43,424 nucleotides of DNA from assembly GCA_016783605.1 (NCBI GenBank), contig JADHWG010000009.1, positions 1 through 43,424 on the forward strand, given 5' to 3'. The notes beneath the pieces were generated by a model that saw nothing but the letters and a program-made list of their open reading frames with translations, was not told where the DNA came from and searched no databases. The position numbers were made by a program, and so were the translations under genes. Positions 1-43,424 of the stretch are shown here, one piece after another. Source of the DNA: Candidatus Omnitrophota bacterium (GTDB taxonomy: Bacteria > Omnitrophota > Gorgyraeia > Tantalellales > Tantalellaceae). Within the stretch, counting starts at the first letter, position 1; every line of letters begins with the position of its first letter.

Positions 1-36
1 CTCGTAGGTGCAACCAGTTGCACCTACGAGGTGCAG
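1..36. repeat. REP-like inverted repeat, family A (CGTAGGT), cut by window start
   Basis: Positions 1-13 and 18-30 form a perfect 13-bp inverted repeat around a 4-nt loop, with the CGTAGG core in the left arm and its complement CCTACG in the right arm. The window begins inside the element, so its outer left arm is missing. The same family recurs in most intergenic gaps of this window and again at the right end. Confidence 0.85.
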
Positions 37-171
37 TTTGAGGTCCGAGGTACGAGGTGGTTTTGGGGGGAAGGCTAATTTAGCTGTTTACAGTTTAGGG
101 GGTATTTGATAAAATTAAGCTCGATTCGCGAAGATTTGAGAAGTTTAACTTAAAGGGTGAAGGAAAATAGA

Positions 172-1350
172 ATGAAAAAAGTTTTAATTATCGGCGCGGG
201 GGGAGTGGGGAGTGTTGTTGCCCAGAAATGCGCGGCGAATACGGAAGTTTTCGGGGAAATTTGTCTGGCGAGCCGCACTGTGAGTAAATGTGAAAACATC
301 GCGCGGCTTATTGACCGCCCGATCCAAACGGCGTCTCTTGACGCGGACAATACGAAAGAGGTTGTGGAACTTATCAATAAGTTCAAGCCGGATATGGTGA
401 TAAACGTCGCGCTTCCTTATCAGGATCTTTCCATTATGGACGCGTGTCTTGAAACAGGGGTGCATTATCTTGATACGGCAAATTATGAAAAACCGGCCGA
501 GGCGAAATTTTGCTACAAATGGCAATGGGATTATCGGGAGCGATTCAAAGAAAAAGGAATAATGGCGCTTTTGGGAAGCGGTTTTGATCCGGGTGTGACT
601 AATATCTTCTGTGCTTATGCCGCCAAACATTATTTTGACGAGATCCATACCATAGACATTATGGATTGTAATGCCGGTTCTCACGGCAAAGCCTTTGCCA
701 CGAATTTCAATCCGGAAATAAACATAAGAGAGATAACCCAGCGCGGGAAATATTGGGAAGAAGGCAAGTGGCATGAAACCGATCCATTATCGCGTCATAA
801 AACGTTTAATTTTCCGGAAATCGGTGAGCGGGAGATGTATTTGATGTATCACGAAGAGCTGGAATCTTTGGTAAAAAACATAAAGGGACTAAAGCGCATA
901 AGGTTCTGGATGACGTTTGGGGAAGAATACCTCACGCATTTAAGAGTTTTGGAAAACGTCGGCATGACACGAATTGATTCGGTGGCATATGACGGAAAAA
1001 ATATTGTTCCACTAAAGTTTTTAAAGGCTCTGCTTCCGGAACCGTCTTCTTTAGGTGAAAACTATACCGGCAAAACGAATATCGGATGTATGATGAAGGG
1101 AACCTCTGGCGGCGAAGATAAAGAAATATATATTTACAACGTGTGCGATCATGCCAAGTGTTACAGCGAAGTAAAGTCGCAGGCGATCTCTTACACAACG
1201 GGAGTTCCGGCAATGATCGGCGCCGCGCTCATGATGAGAGGGATATGGACGGCTCAAGGCGTGTTCAATGTGGAAGAGTTCGACCCCGACCCCTTTATGA
1301 AAGAGTTAAACAAACACGGCCTCCCGTGGACCGTTAAAACAATAAAATAA
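172..1350 (+). CDS. Carboxynorspermidine synthase (saccharopine dehydrogenase-like)
   Basis: The 392-residue protein starts with MKKVLIIGAGGVGSVVAQKC, a Rossmann nucleotide-binding glycine motif. The body is of the saccharopine dehydrogenase family, with the conserved stretch GSGFDPGVTNIF near residue 140. Carboxynorspermidine synthase reductively condenses aspartate-semialdehyde with diaminopropane or putrescine using NADPH, giving carboxynorspermidine or carboxyspermidine. Assignment to this reaction rather than to lysine or saccharopine metabolism rests mainly on the next gene, a carboxynorspermidine decarboxylase 83 bp downstream, which completes the pathway. I chose ATG 172 because a GAAGGA ribosome site lies upstream; an in-frame GTG at 157 would add five residues. 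The length matches the family. The protein should be cytoplasmic. The remaining doubt is whether the physiological product is norspermidine or spermidine. Confidence 0.9.
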   Translation: MKKVLIIGAGGVGSVVAQKCAANTEVFGEICLASRTVSKCENIARLIDRPIQTASLDADNTKEVVELINKFKPDMVINVALPYQDLSIMDACLETGVHYLDTANYEKPAEAKFCYKWQWDYRERFKEKGIMALLGSGFDPGVTNIFCAYAAKHYFDEIHTIDIMDCNAGSHGKAFATNFNPEINIREITQRGKYWEEGKWHETDPLSRHKTFNFPEIGEREMYLMYHEELESLVKNIKGLKRIRFWMTFGEEYLTHLRVLENVGMTRIDSVAYDGKNIVPLKFLKALLPEPSSLGENYTGKTNIGCMMKGTSGGEDKEIYIYNVCDHAKCYSEVKSQAISYTTGVPAMIGAALMMRGIWTAQGVFNVEEFDPDPFMKELNKHGLPWTVKTIK

Positions 1351-1356
1351 AACCCA

Positions 1357-1410
1357 CCCAAATTGCACCTCGTAGGTGCAACTGATTGCACCTACGAGGT
1401 GCAATTTGGG
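1357..1410. repeat. Family A inverted repeat with locus-specific arms
   Basis: Positions 1357-1381 and 1386-1410 are perfectly complementary over 25 bp around a 4-nt loop. The core is CGTAGGTGCAA; the outermost arm (CCCAAATT) is not shared with most other copies. It lies between the two polyamine genes, so a transcript would form a strong hairpin between them. It lacks a clear T-tract, so termination is uncertain. Confidence 0.9.
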
Positions 1411-1433
1411 TTCCGAAGTGGAATTAAAAGATT

Positions 1434-2582
1434 ATGAATATTGCATCAAAAATACCTTACTCACCGTGTTATGTCGTTGACGAGAATTTATTGGAACGGA
1501 ATCTTGAAGTTCTGAAAAAGGTTCAGGATCTAACGGATTCCAAAATAATTCTCGCGCTAAAGGGGTTTGCTATGTTCAGCACGTTCTCTTTGGTAAAGAA
1601 GTATCTTGCGGGTACGGCGGCAAGTTCTCTTGACGAGGCGCGTCTTGGATTTGAAGAATTCGGACCCGTAGTTCACGTGTCGGCGCCGGCTTATCGAGAC
1701 GATGAGTTTAAAAAGCTAATGGAATATGCCAGTCACATCAGTTTTAATTCTTTCAGTCAGTGGAAAAAATTTAAACCTCTCATTGAATCTTCCGAAAAAA
1801 ATATAAAATGCGCGCTTCGTATTAATCCTGAACACTCCGAAGTTAAAGTTGAGTTATATGATCCTTGCGCACCGGGTTCTCGTCTTGGAATTAAAAGAGA
1901 GGGGTTTGATGGTGAGAGTCTTGACGGTATTCAGGGATTCCATTTTCATACCCTTTGTGAACTTAATTCCGACGCTCTTGAAAGGACTCTTCGAGTGGTG
2001 GAAGATAAATTCGCGCTCTTTTTAAAAAAACTGAAATATATAAATTTCGGCGGCGGACACCATATTACACGTTCTGATTATGATGTCGACAGGCTTTGCC
2101 GGATAATAAACGATTTCAAAAAGCGTTACAATGTGGAAGTTTATTTGGAACCCGGTGAAGCTGTCGCTTTGAATACGGGATTCCTAATTTCGACAGTGCT
2201 TGATATCATTCCATCGAAAGACGCCGGCGCGGATATTGCCATACTTGATACTTCCGCCGCCGCGCATATGCCGGATGTTCTGGAGATGCCTTACCGTCCG
2301 AATATTGACGGCGCCGGTAACCCCGGAGAATATCCTCATACATACAAGCTGGGCGGACTTACGTGTCTGGCGGGCGACGTCATCGGCGACTATTCTTTCC
2401 CGGAACCTTTAAAAGCGGGGGACCGGATCACATTTATGGACATGGCGCACTACACAATGGTAAAAAACAACACTTTTAACGGTGTCCGCCTGCCGTTGAT
2501 CGCCATCTATAACGGCGAAACCGAAAAGATCAAGCTTATCCGAGAATTCGATTATCAAGATTATCGCGGACGTCTTTCTTGA
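1434..2582 (+). CDS. nspC: Carboxynorspermidine decarboxylase
   Basis: The 382-residue protein is a fold-type III (alanine racemase/ornithine decarboxylase-like) PLP enzyme. The likely PLP lysine lies in ILALKGFAMFS near residue 43. Other family hallmarks are FHTLCELNS near residue 180, the glycine-rich phosphate loop FGGGHH and EPGEAV. A later cysteine motif, TCLAGDVIGDY, carries the second-subunit catalytic Cys and Asp expected in this superfamily. It decarboxylates carboxynorspermidine or carboxyspermidine to the free triamine, taking the product of the preceding gene, so the pair makes a complete branch for norspermidine or spermidine without S-adenosylmethionine decarboxylase. The ribosome site upstream of ATG 1434 is weak. 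The spacer hairpin could separate the two transcripts, but gene order and strand suggest one unit. Confidence 0.93.
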   Translation: MNIASKIPYSPCYVVDENLLERNLEVLKKVQDLTDSKIILALKGFAMFSTFSLVKKYLAGTAASSLDEARLGFEEFGPVVHVSAPAYRDDEFKKLMEYASHISFNSFSQWKKFKPLIESSEKNIKCALRINPEHSEVKVELYDPCAPGSRLGIKREGFDGESLDGIQGFHFHTLCELNSDALERTLRVVEDKFALFLKKLKYINFGGGHHITRSDYDVDRLCRIINDFKKRYNVEVYLEPGEAVALNTGFLISTVLDIIPSKDAGADIAILDTSAAAHMPDVLEMPYRPNIDGAGNPGEYPHTYKLGGLTCLAGDVIGDYSFPEPLKAGDRITFMDMAHYTMVKNNTFNGVRLPLIAIYNGETEKIKLIREFDYQDYRGRLS

Positions 2583-2597
2583 AATTCAAAACGATAC

Positions 2598-2787
2598 GGG
2601 CACATGCAATGTGCCCCTTGTACATTGTCACAATTCGGGTAACGATATGCACTCCTTATTGTGCGACAGCGACCTATTGTATTCAAAATCAACTATTGGT
2701 TTTGTAAGGGCACGGCATGCCGTGCCCCTACGTATTTTAAATTAACTCCCAATTTGTTATCGGAATTGTGACAATATACACCCTACG
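2598..2787. repeat. Composite repeat cluster (families B, C and G)
   Basis: The 273-bp gap before the ROK gene is almost entirely repeats. A GGGCACATGCAATGTGCCCC palindrome lies at 2598-2617, followed by a partial family C piece (ACATTGTCACAATTCGGGTA) near 2631-2651. A fragment around GTGCGACAG at 2663 matches, in reverse, sequence at 13590-13640. A reverse-oriented composite of B (GGGCACGGCATGCCGTGCCC) and C runs 2707-2787. A + strand composite of the same layout is found at 9664-9746, with others at 13523 and 34138. Confidence 0.85.
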
Positions 2788-2855
2788 GTTTTGGTTTTTC
2801 TTGGTTTCGGGGGAGTTTTGTGCAATAATTGTGGATATATGGGGGAGGTGTTTTT

Positions 2856-3827
2856 ATGCGGGAATATGTCATTGGTGTTGATATCGGCGGGACAAAGATC
2901 GCGACGGGGCTTGTCTCTAATGAGGGAAAGCTTAAACAAAAAGTGGTGATGCCGACTTTGTCGACAAGAGGGCTGAAAGTTTCATTGGAACAAGTTTATA
3001 AATCGATCGCGGGTCTGATAAAAGTAAGCAAAGTGGACAGAAAAAAAATAAAAGGAATAGGCGTGTGCGCGCCTGGACCGCTCGATCCGATGAAAGGCGT
3101 CGTGCATAATCCGCCGAATCTTTTTGGATGGCATGAAGTTCCTCTGGCGGCGCTTTTAAGAAAACGATTCTCGAAACCCACAAAACTGGAAAATGACGCG
3201 AATGCCGCGGGTATGGCAGAAGTTATTTGGGGCGCGGCAAAGGGATATAAACATGTTGTTTACGTAACCGTAAGCACAGGGATCGGAACAGCGGTTATTA
3301 TCAACGGAAAAATATTTCATGGAAAGAACGGTATGGCCGGTGAAGGCGGTCATGTAACGATAGACTATAACGCGAAAAATGCTCGATGCAATTGCGGGAA
3401 TAACGGATGCATTGAAGCACTGGCTTCCGGACCATATACGGTGAAACGTCTCGTCGCGCAAATAAAAAAACATCCCGGAACAAAAACGAACATTATGGAT
3501 ATGGTCGATGGTGAACTCGACAAAATAACCATGATCACGATAGCTGAAGCCGCCGCGGAAGGGGACTCTTTTGCGTTGGAAACGATCGCCGAGGAAGGCA
3601 AACTTTTGGGAATATGGCTGGGAAGCATGGTGAATGTTCTGGATCCGGAAGTTATTGTTATCGGCGGCGGAGTGTCTTTGATCGGCAATGTTCTTTTTAA
3701 AGAAATAAGAAAGTCCATGTACGCGCATACGATAAATATTTTCGCGAAAAATACTCCCGTATTGCCGGCAAAGCTCAAAAGGGACGTTGGAATATTCGGC
3801 GCCGCGTCGGTGCTGATAAAAAGGTGA
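2856..3827 (+). CDS. ROK-family sugar kinase, probably glucokinase
   Basis: The 323-residue protein has the ROK fold. The phosphate-binding motif GVDIGGTKIATG lies near residue 6. LENDANAAGMAE carries the catalytic aspartate and is followed by VSTGIGTAV. The zinc site is the GEGGH histidine plus CNCGNNGCIE, the C-x-C-G-x2-G-C-x-E signature of ROK kinases. No N-terminal helix-turn-helix is present, so it is an enzyme rather than a ROK repressor. It should phosphorylate a hexose with ATP in the cytoplasm; glucose is the commonest substrate, but N-acetylmannosamine or N-acetylglucosamine cannot be excluded. GGGGGAGG lies seven bases upstream of ATG 2856 and decides the start over the upstream in-frame TTG. 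A glycosyltransferase follows on the same strand, so a joint role in sugar storage or glycan synthesis is possible but not shown. Confidence 0.9.
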   Translation: MREYVIGVDIGGTKIATGLVSNEGKLKQKVVMPTLSTRGLKVSLEQVYKSIAGLIKVSKVDRKKIKGIGVCAPGPLDPMKGVVHNPPNLFGWHEVPLAALLRKRFSKPTKLENDANAAGMAEVIWGAAKGYKHVVYVTVSTGIGTAVIINGKIFHGKNGMAGEGGHVTIDYNAKNARCNCGNNGCIEALASGPYTVKRLVAQIKKHPGTKTNIMDMVDGELDKITMITIAEAAAEGDSFALETIAEEGKLLGIWLGSMVNVLDPEVIVIGGGVSLIGNVLFKEIRKSMYAHTINIFAKNTPVLPAKLKRDVGIFGAASVLIKR

Positions 3828-3843
3828 TTAATGCGTATGTAGT

Positions 3844-3925
3844 ATGTCGTATATCGTATGTCGAGGAGAACTTCCGCCGGAGGCGGTCCCGCCTCCGGCG
3901 GGAATTTTTAAACGATATACGACAT
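3844..3925. repeat. Nested inverted repeats between ROK kinase and glycosyltransferase
   Basis: ATGTCGTATATCGT at 3844-3857 is repeated in reverse complement at 3912-3925. Between them is a very GC-rich hairpin: TTCCGCCGGAGGCGG (3872-3886) pairs with CCGCCTCCGGCGGGAA with one extra G. The outer sequence recurs as direct copies at 5306-5345, just downstream of the glycosyltransferase. The structure could act as a terminator or a small mobile element. Confidence 0.75.
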
Positions 3926-3949
3926 GCGGAAAAAAGAAGGAATAGATAA

Positions 3950-5266
3950 ATGAAAATTATGTTGGTGTCTTTACAGTTTGAAGCGACCGCGACCGGAGGC
4001 GGCGGGGTGCATGTAAAAAATATTTGTGAACAATTCTTAAAAAAAGGACATACCATATCGGTGATGTCGATGCATACCGAGAAAACTTTGGAAAGCGCGC
4101 CGGTTATGTTCGATTGGAAAGTTCCTTACAGCGTAGAAAAACGTGATAATTTATCGGTTGTAAGATTGTTGATGGATGAAGGATTATCAACCCCTTATGA
4201 CGGAGACAAAAATACTGAGCTTGATCGAATTAAACGGTTTGCCGACGCCGTGGTGGAGTGGATCACCGAACGAAGGGAAGATTTCGACGTAATAAATCTT
4301 CACGGACATCATCTATTGCCCGGATATATGGCAAAAGAATTGAAAGATTTTCCGGCCTTGGTGGTTTCGACCATTCACGCGCTTGAAACCACATATATGC
4401 TTTCTGAAGGCGAATTCGTTGGGGCCTTCAGCGGAACAAAAGAGGTGCTCGCCAAGATACGCGAATGGGAATCGATGTGCCGTTGGGCGGATCATATAAT
4501 TGTCAATAGCCCGCTTGTTCTTCATGAAACAAAAGAAATTATTGCCGAATTCGACAAAGAAACGGATTATTCGGAAAAGATAGTACTAATTTCCAGCGGA
4601 TGTTGTGAAGATTTTGTTATGAGCGATGATGAAGTTAACAAAAAACTTGAAAATCCTCCGGAAACAACGAAAATGATAACTTTTTGCAGAATAGATCCGA
4701 GTAAAGGAGTTGAATTTTCCATACGCGGCGCGAAAGCGGTCGCGAAACTCTCTGGAAAGAAATTCCATCTTACGATCGCCGGGATACCCGCGTCAAAAGA
4801 ATATGAGAAACAATTGAGAGAGGAAGCGGCCGACTTCCCTGAAAATCTAAGCGTGGAATTTAAAATGAAGAAAGCGATAAGTTCCGTAAAAGAAAGAAAA
4901 GAAATGCTTGACGCGGAACATATTTACATTTTGCCGACGCTGAAAGAACCGTTCGGGATGTCGATTATCGAGGCTTCCGCCAGAGGGAACATGGTGGTGT
5001 CCGCGGACACGAACGGCCCGAAATTTATGTTTGAAAGCGACTCAGGGCAGGAAAACGAGTGGGGGATCATAACCGATGACGGGGTGCTCGCGAAGATAAC
5101 GGATGATTATTCCGCGAACCTCTCAGAGAATATCGGAAAAGCCATTAACTGGACGGTTGATAATTGGTCCGCCGCGCGGGAACACGTTCTGAATTTCAAC
5201 AAAAAGATACGAAACACCTGGACCTGGGAAAGTATAAGCGACGCGTATCTGAAACTGTTCAAATAA
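3950..5266 (+). CDS. Family 4 (group 1) glycosyltransferase
   Basis: The 438-residue protein has the GT-B architecture. The N-terminal acceptor domain starts MKIMLVSLQFEA and continues into a GGGGVHVKNI glycine loop. The C-terminal donor domain has ITFCRIDPSKGVEF near residue 243 and the E-x7-E signature at E333 and E341 (EPFGMSIIEASARG). It transfers a sugar from an activated donor with retention. The substrate cannot be read from the sequence; the layout resembles the sucrose-phosphate/glycogen synthase side of GT4, and the protein has no signal peptide or membrane segment. It follows a sugar kinase by 122 bp, with nested inverted repeats between them. An AAGGAA site precedes ATG 3950. Confidence is high for the family and low for the reaction. 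Confidence 0.85.
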   Translation: MKIMLVSLQFEATATGGGGVHVKNICEQFLKKGHTISVMSMHTEKTLESAPVMFDWKVPYSVEKRDNLSVVRLLMDEGLSTPYDGDKNTELDRIKRFADAVVEWITERREDFDVINLHGHHLLPGYMAKELKDFPALVVSTIHALETTYMLSEGEFVGAFSGTKEVLAKIREWESMCRWADHIIVNSPLVLHETKEIIAEFDKETDYSEKIVLISSGCCEDFVMSDDEVNKKLENPPETTKMITFCRIDPSKGVEFSIRGAKAVAKLSGKKFHLTIAGIPASKEYEKQLREEAADFPENLSVEFKMKKAISSVKERKEMLDAEHIYILPTLKEPFGMSIIEASARGNMVVSADTNGPKFMFESDSGQENEWGIITDDGVLAKITDDYSANLSENIGKAINWTVDNWSAAREHVLNFNKKIRNTWTWESISDAYLKLFK

Positions 5267-5345
5267 CACCAACCTCGCAGGTTTCAACCTACGAGGTTGG
5301 TGTTCGGTTTTTAACGATATACGACATACCATATACGACATACGA
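5265..5345. repeat. Family A inverted repeat followed by ACGATATACGACATAC direct repeats
   Basis: Positions 5265-5304 form an inverted repeat of 19 bp arms with one mismatch (CGCAGG instead of CGTAGG on the left) and outer arm AACACCA. Its left arm begins inside the end of the glycosyltransferase gene. Immediately after, 5306-5345 holds two tandem variants of ATATACGACATAC, the sequence that flanks the hairpin at 3844-3925. Confidence 0.8.
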
Positions 5346-5358
5346 AACAGGCTGGCGG

Positions 5359-6129
5359 ATGAGACATTTAAAGCTTTTATGTTTGTGTTTTCTCGGAATT
5401 AGCGTTGGTTTTTGTTCCGCGGTATCGGCAAAAGAATCAGAGCCGCTTTTTCCGACAATGGAAAGTAGAAAACAATTTGCCTCGGAGGTGTCGAGTCTTA
5501 TTGGAAAGGCGTGGAAAAACTGGCAGGATTCGATTCAAATAGATGATGTCGATGTCGAGGGAGGACAGGGTTTTTTTATGCCGGGAGAAATAGCAAAACC
5601 TACACTCACTCTGGCGGCGATGATGAAAACTTTTGACAGAAAAAACAGAACGCAAGAATATATAAGCGCGGTTAAAGCGGTTTTGGGATCGGTGGAAAAC
5701 GGTACGCGCGCGTGGCAAAGAGGATATACGCATAAGAACATTCCGTTCCCGCGCGGCGCGTCTTGTATGTTTACCATGCCGCCGTCAAATAATGTGCCGG
5801 TTACGCTGGCCTCCGGTGAATCTTTCGGTGACAGATCGATGACTGAAGACGAGCTTTACAGCTACATTTTGTATCGAGTTCCTAAAAGTGACGATAACGC
5901 ACTAATAGTTTTTCGCGCCGCCGCCAAGGCTATCTCCGAATGTTTTGACGATTGGAAAGAAGATTGTTTTATAGTAGGGATAATGGCATCCGGCGGAATA
6001 GCTCCGAACCCGGTCATGGGATGCGGTCCCGGTCCCGTTCGCGGAGCAAAAGGAAAAAACGGTAAATTAAAAGGCGCCTATTTCGACAGTTCGGAAATGA
6101 TGAAACGAATAGTAAAATACAGTGGATAG
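5359..6129 (+). CDS. Exported protein of unknown function
   Basis: I do not recognise this 256-residue protein. The N-terminus, MRHLKLLCLCFLGISVGFCS, continues to AVSAKES and looks like a Sec signal peptide, with a likely cleavage after AVSA near residue 26. The C in GFCS is not a convincing lipobox. The mature part is soluble, mixed alpha/beta, with several cysteines. Near its end the segment MASGGIAPNPVMGCGPGPVRG is glycine- and proline-rich. No catalytic motif is evident. An in-frame start at 5164 would lie inside the preceding gene and precede the signal peptide, so ATG 5359 was chosen. No good Shine-Dalgarno sequence is visible upstream; the region before it is repeat sequence. It probably acts in the periplasm or outside the cell. 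Confidence 0.7.
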   Translation: MRHLKLLCLCFLGISVGFCSAVSAKESEPLFPTMESRKQFASEVSSLIGKAWKNWQDSIQIDDVDVEGGQGFFMPGEIAKPTLTLAAMMKTFDRKNRTQEYISAVKAVLGSVENGTRAWQRGYTHKNIPFPRGASCMFTMPPSNNVPVTLASGESFGDRSMTEDELYSYILYRVPKSDDNALIVFRAAAKAISECFDDWKEDCFIVGIMASGGIAPNPVMGCGPGPVRGAKGKNGKLKGAYFDSSEMMKRIVKYSG

Positions 6130-6213
6130 TAGGGGCACATTGCATGTGCCCCAAGAACCCCAACCGCACCTCGTAGGTGCAACTCGTTGCACCTACGAGG
6201 TGCGGTTGGGGTT
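6129..6213. repeat. Family B REP followed by a perfect 28-bp family A hairpin
   Basis: GTAGGGGCACATTGCATGTGCCCC at 6129-6152 is a REP-like palindrome with a GTAG foot; it overlaps the last base of the preceding gene's stop codon. Directly after it, 6156-6183 and 6186-6213 are perfectly complementary over 28 bp with only a TC loop. The outer arm AACCCCAACC is locus-specific; the core is GCACCTCGTAGGTGCAAC. The hairpin sits 30 bp before dnaX. Confidence 0.92.
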
Positions 6214-6242
6214 AAAACATGTAAACAAAGGTGTAAAACACT

Positions 6243-7973
6243 ATGTCATACCAGATATTGGCGAGAAAATACCGGCCTCAGAAATTTGAAGACGTTGTCG
6301 GTCAAGAAAGCGTTACAAAAACGCTTCAAAATGCTGTTCACAGCGGAAGAGTCGCCTCGGCCTATCTCTTTTGCGGGCCGCGCGGTGTGGGGAAAACCTC
6401 GGTCGCGAGGATCTTGGCTAAAACCATCAACTGCGCCAAACCGGCGGAGAAAAGCCCATGCGGAGAATGCGTCTCATGTATGGAAGTGACCGCGGGAAAC
6501 AGTATTGATGTTTTGGAAATTGACGGGGCGTCAAATAACGGTGTTGATGAGATCAGGACGCTTCGCGAAAACGTTAAATTTTCTCCGTCACAGGGAAAAT
6601 TCAAAGTTTATATAATCGACGAAGTTCATATGCTTTCGCCTGGAGCGTTTAACGCGCTTTTAAAAACCTTGGAAGAGCCGCCAACCCACGTCAAATTTAT
6701 ATTCGCGACAACAGAACCGCATAAAGTGCTTCCCACGATAATATCGCGTTGCCAAAGGTTTGATTTCCGGCGTTTGGGACCAAAAGTGATCTTTGACAGG
6801 ATAGAACAAATAGCGAACATAGAAAAGATCGATATTGATAAACACGCCTCCCTTTTGATTTCCGGCGCCGCTGACGGAAGTTTGAGGGACGCGCTTGTGA
6901 TATTGGATCAGATGGTTTCTTTCTCTGACAAAAAGATCTCTTCCGAAGACGTTATAGAACTTTTGGGAATGGTTCAGAAAAAGGTGATATTCGCTTTGGC
7001 GGACGCGATAATAAAAAATAAGCCGAAAGAAATTATCGAACAGCTTGACACTTTGATCTCCGGAGGGAAAGCTCCGTCACAGATCGCGACACATCTCGTA
7101 AAACATTTTAGAGACATTATGGTTTTAAAATCGACGAACAATGTCCCGACACTGGACATGTCGTTCACTCCGGAAGAAATGGAAGAATTAAAAAGTCAAT
7201 GCGCGCCATTATCGCTGGAAGAGGTTCTGTACATATTGCAGAATATTTCAAATTGTGCGAGTCTAATGAAAAACACAATGTTTGCGCGGGCTCCGCTTGA
7301 AGTGATGCTTATTAAACTCGCGAAAAGGGCAAATGTGTTGTCTCTCGGAAAAGTTCTTGATGAACTTAACCGTTTAAGTGAAGATGTTTCAAATGAAACC
7401 AATGATGAACCCGCGCGAACATTCGCGTCGGTCGAGAGAACGCCGGTTACCCCGGTCAATGTTGCGCCTCGGGCCGCGCCCGCTCCCACGATAGAGCCTG
7501 TTATTCCCGCCGCCGGAAGCGAGAAGCTTGCGGGCGCAGTAGAGACCCCGCCGAGTGAAACCGCCTCTCGCGCTAGTGAGGTATCGACGGAGAAGTTCAA
7601 CTGGAATGCGGTTGTGAACTATGTCAAAAAAAAGAAAATGTCGGTGTTTACTTTTTTGCATAAAGCCAGTCCGGTAGAATTCAGCGATAAAAAACTTGTT
7701 ATCGGGTTTGGAAAAGATCTTACTTTTAATAAAGAAGTTCTTGAGACCGAAACAAACAGAAAGATCATAGAGGAGGCCGCGAATAAGGTGACCGGATGCG
7801 CGCCGCGCGTGGAATTTATTTTATTGGAATTTCTCGGCGCCGCGGAAGAGGAAAGTGCCGAAGTGTCGCGCAAAAAAAATGAGACAAGAGAAAAAATGAA
7901 ACCTGTTATTGAAAAGGCCATGGACGTTTTCGGCGGACACCTCGTCAGGGATTTTACCGAAGGAGAGTCATGA
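6243..7973 (+). CDS. dnaX: DNA polymerase III subunit gamma/tau
   Basis: The 576-residue clamp-loader ATPase has a Walker A GPRGVGKTS (residues 45-53), a four-cysteine zinc module (C64, C73, C76, C79) and a Walker B/DExx VYIIDEVHM at 122-130. The SRC motif lies in ISRCQRFDFRR near 170, followed by clamp-loader domains II and III to about 370. A proline/alanine-rich linker (about 395-450) and a C-terminal tau-like domain follow, so this is a full-length tau form. I noticed no obvious slippery A-tract frameshift site for gamma, but did not search exhaustively. AAAGGTG upstream serves ATG 6243. Its last codons overlap the recR start in an ATGA, implying coupled translation. The small ybaB gene often found between dnaX and recR is absent. 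Confidence 0.97.
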   Translation: MSYQILARKYRPQKFEDVVGQESVTKTLQNAVHSGRVASAYLFCGPRGVGKTSVARILAKTINCAKPAEKSPCGECVSCMEVTAGNSIDVLEIDGASNNGVDEIRTLRENVKFSPSQGKFKVYIIDEVHMLSPGAFNALLKTLEEPPTHVKFIFATTEPHKVLPTIISRCQRFDFRRLGPKVIFDRIEQIANIEKIDIDKHASLLISGAADGSLRDALVILDQMVSFSDKKISSEDVIELLGMVQKKVIFALADAIIKNKPKEIIEQLDTLISGGKAPSQIATHLVKHFRDIMVLKSTNNVPTLDMSFTPEEMEELKSQCAPLSLEEVLYILQNISNCASLMKNTMFARAPLEVMLIKLAKRANVLSLGKVLDELNRLSEDVSNETNDEPARTFASVERTPVTPVNVAPRAAPAPTIEPVIPAAGSEKLAGAVETPPSETASRASEVSTEKFNWNAVVNYVKKKKMSVFTFLHKASPVEFSDKKLVIGFGKDLTFNKEVLETETNRKIIEEAANKVTGCAPRVEFILLEFLGAAEEESAEVSRKKNETREKMKPVIEKAMDVFGGHLVRDFTEGES

Positions 7974-8566
7974 TAAAAGGATTTCCGGCGGTAATGGCAA
8001 AACTCATCAAAGAATTCAGTAAGATGCCCGGAGTCGGCGTTCGTTCCGCGGAAAGGCTTACGTTTCATATATTGAAATCATCGGCTGAAGATGTTAAAGC
8101 GCTTTCACGTTATATAGGTGAAGTGAAAGAACGCGTTCAGTTTTGCGAAAAGTGCAATAATCTCAGTGAATGTGAAATTTGCTCGATATGTTCCGATAAC
8201 AAACGTGATCCGGGAAAATTGTGTGTGGTCAGTTCCCCGAACGGAGTTATCGCCATGGAAAAGGCTAACGCGTATAATGGGTTATATTATGTGCTGTTAG
8301 GGGAACTTTCTCCTTTGGACGGTGTCGGACCGAGGGAACTAAAAATAGAAGGTCTTTTAAAACGGGTCAAAGACGAAAATATCAATGAGATCATTTTGTC
8401 GACAAATTTTACCACCGAGGGAGAGACCACGGCGCTATATATAATGAAATTGCTTGAACCTTTCAAAATTCGGGTAACACGTCTTGCCAGAGGTGTGCCT
8501 GTGGGGGCAAGTTTGGAATACGCGGACGGCGCGACGCTTCAAAGAGCTTACGAAGAACGAAGATAA
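7970..8566 (+). CDS. recR: Recombination protein RecR
   Basis: The 198-residue protein has the usual RecR plan. An N-terminal helix-hairpin-helix lies around MPGVGVRSAERL (19-30). The C4 zinc finger is C59-x2-C62 with C71-x2-C74. A Toprim domain runs from about residue 86 (LCVVSSPNGVIAMEKA) to STNFTTEGE, and the C-terminus is RGVPVGASLEYADGATLQRA. It acts with RecO and RecF in loading RecA at gaps. Its ATG shares four bases with the dnaX stop (ATGA) and uses the AGGAGAG just inside dnaX, so translation is coupled. Length is normal for the family. Confidence 0.97.
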   Translation: MIKGFPAVMAKLIKEFSKMPGVGVRSAERLTFHILKSSAEDVKALSRYIGEVKERVQFCEKCNNLSECEICSICSDNKRDPGKLCVVSSPNGVIAMEKANAYNGLYYVLLGELSPLDGVGPRELKIEGLLKRVKDENINEIILSTNFTTEGETTALYIMKLLEPFKIRVTRLARGVPVGASLEYADGATLQRAYEERR

Positions 8567-8579
8567 CGCTATTCATCAT

Positions 8580-8675
8580 TTGTCATCCCGGAATCCGCCG
8601 TCCATCATTTTGTCATCCCGGAATCCGCTCCCCTCATTTGTCCTCCCGGAATCCGCGGACGCGGATATCCGGGAT
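8580..8675. repeat. Three tandem copies of a CCCGGAATCCGC repeat plus one inverted
   Basis: Near-identical 19-mers beginning TTGTCATCCCGGAATCCGC start at 8580, 8610 and 8638 (the last with TCCTCC). GCGGATATCCGGGAT at 8661-8675 is an inverted partner. Spacers are 11 and 9 bp and not alike, so this is a short dispersed-repeat cluster, not CRISPR. It lies directly downstream of recR. Confidence 0.85.
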
Positions 8676-8690
8676 CTAAGTTCATTTAAC

Positions 8691-8718
8691 TTGACAGCCG
8701 ACAAAGAGATGCTATATT
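8691..8718 (+). promoter_or_regulatory. Sigma-70-type promoter for the membrane protein gene
   Basis: TTGACA at 8691-8696 is a perfect -35. TATATT at 8713-8718 is a good -10 at 16 bp spacing; TATTAT at 8715 is an 18-bp alternative. It lies 63-91 bp upstream of ATG 8782 and downstream of the repeat cluster that ends the dnaX-recR unit. Confidence 0.75.
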
Positions 8719-8781
8719 ATTAAGTAAGCCGTATTGGAAAAAGGCAAAAATTTTTAAACTTTTTCGCACAAGGAGGTTTCA

Positions 8782-9564
8782 ATGAGTGTTTTTGAAGCGG
8801 TAAAGAGTGGATTTGTTAAAGCGTCTAAGCTTGTGAATGTGATCTTGGTGTTCTTTGTTTTCAATACCGTGATCGGTTTGATCAGTCTGCCGCTTAGTAA
8901 TCCCGAGAGAGCCGGAGATTTTGGAATAATGGCGGTTTCCATTATTTCGAGTGTGGTGTTCTTTTTGATATTCGTGTTCCTTCAGGGCGGCGCGATGGGA
9001 TTAGTGAAGGATCAGATAAAAAAGTCTACCGCCAGTTTGGCTGATTTTCCAAATTACGGACGTAAATTTTATTTGAGGATATTGGGTCTTTTAGGGCTTT
9101 ATATCATCATCGCCATAGGAATTATTCTGATCCTGGGTTTGATTTCGGCGGCGATAGTCCTTTTGGGAGACAACATTGTGACTCGAAGTATTGTCGCGAC
9201 CATCGTGACGGTTTCCGCGATAGTTGCTATTACAATGATGGTTTATCCGATATACGCTATCGTAGTTGACGATGTAGGCACAATAGAAGCTTTCAAAAAG
9301 GGTATTCTTGCCGCGAAAACGCATTTTAGGACGACACTCGGACTTTTTCTTTGCTTGTTCGTGATCAGCGTTTTAATTTCGCTGGTAATCGGCTTCATCT
9401 TGGGTATGGTGATGGTGCCGCTAAATCCTAATTTGGGACAAGTTGTGATCGCTATCGTAAACGCTTTGGTTCAGTCATATCTTCCGGTTGTTATGATGGT
9501 AGCTTTCATGAGCTTCTACATGGCTCTGGAAAATAAGTCAACCGGTCAAAGTATCGGCGAATAA
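8782..9564 (+). CDS. Polytopic membrane protein of unknown function
   Basis: The 260-residue protein has about six hydrophobic segments: near 20-40, 50-72, 95-130, 135-158, 185-210 and 222-248. A hydrophilic segment at about 73-92 (LVKDQIKKSTASLADF) separates the first two from the rest. This is the layout of small inner-membrane proteins with a repeated amphipathic-helix/TM unit (DUF975-like or glycerophosphodiester-phosphodiesterase membrane-domain-like families), but I cannot assign it firmly. AGGAGG at 8771-8776 gives a near-ideal ribosome site for ATG 8782, and a consensus promoter precedes it. The gene seems to stand alone between recR and nifJ. Function unknown. Confidence 0.85.
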   Translation: MSVFEAVKSGFVKASKLVNVILVFFVFNTVIGLISLPLSNPERAGDFGIMAVSIISSVVFFLIFVFLQGGAMGLVKDQIKKSTASLADFPNYGRKFYLRILGLLGLYIIIAIGIILILGLISAAIVLLGDNIVTRSIVATIVTVSAIVAITMMVYPIYAIVVDDVGTIEAFKKGILAAKTHFRTTLGLFLCLFVISVLISLVIGFILGMVMVPLNPNLGQVVIAIVNALVQSYLPVVMMVAFMSFYMALENKSTGQSIGE

Positions 9565-9938
9565 CGGCGTTTTGGGTTTCATATAATAGTAGGGGACAAT
9601 TCGTAAATAGACAAGGTTATAACAAAATACGAATTGTCCCTATTTTTCTGCCTCAATACAATCTCGTAGGGTGTACATTGTCACAATTCGGGTAACAAAT
9701 TGGGAGTCAATTTGAAATACGTAGGGGCACGGCATGCCGTGCCCTCACAATGTTTTTTATTTGGTGAATCGTATGGTACGGTATGCCATGCCCATATTGA
9801 GGTGTAATCGGGGGTGCTGGCGGCTCGGACATACCAGCCAAAAGTCTATAGGAAGACTTTTGGCGGGTTTTGTGATAGAATAAGTGACCAATTTTGATAA
9901 AAAACACACTCAACTACAAATAATCAGGAGGTTATGTA
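9565..9938. repeat. Repeat-filled 374-bp spacer upstream of nifJ
   Basis: Three structures fill the gap. GTAG at 9589-9592 is followed by GGGACAATTCGTA (9593-9605), whose reverse complement lies at 9628-9640. A composite of family C and family B runs 9664-9746. An 11-bp stem hairpin follows at 9837-9864. I see no ORF with a ribosome site and no tRNA in the gap. The final 70 bp is AT-rich and holds AGGAGG (9926-9931) for nifJ, but no clear -35/-10 pair. Confidence 0.8.
9837..9864. terminator. Hairpin with 11-bp stem upstream of nifJ
   Basis: GCCAAAAGTCT (9837-9847) and AGACTTTTGGC (9854-9864) pair perfectly around a 6-nt loop and are followed by GGGTTTTG. It resembles an intrinsic terminator on the + strand, although the T-tract is short. 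It could end the membrane-protein transcript or act as a leader structure for nifJ. Confidence 0.55.
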
Positions 9939-12900
9939 ATGAAAAAGGGTATGGTTCCGCATGATGGCAATAGCAGTGTGGCGCATGTCGCGCACGCTAC
10001 AAATGAAGTAATAGCAATTTATCCTATAACGCCGTCCACTCCGATGGGCGAAATTTCCGATGCGAAGTCGGCTCGAGGCGAAAAAAATATATGGGGAACT
10101 GTTCCCGAAGTTGTTGAGATGCAGTCGGAAGGCGGGGCATCCGGAGCGGTTCACGGCGCTTTAACGACAGGCGCTCTTACGACCACTTTCACGGCTTCTC
10201 AAGGTTTACTTTTGATGATACCGAACATGTATAAGATCGCAGGCGAACTTACCCCGACGGTGTTTCATGTTGCGGCTCGGTCGCTCGCGTGCCAAGCGCT
10301 TTCAATTTTCGGCGATCATTCGGATGTTATGGCCGCGCGTAGTACCGGTTGGGCGCTTTTGGCTTCGACAAGCGTGCAGGAAGCTATGGATTTCGCTCTT
10401 ATTTCTCAGGCGGCCACGTTAGAATCAAGAATTCCGTTCGTACACTTTTTTGAAGGATTCAGGGTATCGCACGAGATCCAGAAAGTTGAAGAAATAACAT
10501 ATGACGAAATGCGGGAAATGCTGGATGAAAACCTCATTTTCGCGCACCGAAAATGGGGAATGAATCCGGAACATCCTGTTATCCGCGGCACTTCTCAAAA
10601 TCCGGACGTTTATTTTCAGGGAAGAGAAACAGTTAACAAATATTATGAGGCGTGTCCCGGAATAGTCCAAAAGACCATGGACAAATTCGCGAAGTTAGTC
10701 GGGAGAAAATATAAACTGTTTGACTACGTTGGCGCGCCGGATGCCGAACGCGTTATGGTGATCATGGGCTCAGGTGCCGAAGCCGTACATGAAACGGTCG
10801 AGCATCTCGTCTCAAGCGGTGAAAAAGTGGGTGTCATAAAAGTCAGGCTATACCGTCCGTTTGACGCGAGCGCTTTTATGAATGCCTTCCCGAAAACCAC
10901 AAAGTCCATCGCGGTATTGGACAGAACAAAAGAGCCCGGAAGTCTCGGCGAACCGTTGTATGAAGATGTGCGTACCGCCATCGGTGAGGCGTTTGACGAA
11001 GGCACGACTCCGTTTAAAGAATTTCCCGTTATAACGGGCGGCCGCTATGGACTCGGGTCGGCGGAATTTACTCCCGCGATGGTAAAAGGCGTATTTGATA
11101 ATCTCGCCGAGAAAAAACCCAAAAACCATTTTACGATCGGCATCAACGATGACGTGACGAAAACCAGCCTCAAATACGACGCGTCTTTCTGTACGGAATC
11201 TCCCGAGACATATCGCGCGATGTTTTACGGACTCGGGTCTGACGGAACGGTAGGCGCGAACAAAAATTCCATCAAAATAATCGGCGAAGAAACCGATAAC
11301 AATACACAAGGGTATTTTGTTTATGATTCAAAGAAAGCCGGCGCGGTAACGATCTCTCATCTCAGGTTCGGTAAAAAACCTTTGAGAAGTCCATACCTTA
11401 TTTGTAGAGCGAACTTCCTCGCGTGCCATAACTTCTCATTCTTAGAAAAATATGACATGCTGAAAAATCTGGTTGATGACGGCATTTTTCTGTTAACCTC
11501 GCCTTACGACAAAAATGAAGTATGGAAACACCTTCCCGCGAAAGTCCAAAAACAGATCGTTGATAAAAAACTTAAGTTCTACGTTATTGACGCGGTAAAG
11601 ATCGCCCGGTCGGTCGGGTTGGGCGGGCGCATTAACGTGATCATGCAGACCGCGTTTTTCGAAATATCAAAGATTTTAGACGAAACCAAAGCTCTCGCGG
11701 CGATAAAAAAAGCCATCGAGAAAACCTACGGACGAAAAGGCGAGAAAATCGTTGAAATGAATACGCGCGCGGTGGATATGGCGCTAGAGGCAATAGAAGA
11801 AGTATCCGTGCCGGAAACTTTCGCCGGAAAAATTGAAGAAAAAGAGATTCTTCCCGCGGACGCCCCTGAATTTGTCAAAACCACAACCGCGAAAATTCTT
11901 CGCGCGGAAGGAGATACCGTAAAAGTTTCCGAAATGCCGGCCGACGGAACATGGCCGACAGCGACTACGCAATATGAAAAACGGAATATCGCGTTAAATA
12001 TCCCTGTTTGGAATACTGAGGCGTGTATCCAGTGCGGAAAATGCGCGCTTCTTTGTCCGCATGCGGTTATACGCGCGAAATTATACAAAGAGGAACACTT
12101 GAAGGGTGCTCCTAAAACATTTAAGCATGCTGAACCTAAACCACCCAAGAGCGCCGCAGGATATGTTTATACGCTTCAGGTGGCGCCGGAAGACTGCACG
12201 GGTTGCGGGGTTTGTGTTGAATATTGCCCGATGAAACAGAAAGAAGCGATAAAAATGGTTCCGCAGGAAAACTTAAGAGAAACGGAACGTGAAAACCATA
12301 AATTTTTCTTAAATCTTCCTGAAACCGATCTTCATCTCCAACCGCGAAACATGAAGGGACTGCAGTTTACACGTCCGTTATTTGAATATTCGGGTGCCTG
12401 CGCGGGTTGCGGAGAAACGTCTTATGTAAAACTTTTGACGCAACTCTTCGGGGATAGAGCTTTGATAGCGAACGCGACGGGGTGTTCCTCCATTTATGGA
12501 GGAAACCTTCCGACAACGCCTTATTGCACTCGCCTCGACGGAAGAGGTCCGTCGTGGAACAACTCGCTTTTTGAGGATGCCGCGGAACTCGCCTATGGAA
12601 TGCGTCTCACTTCGGATAAATACGCCGAATACGCGCATGAGCTGGCGGAGAAAATAATAAAGTCCGACAGTTCCAACGCTGAGGTAAAAAAACTTCTTGA
12701 GGAGATCAAAGCGTGCGAGCAATTGACACAAGATGATTTCAAGAAGGTGAGAAGCGCGGTGGACAAACTTAAAAACCTGCTTGAAAAATGTTCCAAAAAA
12801 GAGTGCAAAGAACTCGGTAGTGTCGCGGACTATTTTATAAAGCGTTCGGTATGGGGACTCGGCGGTGACGGTTGGGCGTATGATATAGGATACGGCGGAC

Positions 12901-13502
12901 TCGACCATGTTCTTGCAACCGGTAGAAACGTGAACTTTTTGGTTCTGGACACCGAAGTTTATTCCAATACAGGCGGACAAGCTTCAAAATCTACTCCGAT
13001 GGGGGCTGTCGCGCGTTTTGCCGCAAGCGGTAAACCCATAGGCAAAAAAGATTTGGGGCTGATGGCTATCAGTTACGGATATGTGTATGTCGCGAAAGTT
13101 GCCATAGGCGCCGATCCTATGCAGACGGTGAAAGCTTTTATAGAAGCCGAAGCTTATGACGGTCCCTCAATAATAATCGCCTATTCTCACTGTATCGCGC
13201 ACGGATATAATCTGATCAAAGGGAACGCGGAGCAGAAAAATATGGTTGCTTCCGGACAATGGCCCCTTTTCAGATACAATCCGGCACTATCGGAAGAAAA
13301 CAAAAATCCGATGTCGCTTGACAGCCGTGAACCGTCGCTCAAACTGGAAGATTACATATATAATGAAAACCGCTACAACGTTCTCAAAAAAAGCGATCCG
13401 GCAAGAGCGAAAATGCTTCTTGAGAAACATCAAAAGCAGGTTACCGATCATTACGAGCTATACAAATATCTCGCCGCAAGAAAATCAAGCGGTTCCGAAT
13501 AA
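9939..13502 (+). CDS. nifJ: Pyruvate:ferredoxin (flavodoxin) oxidoreductase, single chain
   Basis: The 1,187-residue protein is a complete fused PFOR. It catalyses reversible oxidative decarboxylation of pyruvate to acetyl-CoA and CO2, reducing ferredoxin or flavodoxin. Order of domains: domain I (AIYPITPSTPMGE near residue 28; FEGFRVSHE near 165), transketolase C-like domain II, gamma domain (about 400-630), a two-[4Fe-4S] ferredoxin domain (C696, C699, C702, C706 and C753, C756, C759, C763), and the thiamine-binding domain. The latter has the proximal-cluster cysteines C821 and C824, GGDG at 975-978, and NTGGQASKSTP. An AGGAGG site precedes ATG 9939. Key cysteines and the thiamine motif are all present, so it should be active. 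It ties the organism to anaerobic pyruvate metabolism. No adjacent ferredoxin gene is present. Confidence 0.98.
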   Translation: MKKGMVPHDGNSSVAHVAHATNEVIAIYPITPSTPMGEISDAKSARGEKNIWGTVPEVVEMQSEGGASGAVHGALTTGALTTTFTASQGLLLMIPNMYKIAGELTPTVFHVAARSLACQALSIFGDHSDVMAARSTGWALLASTSVQEAMDFALISQAATLESRIPFVHFFEGFRVSHEIQKVEEITYDEMREMLDENLIFAHRKWGMNPEHPVIRGTSQNPDVYFQGRETVNKYYEACPGIVQKTMDKFAKLVGRKYKLFDYVGAPDAERVMVIMGSGAEAVHETVEHLVSSGEKVGVIKVRLYRPFDASAFMNAFPKTTKSIAVLDRTKEPGSLGEPLYEDVRTAIGEAFDEGTTPFKEFPVITGGRYGLGSAEFTPAMVKGVFDNLAEKKPKNHFTIGINDDVTKTSLKYDASFCTESPETYRAMFYGLGSDGTVGANKNSIKIIGEETDNNTQGYFVYDSKKAGAVTISHLRFGKKPLRSPYLICRANFLACHNFSFLEKYDMLKNLVDDGIFLLTSPYDKNEVWKHLPAKVQKQIVDKKLKFYVIDAVKIARSVGLGGRINVIMQTAFFEISKILDETKALAAIKKAIEKTYGRKGEKIVEMNTRAVDMALEAIEEVSVPETFAGKIEEKEILPADAPEFVKTTTAKILRAEGDTVKVSEMPADGTWPTATTQYEKRNIALNIPVWNTEACIQCGKCALLCPHAVIRAKLYKEEHLKGAPKTFKHAEPKPPKSAAGYVYTLQVAPEDCTGCGVCVEYCPMKQKEAIKMVPQENLRETERENHKFFLNLPETDLHLQPRNMKGLQFTRPLFEYSGACAGCGETSYVKLLTQLFGDRALIANATGCSSIYGGNLPTTPYCTRLDGRGPSWNNSLFEDAAELAYGMRLTSDKYAEYAHELAEKIIKSDSSNAEVKKLLEEIKACEQLTQDDFKKVRSAVDKLKNLLEKCSKKECKELGSVADYFIKRSVWGLGGDGWAYDIGYGGLDHVLATGRNVNFLVLDTEVYSNTGGQASKSTPMGAVARFAASGKPIGKKDLGLMAISYGYVYVAKVAIGADPMQTVKAFIEAEAYDGPSIIIAYSHCIAHGYNLIKGNAEQKNMVASGQWPLFRYNPALSEENKNPMSLDSREPSLKLEDYIYNENRYNVLKKSDPARAKMLLEKHQKQVTDHYELYKYLAARKSSGSE

Positions 13503-13522
13503 TAGCTCGGAACATCGATATT

Positions 13523-13780
13523 GTAGGGTGCGTATTGTCACAATTCAGGCAACAAATACGTAGGGGCACGGCATGCCGTGCCCTTATGAAGCCAATAGTT
13601 GATTTTAAATACAATGGGATGCTGTCGCAAAACACCTTTTTTGTCATTCCCGCCCCCCTTTGTCATTCCCGCGGAGGCGGGAAGACATCACCCCCGTTGT
13701 CATTCCCGCGGAAGCGGGGATCTATGATATAAAGTGAAGAGAAATTGTCGAAGGAGATTCCCGCTTCCGCGGGAATGACA
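13523..13780. repeat. Composite repeat cluster (C, B, G and CATTCCCGCGG families) before lipA
   Basis: A shortened family C copy joined to family B (GGGCACGGCATGCCGTGCCC) runs 13523-13584. A family G piece (TGCTGTCGCAAAACACC) is at about 13620-13637. TGTCATTCCCGC units follow from 13642, and an inverted pair TGTCATTCCCGCGGAAGCGG (13699-13718) and CCGCTTCCGCGGGAATGACA (13761-13780) closes the cluster. The right end runs straight into the ribosome-binding site of lipA. Confidence 0.85.
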
Positions 13781-13793
13781 AGGAGAGGCGAAA

Positions 13794-14675
13794 ATGACAA
13801 AGAGCGCGGGAATGACACTTAATCAAAAACACCCCACTTGGATACGCGCCAGGATCTCAACGAATGAAGATTATCTCGGCGTTCAAAAAATTCTCGAAGA
13901 TAAAAACCTTAATACCGTATGCGCGGAAGCGGCCTGTCCCAATAAAGGTGAATGCTGGACCCGGCGGCATGTTACATTTATGATCCTTGGGAAAGTCTGT
14001 ACGAGAAAATGCCGGTTTTGTAACGTCTCCGCCGGTGTTCCCGAGGCGGTAGATCCCGGCGAGACAAAAAGGATCGCCGAGGCGGTTCAAGCCTTGCGTT
14101 CGGATCATGTTGTCATAACTTCCGTCACACGCGACGATTTGCCGGATAAAGGCGCAAATCAATTCATACGCGCGGTGGAAGAAATTAGATCCCGCGCCCC
14201 AAACACAAAAATAGAACTTTTAATTCCGGACTTCGCCGCGGATACCCAACTTCTAAAAAGAATCGCTTTAACCGGCGCGGATATCATAGGACACAATATC
14301 GAGATGCCTGCGGCGCTATATCCCGAAATAAGACCGGAAGCGGACTATAAAACGTCTCTGGAAGTGCTGAATATTCTAAATTCGATGAAAAATGCCGGAG
14401 CGCCTATTTTAGTTAAATCATCAATGATGCTGGGCTTAGGTGAGACGGAAGAAGATATTCTGCTCACATTCAAAGATCTAAAAGAAGCGGGAGTCGATAT
14501 TCTCTACGCCGGCCAATATCTCGCCCCATCCAACCGCCACTGCCCCGTCAAAAAATACTATACCCCCCAAGAATTCAAATTTTTCCGCCAAAAAGCGACC
14601 CAATTAGATTTTCTCCAAATAGAAATAGCCCCAATGATAAGAAGTTCATACCAAACTCCCGATTCCACCTCGTAG
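13794..14675 (+). CDS. lipA: Lipoyl synthase
   Basis: The 293-residue radical-SAM enzyme inserts sulfur at C6 and C8 of protein-bound octanoate. The auxiliary [4Fe-4S] site is C43, C48, C54 (CAEAACPNKGEC), the radical-SAM cluster is C69-x3-C73-x2-C76 (CTRKCRFC), and the C-terminal RSSY serine ligand lies at about 286-289. ILVKSSMMLGLGETEEDI is also typical. A likely client in this window is GcvH; LplA lies 14 kb away. AAGGAG at 13780-13785 favours ATG 13794, but both this site and the first eight codons come from dispersed-repeat sequence (CGGGAATGACA motifs). The alternative ATG 13812 is also possible; both precede the conserved domain. No octanoyltransferase LipB is in the window. Confidence 0.97.
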   Translation: MTKSAGMTLNQKHPTWIRARISTNEDYLGVQKILEDKNLNTVCAEAACPNKGECWTRRHVTFMILGKVCTRKCRFCNVSAGVPEAVDPGETKRIAEAVQALRSDHVVITSVTRDDLPDKGANQFIRAVEEIRSRAPNTKIELLIPDFAADTQLLKRIALTGADIIGHNIEMPAALYPEIRPEADYKTSLEVLNILNSMKNAGAPILVKSSMMLGLGETEEDILLTFKDLKEAGVDILYAGQYLAPSNRHCPVKKYYTPQEFKFFRQKATQLDFLQIEIAPMIRSSYQTPDSTS

Positions 14676-14783
14676 GTGGAACGTATTGTGATGCGGGCAC
14701 ATGCAATGTGCCCCTACGGGTTGGCGGGGGTGTCCCACCAAAGTGATAATGTCCTATTTTAGAAACGTAGGTTTCAACCTACG
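14663..14783. repeat. Two family A hairpins flanking a family B palindrome
   Basis: TTCCACCT-CGT-AGGTGGAA at 14663-14681 starts inside the last codons of lipA. GGGCACATGCAATGTGCCCCTAC lies at 14695-14717. A second small family A copy, CGTAGGTT-TCA-AACCTACG-like, is at 14766-14783. All fall between lipA and the promoter of the giant gene. Confidence 0.8.
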
Positions 14784-14804
14784 AGGTTGTTTTAGGGGAT
14801 TTTG

Positions 14805-14834
14805 TTGTAAAAACTATCTTTTTGAGAGTATAAT
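14805..14834 (+). promoter_or_regulatory. Probable promoter of the giant gene
   Basis: TATAAT at 14829-14834 matches the -10 consensus. The -35 candidate is TTGTAA at 14805-14810, four of six consensus bases, at 18-bp spacing. The predicted 80-nt leader contains a small hairpin, GGTCGG (14860-14865) with CCGACC (14873-14878). Shine-Dalgarno complementarity before ATG 14924 is poor (TTAGG only). Confidence 0.6.
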
Positions 14835-14923
14835 ACTTTTTCGAAAGAATTATTTGCGAGGTCGGAAGTTTCCCGACCACTCAATTATTTAGTTCAAATT
14901 TTTTTAACCCCAAAAAGTTAGGC

Positions 14924-17900
14924 ATGAAAAAAAGAAGATATAATCCAATTTTAATGATAGCGAAGTGCGTGACGATGATGGTATTTTTTTCATTTTCACA
15001 AACTGCGGTTTCTTGGCCGGAGTCATGTTCGGGTATTTCGTCTCGGAATACTGTTCTTCAGGCACAGGGTATTTTGCAGGAAAATCGGGTTTTGGTCGAA
15101 TTAGAATTAATTAAGATGATGGCGTTGAAGAACTATACGTTTTCTGAAATAAACGCGGCATTGGATGAGTGTTATCATGAAAAAGGTACCAAGAGGAGTC
15201 TGTTACATATGACGCAGATTCCTAAAATTAACGGGAATAGCATGCAAATAGAAGTTAAATTTTTGCGAGGTACAAAAAAAGGAAGGACGATTAGATTAGT
15301 CTTGCCGTGTAAAGATTTAAAAAGGGTAGAAAATGGTCAAAATAATGTAAAAAGCGAGACTCGTAACGAAGACTATCTTGTCCATATAGGCGCGGAAATA
15401 AAAGATGGAAAACGAATTGGTGGGGAACTTATATCCGTGGGAGGTAATCGAAAAACTTTATACACGCTTATTATGGAATATCCTGATTGCGTTATAGAGA
15501 AAATGAGACTAAACAGTGAGGGAGGTTTTTCATTTAACAAGGAGAATTACTGGACGGTAATGGCAGGATATAAAAATGCTTTGGTTTTAGTAGAAGTAAT
15601 TAAAGGCCGGACAATGAGGGTTTATGATGAGAAGGGCAACAGGCTTTATCCCCCGGAGAAAAATCTTGTCTATATCAATGCTGAAATCACCGATGGCAAA
15701 AGGATTGGAGGTGAATTGATCGGCAGTGCTTTCACAACGGCAGAACTGAATAAAATAATTGCAGAACATTCTCATTGCGTTGTAGAAAGAATTAAATTAG
15801 GAATTAACGGGAGGTTTGGTTTTAATAATAAAGTTTATTGGCAGACAATGGCGGGATATAAAAATGTTTTAGTTACAGTGGAAGTCATAAACGGTCAGGC
15901 AGTGGGTGTGTATGATACACGTGGATTAAAACTATACCCTGCCAGTGAAAATCTTCTTTTTGTTGGAGGGAGAATCAAAGATGGGAAAAGAGTTGGCGGT
16001 GAATTCGTAAGCGGGACTTTGCATAAACTAGAATTAAATAAAATGATTAAAGCAAATCCTGACTGTATTATAGAGAAAGTCAGACTAACTAAACAGGGAG
16101 GGCTTAAGATCAATAAGATATGCTATTGGCAGACAATGCCGGGATATGAAAATGCTTTGGTTACAATTGTGATAGCTCAAGGTCGGGTAAAAGATGTGTA
16201 TGGTCCGCGAGGCGCTTGCATATATCCACTTAGTGAAAATTTTGTTTATGTTAACTCGCAAATCAAAGAAGGAAAAAGAGTTGGCGGTAAGTTTGTGGAA
16301 AGCAGGAGCAATAAAGACAGTCTTAATTGGCTGGTCAAAAAATATCCGAGTTGCATCATAGAAAAAGTAATATTGAATAAAAAAGGCGGGCTATTATTGA
16401 ACAGGAAATCCTATTGGTATTCAATGCCGGGATATGAGAATGCCCCGGTTACGATAGAAATGGCGGAGGCGGATGTAAAGAAAGTCTATGACAAGAAAGG
16501 AATTCAAATATATCCGTTTAACAAGAATCATGTTTATATTAATGCGAAAATTAAAAATGGGAGAAGAAGCGGTGGTGAGCTCACGAGAACTGCGGGTAGC
16601 AGAAAAATGTTAAATAAGCTAATTGAAAAATATCCTGATTGTGTTATAGAAAAAGTAAAATTAGACTGTGATGGTGGACTAACATTTAACAAACAATGTT
16701 ATTGGTCTATGCTGAAGTTTTATGAAAATGCTTTTGTTATGGTGAAGGTAGTAAATGCCTGGGTAATGGAGGTGTATGATGAGGGTGGTATACAATTATA
16801 TCCGTTTTGTGAAAACCAGATCTATATGAATGCGATAATTAGAAACGGGACAAAAGTTGGCGGTATTTTTATCGGCATTGCCTCTGACGAAAAACAATTA
16901 ATCCGGTTAATTAATGAATATCCCGATTGTGTTATAACAAAAGTAAAACTAAACGGCAGGGGAGGTTTTGAGTTCAATGGCAAGACTTATTGGAAAGAGA
17001 TGCCGGGACATGAAAACAGTTTTGTTACCATAGGTTTTAAAAAAGGTGAAATAACAGGAATATACGACGAACAAAGAAGCCGACTATATCCCGCGAAAAA
17101 AAGCCAGATTTATACTAACGCCGAGATTAAAAATGGGAAAAGGATTGGAGGTAACTTTGTCGGGGAAGTGGGTAATCAAAAAGAACTAAAGAGGATGTGC
17201 AATATATATTCCGATTGCGTAATAGAAAATTGGCAGCTTGGGATTTATGGCAGATTTCGTATTAACAAAGAACTTTTGTGGCACAGAAAAAAAGGATATG
17301 AAAATGCGAAACTTACAGTAGCAATAGTAGAGGGCAAGGTAACGCGAGTGTATGATAAACAAGGCGGATTAGTATATCCTTTTGAAAAAAACTGTGTTTT
17401 TACCGGCGCAATAATTAGAAGAGGAAAAAAGGTTAATGGCGAATTTGTGGGAAGCGCGGAGAACGCGGAAGAATTAGGTAAGATGGTCAAAAAATATCCG
17501 AATTCTATTATCGAAAAGGTTTCATTGGATTCGAAAGGTGGTTTTGAGTTTAATGGCAAGACTTATTGGAAAGAGATGAAAGGGTATGAGAATGTTCTTG
17601 TTACAATCGAGATCGTGAATGGAAACGTTACAAGTGTACATAACGAACAATGTGTTTGTTTGTATCCGGCTGATGAGAATCTTTTTTTTGTTAATGCCAC
17701 AATTGAACATGGAAAGATGATAAGTGGTGAATTTATAGCTAAAGGCAAAAGCAAACGTGAATGTTGTAAGCTTATCGCAGAATACCCCAACTGTGTTGTA
17801 AGTAAGAAGCGACTAAATCCCAAAGGTGGATTGATTTTTAATAGGAAGATTTATTGGCAAGGAATGAAGGGGTATGAAAATAGTTTAGTTTTAGTCGAGG

Positions 17901-20900
17901 TTAAGGATGGCGAGGTAATAGCGGTATATGATGAGGGTGGTAAAAGGATACATCCTTTTACGGAGAATTATATTTATGTCGATGCTGAAATCAAAAGTGG
18001 AAGAAGAGTTGGTGGAGAGTTTATCGGTACCGCTAATAACAAAAAAAAATTGAATTCAATTATATCAAAAAATACCGGCAAAAAGTTTGTTATAGAAAAG
18101 GTTAAGTTGGATCAAAAAGGTGGGTTGGAATTTTTCAAAAAAACTTGCTTTCGGGCATTGAAGGGGTATGAAAACGCTTATGTTACATTAGAATCAGAAA
18201 ACGGCAAGGTTATAAATCTTTATGATGAACAGGGAACATCATTATTTTTAAAAGATGAAAGCAAAGTTTATGTAAATGCGGAAATAATGAACGGTAAACG
18301 AATGGGAGGTGCATTTGTTGGCAGGGGGATTAACAGGAAACGTTTAGGTATACTCATCAACAGATATCCTGATTGTGTTGTAGAGGGGGTAAAGTTAGAC
18401 AATATTGGCAGTTTAAAACTTGATGGTAAATGTTACTGGAATGGATTGAAAGATTATGAAGGTGCTTTGATTACAATAGAGATAGCAAATGGAGAAGCAA
18501 TAGGCGCATATGATGAAAAAGGTAAACAAATATATCCGGCTAAAAGAAACATGGTTTATACTAATGCCGTTATTAAAGACGGGAAAAGGGTCGGCGGTGA
18601 ATTGGTGGATACGGCTATGACTGTAAACGGTTTGAACAGTGTTATTACAAGGTACCCGTATTGTATTGTAGAAAAGCTAAAACTTTCTAAGGAAGGTGGG
18701 TTAAGGCTTAACGGTAAATATTATTGGAAAAGCCTGTGTGAGCATAAAAACGCGATAGTAACAGCAAAAGTAGAAAATGGAGAGGTAATAGAGGTATATG
18801 ATGAAAAAGGAAAGCAAATATATCCGGCTAAGGAAAACATGGTTTATGTTAACGCAAGTATTAAAGACGGGAAAAGAGTGGGCGGTGAATTTATAAGTAG
18901 TCTCATGAATAAATCAGGTTTGAATAAGCTTATCCAAAAGTATCCCGACTGTATAGTAGACAAGTTAAGGGTTGATAGAAAAGGTGGGGTTTGTTTTAAC
19001 AATAAGTGGTATTGGCATGCGAAAAAAGGGTATGAAAATGCCTTTGTTACAGTGGAGATAGTGAATGGTGAACCGGTAGGCATATATGATGAACAAGGAA
19101 TCCAATTATTCGTGGAAAAAGAGGACCAGACGGCAAGGGGTATAAAAATTTATAATAAGCTGTGGGAGCAGGGGGATATAGAAAAACTTATGTCGCTTTT
19201 TGGAAGGGAAAGTTCTAATCGTATTCTTTTACGTTTTTTTGATTGTTTTACCCCTGAAAGTTTGCTTTATCTTTCAGAGCGGTTTCTGCATTCCTTACCA
19301 ATACGTCAGAAAAAAAGAATAATGAATAGAAAAAAATATGAAACAAATTCTGATAAAATTTTTGAGCAAATCGGCACAATAAAGATGTTCCAAGAAGAAA
19401 GAGAATGGACGGATCTTGAGATTCTTACGGATGAGCTGATAAAACTGGTCTATTCTCATGTTGCAAAAGATTACTTGTTTTTAGATAAATTAAAAAAACA
19501 GACTGCGTACAATGCTAAAGTCAGTTCTTTTTTAAAGAATGCCTATAGGAACACCATAAAACATTATGGACAACTGGGGGAATTTGTACCTGGCGGTATT
19601 CAAACAAGTACTCAACTCAAGTTTTATCAAAAGATGGGGATAAAATTTATTCTGGACAAAAAAAGAGTAATACTTGCGGATGAACCCGGGTTAGGGAAAA
19701 CAGTGCAAGCACTTGTTTCTGCTGTAAACGCTTATGGAGGAAGAGGCGCTAGAAAAGTACTTATCTTATGTCCGCGTATATCTAAAATTAATGTATGGGA
19801 AAAACAGATAAATGAGCATTTACGCGGAGAACAAGAAGTGATGATAATTAATAAGAGGAAAAGTTTGGATTCTTTGTATGGTAAGAATAAGGCAAAAAAG
19901 GCAAGGTTTATTATAGCTAATTGTGAGCTTATTAGAGGTCCCGGAGGCAAAAGGTTATTGGAAAACATAACAGATTTAGGAATAGATTTTCAAATTATTG
20001 ATGAAGCCCACAGAATGCGAAATGATTCTCAACTTGCAAAAGCAGTAATGGACTTGGATCCTGATAGTGATGTCCCTTATAAAGTCCTAATAACAGGAAC
20101 GCCTCTGGTAGGAAGGCGTCCTGCCAAGTTGTTTAATCTTTTCCACTTGCTGTATCCTGAAAGGTATTCAAATAAAAAGATGTTTAAGAAAAAGTGTGAT
20201 GGGAAGAATGGAGTTGTGTGGTTGAAGAATGAAATGAAATTTTTTGTGATACGACGATATTCCTCTGATGTTTTGATTAATTTGCCGGACTTGAACGTTG
20301 AGATAAGACCTGTAGACATGCCAAAAGAGCAGGCCGATTTATATCGTAAAATAGAAAAAAATATGATGCAGGATGAATATGTGCCGTTAGGTTTTCGGTT
20401 GGATTTATTGAAACGGGCGGCAACGGATACTCGACTTGTAAAAACCTTACTGTTTACTGATATCGAGACGGGGGAAAAGCAAGAGATGAAACCCGGGACG
20501 TATAGCATTGTTATAGGAGGGGTTCGTTATAGACTCAACATTAATGACAGTAAGAAAAAAATTGATATATCCTTATATCTCGAAAAAACAAACACAAAAG
20601 TTAGAAAACAAATGATTCATTATGGAGATACCACTATTCTGGGAGGGAAAAGATATAAAGTGGACGTAATAGAAAGACCTTCTTATTCGGCTAAATACGA
20701 TATGTTGGACGCTATTGTACAAGATGTCCTTAATGATAAACACGAGAAGCTGGTGATATTTACAAATATTGTAAAAGTGGTGCAAGATCTTAAACTGCGG
20801 TATGAAGGCAAAGGATATGAAGTGATGTGTATGCATGGAAAAGTTAGCACTGCCCAAAGGGAGAGCATAATAACGGAATTCAACAAATGCGAAAGGCCGA

Positions 20901-23557
20901 TAATCTTTATAAGCACTGCTCAAACCGGAGGTGAATCTATAGAATTATTTGGCGCTCATTATGGCGCGTCGCTGAATGAACCATGGACACACCAGGAGCG
21001 TGCGCAGAAGATTAGAAGACTATATCGGTTTGGACAAAAAGACGATGTTACTTTCTACATAATACAAGCACGAAGGACCATAGATGAAAGGATAGAAAGT
21101 ATTATAGCGCAAGGAGAGTTTTTAGAAAAAATTATTCTTGATGATCCTGACTGGACATACAACAGTCAAAGTGAAATAGCTGAAAAGATTTTAACGAAAA
21201 AAAAGGATTATGAAAAAGATCTTTTTGCTTTACAAGAGATTCAAAAAAAGACCAGATCTCAACAGAAAATGAACAGTAAAGAAGAAATTGAAGTGCCGTT
21301 TTTTGACAGTATAAAAAAAGGGTCCGAATTATTCATACAATACAAAGAAGGCGTATTCGAAAAAAGACTTCTGTTAGAGGACGGGACGGTAATAAAAGAG
21401 GCGAACATTTCTGAGATTTTAATAAATCTTGAAAAACTTTCTGATGATTCGAAGGAACTTTTAAAAGATTTTTTTATGCAAAGATTTGATTCAGAATGCC
21501 GAAAAAAGACAAAGGTTAAGGATATGATTTTGTGGTATGTTTGTACGGAATTGATCCCTGGATTTAAGGACATAGATTATCACGGAAGATTGGAATTAAT
21601 GATAGAGACAGGTACTTATGTGGTGCGAAAAATCATAGAGACTCATGATGTGGGGGAGGAGGAAATACGTGGTGAACTTGGAAATGTTTCCACGAAACTG
21701 TATGAGGACGCGATGTACTATCTGGATAGTGCTAACATATTGAAATTTTTTTCATACATAGGTCTGATACCTCAAACATATTATTATGAAGGAAAACTTC
21801 TTAAATATACTCCGCCTATCAAGGTATATTTCAGCCATGGGAACAAAGAGTATTCCGGTGAGAAAATCGTTCGCGGCGGCATACGGTATTATGATGAAAA
21901 AATAGTTGAGAATATAGCGCCTGAGTGGCGACGAAAAGAATCCGAAATTTCTTCCAGGATAACGGGGTTTAATCGGGATTCAGAAGGAACTAGAAAATTG
22001 AATCGTTCGGAAGAAATACGGTTAGCGCGCCAGTTAGAACTGGGAAACAAAGCGGCAGAGATTGTTTTGGTAGGGGCTTATTTAAGAGACGTTTTACCGG
22101 TCGCGAAAAAGCTAAAAAAAATGCTGTATTTCAGATTTGGATCCAAATTGGCAAACGCGGCGGAAATAGATGAAATCTGTGATGTTGGCAGAACTATACT
22201 GATGGATTTAGTGAAAAGATATGCTGAATTCGGAGCTTATGAAACTCAGCCGCTAAAAGACTATTTACAAAGCCGGCTTACCCCGAGAATGTATGGATGG
22301 GGATATAAAAGGATAAACGAAATTAAAGAGCTGACGGCTGACAACGGGGCATATGGAGGAAAGGATGATGAGGAGCCTACGCGAGTAGATCTGGAAAGGG
22401 AAGAAGCTGTAGCATCGGTTGCCGTAGCTGAAAAAGAAACTATGGATATTATGGAACAGTTACTTCAAACAAAAGGGTTTAATGATACAGAGATTCGCGT
22501 AATAGAATCATTTGTTTACGAAGGATACACAGAGCAGGAACTTATGGATTGGACAGATGAAAACAATTTCGGAGTGTTCGGAAAAGATGAGATTAAGGCA
22601 ATTATCAGCCGTTTCCAAAACTTCATAACGAATATGGGTAAAGCCCGGTTTAAAGATATATTGGAAAATGGTCTTGGATCAGATTTTGAGATAAAAAAGG
22701 ATCAAGTTTACAGCAAACAAAAACATATTAGTGATAAAAATCATGATGTTTTTTCTGTATTAAAAACTGGTTTGATGAATATGTCTTGTAAACATTCCAT
22801 AGATATCGTAGTAGACTTATCCTTAATGCCCGAGGGAGCATCGGACGCATTACACAAAAGCATTGATACCTGGGCGCATCTTATTTTATTATGCAAAGAT
22901 TTTGACAACGTAGATTTTATTTTTGAAGACACAGCCACTTTTGTTGAAGGAAAGGAATTGCCGTCTCATTTAGACGCCAAAGGAGGAACAGCAAAAAAAA
23001 GGATGGTATTAGAATCCCTAAGATCCGCGATACGGGATAAAGCAATATTTTTTGGAGAAGATAATGGAAGAGAAGAACTTATAGCAAATCGCGTTAGAGG
23101 ATGTCAAAACCGAGAGAGAAAAGAGACAAAAACAACTATTGAAATACCTATAATTTCTATAGAACTTGCGGAATGGATGAGGGATGAAGACATAAAATTA
23201 GAAGACAGGCAGTATCCGGTAGTAATGGAAACAGGCTTTTTAGGTTATGAGGATGGGATCGCAATAGGAGATTTTGAGTCCGCGTTAATGATCGGTTTGG
23301 CTAAAGCTTGTTTAGTGATAGCTAAAAATAAGAAACAAAGAATCCTCATCAAACTTGATGGTCTATATAGAGCGATTAGGCGAGAGGAAAATCACATAAT
23401 ACTTACTGATGAGCTTCTTGAATACATGATAGACGCAAGTTCAAGACACAGGTTAAATCGAGCCATAGATTTTTGCATACCGCCGATTACTTGTATGCCG
23501 GTTGATCAGATACAATATTCTCATGAGAACGCGCGAGAATTTCAGCTTAACATGTAA
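14924..23557 (+). CDS. Giant chimeric protein: 13 tandem repeats, SNF2-type ATPase, sigma-70-like segment
   Basis: 2,877 residues, signal-peptide-like at 1-30 (MKKRRYNPILMIAKC...SQTAVS). Residues 153-1402 are 13 tandem repeats of 96 residues (one of 98), starting V/IY-x-NA and ending YPAxEN. After a helical linker, a SNF2/SF2 helicase core spans about 1560-2090: Walker A GLGKT (K1592), DEAH (1693-1696), ITGTPL, and ISTAQTGG followed by RRLYRFGQK (R2035, motif VI). A small beta-rich insert sits at about 1844-1922. Residues about 2359-2575 resemble sigma-70 regions 1.2-2 and 4 in degenerate form. The C-terminal 250 residues may match the end of the 806-residue protein at 35605-38025. ATP-driven DNA translocation or remodelling is plausible, but a signal peptide on such a protein is odd. 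The gene is visibly more AT-rich than its neighbours, suggesting different history. Function unknown; all helicase motifs are intact. Confidence 0.9.
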   Translation: MKKRRYNPILMIAKCVTMMVFFSFSQTAVSWPESCSGISSRNTVLQAQGILQENRVLVELELIKMMALKNYTFSEINAALDECYHEKGTKRSLLHMTQIPKINGNSMQIEVKFLRGTKKGRTIRLVLPCKDLKRVENGQNNVKSETRNEDYLVHIGAEIKDGKRIGGELISVGGNRKTLYTLIMEYPDCVIEKMRLNSEGGFSFNKENYWTVMAGYKNALVLVEVIKGRTMRVYDEKGNRLYPPEKNLVYINAEITDGKRIGGELIGSAFTTAELNKIIAEHSHCVVERIKLGINGRFGFNNKVYWQTMAGYKNVLVTVEVINGQAVGVYDTRGLKLYPASENLLFVGGRIKDGKRVGGEFVSGTLHKLELNKMIKANPDCIIEKVRLTKQGGLKINKICYWQTMPGYENALVTIVIAQGRVKDVYGPRGACIYPLSENFVYVNSQIKEGKRVGGKFVESRSNKDSLNWLVKKYPSCIIEKVILNKKGGLLLNRKSYWYSMPGYENAPVTIEMAEADVKKVYDKKGIQIYPFNKNHVYINAKIKNGRRSGGELTRTAGSRKMLNKLIEKYPDCVIEKVKLDCDGGLTFNKQCYWSMLKFYENAFVMVKVVNAWVMEVYDEGGIQLYPFCENQIYMNAIIRNGTKVGGIFIGIASDEKQLIRLINEYPDCVITKVKLNGRGGFEFNGKTYWKEMPGHENSFVTIGFKKGEITGIYDEQRSRLYPAKKSQIYTNAEIKNGKRIGGNFVGEVGNQKELKRMCNIYSDCVIENWQLGIYGRFRINKELLWHRKKGYENAKLTVAIVEGKVTRVYDKQGGLVYPFEKNCVFTGAIIRRGKKVNGEFVGSAENAEELGKMVKKYPNSIIEKVSLDSKGGFEFNGKTYWKEMKGYENVLVTIEIVNGNVTSVHNEQCVCLYPADENLFFVNATIEHGKMISGEFIAKGKSKRECCKLIAEYPNCVVSKKRLNPKGGLIFNRKIYWQGMKGYENSLVLVEVKDGEVIAVYDEGGKRIHPFTENYIYVDAEIKSGRRVGGEFIGTANNKKKLNSIISKNTGKKFVIEKVKLDQKGGLEFFKKTCFRALKGYENAYVTLESENGKVINLYDEQGTSLFLKDESKVYVNAEIMNGKRMGGAFVGRGINRKRLGILINRYPDCVVEGVKLDNIGSLKLDGKCYWNGLKDYEGALITIEIANGEAIGAYDEKGKQIYPAKRNMVYTNAVIKDGKRVGGELVDTAMTVNGLNSVITRYPYCIVEKLKLSKEGGLRLNGKYYWKSLCEHKNAIVTAKVENGEVIEVYDEKGKQIYPAKENMVYVNASIKDGKRVGGEFISSLMNKSGLNKLIQKYPDCIVDKLRVDRKGGVCFNNKWYWHAKKGYENAFVTVEIVNGEPVGIYDEQGIQLFVEKEDQTARGIKIYNKLWEQGDIEKLMSLFGRESSNRILLRFFDCFTPESLLYLSERFLHSLPIRQKKRIMNRKKYETNSDKIFEQIGTIKMFQEEREWTDLEILTDELIKLVYSHVAKDYLFLDKLKKQTAYNAKVSSFLKNAYRNTIKHYGQLGEFVPGGIQTSTQLKFYQKMGIKFILDKKRVILADEPGLGKTVQALVSAVNAYGGRGARKVLILCPRISKINVWEKQINEHLRGEQEVMIINKRKSLDSLYGKNKAKKARFIIANCELIRGPGGKRLLENITDLGIDFQIIDEAHRMRNDSQLAKAVMDLDPDSDVPYKVLITGTPLVGRRPAKLFNLFHLLYPERYSNKKMFKKKCDGKNGVVWLKNEMKFFVIRRYSSDVLINLPDLNVEIRPVDMPKEQADLYRKIEKNMMQDEYVPLGFRLDLLKRAATDTRLVKTLLFTDIETGEKQEMKPGTYSIVIGGVRYRLNINDSKKKIDISLYLEKTNTKVRKQMIHYGDTTILGGKRYKVDVIERPSYSAKYDMLDAIVQDVLNDKHEKLVIFTNIVKVVQDLKLRYEGKGYEVMCMHGKVSTAQRESIITEFNKCERPIIFISTAQTGGESIELFGAHYGASLNEPWTHQERAQKIRRLYRFGQKDDVTFYIIQARRTIDERIESIIAQGEFLEKIILDDPDWTYNSQSEIAEKILTKKKDYEKDLFALQEIQKKTRSQQKMNSKEEIEVPFFDSIKKGSELFIQYKEGVFEKRLLLEDGTVIKEANISEILINLEKLSDDSKELLKDFFMQRFDSECRKKTKVKDMILWYVCTELIPGFKDIDYHGRLELMIETGTYVVRKIIETHDVGEEEIRGELGNVSTKLYEDAMYYLDSANILKFFSYIGLIPQTYYYEGKLLKYTPPIKVYFSHGNKEYSGEKIVRGGIRYYDEKIVENIAPEWRRKESEISSRITGFNRDSEGTRKLNRSEEIRLARQLELGNKAAEIVLVGAYLRDVLPVAKKLKKMLYFRFGSKLANAAEIDEICDVGRTILMDLVKRYAEFGAYETQPLKDYLQSRLTPRMYGWGYKRINEIKELTADNGAYGGKDDEEPTRVDLEREEAVASVAVAEKETMDIMEQLLQTKGFNDTEIRVIESFVYEGYTEQELMDWTDENNFGVFGKDEIKAIISRFQNFITNMGKARFKDILENGLGSDFEIKKDQVYSKQKHISDKNHDVFSVLKTGLMNMSCKHSIDIVVDLSLMPEGASDALHKSIDTWAHLILLCKDFDNVDFIFEDTATFVEGKELPSHLDAKGGTAKKRMVLESLRSAIRDKAIFFGEDNGREELIANRVRGCQNRERKETKTTIEIPIISIELAEWMRDEDIKLEDRQYPVVMETGFLGYEDGIAIGDFESALMIGLAKACLVIAKNKKQRILIKLDGLYRAIRREENHIILTDELLEYMIDASSRHRLNRAIDFCIPPITCMPVDQIQYSHENAREFQLNM
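15380..19129 (+). repeat. Thirteen tandem 288-bp coding repeats in the giant gene
   Basis: Twelve units encode 96 residues and the tenth encodes 98 (two-residue insertion before FVIEKVKL). The shared pattern is NAxIKDGKRVGGEF, then a helix ending YPDCVIEKVKL, then GGLxFNGKxYW, GYENxLVTVEIxNGEV and VYDExGxxIYP. Divergence is high at both protein and DNA level, except that units 6 and 8 share almost the same FEFNGKTYWKEM stretch and units 11-13 share KxIYPAKxNM. That points to old amplification with some later local exchange. Confidence 0.93.
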
Positions 23558-23565
23558 ATTGTTAC

Positions 23566-23614
23566 CCCCCACCGGTAACCTCGTAGGTTCAACCTACGAG
23601 GTTACCGGCGGGGG
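23566..23614. repeat. Family A inverted repeat abutting the gcvT promoter
   Basis: Arms of 24 bp with one mismatch surround a one-base loop at 23590. The outer arm, CCCCCACCGGTA on the left, is locus-specific. The last base is immediately before the TTGACA of the gcvT promoter. It could terminate the giant gene's transcript, whose stop codon is only 9 bp upstream. Confidence 0.88.
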
Positions 23615-23642
23615 TTGACAATGGGGGGATTTGTTTTATAAT
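23615..23642 (+). promoter_or_regulatory. Consensus promoter of the glycine cleavage operon
   Basis: TTGACA (23615-23620) and TATAAT (23637-23642) are both perfect sigma-70 hexamers at 16-bp spacing. Transcription should start near 23649, giving a leader of about 208 nt before gcvT. A perfect promoter ahead of a long structured leader suggests control after initiation. Confidence 0.85.
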
Positions 23643-23648
23643 GGAGAC

Positions 23649-23856
23649 TGGTGCGACTGGCGTTTTGGTTTGTTTGCATCCAGGATTTTCACTGGATACA
23701 AAGCAGATCATGCCGCGTTTTTTTTGCGGAGTAGCAGGTAACTACGGGGGAGCTAAAGAGGCAAAAATCGAACGCCTGGGTTTTTGCGAAACGGGTTTTG
23801 ACGCGTCAGGAAAATATTTTGACGCGCATCAATAGAAACTGTTCGCGGATGCTCCC
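23649..23856 (+). promoter_or_regulatory. Structured 5' leader of gcvT, candidate riboswitch
   Basis: About 208 nt between promoter and gcvT hold at least five stems: ATCCAG 23678-23683 with CTGGAT 23692-23697; CCGC 23713-23716 with GCGG 23726-23729; GTAG 23731-23734 with CTAC 23742-23745; GCAAAAA 23761-23767 with TTTTTGC 23781-23787; CGCGTCA 23802-23808 with TGACGCG 23820-23826. GGGAGC at 23748-23753 can also pair with GCTCCC at 23851-23856, directly before the gcvT start codon. A glycine or tetrahydrofolate riboswitch would fit the operon, but I could not align either consensus; AGGCAAAAA near 23759 only loosely recalls the glycine aptamer. No canonical ribosome site precedes ATG 23857. Confidence 0.55.
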
Positions 23857-24954
23857 ATGACTATAGCAAAAAACGATCTAAAACGTACCCCGCTCTACAA
23901 CAAACATCTCGCGCTGGGCGCGAAAATGGTTCCCTTTTCCGGATGGGAGATGCCTCTTCAATATACGGGTATAATCGACGAACATATTCATACGAGAACC
24001 AAAGCCGGCCTTTTTGACGTCAGTCATATGGGGGAATTCTTTCTAAGTGGTTCGTCCGCGTCGAGTGAGCTTGATAAATTGGTAACGTGTCGTGTCGATG
24101 ATATGCTTCCGGGAAAATGCCGTTACGGATTTTTGCTTAACGAAAACGGCGGGATCATAGACGACCTTATCGTATTTAAAATTTCACAAAAAGAATTTAA
24201 ATTGGTGGTGAACGCCGGAACTTCGGAAAAAGCCAAAGAATGGATCCTTGATCGCGTTTCTTCAAAAGATATATTTCGTGACGAATCGAAAAATATCGTA
24301 AAACTGGATCTGCAGGGACCGTTATCCGCCAAAGTGATAAATGAGCTTATCGGGACATCTGTCACGGATGATCTCAAAAGATATTGGTTTAAACACATCG
24401 ATTTGGTCGGCGAGCGGGTTTTGTTTTCACGAACGGGATATACGGGAGAGTTGGGTTATGAGTTATTCTTTCCGGTGAGCGCCGCGGAGAAACTTTGGGA
24501 CGCGCTTTTGAGTGCTAAAGAAGTTAAACCGATCGGTCTCGGCGCGCGGGATACTTTGCGGCTGGAAATGGGATACGCGCTGTATGGTAGCGATATAGAC
24601 GAAAACCATACCCCGCTTGAATCAAACCTTAATAAATTTGTGTTCATGGAGAAAGATTTCATCGGCAAACCTGCCTTACTGAGACAAAAAGAAAACGGTC
24701 TTAAGCGTATTTTAAAAGGATTTATTGCCGACGGAAGGCGAAGCGCGCGATGTGGCTTCAAAGTTTTGTCTCCCGAAGGTGAGCGAATCGGAGAAGTTAC
24801 GAGTGCCGCGTTTTCCCCGTGCCTAAAAAAGGGGATAGGACTTTGCTACATAAAAAAAGAGTTCGCCGTCGAAGGCCGTCAAATTATATTAACCGACGGT
24901 AAAACTGAAATTAAAGCAACTATAGAAAGTACCCCGTTCTATAAGCAAGGGTAA
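23857..24954 (+). CDS. gcvT: Glycine cleavage system T protein (aminomethyltransferase)
   Basis: The 365-residue protein transfers the methylene group from aminomethyl-lipoyl-GcvH to tetrahydrofolate and releases ammonia. Typical stretches are KMVPFSGWEMPLQY near residue 23, GLFDVSHMGE near 49, YTGELGYELF near 193, LGARDTLRLEMGYALYG near 227, and the C-terminal barrel with GEVTSAAFSPCLKKGIGL. Length is normal. It starts the gcv gene group, which lacks only the L protein (dihydrolipoyl dehydrogenase). The start at 23857 lacks a clear Shine-Dalgarno sequence and can be paired with an upstream GGGAGC, so translation may be controlled by leader structure. A 261-bp repeat-rich gap separates it from gcvH. 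Confidence 0.97.
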   Translation: MTIAKNDLKRTPLYNKHLALGAKMVPFSGWEMPLQYTGIIDEHIHTRTKAGLFDVSHMGEFFLSGSSASSELDKLVTCRVDDMLPGKCRYGFLLNENGGIIDDLIVFKISQKEFKLVVNAGTSEKAKEWILDRVSSKDIFRDESKNIVKLDLQGPLSAKVINELIGTSVTDDLKRYWFKHIDLVGERVLFSRTGYTGELGYELFFPVSAAEKLWDALLSAKEVKPIGLGARDTLRLEMGYALYGSDIDENHTPLESNLNKFVFMEKDFIGKPALLRQKENGLKRILKGFIADGRRSARCGFKVLSPEGERIGEVTSAAFSPCLKKGIGLCYIKKEFAVEGRQIILTDGKTEIKATIESTPFYKQG

Positions 24955-25026
24955 CCGGCTAAATGATTACTTCGTAGGGAATAGGCACGCCTGTTCCATT
25001 ATACGTTTTGTATTTTGAATTTTGTC

Positions 25027-25196
25027 ATCCCCGCTTAAAGCATGCGGGGACAAGTTTGTCATTATGGGACTGTCGCAAAATACCCCAAAATGTCATCCTC
25101 GCGAACGCGGGGATCTGTAACCTATTGTGTTTCTTGGACTTATAGATCCCCGCGTTCGCGAGGATGACAGAAAAAGGTGTTTTGCGACAGACCCAT
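25027..25196. repeat. Long inverted repeat (family G with GGATGACA arms) between gcvT and gcvH
   Basis: ATGGGACTGTCGCAAAATAC starts at 25064, and its near-complement ends at 25196 (reading GTGTTTTGCGACAGACCCAT). Inside, 25091-25116 and 25144-25169 are complementary over 26 bp (TGTCATCCTCGCGAACGCGG and beyond). A small related hairpin with CCCCGC and GCGGGG lies at 25029-25050. The element ends 19 bp before the gcvH start. Confidence 0.88.
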
Positions 25197-25215
25197 TGTA
25201 ACAAGGGGGTTATTA

Positions 25216-25593
25216 ATGATACCGCGGGAACTTAAATATACAAAAGAGCATGAATGGGTTAAAATTGATGGAAAGGAAGCGGTTTTTGGTATTACTGAAC
25301 ACGCGCAGTCGGAACTCGGAGACATAACATTCGTGGAACTGCCGAGTAAAGGAAGTGACGTAAAAAAAACGGATGTTTTAGGAACAATAGAATCCGTGAA
25401 AGCCGCCAGTGAAATTTACGCGCCTTTGTCCGGAAAGATCTCGGAAGTGAACGAGCTCTTATCCGACAAACCCGAAACCATAAATTTTTCGCCTTACGCG
25501 GACGGTTGGATATGTAAAATAAATACAAATGATGAATCTGAAATAGAAACTCTTATGGATGCCGCCTCGTATGAAAAATATGTAAAGGAGTAA
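25216..25593 (+). CDS. gcvH: Glycine cleavage system H protein
   Basis: The 125-residue lipoyl carrier shuttles the aminomethyl intermediate from GcvPA/PB to GcvT. The lipoylated lysine is K62 in [17 protein letters not shown] near residue 12 and the C-terminal [10 protein letters not shown] are also typical. A run of G (25205-25209) provides a ribosome site for ATG 25216; an in-frame start at 25177 falls in repeat sequence and was rejected. It lies 5 bp ahead of gcvPA. A large inverted repeat immediately upstream may reduce read-through from gcvT. Confidence 0.97.
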
Positions 25594-25598
25594 GAATA

Positions 25599-26942
25599 GT
25601 GAGTTATATTGCGCATTCGGAAAAAGATAAAAAAGAGATGCTCTCGGCGCTCGGAATAAGATCGGGCGATATAGACGAACTTTTTAAAGGAATACCGGAA
25701 TCGTTCAAGAAGATATCGATAGATCTTCCGGAAGGCAGATCGGAATTTGAAATTGAAGAATACTTGAAGGGTTTGGCCGGGAAAAATGCTACGGAACTCG
25801 TCACATTTGTCGGCGGCGGTTTTTATGATCATTATATCCCCGCCGCGATAGACGCTTTAGTTTCGCGGCAAGAATTTTATTCCGCTTATACGCCGTATCA
25901 GCCGGAAGCCTCTCAAGGGACTTTACAGGCGATGTATGAATATCAAAGTTTGATATGCCGCTTGACGTCCATGGAAGCGGCCAACGCTTCGCTTTATGAC
26001 GGCGGTACGGCGCTTTATGAAGCGGCGATGATGGCCGTTCGGATAACCGGCCGCAAAAAGATCATAATGGGCGGCGGAGTGAATCCCATATACCGGAAAA
26101 TGATGTATTCATATACCACCAATCTTTCCATAGATTTTGTTGAGACGGAAGTTTCTCACGGGCAGAGCTCTCGGGGAGGAATAAAAAAGCATCTTGATGA
26201 GGAGACAGCCGCCGTTATCGTTCAAAACCCGAATTTTTTCGGCGCGATCGATGACCATAGCGATATCGCTGAAGCCGCTCACGCCTCGGGCGCGTTAATG
26301 ATAGAAAGCGTATACCCGATAGCGTTAGGCGTGTTAAAAACTCCGAAAGAAATGGGCGCTGATATTGTGACAGGCGAGGGACAAAGTCTGGGTATCCCGC
26401 TTTCATTCGGAGGGCCGTATCTGGGCTTCATGGCCGTACGAAAGAAATTCGTCAGAAAAATGCCGGGGCGTATTGCCGGACGAACAAAAGACTCCTCCGG
26501 CCGCGACGGATTTGTTCTTACATTACAGGCGCGGGAACAACATATCCGCCGAGAGAAAGCCACTTCAAACATATGTTCAAATGAAGCGCTTTGCGCGCTC
26601 AGGGCTTTGATCTATATGTGCCTTATAGGCAAAGAGGGTATAAAAAACGTTGCCGAACTTTCCCGAGCAAAGAGTGAATACGCGAAAACACAGCTGGGAA
26701 AAATAAAGGGCGTGGAAGTGAAAAGAAGTTCTCCGACATTTAACGAGTTTGTCGTTAAACTCCCGAAAGATCCCAACGAGGTTATCGGAAAGTTGATCCC
26801 GAAAAAGATCGCTCCCGGATTTCCGCTGAAAAGATATTATAAGAACATGGATAATTATTTGCTTGTCGCGGTAACCGAGAAAAGAACTCGGCAGGAAATA
26901 GATCTATTGGCGAAAGAACTGGAGAGTGCGTTATGGAATTGA
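25599..26942 (+). CDS. gcvPA: Glycine dehydrogenase (decarboxylating) subunit 1
   Basis: The 447-residue protein is the N-terminal half of the P protein in the split two-gene arrangement found in many anaerobes, archaea and Gram-positives. Features are FVGGGFYDHYIPAAID near residue 71, AYTPYQPEASQGTLQ near 95, SLYDGGTALYEAA, and SFGGPYLGFMAV near 269. It pairs with GcvPB to decarboxylate glycine with PLP. A GTG start at 25599 follows AAGGAG (25585-25590) by eight bases. Its end overlaps gcvPB by 10 bp, so the two are translationally coupled, matching their 1:1 assembly. Confidence 0.97.
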   Translation: MSYIAHSEKDKKEMLSALGIRSGDIDELFKGIPESFKKISIDLPEGRSEFEIEEYLKGLAGKNATELVTFVGGGFYDHYIPAAIDALVSRQEFYSAYTPYQPEASQGTLQAMYEYQSLICRLTSMEAANASLYDGGTALYEAAMMAVRITGRKKIIMGGGVNPIYRKMMYSYTTNLSIDFVETEVSHGQSSRGGIKKHLDEETAAVIVQNPNFFGAIDDHSDIAEAAHASGALMIESVYPIALGVLKTPKEMGADIVTGEGQSLGIPLSFGGPYLGFMAVRKKFVRKMPGRIAGRTKDSSGRDGFVLTLQAREQHIRREKATSNICSNEALCALRALIYMCLIGKEGIKNVAELSRAKSEYAKTQLGKIKGVEVKRSSPTFNEFVVKLPKDPNEVIGKLIPKKIAPGFPLKRYYKNMDNYLLVAVTEKRTRQEIDLLAKELESALWN

Positions 26943-28375
26943 TATTAAACAAATCAGTGCAGGGGAGAAAAGGCATTATGTTTCCTCCGTTAGATGTTCC
27001 TCGGGCTAAAAAACTGAACGAAAAATATTTAAGAGAGCATGACGCGGAACTTCCGAGTGTGTCCGAACCGGAAGTGGTTAGACATTTCACAAACCTTTCC
27101 AGACAGAATTTCGGCGTTGATTCCAATTTTTATCCGTTGGGTTCATGCACGATGAAATATAATCCGAAATTTACCGAACGCGTCGCGTCCGGCGAACGGT
27201 TCACTTCACTGCACCCGCTCGCGCCTCAGCTTGCCGAAGGCGCTCGTTTTACGCAAGGCGCGCTTGAAGTGGTAAGCAACCTTGAAGGCGCGCTTTCGAA
27301 AATTACGGGTATGGACGCGTTCACCACTCAGCCCGCCGCCGGCGCGCACGGCGAGCTTACGGGAGTTATGCTTATCGCCGCGTATCACAGGCAAAAAGAA
27401 AATAAAAAAAAACATATATTGATCCCCGATTCCGGACACGGAACCAATCCCGCGACTGCCGCGATAGCCGGATACACGGTTAAAACAATACCTTCCGACG
27501 ATAACGGAGTTATGGATATTGATGAATTTAAACGCCTCTTGAATAAAGATACGGCGGCGGTTATGTTGACGTGCCCGAACACCTTAGGTGTTTTTAATCC
27601 GCGCGTTAAAGAAATCTCACACCTTGCGCATGAAGCGGGAGCGCTTATGTATTATGACGGGGCCAATTTGAACGCCATTTTGGGAAAGGTGCGTCCCGGA
27701 GACCTCGGGTTTGATGTGGTGCATCTCAATCTTCATAAAACTTTCGCGACGCCTCATGGCGGCGGCGGGCCCGGGTCAGGTCCGGTGGGCGTAAAAAAAG
27801 AACTGATACCGTTTTTGCCGATCCCGAGAATACGGAAAACAAAAAAGAAAATGTTCGAGCTCGATTTTGAAGAGCCGCTTTCCATCGGGTATATTTCTCC
27901 TTTTTACGGTAATTTTGCCGTTATGCTGAAAGCGTACGCGTATATTTTGCTTCTTGGGAAAAACGGATTGGTTGAGGTAAGTGAAAACGCGGTATTGAAC
28001 GCGAATTATTTAAAACACCATCTTTCAAAACATTACGAAACCCCGTATTCCAAAAACTGTCTGCACGAATTTGTAATATCCGCCAGTCGTCAGGCTAAAA
28101 AAGGTGTGCGTGCCATAGATATAGCAAAAGCCTTGATCGATGAAGGTATTCACCCGCCGACGGTATATTTCCCGCTTATTGTTAAAGAAGCCATGATGAT
28201 CGAACCCACCGAAACGGAATCGAAAGAGACTTTAGACAAATTTATCGAAGTTATGGTGAACTTGGCGCGTCTCGCGGAAAGCAACCCCAAAATTTTCAAA
28301 ACTTTTCCAAAAACAACACCCGTAAACCGACTAGACGAAGTAAAAGCCGCCAAAGACATGAACATAGCCGGATAG
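26933..28375 (+). CDS. gcvPB: Glycine dehydrogenase (decarboxylating) subunit 2
   Basis: The 480-residue catalytic half of the split P protein. The PLP lysine is K269 in LNLHKTFATPHGGGGPGSGP. The substrate region SNFYPLGSCTMKYNP lies near residue 64, and TTQPAAGAHGELTG near 129. It starts inside the last codons of gcvPA. With GcvT and GcvH the system can oxidise glycine to CO2, ammonia and methylene-tetrahydrofolate, or run in reverse for glycine synthesis. Length and motifs are complete. Confidence 0.97.
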   Translation: MELILNKSVQGRKGIMFPPLDVPRAKKLNEKYLREHDAELPSVSEPEVVRHFTNLSRQNFGVDSNFYPLGSCTMKYNPKFTERVASGERFTSLHPLAPQLAEGARFTQGALEVVSNLEGALSKITGMDAFTTQPAAGAHGELTGVMLIAAYHRQKENKKKHILIPDSGHGTNPATAAIAGYTVKTIPSDDNGVMDIDEFKRLLNKDTAAVMLTCPNTLGVFNPRVKEISHLAHEAGALMYYDGANLNAILGKVRPGDLGFDVVHLNLHKTFATPHGGGGPGSGPVGVKKELIPFLPIPRIRKTKKKMFELDFEEPLSIGYISPFYGNFAVMLKAYAYILLLGKNGLVEVSENAVLNANYLKHHLSKHYETPYSKNCLHEFVISASRQAKKGVRAIDIAKALIDEGIHPPTVYFPLIVKEAMMIEPTETESKETLDKFIEVMVNLARLAESNPKIFKTFPKTTPVNRLDEVKAAKDMNIAG

Positions 28376-28426
28376 CCGGTTATGCTAGTTATCAATTAAA
28401 CCTCGTAGATAGGTATCGCAAACAGA

Positions 28427-28486
28427 TGTTAGAAGAACCCATCACTACCAACCTCGTAGGTTGGTAGTGATGGGTTCTTCTAACAC
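28427..28486. repeat. Long family A hairpin with CGT triloop
   Basis: The left arm (28427-28454, TGTTAGAAGAACCC...AACCT) and right arm (AGGTTGGTAGTG...CTAACA) pair over about 27 bp with a single bulged C, closing on the triplet CGT. A degenerate extra copy, CCTCGTAGATAGG, lies at 28401-28413. The element ends 5 bp before the GGGAGAGG ribosome site of the lipoate ligase gene. Confidence 0.85.
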
Positions 28487-28502
28487 TAAGGGAGAGGTAA
28501 TT

Positions 28503-29228
28503 GTGCGTATTGTAAAATATTCTTGCGGAAATTCTGAGGAGATGATCGCGCTGGATGAGGTGCTTTTGGATAAAGCCGAATGCGGCGAAATTGGCGAAAC
28601 TTTGCGTTTTTGGGAAGCTAAAGATCATTTCATAGTTGTCGGGCGAGCAGGGAAAGTGCAAGAAGACTGTTTTGTTTCCGTATGCCGCCGCGATAGAATA
28701 AAGATAATACGCCGCGCGTCCGGGGGCGGCGCGGTTTTGCAAGGACCGGGATGTTTGAATTTTTCATTGGTGCTTTCTTATGAAAAAGACGAAAGGTATA
28801 AGAAAATTACGGATTCTTACGAAAGTATTTTGGGCAGTATCGCCGCGAGTTTTCAGAAGACCGGATTAAACGTGGAATTTTTTCCAACGTCAGACCTTGC
28901 TCTTGACGGTAAAAAAATATCCGGAAATGCCCAGGCGCGAAAACGTAAATTTTTTCTGCACCACGGTACGCTTCTCTATGATCTTGATCTGCCGCGCGTT
29001 GGGAAATACTTAAGACATCCCGCGCGTGAGCCCGTTTATCGTCTTGAGCGTCCGCACAAAAACTTTTTAACGAATATTCCGGTAACACCGTCCGTTTTGT
29101 GTGAAACAATCGAAAATGTATTTACTACAGGCGAAAATGAGTACTCTCTTCGGAAGGAAGATATGGATCAGATGCGGAGCTTGGCGATATCAAAATACTC
29201 GAAAGACGATTGGAACTACGTTTTCTAA
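28503..29228 (+). CDS. lplA: Lipoate-protein ligase A family protein
   Basis: The 241-residue BPL/LplA-family protein has RRASGGGAVLQGPGCLNFSL near residue 62, the lipoate-binding loop of the family; the usual histidine after the V is replaced by Q. KKISGNAQARKRKFFLHHGT carries the catalytic lysine at about residue 140. Family members use ATP to attach lipoate or octanoate to carrier lysines; some only transfer octanoate. GTG 28503 is chosen because GGGAGAGG precedes it; an ATG further upstream would start within the hairpin at 28427-28486. It follows gcvPB by 127 bp, so GcvH is its probable client, and LipA at 13794 could act on the octanoylated product. Full LplA enzymes have an additional C-terminal domain; this one is of the short type. 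Confidence 0.9.
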   Translation: MRIVKYSCGNSEEMIALDEVLLDKAECGEIGETLRFWEAKDHFIVVGRAGKVQEDCFVSVCRRDRIKIIRRASGGGAVLQGPGCLNFSLVLSYEKDERYKKITDSYESILGSIAASFQKTGLNVEFFPTSDLALDGKKISGNAQARKRKFFLHHGTLLYDLDLPRVGKYLRHPAREPVYRLERPHKNFLTNIPVTPSVLCETIENVFTTGENEYSLRKEDMDQMRSLAISKYSKDDWNYVF

Positions 29229-29254
29229 AATAACATCCAATCCCAAAACAACTT

Positions 29255-29280
29255 CGTAGGGGCACGGCATGCCGTGCCCT
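29255..29280. repeat. Family B REP palindrome between convergent genes
   Basis: CGTAGG is followed by a GGCACGGCATGCCGTGCC palindrome. It lies between lplA (plus) and the lipoprotein gene (minus) and ends just before the latter's stop codon. Confidence 0.88.
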
Positions 29281-29283
29281 CAC

Positions 29284-29700
29284 TTACTTTAATCCTTCAA
29301 AAATAATTTTTTCCCCCGTTTGTACAACACTCGTACTTAAAGAGCCCAAAGTTATTTTGGTTTTATTGTCATCAATAATTTCAAAAAATATGCCCAGGCG
29401 CGTGGTGTCAACCTGTTTCGTGAAATTCATCGCGACGATATATTTTCCCCACATATTGCTTTGATAGATCGTCAGGCTGTGTGCTTTAAGAATGCCGAGA
29501 GTTTTATTGAACGCGGTTTCATAAGGCATTGAAACAACTTTTTCTCTGCCGTTCTCACGCGCGGCTTGTCTAAGGTCTTGAACATTAAATCCCGCCAGAG
29601 GCGTAAGATTTAAACAAGTAAACGGAAATTGAGCGCATCCCGCCAACAGAGTGGAAGAAATAAAAATCGAGGTCAAAATATACTTAACGTGATTTTTCAT
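29284..29700 (-). CDS. Small lipoprotein of unknown function
   Basis: The 138-residue protein starts MKNHVKYILTSIFISS and has a clear lipobox, LLAGC, with the lipidated cysteine near residue 22. The mature part is a small alpha/beta domain of about 115 residues with no recognisable catalytic motif; the pattern of a helix followed by four strands suggests a small periplasmic binding-type domain. Start 29700 is preferred because a GGAG sequence lies upstream on the minus strand; a more upstream ATG would add six residues before the signal peptide. It is convergent with lplA and divergent from pckG. Function unknown. Confidence 0.85.
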   Translation of the reverse strand: MKNHVKYILTSIFISSTLLAGCAQFPFTCLNLTPLAGFNVQDLRQAARENGREKVVSMPYETAFNKTLGILKAHSLTIYQSNMWGKYIVAMNFTKQVDTTRLGIFFEIIDDNKTKITLGSLSTSVVQTGEKIIFEGLK

Positions 29701-30002
29701 TAAATGCTCTCCGATCAATTAGGTAGATTATATAACCGAACACAAGAAATTTCAATAAAATTGTAGGGGCACATTGCATGTGCCCCATTGCGTGCGCCAC
29801 ATTGATTTTTTAGTGTAACGTCTATGTTTATAGGACGATATGAGGAGGTTTAGACAGAAAGGGCGTTAATGTTTGACACCGCGCGCGTTCTATTATAACA
29901 TATATGGTCTAATGCACCGCGCGGGGAGTTTCTGTCGCGGGATTTGCGGGGCGAGTGGGAACGATTAATTGTATGGGCCTAAAAGAAAAAGGAGAAAAGT
30001 GG
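29701..30002. other. Intergenic region upstream of pckG
   Basis: 302 bp between divergent genes. It holds a family B palindrome at 29763-29786 (GTAGGGGCACATTGCATGTGCCCC), the pckG promoter candidate at 29873-29899 and a 9-bp direct repeat CACCGCGCG at 29877-29885 and 29915-29923. An AT-rich stretch at 29725-29760 may hold the lipoprotein gene's promoter, which I could not define. No ORF is supported. Confidence 0.7.
29873..29899 (+). promoter_or_regulatory. Probable pckG promoter
   Basis: TTGACA at 29873-29878 is a perfect -35. TATAAC at 29894-29899 is the best -10, with a short 15-bp spacer. Two CACCGCGCG copies bracket it, one overlapping the -35 and one just after the expected start, which could be an operator pair. 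Confidence 0.55.
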
Positions 30003-31895
30003 ATGAAGCAGGAATACATGGATATATTGAAAGATAAATGTGACGGGAAAAACCTTGAAAAATTAGAGGCGCTAAAAAACGAAAAAGTATTCGAATTTGT
30101 GGCAAAATATGTGAAATTGTGTAATCCCGCCTCAATTTTCGTCAGAACCGACTCGGAAGAAGATGCCGCGTACTTAAGAGGAAAAACTTTGGAAAACGCA
30201 GAAGAAAAAACTCTTAAAACAGAAGGGCATTCCGTTCATTTCGACGGATATTACGACCAGGCGCGGGATAAATCAAATACCAAATATCTGCTTCGTCCTG
30301 ACGAGGTCTTAGGTTCGGATATAAGGTCCGAAGACAGAGTGAAAGGGCTGAAAGAAATACATACTCTTCTTGAGAACATGATGGCGGGGAAAGAAATGTA
30401 TGTATGTTTTTTCTGTCTAGGACCGACCGGTTCAAAGTTTTCGATTCCCGCCGTACAGATAACAGATTCCAGTTATGTCGCGCATTCGGAAGATCTTCTG
30501 TATCGAAGCGGTTATGAAGAATTCCGTAAGAACGAAAACACTGAAAGGTTTTTTCGTTTTGTTCATTCCGCGGGTGCATTAAAAAATGGCGTAAGCTCTG
30601 ACGTGTACAATCGCCGCGTGTATATCGATCTTGAAAAAGAGATGGTTTTCAGCACAAATACGCAGTATGCGGGTAATACTGTCGGCTTAAAGAAGTTATC
30701 TATGCGCCTCGCGATAAAACGCGCTTCAGAAGAAGGATGGCTTACCGAACACATGTTTGTTATGGGAGTTAACGGAAATGACGGAAAGAGAGTTACTTAT
30801 TTTACCGGTTCATTTCCGAGTGCCTGCGGAAAGACTGCGACAGCCATGCTTGAAGATGAAAAAATAATCGGAGACGACATCGCGTATTTAAGAGAAATTG
30901 ACGGCAAAATTCGCGCGGTAAACGTTGAACGAGGAATTTTCGGGATCATTCAGAACGTGAGCGAAAAAAGCGATCCGGAAATATTTGAAGCGCTTACTTC
31001 TCCGGGCGAGGTTATTTTTTCCAACGTGCTTGTTGACTCGGATAATAACCCGCGCTGGCTTGGTGACGGACGCGCGGAACCCGAAAGAGGGGTAAATTTT
31101 TCCGGCGAATGGACAAACGGAAAAAAAGGACCGGATGATAACGAGGTATTTTTTTCACACAAGAACGCGAGATATACCATCAAACTGAAAAACCTAAAAA
31201 ATTGTGATGAAAACCTGGAAAACCCAGAAGGTGTGGAAATCGGAGGCGTTATATACGGAGGAAGAGATTCCGATACGAGCGTTCCGGCGCTACAGTCTTT
31301 TGATTGGGAACACGGCATATTAAGTCAGGCCGCGGCGATAGAGTCGGAAACCACTTCCGCCACGCTCGGCGCGGAAGGGGTAAGAAAATTTAATCTGATG
31401 GCCAACTTGGATTTTCTTTCCATTCCGATCGGAAGATATATTCAGAACAATCTTGATATAGTGAAAAATGCTGAAAAAATTCCGCTTATTTTTCATGTGA
31501 ACTATTTCCTTAAAGGAGAAGATAAAGAATATCTCAACGGCATAAAGGATAAACATGTATGGCTAAAGTGGATGGAACTTAGAGTCGCCGGAGAGGCGGA
31601 CGCGATAAAAACACCAACCGGATATATCCCGAAATATGAAGATCTAAAAGTGCTGTTCAAACAAGTGCTCGATAAAGAATATTCCAAAGAGGAATATGAA
31701 GAACAGTTTAAATTGCGTATAAGGGAAAATATCGCGAAGATAGAAAGAATTAAAGCGATCTATCAAAAGAAAGTTTTTGATACGCCGGCAATTTTAATAA
31801 AAACGCTTAACGATCAAAAAAAACGGTTAGAAGATTGTCAAAACGCCAATGGCGATTATGTGTCTCCGTTTGTTTTGGAAAACACGCAAGATTAA
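30003..31895 (+). CDS. pckG: Phosphoenolpyruvate carboxykinase (GTP)
   Basis: The 630-residue protein interconverts oxaloacetate and PEP with GTP/GDP. The P-loop FPSACGKTATAM holds the reactive C275 and K277. CFFCLGPTGSKFSIPAVQITDSSYV near residue 140 and GDDIAYL near 291 fit the GTP-dependent class; the ATP-dependent enzyme is unrelated in these regions. Length is in the family range. ATG 30003 follows a GGAG site; an upstream in-frame start would give 16 unconserved residues. Whether it runs toward PEP (gluconeogenesis) or toward oxaloacetate (anaplerosis, as in some fermenters) cannot be told from sequence. purC follows after 27 bp, so the two are probably co-transcribed. Confidence 0.95.
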   Translation: MKQEYMDILKDKCDGKNLEKLEALKNEKVFEFVAKYVKLCNPASIFVRTDSEEDAAYLRGKTLENAEEKTLKTEGHSVHFDGYYDQARDKSNTKYLLRPDEVLGSDIRSEDRVKGLKEIHTLLENMMAGKEMYVCFFCLGPTGSKFSIPAVQITDSSYVAHSEDLLYRSGYEEFRKNENTERFFRFVHSAGALKNGVSSDVYNRRVYIDLEKEMVFSTNTQYAGNTVGLKKLSMRLAIKRASEEGWLTEHMFVMGVNGNDGKRVTYFTGSFPSACGKTATAMLEDEKIIGDDIAYLREIDGKIRAVNVERGIFGIIQNVSEKSDPEIFEALTSPGEVIFSNVLVDSDNNPRWLGDGRAEPERGVNFSGEWTNGKKGPDDNEVFFSHKNARYTIKLKNLKNCDENLENPEGVEIGGVIYGGRDSDTSVPALQSFDWEHGILSQAAAIESETTSATLGAEGVRKFNLMANLDFLSIPIGRYIQNNLDIVKNAEKIPLIFHVNYFLKGEDKEYLNGIKDKHVWLKWMELRVAGEADAIKTPTGYIPKYEDLKVLFKQVLDKEYSKEEYEEQFKLRIRENIAKIERIKAIYQKKVFDTPAILIKTLNDQKKRLEDCQNANGDYVSPFVLENTQD

Positions 31896-31922
31896 AACGT
31901 TTAATTTAATCGGGAGGATATG

Positions 31923-32831
31923 ATGCAGACGTTAAAACCTTTATTGTCACCGGAACTGAAAGATATACCTCTTCTAAAAAAGGGGAAAGTCCGTAACGTG
32001 TATGACATGGGCAAAGAACTTCTTTTTGTGACCACTGACAGGATATCGGCGTTTGACGTTATTCTGCCCAGCGGGATACCCGATAAAGGCAAAGTTCTCA
32101 ACATGATCTCGGTTTTTTGGTTTGAGTTTACCAAAAACATGATCAAGAACCATGTGATCACCGCCGATCCGGATGAAATGGTTGCGAAGGAAGAACGTCT
32201 CGCGCCGTACAAAGATATGCTCACCGGAAGAAGTATGCTGGTAAAAAAAGCCGAGCCGATCATGGCCGAATGCGTTGTGAGAGGTTATATTTCCGGCTCC
32301 GCGTGGAAAGATTACCAAAAAACCGGCATGGTTTGCGGTATCAAATTACCGGAAGGTCTAAAAAATTCGCAAAAACTTCCCGAACCCATATTCACGCCTT
32401 CAACCAAAGCGGATGTTGGTCATGACATGAATATTTCCGAAGAAGAGATGGCCGAAATCGTCGGAGAAGACGTTATCGCGCTTTTAAAAGAAAAAAGTTT
32501 GGCGCTTTATACCGCGGCGAGCGTTTATGCTTTGTCCAAAGGAATAATAATTGCCGATACAAAATTTGAGTTTGGAAAGATCGGTGAAGATATAATACTT
32601 ATGGATGAAGCGCTTACTCCGGATTCTTCAAGGTTTTGGCCGAAAGACGATTATGAACCGGGCCGCGTTCAAAAAAGTTTTGACAAACAGTTCGTAAGAG
32701 ATTATCTCGAAACTTTGGACTGGGACAAAACACCTCCCGGACCGACCCTTCCGGAAGAAATAAGTGTTAAAACGTCCATGAAGTACAAAGAGGCGTACAA
32801 AATATTAACAGGAAAAGAACTGGATGGTTAA
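31923..32831 (+). CDS. purC: Phosphoribosylaminoimidazole-succinocarboxamide synthase
   Basis: The 302-residue SAICAR synthetase joins aspartate to CAIR with ATP in purine synthesis. Signatures are KGKVRNVYDMG near residue 19, TTDRISAFDVILPSGIPDKG near 36, VRGYISGSAWKDY near 120, and FTPSTKADVGHDMN near 159. LMDEALTPDSSRFW near 222 is also diagnostic. The protein is of the longer (about 300-residue) type, not the 240-residue E. coli type. Two ATGs stand side by side at 31920 and 31923; GGAGG at 31913-31917 is better spaced for the second. It follows pckG by 27 bp. Confidence 0.97.
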   Translation: MQTLKPLLSPELKDIPLLKKGKVRNVYDMGKELLFVTTDRISAFDVILPSGIPDKGKVLNMISVFWFEFTKNMIKNHVITADPDEMVAKEERLAPYKDMLTGRSMLVKKAEPIMAECVVRGYISGSAWKDYQKTGMVCGIKLPEGLKNSQKLPEPIFTPSTKADVGHDMNISEEEMAEIVGEDVIALLKEKSLALYTAASVYALSKGIIIADTKFEFGKIGEDIILMDEALTPDSSRFWPKDDYEPGRVQKSFDKQFVRDYLETLDWDKTPPGPTLPEEISVKTSMKYKEAYKILTGKELDG

Positions 32832-32872
32832 CGTGTTCGTCTATCGGTTATTACCGTGCCGTCCGCAGGCAA

Positions 32873-32910
32873 CCTCGTAGGGGCACGGCATGCCGTGCCC
32901 TACGAAGTTA
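32873..32910. repeat. Hybrid repeat: family A foot joined to family B palindrome
   Basis: AACCTCGTAGG, the left half of family A, runs directly into GGCACGGCATGCCGTGCCC and closes with TACGAAGTT. It shows that families A and B use the same CGTAGG end. It lies between purC and the Sua5 gene. Confidence 0.85.
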
Positions 32911-32966
32911 TCTGCGGTTGGTGCGCAAAAAAACGTGTGACGTGCAGCGTGTAACTTATTTAAATC

Positions 32967-33989
32967 ATGAAACCACGAATATTAAAAATAGATCCGCAGA
33001 ATATCGACCATGACCTCCTAAAACAAGGCGTGGAGACGATCCATAATAGAGGGCTTGTGGCGTTTCCGACGGAAACCGTTTATGGATTGGGCGCGAACGC
33101 GCTTGATGCCAGAGCCGCCGCAGGTATTTTTGAAGCAAAAAAGCGTCCGCTCGACGATCCTTTAATAGTGCATATCTCCGAAAAAGAAGATCTATATCGT
33201 TTGGCAAAGAATATTTCGCCTTTGGCGGAAAAACTTATGAGCCGTTTCTGGCCAGGCCCACTTACCATAATTCTTGAAAAAACTGACTTGGTTCCGGATA
33301 TAGTGACCACAGGGCTGGGCACGGTCGCCGTGCGTATGCCTTCGGGCTCGATCGCGAAAAAGTTTATAAGCCTGGCGGGGGTTCCGATCGCCGCGCCTTC
33401 GGCCAATCTTTTCGGTCGACCTTCGCCGACAAGCGCGAAACACGTTGTTAATGACTTGACGGGAAGAATAGATATCGTTTTTGACGGCGGTAAAACTAAA
33501 ATAGGCGTTGAATCAACCGTTGTGGAATTTGATCAGGATAAAACCATTGTTCTAAGACCCGGCGGTATCAGTGTGGAAGAACTTCGTTCGATCGTGGGGG
33601 AAGTGAAAGTGTTGGACGAGAAAGCGGAACTGGTTTCGTCTCCCGGGAAATACCCCGAGCACTATTCTCCTGAAGCGAAAGTTGTTGTTATCTCACGCGA
33701 CTCCAGGCAAGTTGAAAAGGCGCTTTTAACTTTATGGGAAATGAAGTCTTACGGACTTCGAGTCGGGGTGATGGCAAAACAGGAACATATGGAGAAATAT
33801 AAGAACTTTGACGCGCAAGTTTTGGGTCCGGGATCTGACGGCAGAACTTGCGCGACGAGACTGTTTCACATATTACGCGAGTTTGACGAAAAAAACGTAG
33901 ATGTAATAGTCGCCGAAGCGATCAAAGAAGACGGATTAGGCCTCGCGGTAATGAATCGCCTACGTAAAGCCTCCGGCACAGTATCATAA
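32967..33989 (+). CDS. L-threonylcarbamoyladenylate synthase (Sua5 type)
   Basis: The 340-residue protein makes threonylcarbamoyl-AMP from threonine, bicarbonate and ATP for the t6A37 modification of ANN-decoding tRNAs. The YrdC domain (about 1-210) has FPTETVYGLGANA near residue 31, KKRPLDDPLIVHIS near 53 and VAVRMPSG near 113. After STVVEF and LRPGGIS, a flexible linker with KYPEHYSPEAKVVVIS (near 227) leads to a C-terminal Sua5 domain, absent from the short TsaC type. The partners TsaB, TsaD and TsaE are not in this window. No clear Shine-Dalgarno sequence precedes ATG 32967; the upstream ACGTGTGACGTGCAGCGTG looks like another low-complexity spacer. Confidence 0.95.
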   Translation: MKPRILKIDPQNIDHDLLKQGVETIHNRGLVAFPTETVYGLGANALDARAAAGIFEAKKRPLDDPLIVHISEKEDLYRLAKNISPLAEKLMSRFWPGPLTIILEKTDLVPDIVTTGLGTVAVRMPSGSIAKKFISLAGVPIAAPSANLFGRPSPTSAKHVVNDLTGRIDIVFDGGKTKIGVESTVVEFDQDKTIVLRPGGISVEELRSIVGEVKVLDEKAELVSSPGKYPEHYSPEAKVVVISRDSRQVEKALLTLWEMKSYGLRVGVMAKQEHMEKYKNFDAQVLGPGSDGRTCATRLFHILREFDEKNVDVIVAEAIKEDGLGLAVMNRLRKASGTVS

Positions 33990-34290
33990 TGAAAAACACC
34001 AATTTCGTAGGGGCACGGCATGCCGTGCCCTTTATTTCACACAAAACACCGATCACAAAAAGGGCGCGGAAACCGCGCCCCTACGATGACGTTGGGATAA
34101 ATAATGTGCCGAATCATTTACATGGAATAATCATATTCGTAGGGTGTACATTGTCACAATTCGGGTAACAAATTGGGAGTTAATTTGAAATACGTAGGGG
34201 CACGGCACGCCGTGCCCTTTCTGCCACACAAATCACCGATCACATAAGGGCACGGCATGCCGTGCCCCTACGTATTTGGTGTTTTTTTGT
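33990..34290. repeat. Repeat-filled convergent spacer (families B and C)
   Basis: 301 bp between convergent genes consist of four family B-type palindromes (34006-34030, 34062-34085 with GGGCGCGG/CCGCGCCC, 34194-34217, 34248-34272) and a family C unit at 34138-34195. CACCGATCACA occurs twice (about 34049 and 34235) as part of a longer direct repeat. No gene or tRNA is visible. Confidence 0.87.
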
Positions 34291-35484
34291 TTACATAAAA
34301 TTGTCTTTTAAAAATTTCTGCAGGCGAGGATTTCGGGCGAGATCGTCATAAGAAAAAAGCACGATTCCAACCGGTGAAACTTTTTTCAAATATTTCAGCT
34401 GATCTTCGAGTTTTTCCGGATCGTTCTTTAATAAATACGCGCCAAGCCCGATATGTACTTTTTTTGAGAAGTCCGGCAAAAGCATAGAATCGGTCTGTAG
34501 TTCCATAAGCCGCGAGTCATCCGTATAGTTCATAATCACAACATAGTCGGCGGTTTTATCTTTCAACCATTTGGTCCAATCTTGAAACGTGGTCAGATAT
34601 GTTCTGCCCACAGAAGGTACGATCGCGCAGGAAATTTCGAGTGTTGGCTTTATTCTTCGCGTTTTTTTAGAGATGTCTTTGACAAGTGTACTTACCTGTT
34701 TTCTTCTCCATCCGTCCCATTTTAAGAAGTTTTCTCGCGAATGCGCCATCTTTTTCACATCAAGCCCTTCAGCTTTTTTAAATGCTTTTGTATTGGCATC
34801 GCTATATCCATAACTTATGCCGTGTGAAGTGAATCTTGCTCCCGGAACAAACGGAACAACAGCGGGATAACGGACATAATCAAGATGAAGTCCGGAAAAT
34901 CCGGGATATTTCTTAATGATTTCCGCCGCGATGAAAGTAAGATATTTTCTTACGCGTTTGTCCCCGGGTTCCAGAAAAAGCTGATTTTCGCGTATATAAT
35001 ATTCATCAAGTTCGTCTTTTCCGTTCATAGGCATGGCGGGTCTTCCGTATTGATCTATAGCCAATATTTCGCGTCCGTATTTTTTTAATATTGAAGCGTC
35101 TTTATTGTGGGCCAAACTCAAAAGGTTGATCCATGCGTGCACTTTAATGCCGTTTTTGTTTGCCTCCGCCAGTAAATATTTAAGAACATCCTGCCCGGTT
35201 GAGGCCAAGACCGAATCGAAAAATGTTTTATCAGTTATTCTCGAATCGTAATAAGCTTTATTAGCTCTATAAATTTGAAGATAGACATCGGTTACACCGG
35301 ATCTTTTGCAAGTTTCAATAAGCCGGTCAACGTTTTGAGTTTTTTGCAGTATTTCGGTAGGGGAGAAGACTGTTATCCATACACCTATTCGCGGAGAATT
35401 TGAAACGCTCGCGTGTAGAGATAGGAAGGAACCAAGGAAAAGGAACGAAATGACAAACAAGAGTAAGATCCGATTTTTACGCAT
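34291..35484 (-). CDS. Exported glycoside-hydrolase-like protein (GHL10/DUF187, COG1649 type)
   Basis: The 397-residue protein has an N-terminal signal peptide (MRKNRILLLFVISFLFLGSF to SLHAS). It then forms a TIM-barrel-like domain: RIGVWITVFS near 33, CKRSGVTDVYLQIYRANKAYYDS, GIKVHAWINLL, GLHLDYVRYPAVVPF near 197, and a later VVIMNYTDDSR. The DYVRYP block is the hallmark of this family, which includes E. coli YddW; characterised relatives act on glycosidic bonds in envelope glycans. The acidic residue in LDYVRYP is a catalytic candidate. It should act in the periplasm. GGAG lies only three bases before ATG 35484, closer than ideal; an in-frame TTG nine bases upstream is the alternative. Substrate unknown. 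Confidence 0.85.
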   Translation of the reverse strand: MRKNRILLLFVISFLFLGSFLSLHASVSNSPRIGVWITVFSPTEILQKTQNVDRLIETCKRSGVTDVYLQIYRANKAYYDSRITDKTFFDSVLASTGQDVLKYLLAEANKNGIKVHAWINLLSLAHNKDASILKKYGREILAIDQYGRPAMPMNGKDELDEYYIRENQLFLEPGDKRVRKYLTFIAAEIIKKYPGFSGLHLDYVRYPAVVPFVPGARFTSHGISYGYSDANTKAFKKAEGLDVKKMAHSRENFLKWDGWRRKQVSTLVKDISKKTRRIKPTLEISCAIVPSVGRTYLTTFQDWTKWLKDKTADYVVIMNYTDDSRLMELQTDSMLLPDFSKKVHIGLGAYLLKNDPEKLEDQLKYLKKVSPVGIVLFSYDDLARNPRLQKFLKDNFM

Positions 35485-35505
35485 ATGCTCCAATCGTTAA
35501 ATAAT

Positions 35506-35546
35506 ACAACCCCAAATTCCACCTCGTAGGTGGAATTTGGGGTTGT
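35506..35546. repeat. Perfect 19-bp family A hairpin with CGT triloop
   Basis: ACAACCCCAAATTCCACCT and its exact complement flank the triplet CGT. It lies just upstream of the glycoside-hydrolase-like gene and downstream of the 806-residue gene, where a transcript of the latter would end. Confidence 0.9.
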
Positions 35547-35604
35547 GTTAAAACAGCGTAACATATTTATAATACGCCGCAATCAATATGTCAAGTCTTC
35601 CTTT

Positions 35605-38025
35605 TTATGCCGCCAAATAAATATCTTTGACATTTTCGTATGTTGTTCTCAACTGCTGTGGAGGCATATGGATAGCCTTGGGTAAAACAAGGATCAATTT
35701 ATTCCTGATCATTTTCTGCAATTCTTTTTCGGTCTTTTCTGAAATTTTGTAATAAAAATTTATTATACAATCTATATCTGTTGTTGGCAGAGAAGACATT
35801 ATCAGCAAAGAAAGCGCCTCGAAAACCGGTAAGTATATATCATTTTCGTTACTGGTATCATCTATGGCGGCTATCCATGAATGACCTTCAAGTGATTTGA
35901 ACTTGTTGGTGTCTATATTTTCTTTCCTGGCAACAAGGAATGTCCGTTTCTTATCCAATACACCAGTATCTATTAATTCGTTTAATTTTCTCATCAATTC
36001 ACCCGATGCCCCTTTTTTTCTGATCACTCTGAGATTGGGAAATAACGGATGTCCCCCTTTATCCGTCATTTTTTTAATTTGATCCATAGCTGTGAATACA
36101 GGCATGATACAGGATTTTTGGTCCTCGCCAATATCTGAATCAAATGCGAATGCGAATATTTTTTTTGGTTCTTTTTGTAGCCGGCGCAAAAGATTGTATT
36201 TAAATATTTCCGCACGGAATTCAATCTCTGTATGACTGTTGATAGATGCTTTCTTCTTTTTCTCCGCGTTATCAGCTGTTATCTTTCGTGTTGTTATGTT
36301 TTTATCCTTTTTTTCTTGGTCATTACGCCATATGCTGACCGATTCCGGCGGAACATGATTTTTATAAAGTGTCTTCATAACATCTACGTACGCCATTGGC
36401 GATAGGGTGTCGTCTTCAATCCCATTCATAAATTCATTCGTATCATCCTCAAGGTTAAGGCTACACAGTGTTTTTTCATCACTAAGTTCTGAAAAAGCTT
36501 TATATGCTTTTACTATTTCGATATAGTCTTTCTCTCCTTTTTTTGTTGCGTTTACGGTAATTTCTTTAATTCTCCCTATGTTGTTCTCAGTGATCCCCTT
36601 GGAGCTGAATAAAGTGTGTAAGAAATCAAAAACTATCCATACCCGCTCTGGCGGCAGGTTTTTTACTTCTGGTTTTTCGATTAAAGAGATTAAATAGTCT
36701 ATATCCAGTTTTTCCAGAATATTAGGAAAGTAATACCGGCCTTTTGCGTTTGTTCCTATGTAAGATGCTAATTCTTTCAAATTCTTGAAAGTTTCTCTTT
36801 TAAACATCCCTGCTTCCGCTATTATCTTGCCTATAAGATCAAGGATTTTATTATAATTTTTATCCGTTATTAGCCAGGCCTCTACCAGTGTTTCTATGGC
36901 AAGATATGCTGCATCCTCTTCAATAGCGTTCAAACCCTGTACTCTATCGAGCAGTTTTTTAAAAAAGACACTAACTTCATTATAATTTGTCTGGTTAATT
37001 ATTTTGTACTCAATGAAAGTCTGTAATAACTCCAATATTGGAGGCGCGGACTGCAACTTGAACTTCTCCTTATTCAATTCATAAGACATCCATACTCCTC
37101 CGCAATTTGAGTGCGATCGAGGTAAAAAGTTTTTTGTCTGACGTTTTCCGAAAGATACAGGTATAAGCTCATCATTTTCCGAAGGCTGTATGCCTTCTGC
37201 TTTGTTGTCCGGTTCAAAAATAGTAAAAATAAATCGTTTTACCATATCTTTTTCTTTATCAGGATCAAATCGCTTTCGTTCTATTCTTGACAAACATGCC
37301 TCAGTAAAATTTATGTGCCTGCAAAAGTCCCCCCCCAGTTTTTCCAGTTCTTTTTCATCAAATACTGCCGATGCTATTTCTCCATAAATTATTTTATAAT
37401 CGCTGTCGTCTATTTGGCTGGTTTTACCATCGATCTTTATATGTTCCGAAATATTTTCTCGATATACATACAGGGCAAGCCGCTTGAAAGAGATCCATGA
37501 TAGTGTTTTAGCAAGTTTCAAATCCAATCCAATCAATCCTTCCCTGTTAAAACCCAGCAAATAATCTTCTCGATCCCGCACATCAGTTTTGAATAGGTAC
37601 AGGTTTTCATTACAACAATGATAAAATGAGATCAAATTTTCCAGGGTTTTTTTCGCTCGCTTATGATGTTTTCCCGGTATTTTTCCTTTGTTTAAAATAT
37701 GAAGCTTTATCGCGAGCTCCGTTGCTTCTCTTATGCTTTGAACAATCGGTTGGCTCACGTCTTCAATCCTGATTTTTTGCGGTAATTTACCCTCTGCAAA
37801 ATCCAGCAAAGCTTGCCCATCGGCTATCGCATTGGGTTCAAGTGTCCTGGCTATCTTTTCAAGTCCTTCGATACTTCTATCCGGATTTATATGTTTATCA
37901 TGTACAAGAGAAGCCGCTAAATTCTCATAAGCAAAGGACTGTTGCATGATTTGCCCAAGAATTAATGAAACAATTGATAATGTCGACACGTATCTTCTTA
38001 TTGTTTTTTTGATTTTTTTATCCAT
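35605..38025 (-). CDS. Large exported protein of unknown function, possible relative of the giant protein's C-terminus
   Basis: I do not recognise this 806-residue protein as a named family. Residues 10-32 (STLSIVSLILGQIMQQSFAY) form a signal-peptide or anchor-like segment after a basic N-terminus. The rest is mostly helical and rich in lysine and glutamate, looking cytosolic in composition. The last 200 residues alternate strands and helices (KKIFAFAFDSDIG, LFPNLRVIRKKG, KRTFLVARKEN, SWIAAIDD) and end LVLPKAIHMPPQQL. That order and ending resemble the last 250 residues of the giant protein at 14924-23557 (FCIPPITCMPVDQI). The gene is AT-rich like the giant gene. It has a perfect consensus promoter and AAGGAGG eight bases before ATG 38025, so it is likely well expressed. 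Confidence 0.85.
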   Translation of the reverse strand: MDKKIKKTIRRYVSTLSIVSLILGQIMQQSFAYENLAASLVHDKHINPDRSIEGLEKIARTLEPNAIADGQALLDFAEGKLPQKIRIEDVSQPIVQSIREATELAIKLHILNKGKIPGKHHKRAKKTLENLISFYHCCNENLYLFKTDVRDREDYLLGFNREGLIGLDLKLAKTLSWISFKRLALYVYRENISEHIKIDGKTSQIDDSDYKIIYGEIASAVFDEKELEKLGGDFCRHINFTEACLSRIERKRFDPDKEKDMVKRFIFTIFEPDNKAEGIQPSENDELIPVSFGKRQTKNFLPRSHSNCGGVWMSYELNKEKFKLQSAPPILELLQTFIEYKIINQTNYNEVSVFFKKLLDRVQGLNAIEEDAAYLAIETLVEAWLITDKNYNKILDLIGKIIAEAGMFKRETFKNLKELASYIGTNAKGRYYFPNILEKLDIDYLISLIEKPEVKNLPPERVWIVFDFLHTLFSSKGITENNIGRIKEITVNATKKGEKDYIEIVKAYKAFSELSDEKTLCSLNLEDDTNEFMNGIEDDTLSPMAYVDVMKTLYKNHVPPESVSIWRNDQEKKDKNITTRKITADNAEKKKKASINSHTEIEFRAEIFKYNLLRRLQKEPKKIFAFAFDSDIGEDQKSCIMPVFTAMDQIKKMTDKGGHPLFPNLRVIRKKGASGELMRKLNELIDTGVLDKKRTFLVARKENIDTNKFKSLEGHSWIAAIDDTSNENDIYLPVFEALSLLIMSSLPTTDIDCIINFYYKISEKTEKELQKMIRNKLILVLPKAIHMPPQQLRTTYENVKDIYLAA

Positions 38026-38050
38026 TTTAAAAACCTCCTTAAGTCAAGAC

Positions 38051-38079
38051 ATTATATCAAGAAAAAGTTAGTTTGTCAA
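38051..38079 (-). promoter_or_regulatory. Perfect consensus promoter of the 806-residue protein gene
   Basis: On the minus strand TTGACA (38079-38074) and TATAAT (38056-38051) are exact consensus hexamers with a 17-bp spacer. The expected transcript starts near 38044, only about 19 nt before the start codon, with a strong AAGGAGG site between. Confidence 0.88.
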
Positions 38080-38111
38080 CGGAATATTCTTATTCCATGA
38101 CGCAATAGCCT

Positions 38112-38119
38112 TATTGCGA
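38112..38119. other. Small hairpin between divergent promoters
   Basis: Near 38101-38119, CGCAATA and TATTGCG pair over 7 bp with a GCCT loop. It sits between the divergent promoters of the 806-residue gene and thyX and might be an operator. This is the only sizeable gap in the window without a dispersed repeat that I could recognise. Confidence 0.35.
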
Positions 38120-38219
38120 GATAACAAAGATAAAAAGATCTTTTCATTCCGCTTAATTCTCTTAACGGAGAGCGAGTTCCTGTAGTCGGGACCATTGAGG
38201 ATTTAAACGACTGAAAATA

Positions 38220-38247
38220 TTGATTTTGATCGGTAAGAAGGTATAAT
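38220..38247 (+). promoter_or_regulatory. Probable thyX promoter
   Basis: TTGATT at 38220-38225 and a perfect TATAAT at 38242-38247 are 16 bp apart. The start point would be near 38254, about 40 nt before ATG 38293. Confidence 0.7.
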
Positions 38248-38292
38248 GGTATACAGCTGTTTTTAAAAATGGATACATATAGGGAGGGGCAA

Positions 38293-39027
38293 ATGAGAGA
38301 GGCATTGTTAAAAGTTGAATTATTGGGAAAAACCGAAAACGCGAAAGAAATAATATATTCGGCGTGCAGGCAGTGTTATTCCGCGGATTTTTCTGGAAAT
38401 ATATTTGCAAATTCGCTTAACGCGACCGCTAATCCTGACACATCCGAGAAGATAACCGCCTTTATAGAAAAAGTTGTAGCAAGCGGGCATGAAAGTCCGC
38501 TTGAACACGTAAAATTCACGTTCGCCATCGAAGGAGTTTCGCGCGCGCTTACGCACCAGCTTGTTCGGCATCGCATAGCGTCATATTCACAACAGAGTCA
38601 GAGGTATGTGAAAGCATCGGAATTTAAGTATATCGTGCCGCCTGTATTTGAAAAAAATGATGACTTAAAACAGCGTTTTTTGGGGTTAATGACTGATATA
38701 CAAGAAGGATATAACGGTCTTTTGTCTCTTCTTGAGAAAAACGGAACCGTCGGCGAAAAAGCTAATCAAGACGCGCGGTTCGTTTTGCCTCAAGCGGCGG
38801 AGACAAAGATAGTGGTCACAATGAACGCGCGTGAATTAAAACATTTTTTCGCTCATAGATGCTGTCATCGCGCTCAATGGGAAATAAGACGTTTAGCCGA
38901 AGAAATGCTCAAAATATGCAGAAAAGTGCTTCCGGAAGTGTTTAATTCCGTCGGGGCCAAATGTGAAGCTCTAAAATATTGCCCCGAAGGTGAAAAATTC
39001 ACCTGCGGCAAATACAACCCGAGATAA
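38293..39027 (+). CDS. thyX: Flavin-dependent thymidylate synthase
   Basis: The 244-residue protein makes dTMP from dUMP using methylene-tetrahydrofolate and FADH2. The ThyX motif RHR-x7-S is R92, H93, R94 to S102 (RHRIASYSQQSQR). ASGHESPLEHVKFTFAIEGVS precedes it, and the C-terminal half has DARFVLPQAAETKIVVTMNA and the FFAHRCCHRAQWEIR helix. ATG 38293 follows GGGAGGGG. In this window the methylene-tetrahydrofolate could come from the glycine cleavage system. It has its own promoter and a strong terminator. Confidence 0.97.
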   Translation: MREALLKVELLGKTENAKEIIYSACRQCYSADFSGNIFANSLNATANPDTSEKITAFIEKVVASGHESPLEHVKFTFAIEGVSRALTHQLVRHRIASYSQQSQRYVKASEFKYIVPPVFEKNDDLKQRFLGLMTDIQEGYNGLLSLLEKNGTVGEKANQDARFVLPQAAETKIVVTMNARELKHFFAHRCCHRAQWEIRRLAEEMLKICRKVLPEVFNSVGAKCEALKYCPEGEKFTCGKYNPR

Positions 39028-39043
39028 TTTTAGCTCTATATAA

Positions 39044-39083
39044 CAAAAAAGCCACCAACCTTGCAAGGTCGGTGGCTTTTTTT
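39044..39083. terminator. Bidirectional intrinsic terminator between thyX and apt
   Basis: A 12-bp stem with one mismatch, GCCACC...GGTGGC (39051-39076), closes on a GC loop. It is flanked by a run of A on the left (39044-39050) and T on the right (39077-39083), so it can terminate transcription from both convergent genes. It is the clearest intrinsic terminator in the window. Confidence 0.9.
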
Positions 39084-39084
39084 A

Positions 39085-39147
39085 CCCCTCTTAAATCGCA
39101 CCTCGTAGGTGCAACGAGGTGCACCTACGAGGTGCGATTTAAGGGGG
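39085..39147. repeat. Family A inverted repeat next to the thyX terminator
   Basis: The core GCACCTCGTAGGTGC is repeated in inverse orientation around 39115, and outer arms CCCC(TC)TTAAATC and GATTTAAGGGG pair apart from a 2-base bulge. It ends immediately before the apt stop codon. Confidence 0.85.
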
Positions 39148-39150
39148 GTG

Positions 39151-39672
39151 TTATTCTCCTTGGTAGTTTATTAGGGTTTTGGGGTTGTAGTGTTTGATTT
39201 TGTCCATATAGTTCAGGAAAGGGAGACCTATTATTGAAAATATTCCCGCGACGGACGCTTTTTGACTTTCGATCATTTTCGCGACAGCTTCCAAAGTGCC
39301 TCCGGTGGCGATAAGGTCATCCACGATAAGCCAATTTTTGCCGGGGGTTAGATCCGACTTATGGATCTCAAGTGTCGCTTCGCCGTATTCAAGAGAATAA
39401 CTTTGCTCAACAATGTCCCCCGGGAGTTTCCCTTTTTTTCTGGCCAGGACCAGCGGCAACGATCTTTTTAATGCGAAAGGCGCGCCAAGAAGAAATCCGC
39501 GGCTTTCGATCGCGATAATGCCGTCTATTCGCGTGTCTTTATAAAGTTCTTCCATTTCACTGAGAACATATTTAAATGCTTCGCTGTTGATAAAAATGCT
39601 CGTAACGTCATAAAACAATATTCCCGGTTTCGGGAAGTCAGGCACTTTGCGGATCGCGTCATTAAGATTCAT
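39151..39672 (-). CDS. apt: Adenine phosphoribosyltransferase
   Basis: The 173-residue protein salvages adenine to AMP with PRPP. The PRPP-binding motif LIVDDLIATGGT is at 115-126, FPKPGILFYDVTSIF near residue 13 and IESRGFLLGAPFA near 55, all typical of bacterial Apt. Start ATG 39672 follows GAGGAG that overlaps the hppA stop; an in-frame ATG further upstream would extend into hppA and was rejected. The 11-bp gap to hppA suggests one transcript. Both enzymes handle pyrophosphate: Apt releases it and HppA hydrolyses it, which would pull the salvage reaction forward. Confidence 0.95.
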   Translation of the reverse strand: MNLNDAIRKVPDFPKPGILFYDVTSIFINSEAFKYVLSEMEELYKDTRIDGIIAIESRGFLLGAPFALKRSLPLVLARKKGKLPGDIVEQSYSLEYGEATLEIHKSDLTPGKNWLIVDDLIATGGTLEAVAKMIESQKASVAGIFSIIGLPFLNYMDKIKHYNPKTLINYQGE

Positions 39673-39683
39673 TGTTTTTCTCC

Positions 39684-41663
39684 TCATTTTATCAACCCGA
39701 GAAACCACTCATGGAACGAAATAAAAACCGTGCCGAATACAAGCGAGACCATTCCCATAAGTTTTATCAGGATGTTCATCGACGGGCCTGTCGTATCTTT
39801 GAACGGGTCGCCTACGGTGTCGCCAACAACCGCGGCTTGATGAACCGGAGTTCCTTTTCCGCCCAAATTACCTTCTTCTATCCATTTCTTCGCGTTATCC
39901 CACGCGCCGCCGCCGTTAGCCATCATTATCCCCAGAAGCACTCCGCATACTGTTGCTCCGGCAAGAAAACCGCCGAGCGCTTCGATCCCCAAAAATGTGC
40001 CGACAAGAAACGGGCTCACAATGGCAACTATTCCCGGGAGTATCATTTCTTTTAGAGCGCTTTTTGTCGCGATATCGATACATGTTTGAGTGTCAGGTTT
40101 AGCCGTTCCTTCCATAAGTCCTTTGATCTCACGAAACTGTCGGCGAATTTCCTGAACGATTTTATCCGCCGCGCGTCCAACAGCTTTAAGTGTCATAGCC
40201 GCGAAAGAAAATGGGACAAGAGCTCCGATAAAAAGTCCCGCCACAGGCAGTGGTTTTATAAGATCGATCGCGGCAAGCCCCGTAACTTTTTGAAACGCCG
40301 CGAAAAGCGCGAGCGCTGTCAGCGCGGCCGAACCTATCGCGAAACCTTTACCGATTGCGGCTGTCGTATTTCCGAGAGAATCAAGTTTGTCCGTGATCTT
40401 TCGTACGCCTTTATCCAGTCCCGCCATTTCCGCTATTCCGCCCGCGTTATCCGCGATCGGACCATAAGAATCGGTAGACATTACTATCCCGATAGTGCAA
40501 AGCATCCCGACCGCTGCCAGTCCTATGCCGTAAAGTTCCGCAAAGTGGAATGAAACAAGCATTGCCGCGGTGATCGTGAGAATCGGCGCGATAGTACTTT
40601 CAAAACCCACGGCAAGTCCCGAAACGATAGTTGTCGCCGGACCCGATTGTGATTGCCGGGCGATATCTCTTATCGGTTTTGAGGAAGTGAAATATTCGCT
40701 TTCCAATCCGATGAGAATTCCCGCGACGAGTCCCGAAAGGATCGCCCAAAACGGTCTTATGGAGCCGAAGGTAATTCTCGAGGCGAAAAACGCGCCGGCC
40801 AAGAACAACACCGAGGCGATAAGCGTTGAGTTTCTAAGCGCTGTTTGCGCGTTAAGGTTTTTTAAAAGATTCATTGAAAGCACTCCGATGACGGAAGCGA
40901 TAAGACCGATGGTAATGAGCACTATCGGGAACGACATGGCTTGGAACGGATTTGCCATCGCCGCGCCGATCGCCATCGTCGCGATCACCGAACCGACATA
41001 TGATTCAAAAAGATCCGCTCCCATTCCCGCGGTGTCTCCGACATTGTCTCCGACATTGTCCGCGATAACTCCGGGGTTTCTCGGATCGTCTTCAGGAATG
41101 CCCGCTTCAATTTTACCGACAAGGTCGGATCCCATGTCCGCCGCTTTAGTGAAAATGCCTCCGCCGACGCGCGCGAAAAGAGCGATGGAACTGGCGCCAA
41201 GCGCGAATCCCGTAATTATCCCCGTATCTTTCGTGATGAGAAACCATGCGCCGACCCCTAAAACACCTAGCGCCGCGACAGTGATCCCCATTATGGAGCC
41301 GCCTTTAAACGCTACTAAAAGCGCCTCTCCCGCACCATGAGAACGAGCGGCTTCACAGGTTCTGGCGCTTGAACGCGTTGACGCGGTCATTCCGATAAAC
41401 CCGGCGAGCATGGAACAAAAGGCGCCGGTCGCGTATGCTATCGCGGCTTCGATCGACAAAAATTTTGCCATGACGACGAACATTAGCACCACGAATATAA
41501 GAATTATCCTGTATTCATGTTTTAAAAAAACCATCGCGCCTCGATGGACTTCATTGGAGATCTCACGCATTTTATTCAAACCTTCCGGTCTTTTTAAAAG
41601 CACAACATACGTTATTCCGGCGAATGCTATACCGCAAACTCCGATGAGAGGAACTAAAATCAT
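39684..41663 (-). CDS. hppA: Membrane-bound ion-pumping pyrophosphatase, K+-dependent type
   Basis: The 659-residue, about 16-helix membrane protein hydrolyses pyrophosphate and pumps H+ or Na+ outward. The catalytic loops are visible: [18 protein letters not shown] near residue 166, [20 protein letters not shown] near 191, and [18 protein letters not shown] near 398. [10 protein letters not shown] at 431-440 has alanine where K+-independent enzymes carry lysine, placing it in the K+-dependent class; such enzymes may pump Na+, H+ or both, which I cannot resolve. GGAG lies eight bases before ATG 41663. The gene precedes apt in a likely operon. It fits an energy-limited anaerobe using pyrophosphate. 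Confidence 0.96.
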
Positions 41664-41721
41664 TTGAACACTCCTTTTTTCTTGTGTAGAGTTAGCAAAA
41701 CATAAATCAAAACTATATTAG

Positions 41722-41827
41722 CCTTTCGAAAACAACCTCGTAGGTTGAACCTCGTAGGTTCAACCTACGAGGTTGTTTTAGAAAGGGGAAAACGATTGAT
41801 GTCGATTCCACCTACGAGGTGGAATCG
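41722..41827. repeat. Two family A inverted repeats upstream of hppA
   Basis: The larger (41722-41787) has arms CCTTTC(G)AAAACAACCT and AGGTTGTTTT(A)GAAAGG around a core that contains an extra direct CCTCGTAGGTT copy. The smaller (41803-41827) is CGATTCCACCT-ACG-AGGTGGAATCG, a perfect 11-bp stem with an ACG triloop, the inverse of the usual CGT. Confidence 0.87.
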
Positions 41828-41967
41828 GTGAAAACATTATTCTCAGGTCAAAATCAGAGTCACAATAGCATATGTCAGGGGAATTTTCAACAGAAAAGCG
41901 TGAGATATGTGAACACAAAGACATTTCGGGATAATATTGACTTTCATATAGGTTTTTTCGAGTGAAA
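41828..41967. other. Spacer downstream of the response regulator
   Basis: AT-rich sequence between the two small hairpins upstream of hppA and the 3' end of the response regulator gene. I see no ORF, T-tracted hairpin or promoter pair that I would defend. Confidence 0.5.
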
Positions 41968-42360
41968 TCACTGTTTGGAAGGAATAGCTTCTTGAATATG
42001 TTTCAGGATCTCAGTTGGCCAGATGAATTTTGACAGGACCAATTCCGCGCCTTCTTTTTTGGAGTGCTCTATGAGGTTGGTTGAAAGAAACGCCGTGAGT
42101 ATAAAGACGATCATATTAGGTCTCAGTTCTTTAATGCGCTTGAGCAGTTCCAATCCGTTCATTTCAGGCATCTTATAATCAATGATCGCCATGGCAAAAT
42201 CGGTTTTTTTTACGATCTCCAGCGCTTCAAGCGGATTGATCGTGAAACTGACATCGTAATCCGATTCCAAAGTGAGCACATCGGACAGGGATTCACACAT
42301 ATCCTTATCGTCGTCAACCAGTAGAATTCGCGGTTTATCGCTTTTTTCCTTTTTCTTCAT
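41968..42360 (-). CDS. Single-domain response regulator (CheY-like)
   Basis: The 130-residue receiver domain has acidic residues D16-D18 (LLVDDDKD), the phosphorylated D61 (AIIDYKMPEMNG), T89 and the conserved K111 (VLSKFIWP; the usual K-P is K-F). No output domain follows, so it must act by protein contact or as a phosphorelay intermediate. It overlaps the kinase gene by four bases (ATGA), which indicates coupled translation and makes the two a cognate pair. Confidence 0.94.
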   Translation of the reverse strand: MKKKEKSDKPRILLVDDDKDMCESLSDVLTLESDYDVSFTINPLEALEIVKKTDFAMAIIDYKMPEMNGLELLKRIKELRPNMIVFILTAFLSTNLIEHSKKEGAELVLSKFIWPTEILKHIQEAIPSKQ

Positions 42361-43340
42361 TTTTTAATTTTCTTTGCCGAATTAAGTTCCAAAGCGAAAC
42401 AGGAACCGTTTGTGCCGGTTTTTTCAAGATACAATTTTCCGTTATTTGTTTCAATAATGGATTGCGCGATCGGAAGTCCGAGTCCGGTTCCCGTAATTTT
42501 AGAACTGTAAAACAGATTGAAAATTTGACCCTTGTCGGCCTCGGTTATGCCGGGGCCCGTATCCGATACGCAAACTTTTACGACAGAATTATCTTTTACG
42601 CAAAAACTTTTCACTGTAAGCGTTCCGTTAATGTTCATAACATCTACGGCGTTTAAAATTAAATTGCGTAGCACACTGTAGAGCTGATGAAAATCCATGA
42701 ACACGGATAAAAAGTCTTCGTCCTTAAAAGAAACCTCTACAGCGATATCTTCCGGGATGGCCATATCTTTAAGAACTTCTTCAACGCATTCCTTGATGGA
42801 AATGGTGGTCGCGATATCCGCTTTCACTCTGGAATAACTTAAAATACTTTCAAGAATATTACTGGTGAGTTTTATTTTTTCTTCCAAAACGTTAAGACGC
42901 TTTTCAAACAACTTCTTATCCTTCATGCCTTCATGGCGCAGAAGAAATACGGAATTAGTGATGATGCTTAACGGAGTTCGCAGTTCATGAGCGATCTGAC
43001 CGGCAAGTTTGCCGAGAACGGCAAGTTTGTCTTTTGTCATCATTTGTTCACTTAAAAGCTGTATCTGCCGTGTTTTTAGTTTCACTCTTATATTGAGCGA
43101 CACCACCCATAAAAGCCCCATCATTAAAAGCATTATTCCCATAATGATGCCCATTGCCGCCGCGACGAGTTTCCATGATATGGGCTGCATTGGATGGTTC
43201 TGAGTCGATAACGAAGGAGGGGGGGGGATCTTCACGGAACGACGCGAGTGTGTAACCGCGCCGTAAACCGTTACTGTCGGTGCGACAGCGGCCAGAACGA
43301 AAAGAATAAAAAGGGAGTGTATGAACTTTTTTATATTCAC
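42357..43340 (-). CDS. Membrane-anchored sensor histidine kinase
   Basis: The 327-residue protein has an N-terminal hydrophobic segment (about 6-28), a short proline-rich region (SVKIPPPPSLSTQNHP) and a second membrane helix (about 57-82). HisKA follows with H118 in GQIAHELRTPLSII, then HATPase: N box LRNLILNAVDVM, G1 VSDTGPGI, F box FNLFYSSK and G2 TGTGLGLPIAQSI. The outside portion is only about 30 residues, so it may sense membrane state or a partner rather than a small ligand. It starts at a GTG with AAAGGA upstream. The gene is followed by its receiver with an ATGA overlap. Target unknown. Confidence 0.93.
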   Translation of the reverse strand: MNIKKFIHSLFILFVLAAVAPTVTVYGAVTHSRRSVKIPPPPSLSTQNHPMQPISWKLVAAAMGIIMGIMLLMMGLLWVVSLNIRVKLKTRQIQLLSEQMMTKDKLAVLGKLAGQIAHELRTPLSIITNSVFLLRHEGMKDKKLFEKRLNVLEEKIKLTSNILESILSYSRVKADIATTISIKECVEEVLKDMAIPEDIAVEVSFKDEDFLSVFMDFHQLYSVLRNLILNAVDVMNINGTLTVKSFCVKDNSVVKVCVSDTGPGITEADKGQIFNLFYSSKITGTGLGLPIAQSIIETNNGKLYLEKTGTNGSCFALELNSAKKIKK

Positions 43341-43400
43341 CCGGTGAATCCTTTTGCGTTATGGAACAGCAACCATCCAAAACAACCTCGTCTCGACATC

Positions 43401-43424
43401 ACCTCGTAGGTGCAACCGGTTGCA
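43401..43424. repeat. Family A inverted repeat cut by window end
   Basis: ACCTCGTAGGTGCAACCGGTTGCA ends the window in the middle of the right arm. The same core is found at positions 1-30. Confidence 0.85.

What the first reader, a model, noticed from the sequence alone, without database searches (positions are those of the whole stretch)
14924..23557. Giant protein fuses a tandem-repeat array, a SNF2-type ATPase and a sigma-70-like segment
The order is 13 x 96-residue repeats, intact SF2/SNF2 motifs (GLGKT, DEAH, ITGTPL, RRLYRFGQ), then a segment resembling a sigma factor. At 2359 it reads LNRSEEIRLARQLELG followed by an LRDVLPVAKK helix, close to sigma-70 region 1.2/2.1 (LTxEEExxLAxxIxxG, then NLRLVVxIAKxY). 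ILMDLVKRYAEFGAYET matches the GLxRAVxKFDxxxGxKFST block. A region-4-like stretch follows at about 2489-2572. The -10-melting aromatic residues of true sigma factors are replaced by PLKDYLQSRL, so it probably does not initiate transcription normally. I know of no described protein joining these parts; it may remodel or displace RNA polymerase, or use a sigma-like fold to dock on it.
Basis: partly seen in the sequence, partly recalled or inferred. Interest (0 to 1): 0.88.

Follow-up and report, generated by a model that had tools for sequence, protein, structure and literature searches.

The report
Exported giant SNF2 motor with sigma-like tail
A 2,877-residue bacterial protein joins a row of 13 repeats, a DNA-translocating motor and a worn-down copy of a transcription start factor, and it sits between two end pieces that the same group of bacteria puts around many other enzymes. 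It looks like one member of an undescribed set of interchangeable exported proteins.

Summary
The single 2,877-aa ORF (14924-23557, +) has a signal-like N-terminus, 13 repeats of 96 residues (one of 98), an SNF2 ATPase with intact motifs, and a C-terminal segment that is homologous to sigma-70. A profile built only from the SNF2-fused relatives finds sigma factors as its best PDB hits (E=2.5e-4). hhalign against sigma factors of the same class gives P=1.7e-9, and the model of the segment matches RpoS regions 1.2-2 (TM 0.74). It is not a mis-assembly: the whole architecture recurs in relatives from several families, in one case inside a 10,197-aa ORF. The protein's first ~120 and last ~230 residues are modules shared with other large signal-peptide-led proteins that carry unrelated enzymes. 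A second, different pair of end modules surrounds the same repeat-SNF2-sigma payload in other families. The gene is an insertion between lipA and gcvT. The sigma-like part has lost the -10-melting aromatics and most core-binding residues, so transcription initiation is unlikely. Best reading: an exported, payload-swapping protein, probably an effector whose SNF2 motor works on DNA or DNA-protein complexes in another cell. Location and target are inferred, not shown.

The parts
14924..23557 (+). gene for the 2,877-aa protein
   Evidence: same architecture in independent genomes
14924..15016 (+). signal-peptide-like N-terminus (MKKRRYNPILMIAKCVTMMVFFSFSQTAVSW)
   Evidence: n-region net charge +4, h-region mean hydropathy 2.26, no other membrane-like segment in the protein; similar N-termini in relatives
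15050..15292 (+). type I N-terminal module (residues ~43-123) shared with large proteins that carry other payloads
   Evidence: profile built without the window protein hits it at domain E 1.7e-11
15362..19111 (+). 13 tandem repeats of 96 aa (one of 98), predicted beta-rich with one helix per unit
   Evidence: AlphaFold model of two units pLDDT 91, no close PDB fold
19625..21034 (+). SNF2-family ATPase (residues 1568-2037) with a ~110-residue insert between the two RecA-like lobes
   Evidence: Pfam E 3e-33 and 3.8e-11; motifs I-VI
21401..21928 (+). conserved block of unknown fold (residues 2160-2335) between motor and sigma-like part, present in all relatives
   Evidence: no sigma similarity; low model confidence
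21941..22318 (+). sigma-70 regions 1.2 to 2-like segment (residues 2340-2465)
22406..22678 (+). region-4-like helix-turn-helix segment (residues 2495-2585), weaker evidence
   Evidence: collinear hhalign match P 0.05-0.07; helices at pLDDT ~66-82; full-length sigma-S structures align across the model
22859..23539 (+). type I C-terminal module (residues ~2646-2872) shared with large proteins that carry other payloads
   Evidence: profile built without the window protein hits it at domain E 3.5e-51; found in 13 of 19 genomes of the family
14776..14788 (+). copy of a dispersed palindromic repeat (AACCTACGAGGTT) upstream of the gene
   Evidence: 219 copies in the genome, 0 in the reversed control
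23577..23603 (.). inverted pair of the same dispersed repeat just downstream of the gene

Best explanation
The protein is an exported, modular payload protein. Constant end pieces (signal peptide plus N-module, and a ~230-residue C-module) are reused in this lineage around different enzymes. The middle here is a conserved payload: a beta-repeat stalk or binding array, an SNF2 motor, and a tail derived from sigma-70 regions 1.2-2 and probably 4. Most likely it is carried out of the producing cell and acts in the cytoplasm of a neighbouring or prey cell, where ATP and DNA are available. There the SNF2 motor would translocate on double-stranded DNA and strip or stall DNA-bound complexes, with the sigma-derived tail serving as a DNA or RNA-polymerase adaptor rather than as an initiation factor. 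Shown here: the domain order, its conservation, the shared end pieces, the swapping of payload between two kinds of end pieces, and sigma homology with loss of key residues. Inferred: export, delivery, target and outcome.
For: Same order (repeats, SNF2, sigma-like) in G347, G116, G252 and G159, with partial copies on cut contigs in G017, G335, G014 and G256. Type I end modules on other large proteins with other payloads: SF1 helicase (L118), methyltransferases (L119), ABC1 kinase plus M48 (L120), cytidylate kinase (L117), GNAT (L122), CoaE (L123), B12/radical SAM (L153). Type II end modules enclose the same SNF2-sigma payload in G347 and G116, and other payloads in L113, L114 and L121; the G347 contig carries four type II proteins in a row. 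N-termini of signal-peptide type with a positive n-region, and no other membrane-like segment in the window protein. ATPase motifs I, II and VI are kept at 25-42% identity, so the motor is probably active. Many of these payloads need cytoplasmic cofactors (ATP, SAM, acetyl-CoA). The gene is accessory: 8 of 384 class genomes carry the tail, the site is empty in eight relatives, and its GC is 36.8% against 44.4% for the rest of the window. Giant multi-domain proteins of Omnitrophota have been read as predation effectors (PMC12419801; PMC10066038).
Against: No secretion system, receptor, immunity partner or delivery route was identified. The signal peptide was judged by hydropathy and charge only, without SignalP. 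Export of a ~2,900-aa protein with a DNA motor into another cell has no demonstrated precedent here. Some payloads (metabolic kinases, CoaE) are not obvious toxins. Motif III is altered in the two type II relatives (ASAQ in place of GTP). The phylum of the window genome is inferred, not read from a name.
Confidence: 0.45

Rival explanations
1. A RapA- or CSB-like remodeler of the cell's own RNA polymerase: the SNF2 motor is brought to polymerase or promoter DNA by the sigma-like tail, and the hydrophobic N-terminus only tethers it to the membrane or is not used.
For: SNF2 plus sigma fold is a natural polymerase-directed pair; RapA is an SNF2 ATPase that binds and recycles polymerase (PMC8501970); a RapA-type SNF2 protein was found in a membrane-associated fraction of a planctomycete (PMC8567305).
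Against: Positive charges before the hydrophobic stretch predict that the rest crosses the membrane; end modules are shared with unrelated payloads; most region 2.2 core-binding residues are not kept; RapA-specific profile match is far below cut-off (38 against 576 bits); present in few genomes of the class.
Confidence: 0.28
2. A structural adhesin or scaffold at the cell surface in which the SNF2 and sigma-derived parts no longer have their ancestral activity.
For: 13 beta-rich repeats, signal-like N-terminus, shared terminal modules; giant surface proteins are common in Omnitrophota.
Against: ATPase motifs I, II and VI are kept in the six relatives compared, at 25-42% identity, which argues for selection on catalysis.
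Confidence: 0.17
3. An unusual sigma factor that starts transcription, with the motor assisting promoter opening.
For: Sigma regions 1.2-2 and probably 4 in the right order; other large ORFs of the phylum carry complete sigma domains.
Against: Region 2.3 aromatics, region 2.2 core-binding residues and region 3 are missing.
Confidence: 0.05
4. Assembly error or chance fusion of separate genes.
For: The genome is a 72-contig assembly and part of the gene is a long repeat array.
Against: Collinear 42% identical relative across motor and tail in a different genome and full architecture in several more; GC within the gene is uniform apart from the last few hundred bases.
Confidence: 0.02

Closest known systems
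SNF2/Swi2 ATPases (Chd1, ISWI, DDM1 structures; bacterial RapA and defence SNF2 proteins DpdE, ZorD, DrmD)
   Same: Both ATPase lobes and motifs I-VI; best PDB hits Chd1 and ISWI at about 1e-17 to 1e-19
   Different: Far below cut-off for every named bacterial SNF2 family; repeats before and sigma-like tail after the motor; signal-peptide-like N-terminus
Sigma-70 family (RpoS, SigA; ECF sigma factors with extra domains, as in Planctomycetes, PMC8567305)
   Same: Regions 1.2-2 homologous in sequence and predicted fold; region-4-like HTH in the right place
   Different: Region 3 absent; -10-melting aromatics and core-binding residues mostly lost; fused behind an SNF2 motor in a signal-peptide-led protein
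RapA (RNA polymerase-associated SNF2 ATPase)
   Same: SNF2 motor in bacteria; possible polymerase connection
   Different: 38 bits against a cut-off of 576; sigma-like tail instead; not orthologous
Giant multi-domain proteins of Omnitrophota (PMC10066038, PMC12419801)
   Same: Very large signal- or membrane-associated ORFs with mixed enzyme domains in what is probably the same phylum
   Different: Those reports describe adhesin, peptidase, methylase, kinase or lipocone domains; the SNF2-sigma payload and the constant end modules were not found in the passages read
Polymorphic toxin systems (PMC3482391)
   Same: Constant trafficking part with exchangeable enzymatic payloads in large exported proteins
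   Different: Payload lies in the middle, not at the C-terminus; no immunity gene or known delivery domain found; payloads are not known toxin folds; paper mentions neither SNF2 nor sigma factor in the text held

Membership tests
SNF2 ATPase family | SNF2_rel and Helicase_C lobes above curated cut-off | tested here: met
   115.6 bits (cut-off 24.9) and 43.7 bits (cut-off 23.5)
SNF2 ATPase family | Motifs I, II, III, V, VI intact | tested here: met
   window protein: GLGKT, DEAH, TGTP, TAQTGGES, RRLYRFGQ; motif III differs in G347 and G116
SNF2 ATPase family | DNA-stimulated ATP hydrolysis | not testable with these tools
   needs purified protein
RapA | equivalog score | tested here: not met
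   NF003426 38 bits against 576; no RapA-specific domain in Pfam
Sigma-70 factor | regions 1.2 and 2.1 homologous | tested here: met
Sigma-70 factor | region 2.2 core-binding residues kept | tested here: not met
   N409 0/7, M413 1/7, Q406 1/7, E407 2/7, D403 2/7 in the alignment
Sigma-70 factor | region 2.3 aromatics for -10 melting | tested here: not met
   FSTYA.WWI of the real sigmas is replaced by residues such as PLKDYLQSR
Sigma-70 factor | region 4 helix-turn-helix | tested here: inconclusive
   collinear but P 0.05-0.07 alone; predicted helices
Sigma-70 factor | binds core RNA polymerase | not testable with these tools
   needs pull-down or structure
Lineage-specific type I end-module proteins (defined here) | signal-like N-terminus, N-module and C-module together | tested here: met
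   profiles built without the window protein
Polymorphic toxin system | constant part with exchangeable payload | tested here: met
Polymorphic toxin system | adjacent immunity gene and known delivery domain | tested here: not met
   neighbours are lipA and gcvT; no delivery domain in Pfam or NCBIfam scans

The most novel reading that the evidence does not exclude
These bacteria export a set of large proteins with constant ends and exchangeable enzymatic middles. One payload, used with two different sets of ends, is an SNF2 motor coupled to a sigma-derived domain that acts on DNA or on the transcription machinery of another cell. That would be a secreted DNA-remodelling effector built from a transcription factor.
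Probability: 0.35. Interest if true: 0.92.

Novelty: new variant of a known kind. Interest (0 to 1): 0.76.

Why it matters
Giant ORFs are common in Omnitrophota and relatives, but reports say few domains are annotated and functions are obscure (PMC10066038). Defining recurring end modules and exchangeable payloads would turn many anonymous giant genes into one testable family. The SNF2-sigma payload is a domain pairing for which no description was found, and it offers direct assays: ATPase, DNA binding and polymerase binding.

Tried and rejected
Plain Pfam, NCBIfam and PADLOC scans of the tail gave no significant sigma match, so relatives were gathered first. No relative was found in viral contigs. 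The 7-row alignment was too variable for a genome-contig scan; the single-protein scan gave one locus, the already known G347 contig, titled Candidatus Elulimicrobium sp.. Mis-assembly was rejected by the relatives. The G003 SNF2 hit is an ordinary SNF2 protein next to an ORF that resembles a SWIM zinc-finger protein by eye. The repeat fold has no confident PDB match. I stayed within the stated rule of the structure tool and used only window and the search for related loci sequences, so the tail model rests on two sequences; its first ~173 residues are not usable. The phylum could not be read directly. Omnitrophota is inferred from the giant ORFs, the class structure and the name of one relative, which the NCBI taxonomy places elsewhere.

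Full report
Observation. The ORF at 14924-23557 encodes 2,877 aa without interruption. Residues 147-1396 are 13 repeats of 96 aa (one of 98) with mean pairwise identity 42%. An AlphaFold model of two units is confident (pLDDT 91) and beta-rich with one helix per unit, but no PDB structure matches it well. Residues 1568-2037 are an SNF2 ATPase with all motifs present; the closest solved relatives are Chd1 and ISWI.

Sigma-like segment. Single-sequence scans do not prove it (Sigma70_r1_2 E=0.97). Seven SNF2-fused C-termini from different genomes were aligned without any sigma factor (A4). That profile finds SigA and RpoS as its top PDB hits and hits in 258 of 384 genomes of the phylum, nearly all of the listed ones real sigma factors. 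hhalign against sigma factors of the same class gives P=1.7e-9; column-shuffled controls score 15.3 on average with a maximum of 24.1, against 77.4 observed. The signal lies in regions 1.2-2.1. Regions 2.2 and 4 are collinear but weak alone, and region 3 is missing. The predicted structure of the segment, from a two-sequence alignment with pLDDT about 57-82, matches the RpoS region 1.2-2 fragment 5h6x at target TM 0.74 over 110 columns, and almost all top-ranked hits are sigma factors or sigma complexes. Residues that in true sigma factors melt the -10 element are lost, and those that bind core polymerase are mostly lost (the roles of those residues are from my own knowledge).

Relatives. The architecture is not unique to this genome. 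G017 (same family) is 42% identical across motor and tail. G347, G116, G252 and G159 have repeats, SNF2 and tail in the same order; G335 has motor and tail on a cut contig. In G252 the ORF is 10,197 aa and continues with DnaJ, alanine dehydrogenase, radical SAM and HEAT domains. A tree of motor plus tail groups the window with G017, G347 with G116, and G252, G159 and G335 together, all with strong support. Only about 2% of sampled class genomes carry the tail.

End modules. The last ~230 residues of the window protein match the C-termini of other large proteins of the same family, and its N-terminus after the signal-like stretch matches theirs too. Profiles built without the window protein hit it at 1.7e-11 (N-module) and 3.5e-51 (C-module). 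The middles of those proteins are unrelated: SF1 helicase, methyltransferases, ABC1 kinase, cytidylate kinase, acetyltransferase, dephospho-CoA kinase, B12/radical SAM. The C-module occurs in 13 of 19 genomes of the family; the window genome holds a second such protein of 1,867 aa. A second kind of end modules (a ~290-aa N-module and a short C-terminal GGID motif) encloses the SNF2-sigma payload in G347 and G116 and other payloads elsewhere; the G347 contig has four such proteins in a row. The same payload in two frames is the clearest sign of modular exchange. Neither Pfam nor NCBIfam has a significant model for the window's N- or C-module.

Genomic setting. In eight relatives lipA lies directly beside gcvT; in the window the 8.6-kb gene separates them. 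Its GC is 36.8% against 44.4% for the rest of the window. Both flanks carry a dispersed palindromic repeat present 219 times in the genome.

How it may work. The N-terminus has a positive n-region and one hydrophobic stretch, and no other membrane-like segment exists, so the bulk of the protein is predicted to cross the membrane. A motor that needs ATP and DNA would be idle in the periplasm. Action inside another cell is therefore the reading that best joins export with a conserved ATPase, but delivery is not shown. The main rival is a membrane-tethered remodeler of the cell's own polymerase. A survey of Omnitrophota reports giant ORFs with few annotated domains and a probable predatory or parasitic life (PMC10066038); another paper reads gigantic mixed-domain proteins there as effectors (PMC12419801).

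Limits. The phylum is inferred. The signal peptide call rests on hydropathy and charge. The tail model rests on two sequences. Genome sampling was even but partial (1,448 genome searches). Literature was searched only in an open-access library without preprints.

Noticed in passing
G349:C20 (L089), G010:C29 (L091, 4226-7027), G115:C63 (L090), G420:C14 (L087): Other large ORFs of the phylum contain sigma-70 domains: regions 1.2, 2, 3 and 4 all significant in a 5,044-aa ORF (G349), a sigma factor with TPR-like repeats behind a signal-like N-terminus (G010), region 4 in a 2,966-aa ORF and a weak region 2 in a 5,897-aa ORF.
   Followed up: partly
window 5271-5298, 14776-14788, 23577-23603, 28450-28462, 41734-41774: Dispersed palindromic repeat AACCTACGAGGTT, 219 copies in the genome and none in the reversed control, often in inverted pairs.
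   Followed up: partly
window 2598, 6129, 14695, 29763: Second dispersed repeat GGGCACATGCAATGTGCCCCTAC, four copies in the window.
   Followed up: no
window 23615-23642: Perfect TTGACA-16-TATAAT promoter-like site between the giant gene and gcvT, overlapping a 32-nt inverted repeat.
   Followed up: no
G335:C261 (L021) and G252:C56 (L019, L020): SNF2-sigma proteins that run on into metabolic enzymes (MTTB methyltransferase, glycosyltransferase; DnaJ, alanine dehydrogenase, radical SAM, HEAT) in one frame.
   Followed up: partly
L194, L195, L196: Distant copies of the 96-aa repeat in other very large ORFs (2,486, 5,456 and 14,198 aa); no SNF2 or sigma-like part in the stretches fetched.
   Followed up: partly
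L016, L018: The two type II relatives have motif III changed from TGTP to TASA or SASA, which may alter coupling of the motor.
   Followed up: no

Follow-up and report, generated by a model that had tools for sequence, protein, structure and literature searches.

The N-terminal domains of CHD1 and RapA are SH3-like and tether or gate the ATPases of these proteins. Another type of small barrel forms the C-terminal domain II-beta of the Mu-type transposases MuA, IstA and TnsB. In IS21, stimulation of the AAA+ ATPase IstB requires the IstA barrel, which docks onto it, and TnsB engages TnsC via the same domain, for which some contact with donor DNA has been described (PMC11208146). The IstA barrel also stabilises the IstA tetramer (PMC10122671). 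Omnitrophota encode giant proteins, for the most part without annotation, that rank among the largest known. The main text of PMC10066038, which deals with giant ORFs of Velamenicoccus archaeovorus and others, makes no mention of SNF2 or helicase, and none of the papers searched joins Omnitrophota and SNF2. Here we describe an Omnitrophota ORF in which an array of predicted barrels of the transposase kind precedes an SNF2-family ATPase.

The window, by which we mean the whole stretch of 43,424 nucleotides analysed here from a Candidatus Omnitrophota bacterium, carries on its forward strand an 8.6-kb ORF at 14924–23557 that encodes a protein of 2877 aa. The following features were located in it, the repeat units being delimited by the unit alignment.

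14924..23557, + strand: one ORF with leader, 13 predicted barrel units, linker domain, SNF2 ATPase, sigma-70-like segment and C-terminal module
14924..15370, + strand: N-terminal region of 149 aa, residues 1–31 being a signal-peptide-like leader, MKKRRYNPILMIAKCVTMMVFFSFSQTAVSW
15371..15658, + strand: repeat unit 1
15659..15946, + strand: repeat unit 2
15947..16234, + strand: repeat unit 3
16235..16522, + strand: repeat unit 4
16523..16810, + strand: repeat unit 5
16811..17098, + strand: repeat unit 6
17099..17386, + strand: repeat unit 7
17387..17674, + strand: repeat unit 8
17675..17962, + strand: repeat unit 9
17963..18256, + strand: repeat unit 10 (98 aa)
18257..18544, + strand: repeat unit 11
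18545..18832, + strand: repeat unit 12, modelled together with unit 13
18833..19120, + strand: repeat unit 13, modelled together with unit 12; the top-scoring IstA match falls on its predicted barrel half
19121..19603, + strand: linker domain between repeats and ATPase, kept in the relatives G303, G120 and G087 (blastp E 1e-9 to 1e-14, and alignment), with no fold assignment
19625..21034, + strand: SNF2-family ATPase, residues 1568–2037 (PF00176, PF00271, motifs, phrog_62, solved relatives)
21371..22723, + strand: conserved post-ATPase region (alignment), of which about 21938–22120 resembles sigma-70 region 1.2–2
22796..23554, + strand: C-terminal module of ~240 aa (22796–23533 when delimited more narrowly), also present at the extreme C-terminus of other large proteins from this family of genomes

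The order of the thirteen units, the SNF2 ATPase with intact motifs, the sigma-70-like segment and the C-terminal module is read directly from the translated ORF. Judged by hydrophobicity only, the leader resembles a signal peptide, with a KD15 maximum of 2.09 at residue 9, and a hydrophobicity scan found no second strongly hydrophobic stretch in the rest of the protein. Upstream of the gene lie pyruvate:ferredoxin-oxidoreductase-like and lipoyl-synthase-like ORFs (named by eye), and downstream lie glycine-cleavage-like ORFs (by eye), followed by lipoate ligase, PEPCK and SAICAR synthetase (assigned by Pfam). The neighbours are thus housekeeping genes, and no phage genes were seen around the ORF. 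The GC content at 14001–24000 is 0.35–0.41, compared with about 0.43–0.48 in most of the surroundings, and the GC skew is stronger in the gene; this region may have been acquired or may have evolved fast. Elsewhere in the window, an 806-aa ORF on the minus strand (35605–38025) has a signal-like N-terminus and no Pfam match, and adjoins a GHL10 glycosyl-hydrolase-like ORF.

The thirteen tandem units occupy 15371–19120 (+), residues 150–1399, in a single frame. Each unit has 96 aa and a spacing of 288 bp, except for unit 10 with 98 aa and 294 bp. An earlier note on this DNA had placed the array at 15380–19129, about 9 bp late, and was right about the thirteen units and the motifs that it named. 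The consensus of the units is NxVYxNAxIKxGKRVGGEF...LNxLIxxYPDCVIEKVxL...GGLxFNxKxYW...GYENAxVTxExxNGxVxxVYDExGxxLYP, in which I10, G13, G18 and G51 are invariant; the mean column identity is 58%. The repeat is far beyond chance: searched with the 13-unit profile, further genomes of the phylum also yield it, with E down to 1e-30.

Of 384 genomes of the phylum searched with the unit profile, 12 gave the repeat, the source genome of the window being one of them. The repeat-bearing ORFs of the relatives range from 765 to 11,104 aa, some of them having 10,000–11,000 aa. The repeats are followed by SNF2 in six relatives (G303, G087, G120, G192, G298 and G301), and the order of repeats, linker, SNF2 and C-terminal conserved region is the same in G303 (a diverged relative, about 35% identical), G087 and G120. 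In a further Candidatus Omnitrophota contig, L065, repeats, SNF2 and a sigma-like region lie in one ORF. The giant ORF of G120 goes on with DnaJ, AlaDH and radical SAM domains. A length of more than 20 kb is reached by the ORFs of G120 and G301, and the window gene is below it. A conserved N-terminal region of ~400 aa with the motif WVNLSPxEKDRI...GRDxLAQDYLLKQ was observed after the leader in L044 (503 onward), L048, L052 and L065; Pfam scans, where run, assigned it to no family.

Units 12 and 13 were modelled together with AlphaFold2 from 48 sequences. In this one model (pLDDT 96, pTM 0.78), each unit consists of a beta-hairpin, a helix and then a small barrel. When the model was compared with 905 chains by VIA-align, the five best rows were all C-terminal barrels of Mu-type DDE transposases, namely two IstA entries (8q4d, Z 5.0; 8b4h, Z 4.0) and three TnsB entries (7svw, Z 4.2; 8rdu, Z 3.8; 8aa5, Z 3.8), aligned to either modelled unit with rmsd of 2.3–4.3 Å over 53–59 residues, and the best unrelated row had a Z of 3.2. 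The best match, to IstA with Z 5.0, gives 2.3 Å over 53 residues, the Z being modest for a barrel of this size. The matched range of IstA, 298–351, corresponds to the published barrel at 300–355 (PMC10122671), which supports a barrel fold for the second half of the units. KOW, Tudor and bacterial SH3 are absent among the VIA-align rows listed. Foldseek E-values of 1.7 to 3.8 are not significant, with IstA and TnsB having the highest probability among the matches listed, and a viral structure library yielded no significant match to the model. The VIA-align rows, with their modest Z and from a single model, support the prediction that the second half of the unit folds like the SH3-like barrel at the C-terminus of Mu-type transposases such as MuA, IstA and TnsB. 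The earlier note had proposed this resemblance together with a structure prediction of two adjacent units as its check; the check speaks for the second half of each unit, whereas in the model a hairpin and a helix, not a barrel, make up the first.

At the sequence level, a family assignment did not hold. Membership in PF09299 is rejected, the concatenated units scoring 20.3 bits against a curated cut-off of 21.7, and only 1 of 61 single units matching in hmmscan, at E 0.09. A Pfam scan of the 2877-aa protein found no rve/DDE domain, PF22483 (cut-off 27 bits) has no match in the source genome of the window, a PDB search with the unit sequence profile returned nothing significant, and a comparison of PHROGs with the units gave no meaningful match. 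In hhalign, an IstA-type barrel profile aligns with the units over the same segments and in the same register, weakly (P 0.03), with a score that is third of 201, 2 of 200 column shuffles being higher. Attempts to deepen PF09299 with viral contigs brought in no more than close relatives, or no sequences at all, and therefore loci from the phylum were used. A barrel of genome G055 scores 27.2 bits with PF22483, over the cut-off of 27, and the family expanded from the tandem barrels of this genome aligns with transposase barrels at P 2e-7. Its alignment with the units, a weak resemblance over 42 columns, has P 4e-4 and outscores each of 100 shuffles. The tandem barrels of G055 form a weak bridge from the units to the transposase barrels. 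The open frame in which four of them stand in tandem (C6 562382–631477) has 23,032 aa and reaches the contig end; methyltransferase-, amylase- and GGDEF-like stretches were noticed in it by eye.

The ATPase that the earlier note had seen after the repeats does belong to the SNF2 family. PF00176 (115.6 bits, E 3e-33) and PF00271 (43.7 bits, E 4e-11) are both over their cut-offs, and SNF2_N and Helicase_C are present with intact motifs I (DEPGLGKT), II (DEAH), III (TGTP) and VI (QKIRRLYRFGQ). The ATPase core is closest to the phage helicase family phrog_62 (E 1.8e-70). Its nearest solved proteins are CHD1, ISWI and DDM1, with CHD1 as the best sequence match, and RapA also matches. A defence system was considered and set aside because the models match only the generic SNF2 core and the neighbours are housekeeping genes. 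The sigma-70-like part has a profile match to SigA over ~64 residues (E 7e-6, or 7e-5 with a fifth sequence); Pfam sigma models are below cut-off in the relatives and have no match on the window protein. In the ORF of G298, a sigma-70-like stretch with FSTYATWWIRQTI was noticed by eye N-terminal to the repeats, on the opposite side from the sigma-like segment of the window protein. In each of the eight loci of relatives with a visible ORF end, within the same family of genomes, the C-terminal module closes a large ORF, and it could be a sorting or anchoring domain. The domains that precede it are otherwise unrelated, e.g. AAA_11/12 or CoaE.

What, then, are the units, and what might they do ahead of a motor? 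They could be a generic SH3-like repeat (KOW, Tudor or bacterial SH3) with a Mu-type likeness by chance, which we consider unlikely. Small barrels converge easily, and in the hhalign controls against the units KOW reached P 0.0017, near the bridge family in strength, so that the sequence by itself does not set the Mu-type barrel apart. However, the KOW alignment covers 16 columns compared with 42 for the bridge, bacterial SH3_3 reached only P 0.075, and IstA and TnsB fill five structural rows before any other fold. A different matter is the function. The earlier note had read the array as an arm that grips DNA, and in this reading thirteen basic barrels would hold DNA non-specifically and confer processivity on the SNF2 motor. 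It draws on the match to barrels of DNA transposases, on an IstA barrel conformer that touches donor DNA (PMC11208146), and on charge: the 13 units sum to a net charge of +54, not strongly acidic by this measure, and basic units also occur in G120 (+8.4 per unit) and in G356 (+5.5). But basic charge is not conserved across the relatives, with net values per unit of +0.4 in G303, -0.3 in G192, -1.0 in G298 and -2.1 in G158. Moreover, the barrel halves of the window protein average only +1.3, compared with +4.1 in transposase barrels, and conservation is highest at glycines, aromatics and hydrophobics, with no invariant K/R column. We now judge DNA gripping distinctly unlikely as the role of the array, and docking or gating beside the ATPase is favoured over it because the charge varies and no K/R column is invariant.

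We propose, tentatively and with a confidence a little short of even, that the barrels of this predicted Mu-type array ahead of a motor serve for multivalent docking, as an arm for tethering or gating the SNF2 ATPase. The thirteen tandem barrels would form a repeated arm in front of the ATPase and would keep a partner, protein or nucleoprotein, beside it, tethering or gating the ATPase as the IstA and TnsB barrels do with IstB and TnsC, and the motor would then remodel a DNA–protein complex or translocate on it. In basic versions of the array, DNA may in addition be gripped non-specifically, but this is not the conserved function. We infer the docking or gating role by analogy with the transposases, and the contact of the barrels with ATPase or partner is putative. 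The leader and the terminal position of the C-terminal module suggest targeting, whereas the ATPase and the sigma-like parts fit the cytoplasm. It is doubtful to us that the protein is an exported or surface scaffold, in which the leader would send the protein across the membrane and the repeats would serve as a spacer, structural or adhesive. A hydrophobic N-terminal leader is found here and in G303, G087, G158, G041 and G356, no strongly hydrophobic stretch follows later, the C-terminal module is terminal wherever the ORF end is seen, and giant ORFs of the phylum have been proposed as adhesins or predation factors (PMC10066038). However, there is little use outside the cell, where ATP is lacking, for an intact ATPase or a sigma-70-like segment, relatives carry the cytoplasmic-type domains DnaJ, AlaDH, radical SAM, CoaE and AAA_11/12, and each unit has one to four cysteines. 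Quite improbable, in our estimation, is a class of SNF2 machines, specific to the lineage and exported or delivered to the surface, that combine tandem transposase-type barrels, motor, sigma-70-like segment and a sorting-like C-terminal module; if true, they would pass the membrane via the leader and act on host or prey nucleoprotein.

With the predicted barrel and the proposed docking arm, one recurring building block of the Omnitrophota giants gains a predicted fold and a testable role. The data suggest that long arrays have arisen, outside any transposase, by expansion of a barrel known from transposases as a single tail. Compared with the barrels of MuA (PF09299), IstA (PF22483) and TnsB, the second half of the unit has the same predicted fold and the same hhalign register; the window protein differs from Mu-type transposases by its 13-fold array and its hairpin-helix, has no DDE domain, and stays below the Pfam cut-offs. 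The phage helicases of phrog_62 are alike in the ATPase core, but the window locus lies among housekeeping neighbours rather than phage genes. Like the giant ORFs of PMC10066038, ORFs of 5,456 to 11,104 aa in the phylum carry the repeat, whereas the window gene, at 8.6 kb, is below the 20-kb threshold used there. CHD1, with its chromodomains, and RapA, with its Tudor-like domains, likewise place SH3-like barrels ahead of an SNF2 ATPase. Different from them, the window protein has thirteen copies rather than one or two, of another barrel type, and adds a sigma-like segment, a C-terminal module and a signal-like leader.
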